DNA of 40,696 nt, taken from assembly GCA_016874935.1 (NCBI GenBank), contig VGSS01000012.1, positions 1-40,696 on the forward strand, given 5' to 3'. Shown one piece after another: positions 1-40,696 of this stretch. Each line of letters opens with the position of its first letter. The first letter of the stretch is position 1. Origin of the DNA: Deltaproteobacteria bacterium (lineage in GTDB: Bacteria > Desulfobacterota > BSN033 > UBA1163). The translations under genes and the position numbers were made by a program. Below the pieces are notes generated by a model. It was given only the letters and a program-made list of their open reading frames with translations, had not been told where the DNA came from and did no database searches.

Positions 1-416
1 TCCTCTGGGCCCTCTTCCTCACCGGAAACACCTTGAGCATGGTCTCCTTCATGGGGATTATCATGATGGTCGGGATCGTTGTGAACAATGCAATCCTCCT
101 GGTGGATTTCATCAACCGGCTCCGGAAGGTGGAAGGGGTTCCGTTAAAGGAAGCGATCATCCGTGGGGGACGGGTTCGCCTCAGACCTATTCTGATGACC
201 TCGTTTACGACGATCTTAGGGCTGACTCCCATGGCTCTCGGGTTGGGGGAAGGGGCTGAAGCATATATTGCTCTGGCCATCGCTGTGATCGGCGGCCTCT
301 TGGTCTCCATGTTCCTCACGCTGGTCTTCATTCCAACACTCTATCTGATCGTGGAGGAGTGGAGAGAACGGAAAAAAGGGTTCCAGGGGTCCAGGGGCCA
401 AGGGGTCGAGGTGTAA
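1..416 (+). CDS. RND-type efflux transporter permease (AcrB/MdtB family), C-terminal part, truncated by window start
   Basis: MSMVSFMGIIMMVGIVVNNAILLVDFINRLR...RLRPILMTSFTTILGLTPMALGLGEGAE...FIPTLYLIVEE is characteristic of the C-terminal TM block of RND permeases. Confidence 0.9.
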   Translation, partial: LWALFLTGNTLSMVSFMGIIMMVGIVVNNAILLVDFINRLRKVEGVPLKEAIIRGGRVRLRPILMTSFTTILGLTPMALGLGEGAEAYIALAIAVIGGLLVSMFLTLVFIPTLYLIVEEWRERKKGFQGSRGQGVEV

Positions 417-494
417 AACAGTTAAAGAAAATTTCTTTTTTGTATTTGCACTTGAACCCTCGAACCCATGAACCCTTGACCCCTGTTTTATCTT

Positions 495-1559
495 ATGATT
501 CAACGTCGAAAAACCCGTCAGATTTGCATTGGCTCCGTTAAGATCGGAGGAGATGCCCCCATCCCTGTTCAGTCGATGACGAACACCGATACGCGGGATG
601 TCCAAAAGACAGTCAATCAGATACGGCGCCTTGAAGAAGCGGGTTGCGAAATCATCCGTGTGGCTGTTGTGGATGAGGAAGCAGCTCGGGCCATCGCCCA
701 GATTAAAAAGAGAATTAAAATTCCGCTGATTGCGGATATCCATTTTAACTACCGACTGGCTTTGAGGTCAATGGAATATGGAGCGGACGGACTCCGGATC
801 AACCCGGGAAATATCGGTGGAAGGCAACGCCTGAAACGGATCATCAACGAGGCGAAGCGTCGCTCCGTGCCCATCCGCATCGGAGTCAACGCCGGCTCCC
901 TCGAGAAAGACCTTCTAAAACGCTTCCATGGCCCCACCCCGGAGGCGATGGTGTTGAGCGCACTGCGAACCATTGAATACGCGGAGGACCTCGATTTTCA
1001 TCTCATCAAAGTCTCGTTGAAGGCATCCGACGTCCCGAAAACAGTGGAAGCCTACCGTCTCTTTTCGAAGAGATCGGACTACCCCATTCACGTTGGAATC
1101 ACGGAAGCAGGGAAGGGTTCAGGGGCAATCGTGAAATCATCTATCGGGATTGGACTCCTTCTGAGCGAGGGCATCGGAGATACGATCCGGGTCTCTTTGA
1201 CCGGCGATCCCATTGATGAGGTCCGTGTCGGATATGAGATATTGAGGGCCCTGAAGATTCGAGAGAGAGGGGTTAATATCATCTCCTGCCCGACCTGCGG
1301 ACGGTGCGAAATTGGTCTTCCCCGTCTGGTGGAAAAGGTGGAGAAGGAAGTTAAAAAAATAACTGTGCCCATGACCATTGCCATCATGGGGTGCGTAGTG
1401 AATGGTCCGGGTGAGGCCAAAGAGGCCGATATCGGCATTGCCGGCGGAAAAGGGGTTGGGATTCTCTTTAAAAAAGGGAAAATTGTAAAGAAGGTTAAAG
1501 AAGCAGAGTTCGTGCCGGTTCTTCTAAAAGAAATCCGTCAAATGGCAAGGGATCTATGA
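495..1559 (+). CDS. ispG: (E)-4-hydroxy-3-methylbut-2-enyl-diphosphate synthase
   Basis: QSMTNTDTRDV N-terminus, ISCPTCGR and MGCVVNGPGEA motifs typical of IspG. Confidence 0.97.
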   Translation: MIQRRKTRQICIGSVKIGGDAPIPVQSMTNTDTRDVQKTVNQIRRLEEAGCEIIRVAVVDEEAARAIAQIKKRIKIPLIADIHFNYRLALRSMEYGADGLRINPGNIGGRQRLKRIINEAKRRSVPIRIGVNAGSLEKDLLKRFHGPTPEAMVLSALRTIEYAEDLDFHLIKVSLKASDVPKTVEAYRLFSKRSDYPIHVGITEAGKGSGAIVKSSIGIGLLLSEGIGDTIRVSLTGDPIDEVRVGYEILRALKIRERGVNIISCPTCGRCEIGLPRLVEKVEKEVKKITVPMTIAIMGCVVNGPGEAKEADIGIAGGKGVGILFKKGKIVKKVKEAEFVPVLLKEIRQMARDL

Positions 1560-1623
1560 TGAGCGGCGGACGATGGATGAAGGACGACAGACGATAGAAA
1601 ACATCCAGTTCATCGTTTAACGT

Positions 1624-2214
1624 TTACCTTTCATTGTTGATTCGGAGTTTCTTCCAGACATAATAAATCCGGTGCAGAACCGTGAAGTGGGTGAGGATGG
1701 CGAGAATCCAGAGGATCGGTTCCATCCAGTTGAAAAGGGTTCCCAGAGCAAGAAGGATGATCCTCTCGGCCCGCTCCATCAATCCGACATGGCAAGGGAT
1801 TTGGAGGGATTCTGCTTTTGCACGGACATAAGGAATCAGGGCTACTCCCAGGACGACTACAAAGGTGAGAATGACCAGAGAGGGGTTTTCCGTTTTAAGA
1901 TAAAAGATGGCTATAGCCATCAGCAGAATCAGATCCGAATATCTATCCATCACCGAGTCGAAGAAACTTCCGAAGATCGTCGATTTCCCCAAATTCCTTG
2001 CAATGACCCCGTCCAGTAGATCGAAAAGACCCGAAAGGATAATTGCCAGGCCTGCCGAGAGCCAGAACCCTTTCAGGATCAACCATGAAGCGAGCAGGGT
2101 TGAGAAGAATCCAAGCAGGGTGAAGAGATTGGGGTTGCCCCATTCCCCGAAGATTTTTTTAAAGGGAGGATAGAGATAGGAATCAAGGCGGTGTCCGAGT
2201 TTATCGCTGAGCAT
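1624..2214 (-). CDS. CDP-alcohol phosphatidyltransferase family protein
   Basis: NPNLFTLLGF and SGLFDLLDGVIARNLGKSTIFGSFFDSVMDRYSD: CDP-alcohol phosphotransferase motif DG..AR......G...D...D. Confidence 0.92.
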   Translation of the reverse strand: MLSDKLGHRLDSYLYPPFKKIFGEWGNPNLFTLLGFFSTLLASWLILKGFWLSAGLAIILSGLFDLLDGVIARNLGKSTIFGSFFDSVMDRYSDLILLMAIAIFYLKTENPSLVILTFVVVLGVALIPYVRAKAESLQIPCHVGLMERAERIILLALGTLFNWMEPILWILAILTHFTVLHRIYYVWKKLRINNER

Positions 2215-2627
2215 AATTTGGCAATCAGATTGTAAGCCCTTAATTAGAGTCTGTCCATAAACTAATGGTTCCTAAAAAGGTCGTCATTCCGGCGAAAGCC
2301 GGAATCCAGTTCTTTCAAGGTTTTCTGGATGCCGGATCAAGTCCGGCATGACGTAAAAAGGACATTTATAAACAGGCACTAATTATAGGTTCAAATAGTC
2401 TGTAGCATACTAGTATAAAGGTACTTTTCCCCCTCTTTGGAAAAGAGGGGGGAGAGGAGATTTTCCAAATATATTTTTAAAATCCCCCTCTATCCCCCTT
2501 TGCCAAAGGGGGATAAAAAGCTATATCTAAAAGGTCAAATGAGATTAACATTTTCTATAGAAAAGTCAATTAGAGTGTGTTATATTTCAAACCCTACATT
2601 TCCAATGAATAAATTCAACCGGAGGTC

Positions 2628-3533
2628 ATGTCTATGTCATCCCATGTCATTTCTCAAACGGAATTGAAATCCCTGACCCTGAAGGGGAGGGGAAAGGTAA
2701 GAGATATCTATGATCTTGGAGACAGGCTTTTGATCGTAGCCACCGACCGGATTTCCGCTTTCGATGTGGTGATGCCCAATCCCATTCCGGATAAGGGGAG
2801 GATTCTAACTCAACTCTCAAAATTCTGGTTTGATTTCACGGCGGAGATTGTTCCGAACCATATTATCTCCTTCCATACCAGGGATTTTCCAGAGGCCTGC
2901 CTTCCCTACAAGGAGATTCTGGAAGGACGGTCCATGCTGGTGGTCAAGACAAAAGTTCTTCCCGTTGAGTGTATTGTCAGAGGGTATCTTTCCGGCTCAG
3001 GCTGGGAGGATTATAAAAAGACAGGGGAGATCTGCGGGATTTCCCTTCCGAAAGGACTGTTGGAGTCCTCAAAGCTGGAGGAGCCTATTTTTACTCCCTC
3101 CACAAAAGCAGAGCAGGGGCTTCATGACGAGAACATCTCCTTTGAGGAGATGGCGAAGATCATCGGAAAGGACCTGGCTCGACAATTGAAATCCGTCTCC
3201 ATTGGCGTCTATCAAAAGGCCAGGGATTTTGCGGAAAAGAGGGGGATTCTGATCGCAGATACAAAGATGGAGTTCGGAATTAAGGATGGAAAACTGATCC
3301 TGATTGATGAACTTCTTACTCCTGACTCGTCCAGGTTCTGGCCCAAGGATGGCTACAAGGAAGGAGGTTCCCAGAAGAGTTTTGATAAGCAGTACCTGAG
3401 AGATTACCTCCTCTCCATCAAATGGAATAAGACGCCTCCTGCTCCTGAATTGCCTGAGGAGATCATTCAAAAGACAGGAGAGAAATATTTGGAAGCCTAC
3501 GAGAGACTGATCGGGAAGCCTTTAGGGGAATGA
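2628..3533 (+). CDS. purC: Phosphoribosylaminoimidazole-succinocarboxamide synthase
   Basis: [67 protein letters not shown] synthase signature. Confidence 0.97.
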
Positions 3534-3539
3534 CAGCCA

Positions 3540-4427
3540 ATGGATGAAATCATTTACCATGAAATCCCATCCTTAAACCAACCCTATCTGATTGCCGGAT
3601 TCGAGGGGTGGCCGAATGCGGCCGAGGTCTCATCTTTTTCCCTTCAGCATCTGGTTGAAACCCTGAAGGCGAAAAGGTTTGCCTCCATTCCGATGGAGAA
3701 TCTTTATGAGATGTCCTCCAATCGTCCCGCGGCCATCATCAAGGATGGAAGATTGATGGAATTAAATTTTCCGGGCAACCATTTTTACTATTCGAAAGAC
3801 CCGTCAGGGAAAGACCTGATCCTTTTTTCCGGGATTGAACCCCATCTTGGCTGGGACATCTTCACAGACCTCTTTCTCGATCTCGCTCAGAGATTCGCAG
3901 TCCATCAACTCTTCACCCTAGGCGGAACCTACGACTATATCCCCCATACCCGTCCCACCGTGGTCAGCGCGGTTTTCAACCAGGAAGGTTTAAAAGACGA
4001 GATCATCGAAGCCGGACTCAACCTGACCGAATATGTTGGTCCCATCAGCATCCACACCTTTCTTCTTGAGGCCGCAGGAAAGAGGGGATTAAAGGCGGTC
4101 AGCCTCTGGGGCCATACCCCCCAGTATCTCCAGGCAAGGAACATCAAGGTCGTCTATGGCGTTCTGAAGAAATTGAACGATTTAATGAGGACAGAGATGG
4201 ACCTCTCAATGCTTGAAAGCGCCAGCGACTATTTCGACCAGCAGGTGAACGAACTCGTCAACCAGGATCCCAAGCTCCGGGAGATGATCAGCAATCTGGA
4301 GGAGGCTTATCAAAAGTCCGGAAGACCGTCTCCCTTCGGAAAGAGGGAAGAATCAAAAGAGGATAAGGTCGTCTACATTCAAGCCTTTCTAAAGAGACAG
4401 GAGGATGAGGAGAAGAAAGAGAATTGA
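3540..4427 (+). CDS. PAC2 family protein (proteasome assembly chaperone-like)
   Basis: LIAGFEGWPNAAEVSSFSLQHL, GGTYDYIPHTRPTVVSAV, SLWGHTPQYLQARNIK; ORF starts 6 nt after purC. Confidence 0.85.
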   Translation: MDEIIYHEIPSLNQPYLIAGFEGWPNAAEVSSFSLQHLVETLKAKRFASIPMENLYEMSSNRPAAIIKDGRLMELNFPGNHFYYSKDPSGKDLILFSGIEPHLGWDIFTDLFLDLAQRFAVHQLFTLGGTYDYIPHTRPTVVSAVFNQEGLKDEIIEAGLNLTEYVGPISIHTFLLEAAGKRGLKAVSLWGHTPQYLQARNIKVVYGVLKKLNDLMRTEMDLSMLESASDYFDQQVNELVNQDPKLREMISNLEEAYQKSGRPSPFGKREESKEDKVVYIQAFLKRQEDEEKKEN

Positions 4428-4515
4428 CCGAAATCTTCCGTCCATCCCGTCTTTGCGATCCCGCCGAAAGCCGAATCTCCCATCCATAGAAGAAAACGAT
4501 TACGGAAGCGAGTAG

Positions 4516-5535
4516 ATGAAAAAAGTAAGACTGGGCAGGACGAATCTTTATATCACCCGATTGGGATGGGGAGGGATACCTATTCAGCGGGTCAGCGAGG
4601 ATGAGGCGGTATCGGTCATCCGGGCGGTAGTGGATATGGGAGTGGACCTCCTGGATACCGCTCGCGGTTATACAAACAGTGAGTCGAGGATCGGATTGGC
4701 TCTTCAAACAACCGATCGAGAGGTCATTCTTTCATCAAAATCTCAGGTGCGTACGGATCGGATAGAGGATGAAGTCCGCATCAGCCTGAGAGAGATGAAA
4801 GCGAAGAAAATTCATCTTTACCACCTTCACAACATCTCTCGTCCGGAGGAATATGAAAAAGTGATGGGTCCGGGTGGAGCCTACGAAGGATTGATGCGCA
4901 TGCGGGATGAAGGCAGGATCAATTTCATCGGCATCACGAGTCATAGCCTTGATGTTTTGAAAAGGGCGGTTGAGGATGACCATTTTGACGTGATCATGCC
5001 TTGTTATAGCTTTCTTGAACCTGATGCTGACAGGAAAGTTTTTCCTCTGGCCAGGGCGAAAGATATCGGGGTGATTTCGATGAAACCTTTTTCGGGCGGG
5101 GTGATTGAGGAGCCAGGCCCAGCCCTGAGGTTCGTTCTCGCCCAACCGGATATCGTTCCGATTCCGGGATCGGAAACCCTTGAAAAGGCAAGAGCCAACT
5201 GGAAGATTTTTACTCAAGACCATTCCCTTACCCAGGAAGACCGGAGCTATATCGAAACCCTGAGGGGTGAGTTGGATCACCAGTTCTGCCGAAGATGTGA
5301 TTACTGCCAGCCCTGTCCGGAGAAGATCAGCATTCAGCACATTATGGGACTGAGATATATCGTCAAGCGATTTGGGCGTAGCGCTGAAGAACTCGATTGG
5401 TTTCACTCCCTCATCGAGAAGGCACGTCACTGCACCGAATGCGGGGATTGTTCAGCGCGTTGCCCTTATCAGTTGCCCATCCCTGAACTGATCAAAAATA
5501 ATTTAGCCTGGTATGATGGTCTGGGGAAAAAGTAA
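4516..5535 (+). CDS. Aldo/keto reductase with C-terminal ferredoxin-like 4Fe-4S domain
   Basis: MKKVRLGRTNLYITRLGWGG...DTARGYTNSE; C-terminal CRRCDYCQPCP and CTECGDCSARCP cluster motifs. Confidence 0.93.
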   Translation: MKKVRLGRTNLYITRLGWGGIPIQRVSEDEAVSVIRAVVDMGVDLLDTARGYTNSESRIGLALQTTDREVILSSKSQVRTDRIEDEVRISLREMKAKKIHLYHLHNISRPEEYEKVMGPGGAYEGLMRMRDEGRINFIGITSHSLDVLKRAVEDDHFDVIMPCYSFLEPDADRKVFPLARAKDIGVISMKPFSGGVIEEPGPALRFVLAQPDIVPIPGSETLEKARANWKIFTQDHSLTQEDRSYIETLRGELDHQFCRRCDYCQPCPEKISIQHIMGLRYIVKRFGRSAEELDWFHSLIEKARHCTECGDCSARCPYQLPIPELIKNNLAWYDGLGKK

Positions 5536-5684
5536 CCTTATTATCTTCGTCTTCCCTGGAGGGCTGATCTTTACTCATAAGTGGAGTCGCTGGACACAAG
5601 GGACTCCCCGACAGTTCCCCCTGCCCCCCACCTGACCTCCCCCTTGAAAGGGGAGGAATTACGTGAAGCGCGTGAGGCTAACCC

Positions 5685-5936
5685 TCCCCTTGAAGGGACT
5701 GTGTCGTAATATGAAAAAACCCCATTTTTGAAAAGGGGGAGAGGCGGTCGGGTGGAAAAGGTTTAGGGCGGTTACCTTTAGCCGTTCGGATTCAGGCGTG
5801 CCAAGCATATGAAAACATTTGATTTTATACAAGTGACAATTTCCCATCATCTAAAAGACCCGCATCCTAAAACTTTGGAACCTGACTGCCTCTCCCCCTT
5901 TGCTCGCGATTGCGACACAGTCTCTTCAGGGGGAGG
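5685..5936. repeat. Inverted-repeat element (same GACTGTGTCGTAAT termini)
   Basis: CCTCCCCTTGAAGGGACTGTGTCGTAAT left; right end reverse-complements to CCTCCCCCTGAAGAGACTGTGTCGCAAT. Confidence 0.8.
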
Positions 5937-5978
5937 TCAGGGGTGGGGGTGGGGTATGCCAAAACCTCAGGGGAGGAA

Positions 5979-7259
5979 TTAAAGGGGTTTGCCCAGCAGA
6001 TAGGAAAGCTCTTTCAGGCTCCTCAATATCCGTTTCGGTTTTTTTTGTGAGAGTTCCTTCCGGGTGTGAAATCCTGTGGGAAGGGCATAGACATCGACCC
6101 CCGCCTCCTTTCCCGTCTCGATATCGGTCAGGGTATCTCCTACAAAAACTACCTCCTCGGCTGGAAGTTCCATATCCTTTAGAGAGACGTGAATCATATC
6201 CGGAAAGGGTTTGTTTCGGGGGACATCTCCAGCGCCTATTACTGATTTGAAATAGGAGGACACACCGAGATGGTTGAGGGCCAGCCTTGAAAAACGTCCG
6301 AATTTATTTGAGGCCACACCAAGGATGATCCCACGAGTGTATAGCGTTTCAAGAACCTCCTTTGCGCCATCGAGAAAATGGGTATGGTAAAGATAAACCT
6401 CCTCATATCTCTTTCGCATAACGGGAATATTCTTTTGAGTCTCCTCCGGAGAGAAGAACTGATGGAGCGTTGACTCCAAATCCGCTTTCAAATAGCGATT
6501 CAGTTCGCCGTAGGGAAAGATCTCTCTTCCAGCTTGTTGAAACACCTCCTTCAAACCCAGATAAATCGCCTCATAGGCTTCGATCAGGGTTCCGTCCAAA
6601 TCGAAAATGATCCCCCGGATTCGTTTCTTCAGGTCTTTGAGAATGTCGCTGAAGTTCTGAAAGAAATGGCAGGTGATGTCCTGATCGATGCAGTAAGGGT
6701 AGAGGGAATCTTTGGCAAAGGCGAGATCCGATTCACGGGCCGCACACCTGTCGGAGAAACCATTTCCGACAAAGAAGATCCTTTCATATTCTTTACGGTG
6801 ATTCCGAACAATCTGCTTTTTGCAGGTTCCGCAAAGACCACACTCCTCGCTGACGTAGGGAAAGAAAATATCTGTTCCTCCATCAGCGCGTAAATGGGTC
6901 GTATTGGAATAAAAAGGAATTCCGGAGAGTTGGTGGGCGTCAAGGATGGTCCGGATATAGAAATCGAGGCCGTCGCTCACAATCTTTACATCGATATCGT
7001 TTTCGAGGCAATACTGATAGAAAGGTTTGAAGTGAGGGTCGATCTGCGAATGTTCCCTGGTGAAACGGAGGACGGATTCTTTGTCACCCTTTAAAATCTT
7101 TGCAATACGAGCATAGGCTTCCCTCGATCCGATTTTGCCCTCGCAAAAGTCCCGATCGATTGACTCCCAGTCTCCGGAGCTAAACCGATTGAGCAGGACA
7201 TAACCCATATCCCTGATGCTGATCGTTCCATCAAAATCACAGAGGATGAGTTTTCTCAT
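5979..7259 (-). CDS. Fusion of a MtnX-like HAD-IB phosphatase (N) and a phosphoglycolate phosphatase-like HAD-IA (C)
   Basis: Two HAD motif I copies in one ORF, LCDFDGTIS and IFDLDGTLIEA, and C-terminal VFVGDTLTDIETGKEAG. Start placed at MRKLILCDFDG because the upstream 12 codons come largely from a heptamer repeat. Confidence 0.85.
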   Translation of the reverse strand: MRKLILCDFDGTISIRDMGYVLLNRFSSGDWESIDRDFCEGKIGSREAYARIAKILKGDKESVLRFTREHSQIDPHFKPFYQYCLENDIDVKIVSDGLDFYIRTILDAHQLSGIPFYSNTTHLRADGGTDIFFPYVSEECGLCGTCKKQIVRNHRKEYERIFFVGNGFSDRCAARESDLAFAKDSLYPYCIDQDITCHFFQNFSDILKDLKKRIRGIIFDLDGTLIEAYEAIYLGLKEVFQQAGREIFPYGELNRYLKADLESTLHQFFSPEETQKNIPVMRKRYEEVYLYHTHFLDGAKEVLETLYTRGIILGVASNKFGRFSRLALNHLGVSSYFKSVIGAGDVPRNKPFPDMIHVSLKDMELPAEEVVFVGDTLTDIETGKEAGVDVYALPTGFHTRKELSQKKPKRILRSLKELSYLLGKPL

Positions 7260-7314
7260 AAAATAGGGTTTCAATCCGCAATCTGCAATCTGCAATCTGC
7301 AATCTGAAATTAGA

Positions 7315-7833
7315 TTAGTCCTCCCAGCCGATCAGTCGCTTTTTGGAAACCGGCAGTTTAAACTTCTCTTTTAACCGCCTGGCGACGAGGTCCGGAACCA
7401 GCCCTTCCACTGTTCCGCCCAGTTTGGCCACCTGTTTGATCGTGCGGGAGGAGACGAAGAAGTAATCCTTGCTGGTCATCATGAAGAGAGTATCCAGATG
7501 GGCGCTGAGGCTTCGGTTCATGGAGGCCATATGAAATTCATATTCGAAATCAGAAGTTGCCCGGAGTCCCCTTAAAAGCACCTTGGCATTGGTTTTTTCG
7601 ATATAGGTGACGAGAAGCCCCTTAAAACTATCGACGATGAGATCGGGGTTGTCTTTAAAGATCATTTTCGCCATCTCCACCCGCTCCTCCACCGTAAAGA
7701 GAGATTTTTTTTCTGCATCCTGGGCGATGGCGAGGATCACCTTATCAAAAATCTCGAGGGCCCTCTCCACAATATCGATATGACCGTAGGTGAGTGGATC
7801 AAAAGCGCCGGGGTAAATCGCAACCTTTCCCAT
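7315..7833 (-). CDS. coaD: Pantetheine-phosphate adenylyltransferase
   Basis: MGKVAIYPGAFDPLTYGHIDIVERAL, LLRGLRATSDFEYEFHMASMN; start chosen at MGKV, with an in-frame extension possible to 7923. Confidence 0.95.
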   Translation of the reverse strand: MGKVAIYPGAFDPLTYGHIDIVERALEIFDKVILAIAQDAEKKSLFTVEERVEMAKMIFKDNPDLIVDSFKGLLVTYIEKTNAKVLLRGLRATSDFEYEFHMASMNRSLSAHLDTLFMMTSKDYFFVSSRTIKQVAKLGGTVEGLVPDLVARRLKEKFKLPVSKKRLIGWED

Positions 7834-7867
7834 ATCAATTTTGTCTCCTTTCATCTTCTTTGCCATC

Positions 7868-8440
7868 TCATTTACCCTCCTTCGAAGCACCGCCTGCCTG
7901 TAAGATGGAAATGATTGTGTCACCGATCATCCTCTGCTTGATGACGGCCCACCTTCCGGTCTTTTGAGGCAGGGGTTCACGGCGACCATGCTCGATCACC
8001 AGGACCGAACCTTCATGATAAATGTTATGGTTATTCAGTTTCACCAGAGTTCGTTGAATCCATCCCTTCTCATAAGGTGGATCCATCAGGATTAAATCAA
8101 AGGATTCCTCCCTTGCCTCAAGAATACCGATGGCACGGTTCACCTCTTTTGGAATGATTTCAACCTGTTCGGAAAAGCTGCATTGGAGAAGGTTTTTCTG
8201 AATCATTCTTATGGCTTCCCTTGCTCTCTCAACGAAGATGGTTTTTTTCGCCCCACGGCTCAGGGCTTCAATGCCCAGATTCCCTGTGCCTGCAAAGAGA
8301 TCCAGAACAACCTTCCCTTCCACTTCGCTCCCCAGAATGTTGAAGATCGATTCTTTAACCCGGTCAGAAGTCGGACGAAGGGCGTGACCCCTGGGGGTTG
8401 CCAATCTCCTGCCTCTTGATATTCCGCTGATGATCCGCAT
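7868..8440 (-). CDS. rsmD: 16S rRNA (guanine(966)-N(2))-methyltransferase
   Basis: MRIISGISRGRRLATPRG..RPTSDRVKESIFNIL, DLFAGTGNLGIEALSRGA, LILMDPPYEKG. Confidence 0.95.
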   Translation of the reverse strand: MRIISGISRGRRLATPRGHALRPTSDRVKESIFNILGSEVEGKVVLDLFAGTGNLGIEALSRGAKKTIFVERAREAIRMIQKNLLQCSFSEQVEIIPKEVNRAIGILEAREESFDLILMDPPYEKGWIQRTLVKLNNHNIYHEGSVLVIEHGRREPLPQKTGRWAVIKQRMIGDTIISILQAGGASKEGK

Positions 8441-8616
8441 CCTTTAAAAATTCGAAATCCGAAATATTAGTTGGCGGTTATCAGGATATCAGGTGATCAG
8501 GTTGTGGATATCAGAATACCGGAGTATCAGGTTAAACAATCTTTTCTCTTCTTTTCCCCTGGTACCCTGATCCTCTGATCCTCTGCCTCCTGATTTCCTG
8601 GTAACCTGATTCCCCT

Positions 8617-9099
8617 TTAAAATCCATTTCGTGCTTCGGATTTGTTATGAAATAGTTCTTTGACACGTTTTCGCATGTTGTCCAGATGCGATCCCTGCCA
8701 GTAGATTCTTCCACATTTCGGACACCGGTAAAAATCTCTTTGCTGAATGAAGATGAAGTCAGGAACTTTTCCCTCCGCCTCTTTCCGTGGAATCGCATCG
8801 ATCGGGTCATTACAGAGGAGGCATCGGGTGTAAAGTTTTTCCTCATTGAGGAAGAGGCAACCTTTTTGAACGACCTCCTTCAACTGACGAGAAGGGTGAT
8901 CCTCCATGATGGTGATAATACGATCTTTCGGTCTTCTAATAGCCAGTTTTGTATCCCGTGTCAGGACGATTCGTTCCTCCTGGCGGGCCAGATGAATGAG
9001 TTGATAAATATCTTCACTCCGACAATAAAGGGTATCGTAACCAAGCATCCTCAACCCCTTTGCCAACCTCCCTAACGTACGATCAGCCAGAAATTTCAT
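8617..9099 (-). CDS. Mut7-C RNAse domain-containing protein
   Basis: MKFLADRTLGRLAKGLRMLGYDTLY, TRDTKL, and zinc ribbon CLLCN...CPKCGRIYWQGSH. Confidence 0.9.
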   Translation of the reverse strand: MKFLADRTLGRLAKGLRMLGYDTLYCRSEDIYQLIHLARQEERIVLTRDTKLAIRRPKDRIITIMEDHPSRQLKEVVQKGCLFLNEEKLYTRCLLCNDPIDAIPRKEAEGKVPDFIFIQQRDFYRCPKCGRIYWQGSHLDNMRKRVKELFHNKSEARNGF

Positions 9100-9127
9100 T
9101 TTTCCTCATCATCACCCTCTCCCATTT

Positions 9128-9260
9128 GAGACTGTGTCGTAATGGTCGAAAAATTAAAAATGTCATGCTGAACTTGTTTCAGCATCTCAATGAAATCAAT
9201 CAACTACAAGACCCTGAACCAAGTTCAGGGTGACCAATAAAATAATTACGACACAGTCTC
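9128..9260. repeat. Miniature inverted-repeat element (GAGACTGTGTCGTAAT family), complete copy
   Basis: GAGACTGTGTCGTAAT (9128-9143) and exact reverse complement ATTACGACACAGTCTC (9245-9260). Confidence 0.85.
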
Positions 9261-9306
9261 TTTGGGGAGAGGGATGGGGTGAGGGGGCACCATGCATTTT
9301 CCTTCC

Positions 9307-10167
9307 CTACAGATACTTTCCTATAATCGGCTCCAGATCCTTCTTGGTCTTTTCAGGGACAAATTTCATGGGGGTCGTCATCGCCTGTTTCAAAGCGGTG
9401 GCACACACACAGTCCCTTTTTTCGGGGAGTGACTTCACGGCCATCCGGATGGCGCTTTTCGCTATTTGGGTGTTCTGGACAAGGATTTTTAGAACATCCT
9501 TGATGGAGACATCCCCTGCCTCTTTGTGCCAGTTATCATAGTCGGTCACCAGGGAGATCGTGGCATAACAGATTTCAGCTTCCCGAGCCAGTCTGGCTTC
9601 AGGGAGGTTGGTCATTCCAATCACATCTACATCCCATGTCCGGTAGAGTTTCGTTTCGGCTCGTGTCGAGAATTGAGGTCCTTCAATACAAAGGTAGGTT
9701 CCGTTCCGATGCACAGTAGCGCCGACCTCTTTCACAGATTGGAAAAGGACCTGACCAAGGACGGGACAGATGGGGTCAGCGAAACTCACGTGGCTAACAA
9801 TCCCGTCACTGAAGAAGGTGTTGGGACGCCCCGCGGTTCGGTCGATAAACTGGTCGGCGATGAGAATATCGCCTGGATGGATTGATTCCTTCATGGACCC
9901 CACTGCGCTGACCCCGATGATCCATTCGACTCCCAGCTTTTTCATTCCATAAATATTTGCTCTACTGTTGACCGAAGAAGGCTGAATGCGGTGATTCCTC
10001 CCATGCCGGGGCAGAAATGCTACTTTCACCCCTTCGAGGAGGCCAACGATATAAGAATCCGAGGGATCTCCAAAGGGAGTGGTCAAGGAGACCGTTTGAG
10101 CATTTTCCACCCCTTCCATTCCATAAAGGCCCGATCCACCGATCACACCTACCATCTTTTCAGTCAT
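9307..10167 (-). CDS. mtnP: S-methyl-5'-thioadenosine phosphorylase
   Basis: IGGSGLY, TPFGDPSD, FLPRHGRNH, EGPQFSTRAE, VIGMTNLPEA; PNP/MTAP family motifs. Confidence 0.95.
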   Translation of the reverse strand: MTEKMVGVIGGSGLYGMEGVENAQTVSLTTPFGDPSDSYIVGLLEGVKVAFLPRHGRNHRIQPSSVNSRANIYGMKKLGVEWIIGVSAVGSMKESIHPGDILIADQFIDRTAGRPNTFFSDGIVSHVSFADPICPVLGQVLFQSVKEVGATVHRNGTYLCIEGPQFSTRAETKLYRTWDVDVIGMTNLPEARLAREAEICYATISLVTDYDNWHKEAGDVSIKDVLKILVQNTQIAKSAIRMAVKSLPEKRDCVCATALKQAMTTPMKFVPEKTKKDLEPIIGKYL

Positions 10168-10411
10168 GCCTATCCTCCTCTATTTTTTCAAAATGTTAAT
10201 TGATTTCATCCCCCCTGTCAAACACTGATCTTTACCCATAAATGAAGCTGCTGGGCACAAGGGGTTGCTCCTATCGATACCCCATCCCCCTCCCCCTCCT
10301 AACCTCCCCCTTGAAGGGGGAGGCATATAGAAATTTCCTTCCCTTCCGGAAGGAAGACCAAGGGACTGTTCCAACTTTTGGAAGTGAATCATTACGATTG
10401 CCGTCCCCATC

Positions 10412-10509
10412 GAGGCTGTGTCGTAATAGGGGAAACGGTAAAAAATGTCATGCCGAACTTGTTTCGGCATCTAATAGAATCAAATAGTTACGAGACCCTG
10501 AACCAAGTT
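10412..10509. repeat. Truncated copy of the GAGACTGTGTCGTAAT element
   Basis: GAGGCTGTGTCGTAAT plus interior shared with 9128 copy (ATGTCATGC.GAACTTGTTTC.GCATCT, AGACCCTGAACCAAGTT), right end missing. Confidence 0.75.
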
Positions 10510-10640
10510 ATCGGCTTAGGGGTCAGGGTCATCGGCTTAGGGGTCAGGTCTCAACATTCAACATTCATCATGATGCCAACATTTGCACAATTCCATTTTG
10601 TCAAATGTTGAGATCTGCCCCCTTTTTCTTTTTGAACTTT

Positions 10641-10946
10641 TTCTTTCTTGAAAAGATGCTCTCACCTGAAGTTATAAAAGATCTTGGATTGTCCGGGACA
10701 AATATTCGAGGTGCGATCGATAATGCTGTAATCAACCTTCCAGTTGGTATCGCTGCACAGGATGCTGCCATATGTGCCATTTGGGTGCTTGGAAACAGAC
10801 ATGAAGTGCTTAAACCTGTAGCAATTCAAGCCTTAACGTCATTGCTCAGCTTTAAGCCGGAGGTTGCTGGGCCTTATCTAGAAGACTTGAAACTTAAATA
10901 TAAAGGGAAACTTCTGGCAACATCGGATAAAAAAGGGAATGCCTAA
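10641..10946 (+). CDS. Hypothetical small protein
   Basis: ORF of about 100 codons from an internal Met (MLSPEVIKDLGLSG...); family not recognised. Confidence 0.45.
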   Translation, partial: FFLEKMLSPEVIKDLGLSGTNIRGAIDNAVINLPVGIAAQDAAICAIWVLGNRHEVLKPVAIQALTSLLSFKPEVAGPYLEDLKLKYKGKLLATSDKKGNA

Positions 10947-11035
10947 CCCTTATAAGGCGACGGGGAATAGCTCCGTCGCCTTTTAACGGAGGTCAGTGAC
11001 CCCCGCGCCTTATTTCTATCGTTGGGGCATGAAAG

Positions 11036-11668
11036 ATGAACAAGAAGACTAAAGCTCACTGCAACCAGTGCCACGGCGAGCGCAACCACGAGGTCCTCTT
11101 CACGGAGAAGACATCGTGGTCGGAGGAGCGCTATGGTTTCCAGGGCGAGGATAAGTACGAGATGCTTAAGTGCGCCGGCTATGACAACGTCATCCTGCGA
11201 CACACGTCCTGGTTCTCCGAAGACCCCGAACCCTCCGTCCACTTCTACCCACCGGCAATGTCGCGGAAGGAGCCGACATGGCTGGTTGACATATCGGGGA
11301 AGAGCACTCGGTTTGCCAAGTCTCTCCTAAAGGAAATCTATGTCGGGGTCCAGAATGGGATGAAGATGATCGCGACGATGGGCGTTAGATCACTGATGGA
11401 ATACGTGATGATTGACTCAGTGGGCAACCAAGGAACTTTTGGGAAAAACCTGGCCGAATTCGCCAGCAACGGCTTCATTTCGGACAAGCAGCGAGATATC
11501 TTGGACGCGGTGCTCGAAGCCGGGCATGCAACTACGCACCGCGCTTACCAACCATCTGATGAGGATCTTGCCACGTGCATTGACATCGCCGAGAACGTCT
11601 TACAGACAGTGTATGTGCACCCGGGGAAGGCGGCTGAATTGAAACGACGCGTTCCGAAGAGACGATGA
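11036..11668 (+). CDS. DUF4145-like protein with an N-terminal zinc-binding motif
   Basis: CNQCHGERNHEVLF N-terminus and LLKEIYVGVQNGMKMIATMGVRSLMEYVMID...LDAVLEAGHATTHRAYQPS resemble the DUF4145 family. Confidence 0.75.
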   Translation: MNKKTKAHCNQCHGERNHEVLFTEKTSWSEERYGFQGEDKYEMLKCAGYDNVILRHTSWFSEDPEPSVHFYPPAMSRKEPTWLVDISGKSTRFAKSLLKEIYVGVQNGMKMIATMGVRSLMEYVMIDSVGNQGTFGKNLAEFASNGFISDKQRDILDAVLEAGHATTHRAYQPSDEDLATCIDIAENVLQTVYVHPGKAAELKRRVPKRR

Positions 11669-11808
11669 GCCCCAACAAGCTGTTCCAATTGACTGGCTCC
11701 CTCCGGTCGCCAGCAATTAAACGGCGCCGTTATACTTCCCTTCTTTCCGTAATCATCAAGGTTGAAAGTTAGCTCACGTTGTGGATAGGTGAAGTTGTTG
11801 AGATAGAT

Positions 11809-12849
11809 TTAGTCCGTAGTTTTTCCTTGGAGCTGGCCGCAGGCGGCGGAGATTTCGGCCCCTTTGCTGGCGCGAACGATGGCTGTCAGACCGCCCTCCA
11901 TTAGAATCTCCTGAAATTGTCGGACTCTCTCTTCTGATGGTTTTTGATAAGGAATCCCGGGGGCTTCATTGAGTGGGATGAGATTGATCTTAGAGGGAAT
12001 TTGTTTCAATAAGGTTAGCAATCTTTTTGCATCTTTGGGAGAATCATTTTCCCCTTCAAGCAGGACATATTCAAAGGTGATGCGGGCTCTGGGGGGAAGG
12101 GGAAATCTACGGCAAAGCTCAAGCAATTTTTTAAGCGGATGACGACGGTTGATGGGCATCAGACGGCTTCGCGTCTCTTCGTCTGATGCATTAAGAGAGA
12201 TGGCAAGGCGGAAACGAGTTTTTTCCTTAGCCAGAGACTCCAGTTCGGGAATGAGGCCCACTGTGGAGAGGGTTACCCTCCGGGATGAAAATTTAAAGGC
12301 ATCGGGATGGGTCATTAGTTCGATGGCCTTTAATGTATTGGCATAATTGGCAAGCGGTTCTCCCATTCCCATCAGAACAATATTTGTGACAGATGCCTTA
12401 TCCGATAAAGTTTTCTTCACCGCGAGAACCTGATTCAGAATCTCGGCAGTGGTGAGATTTCTTTTGAGCCCCATTTTTCCTGTGAGACAGAAACGGCATC
12501 CCATAGCACATCCTGCCTGAGTGGAGAGACAGAGGGTGAGACGCTTTTTTTCAGGGATGAGCACGCTTTCGATCCTGTTTCCATCCTCAAGCTGAAAGAG
12601 AAATTTTTGTGTCCCATCCTTGCTCTTTTCAATCTGAAGGGGAGAAAGGGATGAGATAAAACAGATCTGATTCAACTCCTGTCGGAATCCCTTCGAAAGG
12701 TTGGTCATCTCATCGAAATGATGAACGCCTATCTTATGGAGCCATCTCAGAAGTTGGATGGACCGATATCGTTCTTTTCCGAACGAAGCGATGAAACTTT
12801 CTAATTCGGAAGGGCTAAAGTTCTTAAGATCAACCTTTTCGGTTTTCAA
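11809..12849 (-). CDS. rlmN: 23S rRNA (adenine(2503)-C(2))-methyltransferase
   Basis: Radical [41 protein letters not shown]. Confidence 0.97.
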
Positions 12850-13265
12850 GCTGAAAAGATCTCCAGTGAATTGAAGAAATAGCCGATTTCATAGGCGGCG
12901 GTTTCAGGGGCGTCTGACCCATGAACGATATTTCGTTCAATATTGGAGGCAAACTGCTGTCTGATCGTGCCTGTCTCGGCCTTTTTGGGATCGGTTGCTC
13001 CCATCAATTCCCTCGCTTTCGAGATGGCTCCATCTCCTTCGAGGACCATAACCACGCAGGGACCGGAAGACATAAAGACGATCAGGCTCTCGAAGAAAGG
13101 TTTGCCCCTATGGACTGCGTAAAACCCCTCCGCTTCTTTCTTATCCATTGAGATCATCTTCAGTCCGATCACTTTCAGTCCACGTCCCTCAAAACGCTTG
13201 ATGATCTCTCCGATCAGATTCTTATCCACGCCGTCTGGTTTGACAATTGATAGTGTCCGTTCCAT
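12846..13265 (-). CDS. ndk: Nucleoside-diphosphate kinase
   Basis: [38 protein letters not shown]; overlaps the rlmN start by 4 nt. Confidence 0.98.
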
Positions 13266-13444
13266 CCTTTCCTCCTATGCAGTTGATTTATTGTTTTTAG
13301 TCTATCTTCCCGTAAACTTCCTTGTCAAGGTGAGCAAATTGGTGTCATAGGGAACGGTTTTAAACCGATCCCTACTTTTACCAATACCTCAACATTGACA
13401 AGGGAGAGTTTTAAGGTATATAAATTTCTAAAAAGGAGCGTTCA

Positions 13445-14377
13445 ATGGGGGAAAAACAGGCAGGGACTTATGATGTGATCATTATTGGAGGTGGACCAGC
13501 CGGCATGACCGCTGGACTTTACACCTCAAGGGCCAGACTTAAGACACTTTTGGTTGAAAATGCTCTCTTCGGAGGACAGATGACGACCACAGAATTGATT
13601 GAGAACTACCCTGGCTTCCCACAAGGGGTGAGCGGTGATGAATTGAGCCGGCTCATGGAGGAGCAAGCGAAACGGTTCGGAATGGAGACGATCAGTGACG
13701 AGGCCACAGAGGTTGTTTTAGAAAATGGTCTAAAAAAAGTTAAGACCTATGAAGGAGAATATTTCTGCCGGACTCTCATCATCTGCACCGGCACGGAATA
13801 CCGGAAGCTGGGCGTTCCGGGCGAAGAGAAGTTTAAGGGCAGAGGGATTTCCTATTGTGCGACCTGTGATGGAGCCTTCTTCAGGGATAGCCGGATCATT
13901 GTCGTAGGCGGGGGGGACTCGGCGCTGACCGAAGCCCTCTTCCTTACGAAGTTTGTCAGCGAGTTGACCATTATCCATCGCCGGGACGCCCTACGGGGGA
14001 CAAAGATCTATCAGGAGAGGGTGATTAGCAATCCGAAGATCAAATTCATGTGGAATTCTGTGGTCCAGGAAATCAAAGGAGATAGCGTGGTTCGCTCTGC
14101 CGTTGTGAAGAATGTGAAGACAGGGGAGACCCAAGAATTCGAGACCGAAGGCGCTTTTCTCTTCATCGGGCTTACACCGAGAACTCAATTTTTAAAAGAA
14201 CTGGTTCAAATGGATGAAGCAGGGTATATCGTCACGAATGAGAATTGCGAGACTTCAATCAAAGGTATCTTTGCCGCAGGGGATTGCCGGAAGAAACTGC
14301 TAAGGCAGATTTCGACTTCCGTGGGAGACGGGGCAACCGCAGCCTTCGCCGCAGAGAAGTATTTGGAAGAAGGGTGA
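13445..14377 (+). CDS. trxB: Thioredoxin-disulfide reductase
   Basis: IIGGGPAGMTAGLYTSRA, YCATCDGAFF redox motif, VVGGGDSALTEALFL, FAAGDCR. Confidence 0.97.
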   Translation: MGEKQAGTYDVIIIGGGPAGMTAGLYTSRARLKTLLVENALFGGQMTTTELIENYPGFPQGVSGDELSRLMEEQAKRFGMETISDEATEVVLENGLKKVKTYEGEYFCRTLIICTGTEYRKLGVPGEEKFKGRGISYCATCDGAFFRDSRIIVVGGGDSALTEALFLTKFVSELTIIHRRDALRGTKIYQERVISNPKIKFMWNSVVQEIKGDSVVRSAVVKNVKTGETQEFETEGAFLFIGLTPRTQFLKELVQMDEAGYIVTNENCETSIKGIFAAGDCRKKLLRQISTSVGDGATAAFAAEKYLEEG

Positions 14378-14425
14378 TGCCCCATTCTCAATATTCAATT
14401 ATCAATGGGCAATAGGCGATGATCA

Positions 14426-14791
14426 ATGATTAAGCCCAAACCCTTCTTTTTTTTCCTCATATTGGGGATTCTGGTCATCCCCGCTGCTTCCACCGGCGAG
14501 GAGATCAGTACAGAGGGGTGGCCGGTTCCGGAATTGAAGAACCTTTATCCTTACTCCATTGTCATTCAGAGGGTGGATGGGGCAGAGAAGGTTGTTGAGA
14601 GATTCTATACCCCTGGTGGAGGCCATGTAGCCAGGATCAGTGGAAATGGAAAGGTATTTGCTTACGCAGTGGACAGGGACAGGGAGCCTCCGATCGATTA
14701 CCTTCTCCTTGATCCGAACGGTTCCGGAAGGTTTACGAAAAGATTGAAACATGATGAAACCTACACAATCCCGGAATGGATATTCCGTTAA
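14426..14791 (+). CDS. Hypothetical secreted protein
   Basis: N-terminal signal peptide-like MIKPKPFFFFLILGILVIPAASTGEE; no family recognised. Confidence 0.6.
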   Translation: MIKPKPFFFFLILGILVIPAASTGEEISTEGWPVPELKNLYPYSIVIQRVDGAEKVVERFYTPGGGHVARISGNGKVFAYAVDRDREPPIDYLLLDPNGSGRFTKRLKHDETYTIPEWIFR

Positions 14792-14910
14792 CTTGTTTCC
14801 TGTTAGATTTTTCAATTTGCGGTCATAAAAAGTCAATATTTAATCCTGCCGGCATATTTTTGCTTCGACAAACTCTTTTGAATTCAATGGATTGAGTTGT
14901 TAATAATTAT

Positions 14911-14927
14911 TTGGCATTAAAATTGCT
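14911..14927 (+). promoter_or_regulatory. Candidate sigma54 (-24/-12) promoter
   Basis: TTGGCATTAAAATTGCT; GG and GC doublets separated by exactly 10 nt, close to the consensus YTGGCACG-N4-TTGCW; lies about 43 nt upstream of the riboswitch. Confidence 0.65.
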
Positions 14928-14969
14928 GAATATATAAGCATATAAGCAGAGGAAAATTTAAATATTGTC

Positions 14970-15048
14970 GATAAAGCCAAACCACGAGTAATCGTGGGAC
15001 GGAAAGCTACGGGTCCCACCCCAGTTGGGATAGCCGGGTTGCCGAAAC
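14970..15048 (+). ncRNA. Cyclic di-GMP-I (GEMM-I) class riboswitch aptamer
   Basis: GCCAAACC-CCACGA/GTAA/TCGTGG hairpin-GGACGGAAAGCTACGGGTCCC...GGGATAGCCGGGTTGCCG matches the GEMM-I pattern GCAAACC-(GNRA hairpin)-GGACGCAAAGCCACGGGUCU...GACAGCCGGGUUGCCG. Confidence 0.9.
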
Positions 15049-15063
15049 ATCTGACTGACGGCG

Positions 15064-15096
15064 GACAGGTTTATGAACTGTCTACATGAACCTGTC
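15064..15096 (+). promoter_or_regulatory. Expression-platform hairpin(s) downstream of the aptamer
   Basis: GACAGGTT (15064-15071) is exactly complementary to AACCTGTC (15089-15096); an alternative pairing uses GACAG with CTGTC (15078-15082). Confidence 0.55.
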
Positions 15097-15123
15097 TACT
15101 GTTGGAACGGAGGAAATGTTGAG

Positions 15124-15155
15124 GGCCCGTGGCTTAATCTAACGCGGGCCTTTTT
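15124..15155 (+). terminator. Intrinsic terminator between the riboswitch and the small Cys ORFs
   Basis: GGCCCG...CGGGCC stem followed by TTTTTATTT. Confidence 0.75.
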
Positions 15156-15190
15156 ATTTAATCCTTGTTTTATGGAAAAAGGTGATGAGG

Positions 15191-15382
15191 ATGTCGGCTT
15201 TTAAAAAATGCTCATTTTATCGGGAATACGGAAATTCGAAAGAGAGCAGTTTTAGAGGATATTGCGACCTTGACCACGACTGGATTATTTGCAGGGGGGA
15301 TATTCACTCCTGTAAAAAGGTCGACCTCATGAGAAAATATTTACTCGAAGAGAAGAGGCAAGAGAGAGGTGGAGGATGGTAG
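15191..15382 (+). CDS. Small 4-Cys protein of unknown function, copy A
   Basis: MSAFKKCSFYREY...GYCDLDHDWIICRGDIHSCKKVDLMRKYLLE; shares C-x8-C-x6-C spacing with the next ORF. Confidence 0.75.
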   Translation: MSAFKKCSFYREYGNSKESSFRGYCDLDHDWIICRGDIHSCKKVDLMRKYLLEEKRQERGGGW

Positions 15383-15567
15383 AAGAGAAAATATGTCCCC
15401 TTTTCAGAAGACCGGAGGGCTTGGACATGGGAAAAGGGATCGGCTATTGCGACATCGATAGCGGCAGCACGACCTGCGAGAGGGATGTGTTGTTTTGCGA
15501 AAGGCCTGAGGCCATCAAAAAATATCTCCATACAAAATTGGAAGTACTCGAAAAGGAGGAGAAGTAA
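15376..15567 (+). CDS. Small 4-Cys protein of unknown function, copy B
   Basis: MVEEKICPLFRRPE...GYCDIDSGSTTCERDVLFCERPEAIKKYL; start overlaps the end of copy A. Confidence 0.75.
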   Translation: MVEEKICPLFRRPEGLDMGKGIGYCDIDSGSTTCERDVLFCERPEAIKKYLHTKLEVLEKEEK

Positions 15568-15607
15568 AGAAAAAACAGATTTTTTAAGGGTAGAGCATCC
15601 GTTCATA

Positions 15608-15646
15608 AAAGGCCTTCCTGCCCAGGGGAGGCCTTTATTTTTTCGT
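15608..15646 (+). terminator. Intrinsic terminator after the small Cys pair
   Basis: AAAGGCC...GGCCTTT followed by ATTTTTT. Confidence 0.8.
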
Positions 15647-16211
15647 AACCGTTTGGCCCAATAGAGGTTCCCATGGAGTCGGAGATGGACAATCCGCTCG
15701 ACAATGCTTCGAAATTTAGACTTTTCTTCTACAGTTGCTGCAGGGTAGCATTTTGTAAATACCCTTAAACACTAACTAAACATATTTGAAATTTATAAGA
15801 CCTGTCATCCTGAACTCGTTGATTCACATTCGTTCATCACTTCGTGAATGGTGTAAGTATCTAACTGTGGTGCCAAGAACCTTTAGGGCACCTCTATCTA
15901 CCGGTAATGACATAATATTGTTTTTGCAGCCGCAGAAGATGAGTCTGAGGGAAGTTTACTTCCTGGTGGCCAAGTGCGACGTAGAACCTGGTCTCGGAGC
16001 TGCCAGAAGACCTATGCCCGGATACTCTCTTTTCTTACGAGTTTGAGCATGTAGATCGCCCAAAAAACCATAATTTGAGGTTGTCTGATATCCTACTCAT
16101 ATCAACCTGTCAAGTATTTTTTTTGATCTTTTTATGAACAACTCCCAAAACCTCTTGCTTTTGATCGAACGATGAGATATCTTGTTTGACAAGGAGGCTG
16201 GGATTCGGTTC

Positions 16212-17477
16212 ATGTCAAAAGGGGCGATCCTATTTCTCGCCTTTTCTCTCTTTCTCTCCGGATGTTCACCCAGAATGACGGTCCAGCCTGCTTCTTCCCT
16301 GCCTTCGATAGAGCCCCTCTACCATCCTGATGAATATTTTTCGGGCATCCCTGTGGAGGAAGAAGTGGCGGAGATCGCTGAGAAGGTACAAAAAAAGGTA
16401 GAAGAAGGGGCAGAAGAAAAAGTAGAAGAAAAAATAGAGAAAGAAGAAAAACAAGTGGTGAGTCATCTCGCAGCCCCTCCCATGCCAGCCGAGCCCCCCA
16501 AAGAAACCTTGAGCCTTCCCGACATCACTGTTGCCAATCTCTTTCTCAAACAGAAGAGGAGGCTGTTTGCCACCCTCACCAATATCGGCACCGCTCCATT
16601 TTCAATGGAGAGCGGAGGCTTGAGTCTATTTGTTGATGGTCGATTAGAAAAAAGATATGCATTAAATAGCCTTTCAGATTATGGTCACCTCAACCCCCAG
16701 GAGAGTATTACCCTATCCACTCCATTTTCACTTTTCGGCCGGCATGAGGTGGAAGTCAGAGTTGATACTCCAGTGGAACAAAGAGAGTTGAACAAAGAGA
16801 ATAACCGGTTAAAGAAGATACTTGAAGGGCTTCCCATTGGGCCGGATATCGTGATCAGGGATTTTGATTTGACAGAGGATCTGGAACTCAGTATCATCCT
16901 CTCCAACAATGGGGAGGCGGACCTCCGGAAGGGCGTGACCTTCAGGATTCGTATTTATCTAAACGATCGGAAAATTTCAGACTTTGAACATTTCATTTTT
17001 GAGGATTTAAAGGCCCATTCCGGGAATCTTTACACCCTTTCACCCCCGTATCGGGTCAGCGTTAAGGGAATCTCGAGGGTGAGGGTTTCTCTTGCCCCCA
17101 AGCTCCGTTCGGATGATATCCGTATGGAGAATAATATTCTCGAGAGGAAGTTCATCATCTTTCCCTTCCAGATCGGGGCGCAAGGGAGGGAGCAATTCTC
17201 GTTTTTTGTTTCCTCCCCTCTGTTGAGGGGGGAAGAGTCATCAGAGAAGATCAAGATGGAGCTGAGGTGGGAAGGATCCTCCGCTCCGTTAAAATTTTCT
17301 TTTGGGGGATCGGAAGATGGCAGACCTCTTTTGGACATTTCAGGGATGAGTCCGCTCAAAGTCGAATGGCCCATTCCCGCCGGTGAAACTCAGCGGGAGA
17401 GCCACTGGAGAGTCTCCGTAACCAACCCCATTGAGAATAGAGTGGAAGGGCATCTCATCATACAACATCCGCGATGA
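16212..17477 (+). CDS. Lipoprotein with CARDB-like/beta-sandwich repeats
   Basis: Lipobox LFLSGCSP; Glu/Lys-rich linker; repeated segments such as TLTNIGTAPFSMESGGLSLFVDG and ILSNNGEADLRKGVTFRIRIYL. Confidence 0.7.
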   Translation: MSKGAILFLAFSLFLSGCSPRMTVQPASSLPSIEPLYHPDEYFSGIPVEEEVAEIAEKVQKKVEEGAEEKVEEKIEKEEKQVVSHLAAPPMPAEPPKETLSLPDITVANLFLKQKRRLFATLTNIGTAPFSMESGGLSLFVDGRLEKRYALNSLSDYGHLNPQESITLSTPFSLFGRHEVEVRVDTPVEQRELNKENNRLKKILEGLPIGPDIVIRDFDLTEDLELSIILSNNGEADLRKGVTFRIRIYLNDRKISDFEHFIFEDLKAHSGNLYTLSPPYRVSVKGISRVRVSLAPKLRSDDIRMENNILERKFIIFPFQIGAQGREQFSFFVSSPLLRGEESSEKIKMELRWEGSSAPLKFSFGGSEDGRPLLDISGMSPLKVEWPIPAGETQRESHWRVSVTNPIENRVEGHLIIQHPR

Positions 17478-17502
17478 AACCATCACATTTTGAGGAACAG
17501 GA

Positions 17503-18630
17503 ATGGAAGGAATCTATATTCTCCTGGGAGCGATCGTAGCTCTGGCTGCGATTTTTTTCTTCCTCATGGAGCAGAGGTTGAAGAAGATTGCGGAAGAGGT
17601 GAAAAAAGACCAGTCCTCACAGACTGCATGGGCTTTGTTTCAACAACAGATTGAAAAGTTGAGAGAGCAGATGAATGACGGTCTTGCCAAAAATATTTCC
17701 CAGCTCTCCCAGCAGCAGGATGCCATCAATGCGCAGCTGAGGGGGATTACCGACCAGGTCAATCAACAGCTCCAAAACTCAAGCGGAGAGATCAATAAGC
17801 GGCTGGATAATGCCGCAAGGGTGATCGGGGATGTCCAGAAGAATATCGGAGAACTCTCAGAAGCCAGCAAGCGAATCTTTGAGGTCGGAAAAGACATCGC
17901 CACGCTTCAGGAGATCCTCCAGCCTCCGAAATTGAGGGGTGGCTTGGGGGAGCAATTTTTGGGAGAACTGTTATCCCAGATCCTCCCACCCGAATTTTTT
18001 ACCCTTCAGTACACGTTTTCCAGCGGGGAGAGGGTGGATGCGGTGGTGAGGCTTGGAGAAAGGCTTGTTCCCATCGATTCCAAATTCCCGCTCGATAATT
18101 TCAGACGGCTCATCGAATGCAAAACCGAGGAAGAGAAGAAGGCCTCTCAGAAGACTTTTGCGAGAGATGTGAAGAAACATATTGACGATATCGCAAACAA
18201 ATATATTCTACCTCAGGAAGGGACTTATGATTTTGCCCTGCTCTATATCCCCGCGGAAAATGTTTATTATGAGACCATTACAAAGGACGAGGCGTTTGGA
18301 GAGGAGAAAGGGACATTAAATTATGCGTTGAAAAGGAAGGTGATCCCGGTCTCGCCCAATTCCTTCTTCGCCTATCTCCAGGTGATCGTCCTCGGGTTAA
18401 GGGGATTAAAAATCGAAAAGGATGCCCATCGAATACTGGATTCACTCTCGGGTTTAAATAAAGAATTGGAGGCCTTTCAGGGGGACTTCCAATTGGTCGG
18501 AAAACATATTACCAATGCGATGAATAAATATGAAGAGGCGAGGAGGCGTCTGGATAAATTCGGCTTCAAACTGGAACAGATCGAAAGCCCGCCCGCCTTG
18601 CCACTGCCTGAAAGAAAGAATGGATCGTGA
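17503..18630 (+). CDS. rmuC: DNA recombination protein RmuC
   Basis: LRGGLGEQFLGELLSQILPPEFFTLQYTF, VDAVVRLGERLVPIDSKFPLDNF, YIPAENVYYE. Confidence 0.95.
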   Translation: MEGIYILLGAIVALAAIFFFLMEQRLKKIAEEVKKDQSSQTAWALFQQQIEKLREQMNDGLAKNISQLSQQQDAINAQLRGITDQVNQQLQNSSGEINKRLDNAARVIGDVQKNIGELSEASKRIFEVGKDIATLQEILQPPKLRGGLGEQFLGELLSQILPPEFFTLQYTFSSGERVDAVVRLGERLVPIDSKFPLDNFRRLIECKTEEEKKASQKTFARDVKKHIDDIANKYILPQEGTYDFALLYIPAENVYYETITKDEAFGEEKGTLNYALKRKVIPVSPNSFFAYLQVIVLGLRGLKIEKDAHRILDSLSGLNKELEAFQGDFQLVGKHITNAMNKYEEARRRLDKFGFKLEQIESPPALPLPERKNGS

Positions 18631-18678
18631 CGCTTTAGCTTTTTTATTTGGAGGAGAAGGTATTTCTGAGAAGATAGG

Positions 18679-19275
18679 ATGATTCCGACCAGAGAAGATT
18701 GTTTGAGATTGATGGTTCAATACGGGATGCTTGAACATATCATCGATCATAGCACCGCAGTGGCAAGGGTGGCCCTCTTTCTTTCCATCAAGCTAAATAG
18801 AAAGGGGCAGAGGATCGACCTCCCTCTGGTTGAAGCCGCGGCCCTGCTTCACGACCTGACCAAGACGGAGTGTCTCAGGACGAAGGAAGACCATGCCCTA
18901 ACAGGATCAAGACTTTTGAAGGAGATAGGATACGAGAGGATAGGGGATGTGGTGGCGGAACATATCCATTTATCGAAAGAGATGGATCCCTCCTTGGTAT
19001 CGGAGGAGGAAGTGGTCAATTATGCCGACAAACGAGTCCGACATGACCGGATCGTCTCCCTCGAGGAAAGGTTTGAAGACCTGAAGGGGCGGTACGGTAA
19101 GAGTGAGAGGGCCCTCGAACTGTTAGAAGGATTGAGAAGAGCCACTTTTGAGGTTGAAAGAAAAATCTTTTCCATCCTGAAGACCGATCCGGATCATCTC
19201 CAGGACCATTTGTTTGAAGCGGGTAACGGGCGCAGGAATGGCGCCAGCGGAGGAAAATCGTTCCTTAGGGATTAG
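18679..19275 (+). CDS. HD domain-containing phosphohydrolase-like protein
   Basis: EHIIDHSTAVARVALFLS, LVEAAALLHDLTKTE, VVAEHI; HD motif pattern. Confidence 0.88.
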   Translation: MIPTREDCLRLMVQYGMLEHIIDHSTAVARVALFLSIKLNRKGQRIDLPLVEAAALLHDLTKTECLRTKEDHALTGSRLLKEIGYERIGDVVAEHIHLSKEMDPSLVSEEEVVNYADKRVRHDRIVSLEERFEDLKGRYGKSERALELLEGLRRATFEVERKIFSILKTDPDHLQDHLFEAGNGRRNGASGGKSFLRD

Positions 19276-19551
19276 AGGTAAAAGGAGAGATTTTTAAAAT
19301 AGAGAGATCTGAAAAACTACTGCACGCTTTCTTGATTACACTGATTTCAATAAAAAATTATATATCGAATTTTCTTTATTTTCAATGCATATGAAATCTG
19401 TGTAATCGTCCATAATCTGTGTAATCAGAGATTTCCATGCTTTTTAAAACATCTCAAATAAAAGACTTGACTTTTAAAATGTCGATGGTTTATGATGGGC
19501 ATCATTTTTAAATAATGCCAAAAAAAGATCAAAAAAGGGGAGGTGATTTAA

Positions 19552-19824
19552 ATGACGAAGGCGGAATTGGTGGCTGCCATTGGCAAGGAGGCTAAGGTCT
19601 CAAAAGCGTCGGCTGAAAAAGCGCTGAATGCCTTTACAGCGACTGTAACAAAAGCTCTTAAAAAGGGTGACAGATTGAGCCTTCCTGGGTTCGGGGCTTT
19701 TTCTGTGACGAAAAGAAAAGCGAGGATAGGGAGAAACCCTCAAACAGGAAAAGAGATTAAAATTCCTGCCGCAAAGGTAACCAAGTTCAAAGCAGGAAAT
19801 CTTCTGAAAAATGCGGTAAAGTAA
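19552..19824 (+). CDS. HU family DNA-binding protein
   Basis: MTKAELVAAIGKEAKVSKASAEKALNAF...RLSLPGFGAFSVTKRKARIGRNPQTGKEIKIPA. Confidence 0.97.
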   Translation: MTKAELVAAIGKEAKVSKASAEKALNAFTATVTKALKKGDRLSLPGFGAFSVTKRKARIGRNPQTGKEIKIPAAKVTKFKAGNLLKNAVK

Positions 19825-19852
19825 TTTTAAAAGATTCTGATCCGTTCTGAAT

Positions 19853-19882
19853 AAAAAAGGGGAGAAAAATCTCCCCTTTTTT
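19853..19882 (+). terminator. Intrinsic terminator after the HU gene
   Basis: AAAAAAGGGGAG-AAAAAT-CTCCCCTTTTTT perfect hairpin with U tract. Confidence 0.9.
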
Positions 19883-21002
19883 ATTGAAAAAAGGAGAAAA
19901 ATAATGGGACTTCCAAAGAAATATTTAAACAGGTTATAAACAACGGCATGTCCGGGAGGAAGCGGATCACCCCAAGATATTGTGTTTTTGCATTGAAGGG
20001 GCACAACAAAACAACTTATTGAAATAACAAGACTATTTAGAACACTTCATGTCCTTTGCTTTGTTTTTTCAATGAAATAAATAGGTTGGAAAGATAAAAT
20101 CATTTTTTTCCACAGGATTTACACATCTGCGGGGCGCCCCTCTCCACGCCTTGATTTTCTTGACTCTAAGGGGCATATCCCTTCCTTGTTCTTGATCTTA
20201 AATTGATTGCGCCTCATACCCTCCGCAAATGCAGTCAGAATCGATAAGAGATGACTCCCTTCATCGGAAGGGCAGGAATATCAACTCATCCCTTTCGTCC
20301 ACTCCTGGAGGAGGCCAGGGTTAATGGCACAAGGTTAAAAAGGGTCGGAGACCAAGGAGGGGAATTCCTCCATTTTGCCCGCTGTGCAAGCGCTTTCGCG
20401 GCGAGCAAAGAGAGGGAAGGAGGGATTTGTTCTTGAGTGTCTATATAATTATGGACGGACTAATAATTCCAAAGATCAACAGCCAGCGAGACATAAGTTC
20501 CCTTTTTCTCTTGTTTGACAGGGCTGTGGAAATCGATTAACATTTTCGTAACATTTTAGCGCTTTGTAAGATACTTCATAAAATCCCTTCCCACCTCTCT
20601 TTGCCAAAGGGAGGAAAAATGCTTCCCCCTTTGAAAACTGATCTTTACCCATAAATGGGAGGCTGGGCACAAGGAGCAAAGATTGCCATACTGACAACAT
20701 TGATATCAATTTGAAATTATTATCATTTTTCAGGCATGTCATTCCTGCGGAACCAGGAATCCAGATATTTTCTGCAGGTCTTGGATTCCCGTTTTCACGG
20801 GAATGACGCACCAATTCGTTATTGTGAACCCTCAATTGAACCATTTATACCCTGTCTCCCTGTGTTCAGCAGCAGACTTATGGGACACGGTCAGTTTGAA
20901 AAAGGGGAATGGAGGGGGATTTGGGATATTAAATATCTTGATCAAACCTCTTTTTCAAAGAGACGAAGTTTTACACATTTTTAAAAATACAGAAGGGTCT
21001 GG

Positions 21003-21116
21003 ATGACTGAAAAGACGGTGGATTTGATCGGTGGATCAGGTCTCTATGAGATAGAGGGCCTAGAGGAGGTTCAGATGGTCTCTTTGACAACCCCATTTGG
21101 AAGTAAACCCCGTTAG
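21003..21116 (+). pseudogene. 5' remnant of a second mtnP-like gene
   Basis: MTEKTVDLIGGSGLYEIEGLEEVQMVSLTTPFGSKPR*; 24 of the first 33 residues identical to MtnP at 9307-10167, then a stop inside a palindromic repeat. Confidence 0.85.
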
Positions 21117-21151
21117 AAAATTTAGCGGTCCATTATTTTTAATGGGGTAAA
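21108..21151. repeat. CCCCGTTAGAAA palindromic element, short degenerate copy
   Basis: CCCCGTTAGAAAATTTAGCGGTCCATTATTTTTAATGGGGTAAA. Confidence 0.6.
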
Positions 21152-21167
21152 TGTATTGGAGAAGAAT

Positions 21168-22493
21168 ATGAAGGAAGAAAATATCAAATTTTCTCTCAGG
21201 ACTCGTCTCGGAGCGGGTTTCACGCGGATAGCAACCTCGTTTGCCGAAGAGTCGGCCAAGGCCTTTGGGATGGCCCAACCTGAGGCCCTCAAGCTGACAT
21301 TGGCCTGTGAAGAGATATTCATGTATCTTTCCAAAGTCGGCCAAGATCGAGAAACAGTTGAGATTGAAATGATGGACGGCGGGTACTATGTTCAATCCAC
21401 GTTTCTTTTCAAGACGCATCATTTCAATCCAAGGGCCTTCAACTTGACGGCTGCCGTCAACTTGGATGATAAGTCAAGCCTTGAGGAGATGGGGCTCCTC
21501 ATTGCATCAAGAACAGTCGACCGTTTCCATATCACCGAAGGGGCTCAACAGAGCGTGGGGGTAGTGCTTATCAAAGAAAAGTCCTATCCTGAATTGACCG
21601 AATTGGGAGTTCCTGAAATCGAACCGATGAATACCTACAAGGTCAAAACATCCGATCCAAATACTTTAAAGCTTTTTATCCGTCTCCTCCTTGCATACTA
21701 TCCGGGTCATCTCTACCCCACCGGCTTCCGCTTCCCCGGCAAAGTTTTGGACATGGCTTCTTCCGGTGAGTATGGCGTTCAATTAGCCCTTGACGAACAG
21801 GGCCGGATAGGAGGAGGACTCATCTGGCGACGGATCGGATCGAAAGCTGTGGAATCTTTTGGACCCTATATTTTTAATCAGCCACCCGATTCAAAAATGG
21901 CTCAGGATTTAACAGACGCTATCATAGGGAAAGTTGCCAAAACAGAGGCTATTGGACTGATCAGCCGTTACTCCACCCCAGAGCTACCCCGTGGATATTT
22001 TGAACCGCTGGGTTCGATTGACATTTTCCAAACAGACGGAACGGTAAGTTCTTTGCCAATCTATTACCGCCAGCTCCTTGAAGATACAGGATGCCAGGTA
22101 TGGGCCCATCCTGGCCTGAAGGAATTTCTTCAGGCTGAGTACAGCCGTCTCTTTTTTGCCCGGGAGATTCGTTTGACAAGATATGAGGGCGAACAGCGTT
22201 CCCCTTATTCGGTTTTTGTCCCTCAATTTGATCGCTCCAATCGCCAGGTCACCCTCCGGGCCATATGGGATGGAGCCGACGCAGCCGACAACCTTTCCAG
22301 ACATGTCGCCGTATTGAGATCGGAGAACGTGCGCAACATTTTTTTCGAGATCGATCTATCCGCTTCCTGGCAGGCCAACCTGACCGAAACCTTGCTCGGA
22401 AAAGGCTTCCGGCCCCGCTTGATTTTGCCCTACGGTGGAGAAGCGGACGTAGTCATTTTTCAGTTCGAGGAGACAGCTGACTCTCATGTTTGA
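21168..22493 (+). CDS. HATPase (anti-sigma kinase-like) domain followed by a GNAT-like acyltransferase region
   Basis: N-terminus FSLRTRLGAGFTRIATSFAEESAKAFGMAQPEALKLTLACEEIFMYL resembles RsbW/SpoIIAB-type ATPases; C-terminal NIFFEIDLSASWQANLTETLLGKGFRPRLILP resembles the C-terminus of the ORF at 28510. Confidence 0.6.
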   Translation: MKEENIKFSLRTRLGAGFTRIATSFAEESAKAFGMAQPEALKLTLACEEIFMYLSKVGQDRETVEIEMMDGGYYVQSTFLFKTHHFNPRAFNLTAAVNLDDKSSLEEMGLLIASRTVDRFHITEGAQQSVGVVLIKEKSYPELTELGVPEIEPMNTYKVKTSDPNTLKLFIRLLLAYYPGHLYPTGFRFPGKVLDMASSGEYGVQLALDEQGRIGGGLIWRRIGSKAVESFGPYIFNQPPDSKMAQDLTDAIIGKVAKTEAIGLISRYSTPELPRGYFEPLGSIDIFQTDGTVSSLPIYYRQLLEDTGCQVWAHPGLKEFLQAEYSRLFFAREIRLTRYEGEQRSPYSVFVPQFDRSNRQVTLRAIWDGADAADNLSRHVAVLRSENVRNIFFEIDLSASWQANLTETLLGKGFRPRLILPYGGEADVVIFQFEETADSHV

Positions 22494-23592
22494 CGTGTCC
22501 TTCGATAAACTCGTCCCAGAATACGTAAAGAGGTTTGAACCGTACATCCCAAGCAAACCCGACCTGGAGTTGATGAAACTTTATGGCTGCGACCTCCTCT
22601 ACCGACTTAATAATAACGAGAATCCTTTTGGGCCTCCGCCTGCAGCTCAGGAGATCCTGCGCCGTTTCAACCCTCCCAGGGCGGCCATCTATCCAAGCGG
22701 CGACTCTTACTACTTACGGCATAAATTGGCTTCCAAGCATGGTCTGGACCCGGAGCAGTTTCTCATCGGGAATGGAGCCAATGAGGTCATTGCATTTGTC
22801 ATCAAAGCCTTCTGCCAAGAAGGGGACAATATTGTCACTGCGGACAAGACCTTTTCCGTCTACGAATGGGTGGCTCAGTTCTCCGGCTTTGAAGCCCGCC
22901 TGGTTCCCCTCAAGGATTTTGCCTTCGATAAGCAAGGCATGCTCGATCAGATCAATGAGCGGACAAAGATCCTCTTCGTCTGCAACCCCAATAATCCGAC
23001 CGGCACTTATTGGGATGAGATTAAGCTCCGGAGGTTTCTTAATGTTATTGCTAACCGCCAGATTGTGGTGTTGGATGAGGCCTACTTCGAGTTTGTCGAG
23101 CAGGCGGATTATCCAGACGGGATCAAACTCCTCCATGAGTATCCAAATTTAGTGGTCTTCAGAACCTTCTCCAAGATGTATGGCCTGGCAGGATTGCGGA
23201 TTGGTTATCTTGTAGGGAACCTTGAGGTTGTAGATGTCATTCGACGCACCTGTGTGGTTTATTCGGTGAATATCGTCGGCCAGGAGGCTGCCCTTTTAGC
23301 ATTAGATGACGAAGGCCATATCCAGCGGACCCGCAACTTAGTCAGGGCTGAAAAGGCATATCTCAAACAGGAACTTGAAAGATTAGGGCTTGAGATTCAG
23401 ATAGGCGAGGGATGTTACATAATGGTTAAGTTGCCCATGAGCGACACCCTTGCCTATCGAAAATTGATGGGTCATGGAGTAATGGTCCGGAGTATGACAG
23501 GATTCCGATATCCCAACTGGATCAGGGTCAGCATTAACACCCATGAGGCCATGGAGGCGTTTGTAGATGCCTTATCGAAGATCCTTTCTTAA
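22486..23592 (+). CDS. Histidinol-phosphate aminotransferase-like PLP enzyme
   Basis: LNNNENPFGPPPAA, CNPNNPTGTYW, VLDEAYFEF, RTFSKMYGLAGLRIGYLVG. Confidence 0.95.
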   Translation: MFDVSFDKLVPEYVKRFEPYIPSKPDLELMKLYGCDLLYRLNNNENPFGPPPAAQEILRRFNPPRAAIYPSGDSYYLRHKLASKHGLDPEQFLIGNGANEVIAFVIKAFCQEGDNIVTADKTFSVYEWVAQFSGFEARLVPLKDFAFDKQGMLDQINERTKILFVCNPNNPTGTYWDEIKLRRFLNVIANRQIVVLDEAYFEFVEQADYPDGIKLLHEYPNLVVFRTFSKMYGLAGLRIGYLVGNLEVVDVIRRTCVVYSVNIVGQEAALLALDDEGHIQRTRNLVRAEKAYLKQELERLGLEIQIGEGCYIMVKLPMSDTLAYRKLMGHGVMVRSMTGFRYPNWIRVSINTHEAMEAFVDALSKILS

Positions 23593-23610
23593 ACCCTTAT
23601 AGTGACGAAC

Positions 23611-25917
23611 ATGAAATCCCTTGAAATCGGAAGACCCATCCCCCGAGTGGATGCCTATAGCAAAACGACAGGTCAGGAAAGATATGCAGCCGATTATTAC
23701 GGCGAGAATCTTGTTTGGGCTGGTGTAAAACGGGCGGGTATTGCTCATGCTCTCATAAAAGACATCCATATCGATGATGCAAAAACCCTCCCAGGAGTCA
23801 TTTCAATTCTAACTCATAAGGACATTCAAGGATCAAACAGGCAGGGGATGATCCGAAAAGACCAACCTGTTCTGGCAGATAATAAGGTGAACCATTGTGG
23901 TGATGCAGTGGCCTTGGTATTGGCTGAAGATAAAGCAAGCCTGCATAAAGCTCTCGACCTGATTACCCTTGACCTGGAACCGCTCCCAGGGATTTTCGAT
24001 CCAGAAAAAGCCATCGGAGAAGGCGCTCCATTAGTTCACGAGGGCCATCCCCAAGGAAATGTACTGTTCAAAGGGGTCTTAGAAACGGGGGATATTGAAA
24101 TCGGTTTCAAAGAGTGCCATGCCGTTGTCGAGGCCTGTTTTGAGCTTCCCCATCAGGAACATGCCTATCTCGAAACAGAGGCGGGATGGGCCATCCTCAA
24201 AGAGAATGGACAATTAAAAATTGTAGTGTCTACCCAGTCTCCTTTCAGGGATCGTTCAGAGGTGGCTGAGGCCTTAGGGATAAACGTTGAAAAGGTCCGC
24301 ATCATTGCGCCCTATTGTGGCGGCGCCTTTGGCGGGAAAGACGGCGTGACCGTACAGACCCTTCTTGGCCTTGCTGTCTTTCACTGCCCGGGTAGGCCCA
24401 TAAAGATGTGGTGGGATCGTGAGGAGAGCTTTCTCGCAAGCCCCAAGCGCCACCCGGCCCGCCTTTACTACCGTCTCGGTGTAAAGCCTGACGGCGCCCT
24501 CCATGCCCTCGACGTTCGCTTTTACTATGATACGGGGCCTTATGACCATCTGGGCGGGGCAGTGATGGCCCTCGGCCTGGAACATGCCTGCGGGCCTTAT
24601 CGCATTTCCAATGTGAGCCTTAAAGGCTTTTGCGTCTATACGAACAGCCCCATTGGGGGCGCGTTTCGGGGGTTCGGTGTCCCACAGGTCACTGCTGCCA
24701 TGGAACAGATGATGGACATGATGGCGACCCAATTAGGATTGTCACCCTTTGAGATCCGGAAACGGAATGCCATAAGGTGCGGCGATAAAAACCCAATAGG
24801 AATAAGCGTTACAGGGTCCACAGGATTTGAGGAATGTTTAAAGACACTGGAGGAACATTACCTTTGGAAGAAGAGGAACGAATGGAAATCCAAAGCCGGC
24901 CCATTCAAGAAAAGAGGAGTGGGGATTGCCTCTGTCATGCACGGCATGGGCTATGGGCCAGTGGTGCCGGATTTTGCGAATGCAAAAATTGAACTCACAA
25001 GGGAAGGGAAGTTTCGCGTTTTTTCCGGAGTGGTTGATATAGGCCAAGGAAATGCCAGCACCTACCTCCAGATCGCCGGCGCTATCCTCAACCAGGATAT
25101 GGCGCATATGGAGCTGGTGCTTCCTGACACAGAGAGCGCACTTCCCTCCGGTTCTGCCTCAGCAAGCCGCACCACGTCCACCTTTGGAAATGCCCTGATA
25201 GGAGCTGCTCAGTCGCTTAAACATCGGGTCCTTCAACGAGCGGCTATCTATTTTATGGCTAAAGAAATAAAAGAGGTTGATCTTATCCCGGGAGGCGTAA
25301 ACCATTTTACCACAGGCAAAGAGATCCCTCTCTCTGAGATGTTCCATATTCTCGATGATTCTGAGAAGGTGGCCGCTTATACCTTTACAGCTCCTACCGC
25401 CAAAGAAAATCCGACAGAGGATCAAAATCTAAGGCTTCACGGAGTTCCCCACCTCATCTTCTCATATGGTGTCCATCTTTGCTATGTGGAGGTGGATGAG
25501 CTGACGGGTAATATTGAAGTTAAGCGATACTTGGCAGTAAGTGATTGTGGTCGGATCATAAATCCTCAAACCTTTGAACAGCAGATACACGGCGGGATCG
25601 CCCAGGGCATTGGGTACGCCCTTTGCGAAGAATTTATTGTGAAAGAAGGAAGGGTGCGCACGCCCGACCTTGCCACCTATATTATTCCCACTGCATTAGA
25701 TGTGCCGGAGATGGACTCCATTCCTTTGGAATCTTACGAACCCACAGGACCGTTTGGTCTGAAAGGAGCAGGGGAGATTTCCATCGATGGTCCCCTTCCA
25801 GCTATTGCCAATGCTGTTGCTGATGCCTGTGGAGTAAGGCTTTTCCGGTCGCCCTTTACGCCAGAGAGGGTTTTGAAGGCTTTAAAGGAAAGAGAGAATA
25901 GGGAGTTCGAACATTGA
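23611..25917 (+). CDS. Xanthine dehydrogenase family, molybdopterin-binding subunit
   Basis: PYCGGAFGGKDG, GGAFRGFGVPQ, GPFGLKGAGEISIDGPLPAIANAVADA. Confidence 0.95.
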   Translation: MKSLEIGRPIPRVDAYSKTTGQERYAADYYGENLVWAGVKRAGIAHALIKDIHIDDAKTLPGVISILTHKDIQGSNRQGMIRKDQPVLADNKVNHCGDAVALVLAEDKASLHKALDLITLDLEPLPGIFDPEKAIGEGAPLVHEGHPQGNVLFKGVLETGDIEIGFKECHAVVEACFELPHQEHAYLETEAGWAILKENGQLKIVVSTQSPFRDRSEVAEALGINVEKVRIIAPYCGGAFGGKDGVTVQTLLGLAVFHCPGRPIKMWWDREESFLASPKRHPARLYYRLGVKPDGALHALDVRFYYDTGPYDHLGGAVMALGLEHACGPYRISNVSLKGFCVYTNSPIGGAFRGFGVPQVTAAMEQMMDMMATQLGLSPFEIRKRNAIRCGDKNPIGISVTGSTGFEECLKTLEEHYLWKKRNEWKSKAGPFKKRGVGIASVMHGMGYGPVVPDFANAKIELTREGKFRVFSGVVDIGQGNASTYLQIAGAILNQDMAHMELVLPDTESALPSGSASASRTTSTFGNALIGAAQSLKHRVLQRAAIYFMAKEIKEVDLIPGGVNHFTTGKEIPLSEMFHILDDSEKVAAYTFTAPTAKENPTEDQNLRLHGVPHLIFSYGVHLCYVEVDELTGNIEVKRYLAVSDCGRIINPQTFEQQIHGGIAQGIGYALCEEFIVKEGRVRTPDLATYIIPTALDVPEMDSIPLESYEPTGPFGLKGAGEISIDGPLPAIANAVADACGVRLFRSPFTPERVLKALKERENREFEH

Positions 25918-26390
25918 AAATTAACTTTGTTCTTAATGGAAAAGGAAGGGTCTTGAATGCCCCGTCCGATCGCAGGGTGATCGACTTTTTGAGAGAAGAT
26001 TTAGGATTAACGGGAACCAAAGAGTCATGCGGAGCGGGTGAATGCGGTGTCTGTACGATCTTGGTTGATGGAGAAAGCAGGCTGTCGTGTCTGATGTTTG
26101 CAGCACAATTGGAAGGAAGAAACGTCCTTACCATTGAGGGATTAGCCTCCGAGGAAACACTCCATCCGATGCAGGAGGCATTCGTTCAGTTCGGTGCGGT
26201 CCAGTGCGGTTTCTGCACCCCGGGAATGATATTATCCGCTTTAGATCTTTTAAAGCGGAACCCCCATCCAACCCGCACAGAGATTAGAGAAGGTCTTAGT
26301 GGAAACCTTTGCCGTTGCACAGGATACCAGAAGATCGTTGATGCAGTGGAAGCAACCGCCTGCAAAAAGGAGAAGGGACCACCCTTATGA
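25914..26390 (+). CDS. (2Fe-2S)-binding subunit of a xanthine dehydrogenase-type enzyme
   Basis: CGAGECGVCTILVDG and CGFCTPGMI...NLCRCTGYQKI; overlaps the upstream gene. Confidence 0.96.
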   Translation: MKINFVLNGKGRVLNAPSDRRVIDFLREDLGLTGTKESCGAGECGVCTILVDGESRLSCLMFAAQLEGRNVLTIEGLASEETLHPMQEAFVQFGAVQCGFCTPGMILSALDLLKRNPHPTRTEIREGLSGNLCRCTGYQKIVDAVEATACKKEKGPPL

Positions 26391-27229
26391 AACGGGTCTT
26401 TCTTCCTCATAATTTGGAAGAACTGTGGCGGATTATAGCGGGAGAACCCAAGGCCGACATCTATGCCGGCGGCACAGACCTGCTTGTTAAGCTCCGCCAA
26501 AACCTGATCAACACGCCTTCTCTCATCTGCCTGGAGCGAATAGAAGAGCTTAAGGGGGTTCATGAACAGGGGGATGAAGTGATGATCGGAGCCTGTTCTA
26601 CACATACTTCCCTCCTTGAAAATCCAATCATCCAGAGGAATTTTCCTGTCCTGACAAAGGCTCTCAACGTCCTGGCTTCACCACTTATAAGAAACATGGG
26701 AACAATCGGAGGGAATATCTGCACCGCATCCCCCGCGGCAGACACCCTACCTCCGTTATATGTGCTGAAGGCAGAGGTGGAAATTCGGTCAAGGAGCGCT
26801 TCTCGGCAGATGGCATTGAAGGAATTTATTCTCGGGCCAGGGATAACATGCCTGAAGGCCGGCGAAATAGTCTCTGGGATATGGGTAAAGAAAGTCCCCG
26901 GTTTTAACCTCCATCACTTCGAAAAGGTTGGACAGCGAAAGGCCTTGGCCATTGCCATCGTCAGCCTCGCAACGCTGTTTAAGATCTCTGGGGAAGAAAT
27001 GGTTGAAGACGTGAGGCTGGCCTGGGGCAGCGTGGCTCCCACAGTGGTCACATCGAATGAGATTGAAGCAATGCTCGTGGGTCATCGTCTCTCACGCCAG
27101 GTTTTAAAGAAGGCCGCCCCAATTGCCCGGGCAATAGTCAAGCCCATTGACGATATCCGGGCCAGTGCGGACTACCGACGCCAGGTCGCGGAAAATCTAT
27201 TGATACGCTTAGGAAGCGTTCAAAAATAA
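26387..27229 (+). CDS. FAD-binding subunit of a xanthine dehydrogenase-type enzyme
   Basis: YAGGTDLLVKLR and NMGTIGGNICTASPAADTLPPL. Confidence 0.94.
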   Translation: MKRVFLPHNLEELWRIIAGEPKADIYAGGTDLLVKLRQNLINTPSLICLERIEELKGVHEQGDEVMIGACSTHTSLLENPIIQRNFPVLTKALNVLASPLIRNMGTIGGNICTASPAADTLPPLYVLKAEVEIRSRSASRQMALKEFILGPGITCLKAGEIVSGIWVKKVPGFNLHHFEKVGQRKALAIAIVSLATLFKISGEEMVEDVRLAWGSVAPTVVTSNEIEAMLVGHRLSRQVLKKAAPIARAIVKPIDDIRASADYRRQVAENLLIRLGSVQK

Positions 27230-27338
27230 CCTGTACAAGTTGTCATTCCCGTGAAAACGGGAATCCAGGGCCCATGAAAGACTTGGGTTCCTGCTTTTGC
27301 AGGAACGACAAAGATCGAACCCTGATAAAAAATAAAAG

Positions 27339-28508
27339 ATGGAAAAACCCCTTAGATTGATCACGAAAGAATTTCTTTCCCTGAATGGAATCATCTTTCT
27401 CAATTTCTGTAACGTTGCCGTTTTTTTCCAGTTTCACCATTATCTTCTCAATGAGCTTCGCAGATCGCCGCAGGAGATAGGGTTGCTGATCGGTCTTTTT
27501 GCGCTGACAGGACTTGTCATCCGACCCCTTATCAGTCCATTGCTCCATCCCGGCAATGCAAAGAAGTGGATCTTTCTCGGTTCCATAGGCATCATTGTCT
27601 CGCTTCTCTTTTACCAGCCTGCTCGGGGGTTCTGGTCCATGGCTCTTGTAAGGGTCATTCACGGAGGCGTATATGTCGTTATGGGGACGGCTATGATGGC
27701 CAAGATCGTTGAGACCATCCCTCCCGGCAAGAGCAGCCAAGCCTTTGGAGTGATCTCTGTCATCACCCTTCTCCCTTATGCGGTGATGCCGCCTATTCTG
27801 GAACCTCTGATCAAGATTTTTGGAGGTTTTATCCCCGTCCTCAATCTCACCGCTTTACTGATGGTTTTGGTCTTTCCTTTGCTTCTCTTTGTCAAGGGAG
27901 CCCGCTTGGCAGAAGATCCTTCTCCTCCGGGGAAGATTACGAAAAGTGACCTGATCGACAATATAAAAGATCGAAAAATCTTCTCCCTTCTCGCGGTCTC
28001 CCTTCTCCTCTACGTGGCCTTTACCCCGGTCTTTTACTTTCTCAAAGCCTATGGACATAAGATAGGAATTCCCAACCCGGGCTGGTTTTTTACGCTTTCA
28101 ACTTTCACAGAAATTGCGGTCCGGCTTTTCGGGGGACCCTTCTTTGATAAGATGAGCAAGCCTCGTTTCCTGGCTTACTCCCTGATCGGACTTGCCGTAG
28201 CCTATCCTGTTCTGGCGAATACATCAGGAAAGGTCCTCTTTTATGCGTTAGGATTATTCTTCGGACTATGTTGGGGTGTTGCCATGCCGCTGCTGAGCGG
28301 CCTTCTCTTCGACTCTTCACCCGCCAAGCTCCGGGCCCTCAACACGAACCTGGGGGTGGAGATGTTTCAGGGAAGCCTCTTCTTAGGGCCCATAATTGGA
28401 GGCTGGATCTTGGCTGGCTGGGATTATAGAACGCTCTATTGCTTCTGCGGGGCTCTCATCCTTCTATCTCTCAGTTTCATACCACTTCTTTCAAAAAAAG
28501 GAGTTTGA
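27339..28508 (+). CDS. MFS transporter
   Basis: Multiple hydrophobic segments; MALVRVIHGGVYVVMGTAMMAKIVETIPPGKSSQAFGVISV and LGVEMFQGSLFLGPIIGGWI. Confidence 0.88.
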   Translation: MEKPLRLITKEFLSLNGIIFLNFCNVAVFFQFHHYLLNELRRSPQEIGLLIGLFALTGLVIRPLISPLLHPGNAKKWIFLGSIGIIVSLLFYQPARGFWSMALVRVIHGGVYVVMGTAMMAKIVETIPPGKSSQAFGVISVITLLPYAVMPPILEPLIKIFGGFIPVLNLTALLMVLVFPLLLFVKGARLAEDPSPPGKITKSDLIDNIKDRKIFSLLAVSLLLYVAFTPVFYFLKAYGHKIGIPNPGWFFTLSTFTEIAVRLFGGPFFDKMSKPRFLAYSLIGLAVAYPVLANTSGKVLFYALGLFFGLCWGVAMPLLSGLLFDSSPAKLRALNTNLGVEMFQGSLFLGPIIGGWILAGWDYRTLYCFCGALILLSLSFIPLLSKKGV

Positions 28509-28509
28509 G

Positions 28510-29538
28510 ATGAACGATATCGAACCTGGACAGACTTGTGAGTTCGATCTCTTCCGGCCGGAAGATGCGGAGGGGATTTCACAACTTTTCAGGACCGTTT
28601 ATGGGGATAACTACCCTATTCAAACATTTATCGATCCCAAGCTTCTGATCGAGGAGAACGCTTCGGGTCGTACCATCTCCAGTGTGGCCCGGACTTCGAG
28701 GGGTGACATTATAGGCCACAATGCCCTTTTTTCGTCTGGACCTTACAGTGGTATCCGTGAATCTGGAGCCGGCGTTGTCCATCCTGACTATAGGGGTGGC
28801 AAGGGAATCTTTGCAGGGCTGATCGTTCATGGGCAGAAAGTGGGGGCAAAAAAGTTCGGTATCGAGACAATTTATGGGGAACCCATATGCAATCATATCT
28901 ATTCCCAGAAGGCGACCGCTGGTCTTGGGTGGATCACACAGGCCATAGAGATTGATCTCATGCCCGCCCAAGCTTATGATAAAGAGAAAAGCGCATCAGG
29001 CCGTGTGACTGCTTTATTGGATTTTAAGACCCTTAGGCCCAAACCTCACCCCGTCTATTTGCCGGCAGTTTACGAGGAGATCATGCGATTTATCTACAAG
29101 GATTTAGATGACGATCGAAATTTCAGTCTTTCCCAAGACGAGTTGCCTTCTCTAATCAAAACAGATATCAAAATTCAGGCCTTTGACTTTGCCCAGGTGG
29201 CTCGCTTCGCAGTTCATGACACTGGGGCAGACCTTGAAAGCGCCTTTGCTGATCAGGAGAAGGCGGTTCAGGAAAAGGGAGTAGTGGTTTTCCAGGTCTG
29301 GCTTAAGCTATCCTGGCCTTGGGTTGGCCAGGCAGTCGATGTTCTTCGGAAGCGGGGTTATTTCCTGGGTGGGATCTTGCCCCGATGGTTCGACGTTGAC
29401 GGGATGCTAATGCAAAAGATTATCGAAGAGCCCAATTGGGAGGGAATTCAGTTATATTCTGACCGGGCTAAGAAGATATTGGAGATCATCCGGAAAGATT
29501 GGGAAAGGGTAGTGGGATCAGTTTTGCTCGAAGAATAG
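28510..29538 (+). CDS. GNAT-like acyltransferase
   Basis: FRPEDAEGISQLFRTVYGDNYP, GAGVVHPDYRGGKGIFAGLIVHGQKVG (GNAT motif A-like); starts just after the MFS stop. Confidence 0.75.
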   Translation: MNDIEPGQTCEFDLFRPEDAEGISQLFRTVYGDNYPIQTFIDPKLLIEENASGRTISSVARTSRGDIIGHNALFSSGPYSGIRESGAGVVHPDYRGGKGIFAGLIVHGQKVGAKKFGIETIYGEPICNHIYSQKATAGLGWITQAIEIDLMPAQAYDKEKSASGRVTALLDFKTLRPKPHPVYLPAVYEEIMRFIYKDLDDDRNFSLSQDELPSLIKTDIKIQAFDFAQVARFAVHDTGADLESAFADQEKAVQEKGVVVFQVWLKLSWPWVGQAVDVLRKRGYFLGGILPRWFDVDGMLMQKIIEEPNWEGIQLYSDRAKKILEIIRKDWERVVGSVLLEE

Positions 29539-29644
29539 AAAGGGGTAAGATGAAACAATAAGGTTGGTTCAGACTCATCCTAAGCCTAATTTCTCAATTC
29601 AAGAGCTGCTCGGTCAAGCGGGCCAGGGAATCTACCTTGATATG

Positions 29645-29670
29645 ATGATACCATGATGCTATTGTATCAT
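29645..29670. promoter_or_regulatory. Candidate antitoxin operator (inverted repeat)
   Basis: ATGATAC-N12-GTATCAT located 25 nt upstream of the RHH ORF start. Confidence 0.5.
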
Positions 29671-29694
29671 TAAATAAAAGATTGGAGGGTAACT

Positions 29695-29934
29695 ATGTCT
29701 GTGACGATAGCAACGAATATTCGGCTACCTGAAGATCTCTTGAAGGCCCTTAAGTGCAGGGCAATCGAGGAGAAGAAGAGCGTGAACCAGATTATCCGTG
29801 AAACGATAGAGATGTCTCTCACTCATGTTCCACAGTCTGAAGTACGCGAAAAAGACTCTTTTGAAGACGTTATCGGAATTGCAAGATCAGGCATTAAGGA
29901 TGCGTCTTCAAAGTATGACCGCTGCTATCTTTAA
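29695..29934 (+). CDS. Ribbon-helix-helix (VapB/CopG-like) antitoxin
   Basis: SVTIATNIRLPEDLLKALKCRAIEEKKSVNQIIRETIEMSL. Confidence 0.8.
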   Translation: MSVTIATNIRLPEDLLKALKCRAIEEKKSVNQIIRETIEMSLTHVPQSEVREKDSFEDVIGIARSGIKDASSKYDRCYL

Positions 29935-30091
29935 AAGATACACTGACAAGGGTTTTAGTTTCACCGACTGTACAAGCTTTTCTATCATGAGATCTCTTAA
30001 ACCGAAAAGGGTCTTTGCCTTTGACAAACATTTTGAGCAATTTGAAGGCATTAGCCGCCGGCCCGTCCCTCCCTTTGAATGGGAAAAATGA
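29911..30091 (+). pseudogene. C-terminal remnant of a PIN-domain (VapC-like) toxin
   Basis: IFKRYTDKGFSFTDCTSFSIMRSLKPKRVFAFDKHFEQFEGISRRP is typical of the VapC C-terminal third; the catalytic N-terminal part is absent. Confidence 0.8.
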
Positions 30092-30175
30092 ACGGGAAAA
30101 ATCGTTGACAATAAGAAATAATTTTTGTAATCTGATTTAAAATTTGTTGGGATTGTGGAGCATGGAGGACAAAAA

Positions 30176-30994
30176 ATGACAAATATTTCAAGTTGTAACA
30201 TCATTGGACAGAGCGGCGTGTTAAAAACGTTATCCCTGAGACGAAAGTGCTTCATGCTGATTATGTTTCCTGCCCTCGTCATTTTTTTCTTAATGATTTC
30301 TTCTGCCTTTTCCGAGAGTTCAGGATCGGATTCAAAGACGACTTTCATATTCATACAGACTGCCGTTAGCGGCTCTTTTACCCCGATTAGCGGAAAAACT
30401 GGTGAATTTATCTTTGAACTCCGGGATGTTTCTCATGATACGGTATACGTCTCTGACCGGCCTGAACGGATAGTGGGCGCTGTTCAAACTGGCAAGTTTC
30501 TCAAAGGTTTTGATTTCGGTATTGATAACCCACCCAATGCAGCCGTTGTGCTCACGGAACCCATCTCTTCTGAACAGGATGTAGTGCTTGTTGAACTTAC
30601 TCAGCCTCAATATGATGAAAAAATGAGGAAGCTGACGTATCGAGCAAGTCTGTTAGGCGAGTACAAGGGGTTGGGATTGAAATCCTTCATAGCCCGTAAA
30701 GACGAAAGCTTACCAAAGGAATTCAGGAGCGTCAGTGTCTACATCGACGATTGCCCAGACAATTATGTACGGTGTTACGGAGGATATAGAGGTGAGTGCC
30801 GAGTCTATTGTGGCTATGGTACGGGAGGGAAGGTTGGGTATTGCTGGAATTGGACGCTTTGGGGGTGCTACCCATGTCGTGGTGATTACACGAGCAGGTG
30901 TACAGGGTCTGGAGGCCCATGCGATAAGACATTTCCGACAGAGTGCAGCAACCGTAATGACTGCACGACCGTGACATCCGTATCATGCTTTTGA
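30176..30994 (+). CDS. Secreted protein with a Cys-rich C-terminal domain
   Basis: Signal-like FMLIMFPALVIFFLMISSAFSES, beta-rich middle region, then 12 Cys in about 80 residues. Confidence 0.7.
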   Translation: MTNISSCNIIGQSGVLKTLSLRRKCFMLIMFPALVIFFLMISSAFSESSGSDSKTTFIFIQTAVSGSFTPISGKTGEFIFELRDVSHDTVYVSDRPERIVGAVQTGKFLKGFDFGIDNPPNAAVVLTEPISSEQDVVLVELTQPQYDEKMRKLTYRASLLGEYKGLGLKSFIARKDESLPKEFRSVSVYIDDCPDNYVRCYGGYRGECRVYCGYGTGGKVGYCWNWTLWGCYPCRGDYTSRCTGSGGPCDKTFPTECSNRNDCTTVTSVSCF

Positions 30995-31374
30995 TCCTAG
31001 GCAAATCAGGACAGGAAAGACTTGAAGGCGACCCAAACAATACACTGGGGTTGTCTTCTGTTCCTGTCGCCTTTGCTTTAATGCAGGTTCATTTCGCACA
31101 ACCCCCCAACCCCCTCTTAATTTAAGAGGGGGTTGGGGGGCGTTAAGAGGGTGGATGTCCACACAAATACCGGAAGCCCCTTGCCTTAAAAAGCTCTCCT
31201 GGTAGCTGCCAGCCGTGCCGAAACCTTATCCGTTTGTATTCTCTAACCATCTTTCTTTCTTCAGTCTAATGTCTGAGGCCTACAGTCTTACTGTCTGAAT
31301 CACTGAGGCCTCCAAAAATAAGCTTGACAGGTCAGATTGATTTGACTATAATGGTTATAAAAAAAGGAGAGATG

Positions 31375-31665
31375 ATGAAAACGGCTGCTGTTTCCGAACT
31401 CAAATCCCGCCTCAGCGAATATTTGAATCAGGTCAAAGCCGGAATGGAGGTTTTGATCACTGATCGCGGGAAACCCGTTGCCCGTCTGGTGCCCGTTTCC
31501 CGGAACAAGGATATCAAAGAATCCTTGGTTCGGATGGAAAAACAAGGGCTCATCAGGCTTGGACCGGGAAAACTCCCGAAGGATTTCTGGAGGATTCCCA
31601 GACCAGAGGATCCCGAAGGCCTGGTGCTGAAGGCCCTCCTTGAGGAACGGGAGGCAGGAAGATGA
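31375..31665 (+). CDS. Phd/YefM-type antitoxin
   Basis: MKTAAVSELKSRLSEYLNQVKAGMEVLITDRGKPVARLVPV. Confidence 0.9.
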   Translation: MKTAAVSELKSRLSEYLNQVKAGMEVLITDRGKPVARLVPVSRNKDIKESLVRMEKQGLIRLGPGKLPKDFWRIPRPEDPEGLVLKALLEEREAGR

Positions 31666-32090
31666 AATTCTGGGATTCATCGGCGATTATTCCTTTATGT
31701 CTAAAAGAGAAGGCATCGGAAGCAATGAAGGGTTTGATGAAAGACGATGAGGATATTGTGGTCTGGTGGACCACACGTATCGAGTGCCTGTCAGCTCTTT
31801 CGAGGAGACAGAGGGAGGGGGTGCTTCCATTGGGCGATGAAGCAAAAGCAAGGACAGTGCTTTCCGCACTCGCAGCGACATGGTCAGAAGTTCAGCCCAC
31901 CGAAACTGTGCGGTTGCGGGCAGAGCGGCTTCTTTCAATTCATCCCCTGAGGGCTGCGGATGCCTTGCAGCTATCGTCAGCTCTCATCTGGGCACAAGAA
32001 ACACCTCGAGGTCTCGATTTTGTCTGTCTCGATCAAAATCTGCGCGTAGGAGCTCTTAAAGAAGGTTTCTCTGTTCTACCTCCCGATTAA
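31662..32090 (+). CDS. PIN-domain toxin (VapC-like)
   Basis: MKFWDSSAIIPLCLKE, TRIECLSALSRR, HPLRAADALQLSSALIWA, DFVCLDQNLRVGA; overlaps the antitoxin stop by 4 nt. Confidence 0.92.
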   Translation: MKFWDSSAIIPLCLKEKASEAMKGLMKDDEDIVVWWTTRIECLSALSRRQREGVLPLGDEAKARTVLSALAATWSEVQPTETVRLRAERLLSIHPLRAADALQLSSALIWAQETPRGLDFVCLDQNLRVGALKEGFSVLPPD

Positions 32091-32549
32091 GAAATTGATA
32101 AGCACCGGTGGCGTCGCACCTGGCACGTTGAACAGGCACGTCATATCCTGGCGCTTCGTGCATCCTAAATGTCGGACCGGATTTTAGAATGGTCAGGATT
32201 CTTGAATCGACTACATCGAAACAAACCCCCTTGAGGCTCACCTACCCATCTCATTGTTTCCGAGTCGTTAAATTTGTGAAAATTTTACAGGTTGGATTCC
32301 TCAAAAGTTGCTTAATTTTATCTGTTGGGGCGGTTATAAAAGTTCAAAATGAGTTTGCCCTGAGCGAAGAAAAGGAAGTCGTGCCCCGGTCTCGGTCGGA
32401 GCTGCCTGCCTGCGCGTAGGCAGTGCGGGGTTTAACCCGCTGCGCCAGTGCTTGCGCGGCGTGAGGTCTATAGTCTTACTGTCTGAGTCACAGCAGGATT
32501 CATTTTATCCTTTACTTCATTTATTTGGAGTGATATAAATTTTTTTACG

Positions 32550-33857
32550 ATGAACCCCTGTCTTTCTGATTATCGCCGTAAGCTCACCACTCCGGAAAAG
32601 GCGGTCGAGTCCATACCAGATGGCGCCACCCTGATTTATGGGCTGGTTATGGCTGAACCCCCTGCTCTACTTGCTGCGATTGCAAAGAGACTTCGTTCCG
32701 GCGATCTCAATCGCCTTAAAGTTTGCTCCCTCCTCCCTCAGAAATATGCTTGTGAGACGGTTCTGGCTCTCGATCTCTGCGATCAGGTGGAAGCCTATAG
32801 TTGGTTTGTGAGCGGAAGGGAACGTGGCCTGGTGCGTGCGGGATTGAACTATTTCGTTCCAAGCCATTTTCACCAGATTCCCAGACTGGTCAGTGAGTTC
32901 ATGGAGTTAGATGCCACTGTCACGACAGTCTCACCCATGGATAAATCAGGCTATTTTAGCTTCGGCACGTCCAATGACTTCACTTCAACCGCTGCCAGAA
33001 AGGCCAAAAGGCTTATCATCGAAGTGAATGAAAACATGCCTCGAGTCTTTGGCGACTCCCTTTTACATATCTCTGAAGTGGATGCCATTATTGAAAACCA
33101 CGTTCCCCTTTTAGAGATACCGCCTGCTTCGCCGAAGCCCGAAGATGAACCCATCGGAAGAACCATTGCCGAGATGGTCCCCGATGGAGCCACGATTCAG
33201 CTGGGATTGGGTGGCTTGCCCAACGCAGTGGCTGCCTATCTCAAAAATCATAAGAATCTTGGCATCCATACTGAGCTTTTCGTGCCGGGAATGGTCGATC
33301 TTATCCGGAATGGAATTGTCACCGGCGCCAAAAAGACCATTCATCCAATGAAACATGTATTTACTGCCGCTCTTGGGGACAAGACCATGCTCGATTTCAT
33401 GGACAACAATCCGGCCATGGAGGGCTACCCCGTCTCCTATACGAACCATCCGTCAGTCATCGCAAAAAATGACAATATGATCTCCGTCAATTCGATCCTC
33501 CAGGTCGACCTCCTGGGCCAGTGCAATGCTGAGTTTTTAGCTGGGTATCAATTCAGCGGTACAGGAGGACAACTTGACTATGTCCGTGGCGCCTTTGATT
33601 CGAAAGGGGGCAAATCCATTTTGGCCTTCCATGCCACAGCCAAGAAGGGAGAGATCTCCAGGATTGTGCCTCGTTTTGAAGAGGGCGCCATGATCACCAC
33701 TCCGCGAATGGACACCCACTTTTTAGTGACGGAATTTGGGGTGGCCAACCTAAAAGGCAAATCGACCCGAGAACGCGCCCTAAGCATCATCGAACTGGCA
33801 CATCCGAAGTTCAGGGATGGACTTCTGCGAGAAGCGGAAAACATGTATTTTATATGA
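32550..33857 (+). CDS. Acetyl-CoA hydrolase/transferase family (4-hydroxybutyrate CoA-transferase-like)
   Basis: IQLGLGGLPNAVAAYL, GYQFSGTGGQLDYVRGAFDSKGGKSILAF, FLVTEFGVANLKGKSTRERA. Confidence 0.93.
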   Translation: MNPCLSDYRRKLTTPEKAVESIPDGATLIYGLVMAEPPALLAAIAKRLRSGDLNRLKVCSLLPQKYACETVLALDLCDQVEAYSWFVSGRERGLVRAGLNYFVPSHFHQIPRLVSEFMELDATVTTVSPMDKSGYFSFGTSNDFTSTAARKAKRLIIEVNENMPRVFGDSLLHISEVDAIIENHVPLLEIPPASPKPEDEPIGRTIAEMVPDGATIQLGLGGLPNAVAAYLKNHKNLGIHTELFVPGMVDLIRNGIVTGAKKTIHPMKHVFTAALGDKTMLDFMDNNPAMEGYPVSYTNHPSVIAKNDNMISVNSILQVDLLGQCNAEFLAGYQFSGTGGQLDYVRGAFDSKGGKSILAFHATAKKGEISRIVPRFEEGAMITTPRMDTHFLVTEFGVANLKGKSTRERALSIIELAHPKFRDGLLREAENMYFI

Positions 33858-34251
33858 AAGAGAAAACCTCTGGGGGTATGCCCTCTTAAAATTAAAATGG
33901 ATGTAAAAATTTAGCCCCTTGAAATATTCTTCTTCTCCATCTTTGGGAACCAGGGATTCAGATTCGATAGGCGGGACATTCCTGTCCCGCCAAGACGGGG
34001 TTAGAAAACTCGTCTATCGAAGTTGGAACATTTGGCCGTAGATGAGAGATGAAACTCTTTTCAAAGCGCTAAAGGCAACCTCTAAAAATGTCATTCCTGC
34101 GAAAGCAGGAATCCATAACCTTTTGAAATTACTGGGCTCCCGCCGGAGTTTACCCCGTACTTTGATACGGGGCGGGAGTGACGGATTGGGAATTATTAGA
34201 GGTTCCCGCTAAAGTGCTACAAATGGATAAATTTTCCAGCGAGGAGGGATT

Positions 34252-34584
34252 ATGGAGATACAGACCAGAAAGGAAAGAGAGATAGTGATCGTTTTGGTAA
34301 GTGGGAGGATCGATGCGATGACTGCGCCGGAGTTTGAAAAGAATCTATCCGACTTCATCTTGAAGGGAGAGTCTCTCTTTCTTCTCAATTTCAGCAACCT
34401 GGAGTATATCAGCAGCGCCGGACTCCGAAGCATCCTTGCGACAGCCAAAAAGCTGAAGGAGAAGGAGGGTAAGATGGTGTTGGCCGGCTTAAAGGGTTCT
34501 GTGGAAGAGGTCTTCAAGATATCCGGTTTCCACACCATTTTTAAGATATTCGATTCGGAAGAAACTGCACTGAAAGAAATTTAA
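34252..34584 (+). CDS. STAS domain protein (anti-sigma factor antagonist-like)
   Basis: VSGRIDAMTAPEFEKNL...LLNFSNLEYISSAGLRSILATAKKLKEKEGKMVLAGLKGSVEEVFKISGFHTIFKIFDSEETAL. Confidence 0.95.
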   Translation: MEIQTRKEREIVIVLVSGRIDAMTAPEFEKNLSDFILKGESLFLLNFSNLEYISSAGLRSILATAKKLKEKEGKMVLAGLKGSVEEVFKISGFHTIFKIFDSEETALKEI

Positions 34585-34703
34585 TCCCTGTTACGTTCCT
34601 CACCTATCCTCTTCATAATATCAGAAGGCCGTCAGGCGTGAAAAAGGTAAGTGATGCCGTAGAAGATGAGTTAGACATTTCTCGTTTTTGTGTTATGATT
34701 AGC

Positions 34704-35196
34704 TGACAACTGTCAGGACATCATGGACTAAAAAGATGCCACGACATCGTAGACTCCCAGGGTTTTATTGAAGACAGGGCTTGGGTTGTTATAAAAGTTT
34801 TGAGTAATTTCCTTTAATCATATTTATATTCTTCAACCTGGTTTTTATCCAGGAAGAGTTTTAACTTTTGTTCTTTGACATTAACAGTAGCCACAACGTA
34901 TTCATATTGGGTCTCAGGTGGAGCCGGAAGAACTCGCCGAAAATGTCGGTCGAAGATCGCTCTGAATGAACCTTACAAGGCGATAATAGCCTGATTCTGG
35001 CTTCTCCAAGGGGTGTTGAGGCGCCTCTGCAGGGTTTGGAAACGGAAGCTTTTGATCTAAGTGTGCCAGCGCAGCAAGCGGTGTTTTCCCCTTGAGTTTA
35101 CTGTAGCGATTCGAGCTGCTGGGTTTGTTCTCATAGACAAGAGACGCTTATTCGGTTGTCAAAGAACGATAGTCCACGATGTCCTGGCAGTTATCA
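34704..35196 (-). mobile_element. Decayed IS481-like insertion sequence remnant with terminal inverted repeats
   Basis: Left TGACAACTGTCAGGACATCATGGACTA and right end (RC) TGATAACTGCCAGGACATCGTGGACTA; minus strand reads NRYSKLKGKTPLAALA...HPLEKPESGYYRLVRFIQSDLRPTF with later stops, resembling an integrase-type transposase C-terminus. Confidence 0.75.
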
Positions 35197-35260
35197 ATTA
35201 ACTTAAAGACCAGCATGTCAGATGAATAAGATGACTCATAATCGGAGGAGGTGAGAAGAG

Positions 35261-35479
35261 ATGAAGGAGAGCGTGGAGAAGGCATTGGAAAAGATTCGAC
35301 CTGCCCTCCAGGCGGATGGTGGAGATATCGAATTGGTCGATGTGGTCGATGGAGTGGTCAAGGTGAGGCTGACGGGCGCTTGCGGAGGATGCCCGATGTC
35401 CCAGATGACTCTGAAGATGGGAGTGGAGAGGGTCCTGAAACAGCAGGTCCCGGAAGTGAAAAGTGTGGAGACAGCGTAA
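35261..35479 (+). CDS. NifU C-terminal domain Fe-S scaffold protein
   Basis: [60 protein letters not shown] motif. Confidence 0.95.
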
Positions 35480-35480
35480 T

Positions 35481-35545
35481 CCTCGTTAGAAATTCCAGTC
35501 GTTGCGACTCGAAACCGAACGAAGCATTATTTCTAACGGGGTAAA
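35481..35545. repeat. CCCCGTTAGAAAT palindromic element, copy 1
   Basis: CCTCGTTAGAAATTCCAGTCGTTGCGACTCGAAACCGAACGAAGCATTATTTCTAACGGGGTAAA. Confidence 0.8.
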
Positions 35546-35750
35546 GAGTAGAGGGGGGCTTCGGCCCTCCTCTCGATTTGATAAGATTTTTAAAATAGCC
35601 ATACCACATGGATTGTCCGATCTTAATCATCTCCGTGTGAATCCCTCATAACAGAGTTCGCCCCTGCCTCTTTCTAAACAAAATCATTTGCCTTCACCAT
35701 GTCAAATAAACCACTTGAAAAAAAGAGTGGTCTCTCCTATGATAAACAAA

Positions 35751-35816
35751 CCCCGTTAGAAATTCCAATCGTTACGACTCGAAGCCGAACGGGGCATTAT
35801 TTCTAACGGGGCAAAA
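35751..35816. repeat. CCCCGTTAGAAAT palindromic element, copy 2
   Basis: CCCCGTTAGAAATTCCAATCGTTACGACTCGAAGCCGAACGGGGCATTATTTCTAACGGGGCAAA. Confidence 0.8.
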
Positions 35817-35834
35817 AGTCGAAGGAGGAGTAAG

Positions 35835-36302
35835 ATGATGAGAAGATGGAAGCGTTTAATCTGGGCAGGAATGATTCTTTTTCTTGTTGTCGGAGCCTAT
35901 GGGTGCGGGGACCTCTTTTCCTTTCGGACCCTTCGTGAGAGAGAACCTGAGAAGAAACAGCCGATCGCCACATCCTACCGATTTGGGGACATCCCATTGC
36001 CGCCGGGGATGACTCTCAACAGAAAAGAGTCGTTTGTCTATGAAACAAAGACAACCCGGACAGGGCTTCTTGTCTACGAAGGGAAAGGGGAGATGGAGAA
36101 GCTGGCCAACTTCTTTAAGGATCAAATGCCGAACTATCAATGGAGACTGGTGAGCAATTTCGAGCTTCACAATGTGATGCTCACCTTTATCAAAGAGGGA
36201 TGGAGCAGCGTCATCTACATCCAGCCCCAGGATGACGAAACGAAGAGAATCGAAATCCGGGTGGGTCCCATAGAGATTAAGATTCTTCCTCCGTCGAAAT
36301 AG
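35835..36302 (+). CDS. Lipoprotein of unknown function
   Basis: MMRRWKRLIWAGMILFLVVGAYGCGDLF lipobox; mature part resembles small DUF-type lipoproteins. Confidence 0.75.
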   Translation: MMRRWKRLIWAGMILFLVVGAYGCGDLFSFRTLREREPEKKQPIATSYRFGDIPLPPGMTLNRKESFVYETKTTRTGLLVYEGKGEMEKLANFFKDQMPNYQWRLVSNFELHNVMLTFIKEGWSSVIYIQPQDDETKRIEIRVGPIEIKILPPSK

Positions 36303-36317
36303 TCGAAATAAATATCG

Positions 36318-37316
36318 ATGATTGAAATGACCGATACCCTCCATTTGGAATCTCCGGCCAAGATCAATCTGAGGCTGGAGGTCCTCAAAAAAAGAGAGGA
36401 TGGATACCATGAGATCAGGACCATCTTCCAGAAGATGAGCCTTCATGATACGCTCCATTTCTCCCTTAAGCAAAGGAGAGGGATCCGGATTACGGCGGAC
36501 CACCCCGGCCTTCCGACCGGGAAAAGGAATCTGGTCCATGAAGCAGTCAGGTCCATACTGGAGAGATCGGACTATGAGGGAGGGATTGATATCAAAATCG
36601 AAAAGAGGATCCCCCTTGGATCCGGGCTCGGAGGCGGGAGCAGTAATGCGGCCACAGCCCTGAAGGCCTTAAATGAACTACTGAAGATAAACCTGACCCA
36701 AAAGGAGTTGATAGAGATGGGGATGGGGATTGGAGCAGATGTCCCTTTCTTCTTGTTTGGAGGGTCAGCAATCGGTTCAGGGATCGGAGAGAGATTGAGA
36801 AAAATTGAACTACCTACCTTATGGTATATCCTCATCAATCCTAATTTTGAGGTTTCAACCCGCTGGGCTTACCAGAATTTCATATTGACCTGTTCGACGG
36901 GGCAACCTCGGCCTGAGCTTGGGTCGAAGACAAAACATGCATTTGAAGGTGGGGTAGCGAAGCGCCGCTCAGGGTCAACCCTGAGCAAACCCCAGCCTTC
37001 AATCTGGGGAGTCGAAGGGTTGACAAAAACGAAATATCATTTTAATCTTCGGAAGTTATTAAAGACACCAGAGGGTATTGTCCGCCTCCTTTGGAACGAT
37101 TTGGAGGGTGTGGTTTCTGGCAAATATTCAGAAATACGCATCATTAAAAGAATGCTTGCCTCAGTGGGGGCAATGGGAGCTATGATGACGGGAAGTGGCC
37201 CAACCGTATTCGGCATCTTCCCGGGAGAGAAAAAGGCAACGGAGGCATACCACCGGTTGAAGAGGAGGGTCAGGGGAAGAGGGTGGAGGATCATCCTGGC
37301 ACATAGTATCCCCTAA
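36318..37316 (+). CDS. ispE: 4-diphosphocytidyl-2-C-methyl-D-erythritol kinase (carries an internal in-frame insertion)
   Basis: SPAKINLRLEVLKKREDGYHEI, GSGLGGGSSNAATAL, GADVPFFLFGGSAIGSGIGE, GAMMTGSGPTVFGIF. Confidence 0.95.
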   Translation: MIEMTDTLHLESPAKINLRLEVLKKREDGYHEIRTIFQKMSLHDTLHFSLKQRRGIRITADHPGLPTGKRNLVHEAVRSILERSDYEGGIDIKIEKRIPLGSGLGGGSSNAATALKALNELLKINLTQKELIEMGMGIGADVPFFLFGGSAIGSGIGERLRKIELPTLWYILINPNFEVSTRWAYQNFILTCSTGQPRPELGSKTKHAFEGGVAKRRSGSTLSKPQPSIWGVEGLTKTKYHFNLRKLLKTPEGIVRLLWNDLEGVVSGKYSEIRIIKRMLASVGAMGAMMTGSGPTVFGIFPGEKKATEAYHRLKRRVRGRGWRIILAHSIP

Positions 37317-37469
37317 AATAATATCGAAATCCGAAATACGAAATTCGAAACAATTTCTAATATTCAAAATCCGAAACATCAAGACCTTTTCGTTTGAATC
37401 ATTTGAGCATTTGGATTTTGGATTTGTTTCGAATTTCGATATTTGAGTTTCGGATTTATGTTTAAAGAT

Positions 37470-37544
37470 TGGGGTGTCGTCAAGCGGTAAGACACAGGTC
37501 TTTGGAACCTGGATTCGGAGGTTCGAATCCTCCCACCCCAGCCA
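37470..37544 (+). tRNA. tRNA-Gln (anticodon TTG), CCA encoded
   Basis: TGGGGTG...CACCCCA acceptor stem, CAGGT-CTTTGGA-ACCTG anticodon arm, GGAGG-TTCGAAT-CCTCC T arm. Confidence 0.95.
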
Positions 37545-37915
37545 ATTTATTGAAGTCTGTGGTAAAGAGGATGAGAACCTTTCCCCGACGTGAGGAGGGG
37601 AATCAGGTTCGGCGACCGGAGGGAGGCGGAGAGAGCGAAGCGATCGAGCACATCCTCCCACCCCAGCCAATTTATTGAAGTCTGTGGTAAAGAGGATGAG
37701 AACCTTTCCCCGACGTGAGGAGGGGAATCAGGTTCGGCGACCGGAGGGAGGCGGAGAGAGCGAAGCGATCGAGCACATCCTCCCACCCCAGCCAATTTAT
37801 TGAAGTCTGTGGTAAAGAGGATGAGAACCTTTCCCCGACGTGAGGAGGGGAATCAGGTTCGGCGACCGGAGGGAGGCGGAGAGAGCGAAGCGATCGAGCA
37901 CATCCTCCCACCCTA
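37541..37915 (+). repeat. Three tandem 125-bp units, each ending in the tRNA-Gln 3' terminal sequence
   Basis: GCCAATTTATTGAAGTCTG...CACATCCTCCCACCCCA recurs at 37541, 37666 and 37791, nearly identical. Confidence 0.97.
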
Positions 37916-38012
37916 GCCAATCTTTTGGAAAGTAGAAAGTGGAAAGTAGAAAAAAATATTTTAAACGATCCTCTACCATCCACTCTCCACATTCCAGATT
38001 TAGGGGGTTTTA

Positions 38013-38987
38013 ATGGTGAGGAGGAGGGTGATTTTGGAGCAGGACAAAAACCTGGACTGGCTTAAGATCTTCACAGGAAATTCGAACATCGATCTGGTGG
38101 AGGAGATTGCCAGGGATCTGGGAACGGCTATGGGAAAATCCCTGGTGAAGAATTTCAGCGACGGGGAGATCAATGTCGAGATTGATGAGAGCGTCCGCGG
38201 GATGGATGTCTTTGTCGTTCAATCGATCTGCCACCCCGTGAATAACAACCTGATGGAACTTCTCATCCTGATCGATGCGTTAAAAAGGGCCTCCGCCGAA
38301 AGGATCACCGCAGTGTTGCCCTACTACGGATATGCGAGACAGGACCGGAAGGTTTCGCCCCGGGCGCCCATCTCCGCCAAATTGATTGCGGACCTGATCA
38401 CCACGGCAGGCGCCTCCCGGATTCTGACCGTTGACCTTCATGCCGGTCAGATCCAGGGATTTTTTAATATCCCAGTGGATCACCTCTTTGCCGCCCCGGT
38501 GCTTCTGGAATATTTAAAGAAATTGAAGAACGATCTTGTGATTGTCTCTCCGGATGCGGGAGGCGTGGAAAGGGCCCGAGCCTATGCCAAGCGGCTGAAT
38601 ACCTCTCTGGCCATCATTGATAAACGGAGGGAGGGGCCGAATGTTTCGCAGGTGATGAATATCATCGGAGATGTCGAAGGTATGATCGCTATTCTGGTGG
38701 ATGATCTGGTGGATACAGGCGGGACACTGGCCCGTGCAGCCTATGCCCTGATGGAAAAGGGAGCGAAAACTGTCTATGCCTGTTGCACGCATCCCGTGCT
38801 TTCGGGAAAGGCGGTGGAGATCATTTCAAAATCTCCCATCGAGGAGATGATTGTGACGAATACTATTCCGTTGCAGGAAGAGGCAAGGGCCTGCCCGAAG
38901 ATCAAGATCCTTTCGGTATCGAGCCTCCTTGCAGATGCCATTCGAAGGATCTACGAAGATGAATCGGTAAGTTGTCTTTTCATTTAA
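38013..38987 (+). CDS. prs: Ribose-phosphate pyrophosphokinase
   Basis: [67 protein letters not shown]. Confidence 0.97.
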
Positions 38988-39105
38988 AAGACATTAAATA
39001 CAAATACTGTGTCGGTGAATCGCATTGGTGATTTGTGGTAGATTTTTCACCATCACCCATTAACATGACGAATCACCCTCACGCATCATGAAAGGGAGTG
39101 AACTT

Positions 39106-39747
39106 ATGGAACGACCTGTTTTAAAAGCCGAAATAAGAGAGGGAACGGGCAAAGGAATGTCGAGGAAACTGAGGGCCAAAGGGTTTATCCCTGCCATCTT
39201 CTATGGAGCCCATACCCAGACGATTTCTCTGATTGTCAATCCCAAGGAATTATCACAAACCCTTCAGACCGAGGCAGGAGGGAATGTGCTGATTGACCTT
39301 GAAATCAGAAAGGGTGACCAATCCGAGCGAAAGGTCGTGATGGTCAAGGAACTCCAGTATGACCATCTCCAGAGGGAAGCCCTGCACACCGACTTTTATG
39401 AGGTGGCCATGGATGTGATGGTCAATGTGGAGATTCCCATCCATCTTGTCGGAAAACCGGAGGGAACGAAGATGGGAGGCATCCTTGATCAGATCCGGAG
39501 GGTCATCGAGATTCAATGTCTTCCGGGAGATATCCCGAAGAGCATCGATATCGATGTCAGCTCTTTAAAAATCGGCGATTCCGTCCATGTCAAAGACATT
39601 CAGTTAGAGAAGGCGAAGATCTTATCAGAGGCCAATTTCACCATTGCCACTGTGGTTCTACCCGTAGCCGAAGAGAAGAAGGTGGAGGAGCCGGCCGCAG
39701 AAGCGGTTGAAGGAGCGGAGGTAAAAGAGAAAGAGGAGAAAGAGTAA
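39106..39747 (+). CDS. rplY: 50S ribosomal protein L25/general stress protein Ctc
   Basis: LKAEIREGTGKGMSRKLRAKGFIPAIFYG, VMVKELQYDHLQREALHTDFYEV; acidic tail. Confidence 0.93.
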   Translation: MERPVLKAEIREGTGKGMSRKLRAKGFIPAIFYGAHTQTISLIVNPKELSQTLQTEAGGNVLIDLEIRKGDQSERKVVMVKELQYDHLQREALHTDFYEVAMDVMVNVEIPIHLVGKPEGTKMGGILDQIRRVIEIQCLPGDIPKSIDIDVSSLKIGDSVHVKDIQLEKAKILSEANFTIATVVLPVAEEKKVEEPAAEAVEGAEVKEKEEKE

Positions 39748-39753
39748 TCGATT

Positions 39754-40335
39754 GTGAAAATCATTGTGGGATTGGGAAACCCGGGCGCCCTGTATGAGGG
39801 GAGCCGGCATAACATCGGATTTTTAGTGGCGGATCGGATTGCCGCCGCACATCATATTCTGATCTCCACAAAACGCTTCAAAACCATCCTCGGAAAAGGA
39901 TCGATCGACTCCCAGGAAGTCGTCCTCATCAAACCGATGACTTTTATGAACCGGAGTGGAGAGGCGGTCAAAAAGGCGCTCCTTTTTTTTCGCTCCGGCG
40001 TGGAAGACTTGATCGTCATTCATGATGATCTGGATCTTTCGCTTGGGAGGCTTCGCTTCAAAGTGAGGGGGGGAGATGGAGGGCACCTCGGCATACGCTC
40101 CATCATCGAGTCGATAGGGGCCAATACCTTTTTAAGGTTGAGGGTCGGCATCGGAAGGCCGCCGAAGGGGATGGATCCGGCGGAATATGTCCTGAACGCT
40201 TTCAATGCTCTTGAACAACCCTGTTTAGAAGGGGCGCTCGATCGGGCAGCAGAGGCTTTCAAGGTGATGTTTATGGAGGGGTTGCAAACGGCGATGAACC
40301 GGTTTCAGAAAAAAATCAGAACAGAGGAGGGTTAA
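39754..40335 (+). CDS. pth: Aminoacyl-tRNA hydrolase
   Basis: KIIVGLGNPGALYEGSRHNIGF, LIKPMTFMNRSGEAV, VIHDDLDLSLGRLR, GGDGGHLGIRSI. Confidence 0.97.
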   Translation: MKIIVGLGNPGALYEGSRHNIGFLVADRIAAAHHILISTKRFKTILGKGSIDSQEVVLIKPMTFMNRSGEAVKKALLFFRSGVEDLIVIHDDLDLSLGRLRFKVRGGDGGHLGIRSIIESIGANTFLRLRVGIGRPPKGMDPAEYVLNAFNALEQPCLEGALDRAAEAFKVMFMEGLQTAMNRFQKKIRTEEG

Positions 40336-40337
40336 TT

Positions 40338-40696
40338 ATGGTCTGGATTGGAGTTGCTGGGTTAACAGGGATTATCGCATTAATTTTTGTCGTTTTCACG
40401 GCCAAGAAGGTGATGAGGCAGGACCCCGGAACCCCTCAGATGGTGGCCATTTCTGATGCGGTCCATGAAGGGGCGATGGCTTTCTTAAAAAGGGAGTATC
40501 GGGCCATCTGCATCTTTGCGGCCATCGTAGCGATTCTCTTGGCCATAGGGCTGAAAGGTCAGGGATGGCATTTCTCCATTCTCACCGCGATCTCCTATCT
40601 AGTGGGGGCGGCCTGCTCCCTGGTGGCAGGTTATGTGGGGTTGAGTATTGCCACAAGGGCCAATACTCGAACGGCCCAGGGCGCTACAAAGGGGTT
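40338..40696 (+). CDS. hppA: Membrane-bound proton/sodium-translocating pyrophosphatase, N-terminal part, truncated by window end
   Basis: Translation MVWIGVAGLTGIIALIFVVFTAKKVMRQDPGTPQMVAISDAVHEGAMAFLKREYRAI...GAACSLVAGYVGLSIATRANTRTAQGA. Confidence 0.93.
   Translation, partial: MVWIGVAGLTGIIALIFVVFTAKKVMRQDPGTPQMVAISDAVHEGAMAFLKREYRAICIFAAIVAILLAIGLKGQGWHFSILTAISYLVGAACSLVAGYVGLSIATRANTRTAQGATKG

What the first reader, a model, noticed from the sequence alone, without database searches (positions are those of the whole stretch)
36885..37019. 135-bp codon-aligned insertion inside ispE flanked by TTGAC direct repeats
TTGAC occurs at 36885-36889 and 37020-37024, both in codon register (codons 190 and 235). 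The intervening 135 bp is exactly 45 codons and contains palindromes: GCTCAGGGT-CA-ACCCTGAGC, and GAAGGTGGGGT paired with ACCCCAGCCTTC. Excision would leave NFILTKTKYHFNLRK, which reads like an uninterrupted IspE. The segment CSTGQPRPELGSKTKHAFEGGVAKRRSGSTLSKPQPSIWGVEG has the composition of an intergenic repeat rather than an IspE domain. An essential gene thus appears to carry an in-frame, protein-coding mobile repeat, comparable in concept to the palindromic elements inside Rickettsia genes.
Basis: partly seen in the sequence, partly recalled or inferred. Interest (0 to 1): 0.72.

Follow-up and report, generated by a model that had tools for sequence, protein, structure and literature searches.

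The report
Guide-bearing mobile repeat inside ispE
A short mobile DNA repeat has jumped into an essential bacterial gene without breaking its reading frame, probably adding a floppy loop to the enzyme, and it belongs to an apparently undescribed family whose central hairpin matches its own ends and its landing site.

Summary
The 135-bp in-frame segment in ispE is one copy of a dispersed, palindromic, non-autonomous mobile element (canonical unit 108 bp) found in this Desulfobacterota-type MAG (10 copies) and relatives (up to 53). Six related IspEs carry it at the same site. Ten lack it, nine with an exact one-TTGAC junction; the closest reads NFILTKTKYHFNLRK, as predicted. The insert has dN/dS near 1 (flanks 0.17-0.36) and is modelled as a disordered loop in an otherwise confident IspE fold. 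Other copies sit in frame in ComEC, Lgt, RimI, MlaA, an O-antigen ligase, CheA and a HAD-like gene. New here: the element inserts at TTGA(Y), and the loop of its central hairpin is the exact 10-nt reverse complement of right end + TTGA + left end in 64 of 81 independent sites (24.8 expected when pairings are shuffled), with compensatory variants; the host base after TTGA follows the element's guide (p about 1e-10 to 1e-13). It works like Rickettsia palindromic elements at protein level and resembles IS200/IS605 guide-target pairing at DNA level, but membership in neither is established. The mobilising enzyme was not found. New variant of a known kind.

The parts
36318..37316 (+). ispE ORF, 332 codons, interrupted in frame by the element
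   Evidence: fold matches 1oj4/1uek IspE
36889..37023 (+). inserted unit, 135 bp = 45 codons (equivalently 36885-37019)
   Evidence: absent with precise junction in 9 relatives, present in 5 others; cmsearch 90.2 bits
36885..36889 (+). left TTGAC: host TTGA target plus first base of the element
   Evidence: single TTGAC in every empty IspE
37020..37024 (+). right TTGAC: element end TTGA plus host base C
36893..36898 (+). outer stem, left strand TTCGAC
   Evidence: pairs with 37011-37016; TTCG invariant in A1
37011..37016 (+). outer stem, right strand GTCGAA
36906..36932 (+). extra module of about 27 bp (CCTCGGCCTGAGCTTGGGTCGAAGACA) not in the 108-bp canonical unit; shared with G005 and G006 at the same place
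   Evidence: occurs as a separate block inside other copies, e.g. C92 of the own genome
36945..36955 (+). remnant of hairpin 1 (GAAGGTGGGGT)
   Evidence: alignment to R1
36967..36986 (+). hairpin 2, GCTCAGGGTCAACCCTGAGC
   Evidence: family alignment
36972..36981 (+). internal guide GGGTCAACCC, reverse complement of right end GGG + TTGA + left end (9 of 10 here, 10 of 10 in most copies)
36990..37009 (+). hairpin 3, CCCCAGCCTTCAATCTGGGG (decayed)

Best explanation
SHOWN: the segment is a copy of a small three-hairpin repeat family, without genes of its own, that has inserted many times, almost always at TTGA(Y), mostly between genes and sometimes inside genes. Where it sits in a gene the unit is a whole number of codons and open, so the gene is read straight through it. 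Junctions are seamless: filled minus unit equals empty. The loop of its central hairpin is kept complementary to the joined ends (right-end GGG + TTGA + left-end CCC or TAC) through compensatory changes, and the host base next to the right TTGA follows the same guide. INFERRED: the element moves as a single strand or circle whose central-hairpin loop pairs with both of its ends and with the target pentamer, so that one internal guide brings the two ends together and chooses the TTGAY landing site; the enzyme is supplied in trans, most likely a Y1 (HUH) transposase of the IS200/IS605 or RAYT kind. In ispE the insertion landed in a tolerant loop, so the enzyme presumably still works and the 45 extra residues drift neutrally.
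For: Dispersed copies with full-length matches. Filled and empty orthologous sites with exact junctions in IspE (9 empty at gap 0), ComEC (empty TTGAT in G007), Lgt (empty TTGAT in G015) and RimI (empty TCGAC in G013). 87 non-redundant sites: guide matches left pentamer 64/68 and right pentamer 57/68 against about 28 expected. Exact 10-nt complement of the junction in 64/81 against mean 24.8, maximum 35 in 300 shuffles, with eight distinct matched pairs. Left end against loop: 95.9% paired, covariation 0.246 against 0.112 +/- 0.009 shuffled and at most 0.119 slid. Host base after right TTGA against guide: Fisher 2.6e-10 and 6e-14. In-frame copies in genes named by Pfam: Wzy_C, MlaA, GNAT/RimI, LGT, CheA domains, ComEC. 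dN/dS 0.93-1.06 in the insert. pLDDT 20-35 over the insert with most of the rest above 75. Precedents for TTGAT targeting, seamless excision and guide-target pairing in ISDra2 and IS608 (PMC2806898, PMC5934647).
Against: No transposase gene was recognised next to the copies examined by motif, and only 1 of 70 Y1-transposase loci examined has an element within about 1.2-1.5 kb. No autonomous version was found among orphan ends. Subfamilies share ancestry, so the number of independent compensatory changes is about seven, not 64. The guide sits in a hairpin loop, not 5' of a hairpin foot as in IS608. That the in-frame product is made and active is not shown.
Confidence: 0.72

Rival explanations
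1. The element is an ordinary IS200/IS605-derived miniature element (PATE-like or REP-like) moved by a resident Y1 transposase through terminal hairpins, and the loop complementarity is only a by-product of how the element arose, such as an old inverted duplication of its ends.
For: TTGAY target, no longer duplication, seamless empty sites and hairpins are IS200/IS605-like. Y1 genes are present in 19 of 20 genomes searched; the one without (G008) has no element.
Against: Compensatory variants kept in register at right end, core and left end in separate copies (TTCATCC/GGATGAACCC, GGTTTGACCC/GGGTCAAACC, GGGTTGACCA/TGGTCAACCC) need continuing selection. The host base tracks the guide. No Y1 gene carries these ends in the 70 loci examined.
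Confidence: 0.3
2. An IS110-like recombinase uses the element's RNA as a bridge between junction and target.
For: IS110 bridge RNAs pair with the RE-LE junction around a core and excise scarlessly (PMC11208160), which resembles the GGG-TTGA-CCC pairing here.
Against: PF01548 is absent from the two most element-rich genomes tested, G014 and G032, and from the own genome; the core here is 4-5 nt rather than 2, and one loop, not two, is seen.
Confidence: 0.07
3. The segment is an intron- or intein-like sequence removed from RNA or protein.
For: It sits in essential genes, and an internal guide is reminiscent of group I introns.
Against: All intragenic units are multiples of 3 and open; 108 bp is too short for a known intron or intein core and there is no Rfam match at gathering level. 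A sequence removed from RNA would not need a reading frame.
Confidence: 0.03
4. The segment is an ancestral IspE domain lost in some relatives, or an assembly error.
For: Present in six genomes at the same place.
Against: Non-coding copies, neutral evolution, no place in IspE profiles; present in four further named MAG records besides the window.
Confidence: 0.01

Closest known systems
Rickettsia palindromic elements (RPE)
   Same: About 105-150 bp, palindromic, dispersed, inserted in frame in conserved genes and tolerated as an extra peptide (PMC2229807, PMC10969869).
   Different: Different phylum, not an intracellular lineage as far as known; RPE target duplication is listed as unknown and no internal guide is described there; sequence homology to RPEs was not tested.
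IS200/IS605 insertion sequences and their non-autonomous relatives (ISDra2, IS608, PATEs)
   Same: Insertion next to a fixed tetra- or pentanucleotide (TTGAT for ISDra2), no other duplication, seamless excision, hairpins, target chosen by transposon-target base pairing (PMC2806898, PMC5934647, PMC3119063).
   Different: No tnpA, both sides carry TTGAY, and the guide is a hairpin loop pairing with right end, core and left end instead of a tetranucleotide 5' of each hairpin foot.
REP elements of RAYT transposases (GTAG- and CGTC-tagged)
   Same: Palindromic, high copy, sometimes intragenic and in frame (PMC3733652, PMC6006769).
   Different: REPs are 20-65 nt single hairpins tagged GTAG or CGTC; here a 108-bp three-hairpin unit with TTGAY ends.
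IS110 bridge-RNA elements
   Same: An element-encoded loop complementary to the RE-LE junction (PMC11208160).
   Different: No recombinase, one loop, 4-5 nt core; IS110 genes absent from the most element-rich genomes.

Membership tests
Rickettsia palindromic elements | 100-150 bp palindromic repeat inserted in frame in unrelated protein genes | tested here: met
   canonical unit 108 bp, intragenic units 87-159 bp; IspE, ComEC, Lgt, RimI, MlaA, ligase, CheA, HAD-like
Rickettsia palindromic elements | sequence homology to a known RPE family | not tested
   no RPE sequences were compared
IS200/IS605 (or a MITE of one) | insertion 3' of a fixed 4-5 nt target without further duplication | tested here: met
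   four genes with empty sites; 87 sites
IS200/IS605 (or a MITE of one) | ends shared with a tnpA-bearing element | tested here: not met
   70 Y1 loci scanned, none bears these ends as its own; the one nearby copy is a complete separate element; other Y1 loci were not scanned
IS200/IS605 (or a MITE of one) | guide 5' of subterminal hairpin feet | tested here: not met
   the complementary sequence lies in the central hairpin loop
REP elements | single 20-65 nt hairpin with 5' GTAG or CGTC tag | tested here: not met
   three hairpins, TTGAY ends
IS110 / bridge RNA | DEDD recombinase available in element-rich genomes | tested here: not met
   none in G000, G014, G032, subject to MAG incompleteness
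known RNA families | Rfam match at gathering score | tested here: not met
   only tRNAs near the copies

The most novel reading that the evidence does not exclude
A 108-bp non-autonomous element that carries a single programmable guide in a hairpin loop, which pairs with its own right end, left end and target, so that changing the loop changes where it goes: an unusually small guide-directed mobile element, and one that also adds peptides to essential proteins.
Probability: 0.35. Interest if true: 0.88.

Novelty: new variant of a known kind. Interest (0 to 1): 0.74.

Why it matters
In-frame invasion of conserved genes by palindromic repeats has been documented mostly in Rickettsia and some REP-rich genomes, and how such repeats move is largely unknown. 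This family gives filled and empty sites in essential genes, a defined target and a testable internal guide, so how such repeats move and how proteins absorb them becomes directly testable. If the loop is a guide, it is a very small, naturally reprogrammed targeting element.

Tried and rejected
Codon periodicity as a general property of the family: 52 of 87 units are multiples of 3, but 24 of these are the canonical 108; among the rest 28 of 63, so little evidence outside genes. Y1-transposase linkage: 70 loci, one nearby copy only. Autonomous element between orphan ends: only decayed copies. IS110 as mobiliser: absent from rich genomes. Known RNA family: none. Plasmids, phages and viral contigs: no match. 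Claim that G007 lost the insert: the four-gene tree including IspE and ComEC puts G007 with G000 inside the carriers (support 1.0), but three other genes do not resolve it (0.46-0.47), so loss by excision remains possible, not shown. Right-end pairs could not be counted on A2 because the CM alignment shifts the two subfamilies by one base; the script was used instead.

Full report
OBSERVATION. The window carries a complete IspE ORF at 36318-37316. The host is an unnamed MAG; the closest named records are Thermodesulfobacteriota, Syntrophaceae and Deltaproteobacteria MAGs.

THE SITE IN RELATIVES. Of 16 relatives in the same family, 15 gave an IspE that could be compared at this site. G006 and G005 carry the same 135-bp unit (89% and 85% identical DNA), G002 a 147-bp unit, G009 and G012 108-bp units. 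G007, G003, G001, G004, G008, G011, G013, G015 and G016 are empty with a junction gap of exactly 0 and a single TTGAC; G010 is also empty with a one-codon shift. G007 reads NFILTKTKYHFNLRK. Whether the six filled sites go back to one insertion is open: G000, G005 and G006 share the extra 27-bp module and so one event, while G002, G009 and G012 may be separate insertions at the same TTGAC. Loss in G007 is possible but not resolved.

THE FAMILY. A nucleotide search found partial copies across the genome and relatives. Thirteen full-length copies gave an alignment and a consensus fold with an outer stem and three hairpins. A covariance model found 53 copies in G014, 31 in G032, 22 in G012, 20 in G006 and 10 in the own genome, none in G004, G008, G010, G015, G017 and G018, and matches in 22 of 297 genomes of the phylum. 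These are lower bounds, since only 12-150 candidates per genome were scored. In the window the IspE copy is the only confident one. One hundred and five copies were read with flanks and reduced to 87 independent sites.

TARGET AND GUIDE. Copies begin TTGAC or TTGAT (a few TTCAC or TTCAT) and nearly all end with the same tetranucleotide. Empty sites in IspE, ComEC, Lgt and RimI show that insertion adds exactly one unit at TTGA-like sequence with no longer duplication. In ComEC the empty site of the nearest relative is TTGAT while the filled site reads TTGAC..TTGAT, so the left fifth base probably comes with the element and the right one is host DNA. The central hairpin loop is complementary to the pentamer: GTCAA with TTGAC, ATCAA with TTGAT, GTGAA with TTCAC. 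Extending this, the loop is the exact reverse complement of the last three bases of the right end, the core and the first three bases after it in 64 of 81 sites, against 24.8 on average and 35 at most when junctions are shuffled among copies. Eight different junctions are matched in this way, with changes in the right end, the core and the left end. A pair count on the full alignment for the left end gives 95.9% paired cells and a covariation score of 0.246 against 0.112 shuffled; sliding the partners destroys it. Most telling for a guide, the host base after the right TTGA is C for G-guides (31 of 37) and T for A-guides (27 of 29). Shared ancestry of subfamilies limits the number of independent compensations to about seven, but host bases at separate sites are separate samples, provided that base is host DNA as ComEC indicates.

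IN GENES. Besides IspE, the element is inside open frames of ComEC (G000, G005, G006, antisense), Lgt (G014, antisense), RimI (G014 and G012, antisense), an O-antigen ligase (G007), MlaA (G006, after the signal peptide), CheA (G012, antisense, decayed) and a HAD-like gene (G014, by motif only). All these units are multiples of three without a stop. Most sites, about nine in ten, are not in such frames. In IspE the insert has dN/dS 0.93-1.06 against 0.17-0.36 in flanks: the peptide is not visibly under selection, only the frame. AlphaFold2 with nine sequences gives the IspE fold at good confidence and residues 192-243 below 50; the best PDB matches are IspE structures.

MECHANISM. The anatomy fits single-strand or circular transposition with the loop pairing to both ends and the target. 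ISDra2 inserts 3' of TTGAT and excises seamlessly (PMC2806898), and IS608 chooses its target by base pairing with a movable guide (PMC5934647); hence a Y1 enzyme acting in trans is the best guess. It is not proven: none of 70 Y1 loci bears the element as its own ends, no autonomous version was seen, and IS110 is absent from the richest genomes.

KNOWN OR NEW. In-frame palindromic repeats are known from Rickettsia, where a guanylate kinase with such an insert is translated and active (reviewed in PMC2229807), and from REP-rich genomes (PMC3733652). I found no description of this family in the searched literature, which holds open-access papers only. The family, its host group and the junction-complementary loop appear new; the phenomenon of in-frame insertion is not.

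Noticed in passing
window 37527-37921: About three tandem copies (99% identical, period 125 bp) that begin within the 3' end of the tRNA-Gln gene at 37470-37544; a recent tandem duplication at a tRNA end.
   Followed up: no
L023 about 1647-1715: G006 IspE has a second in-frame insertion of about 20 codons (TRCARRDACRDGARARRVRRE) after HFSL, of a different GC-rich sequence.
   Followed up: partly
L298 1055-1300, L202, L212, L230: Some copies are themselves invaded by a second REP-like family (TTCGACAAGCCTCTCGACAGGCTCAAGG and relatives); nested repeats.
   Followed up: no
L092 and about ten contig ends of G012: The same C-terminal Y1 transposase fragment ends about ten contigs of G012, pointing to a recent high-copy IS200-type element.
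   Followed up: no
L177, L179, L213 (element copies at 1201 onward): Rare copies use TTCA instead of TTGA on both sides with a matching GTGAA or ATGAA loop, a natural retargeting.
   Followed up: yes
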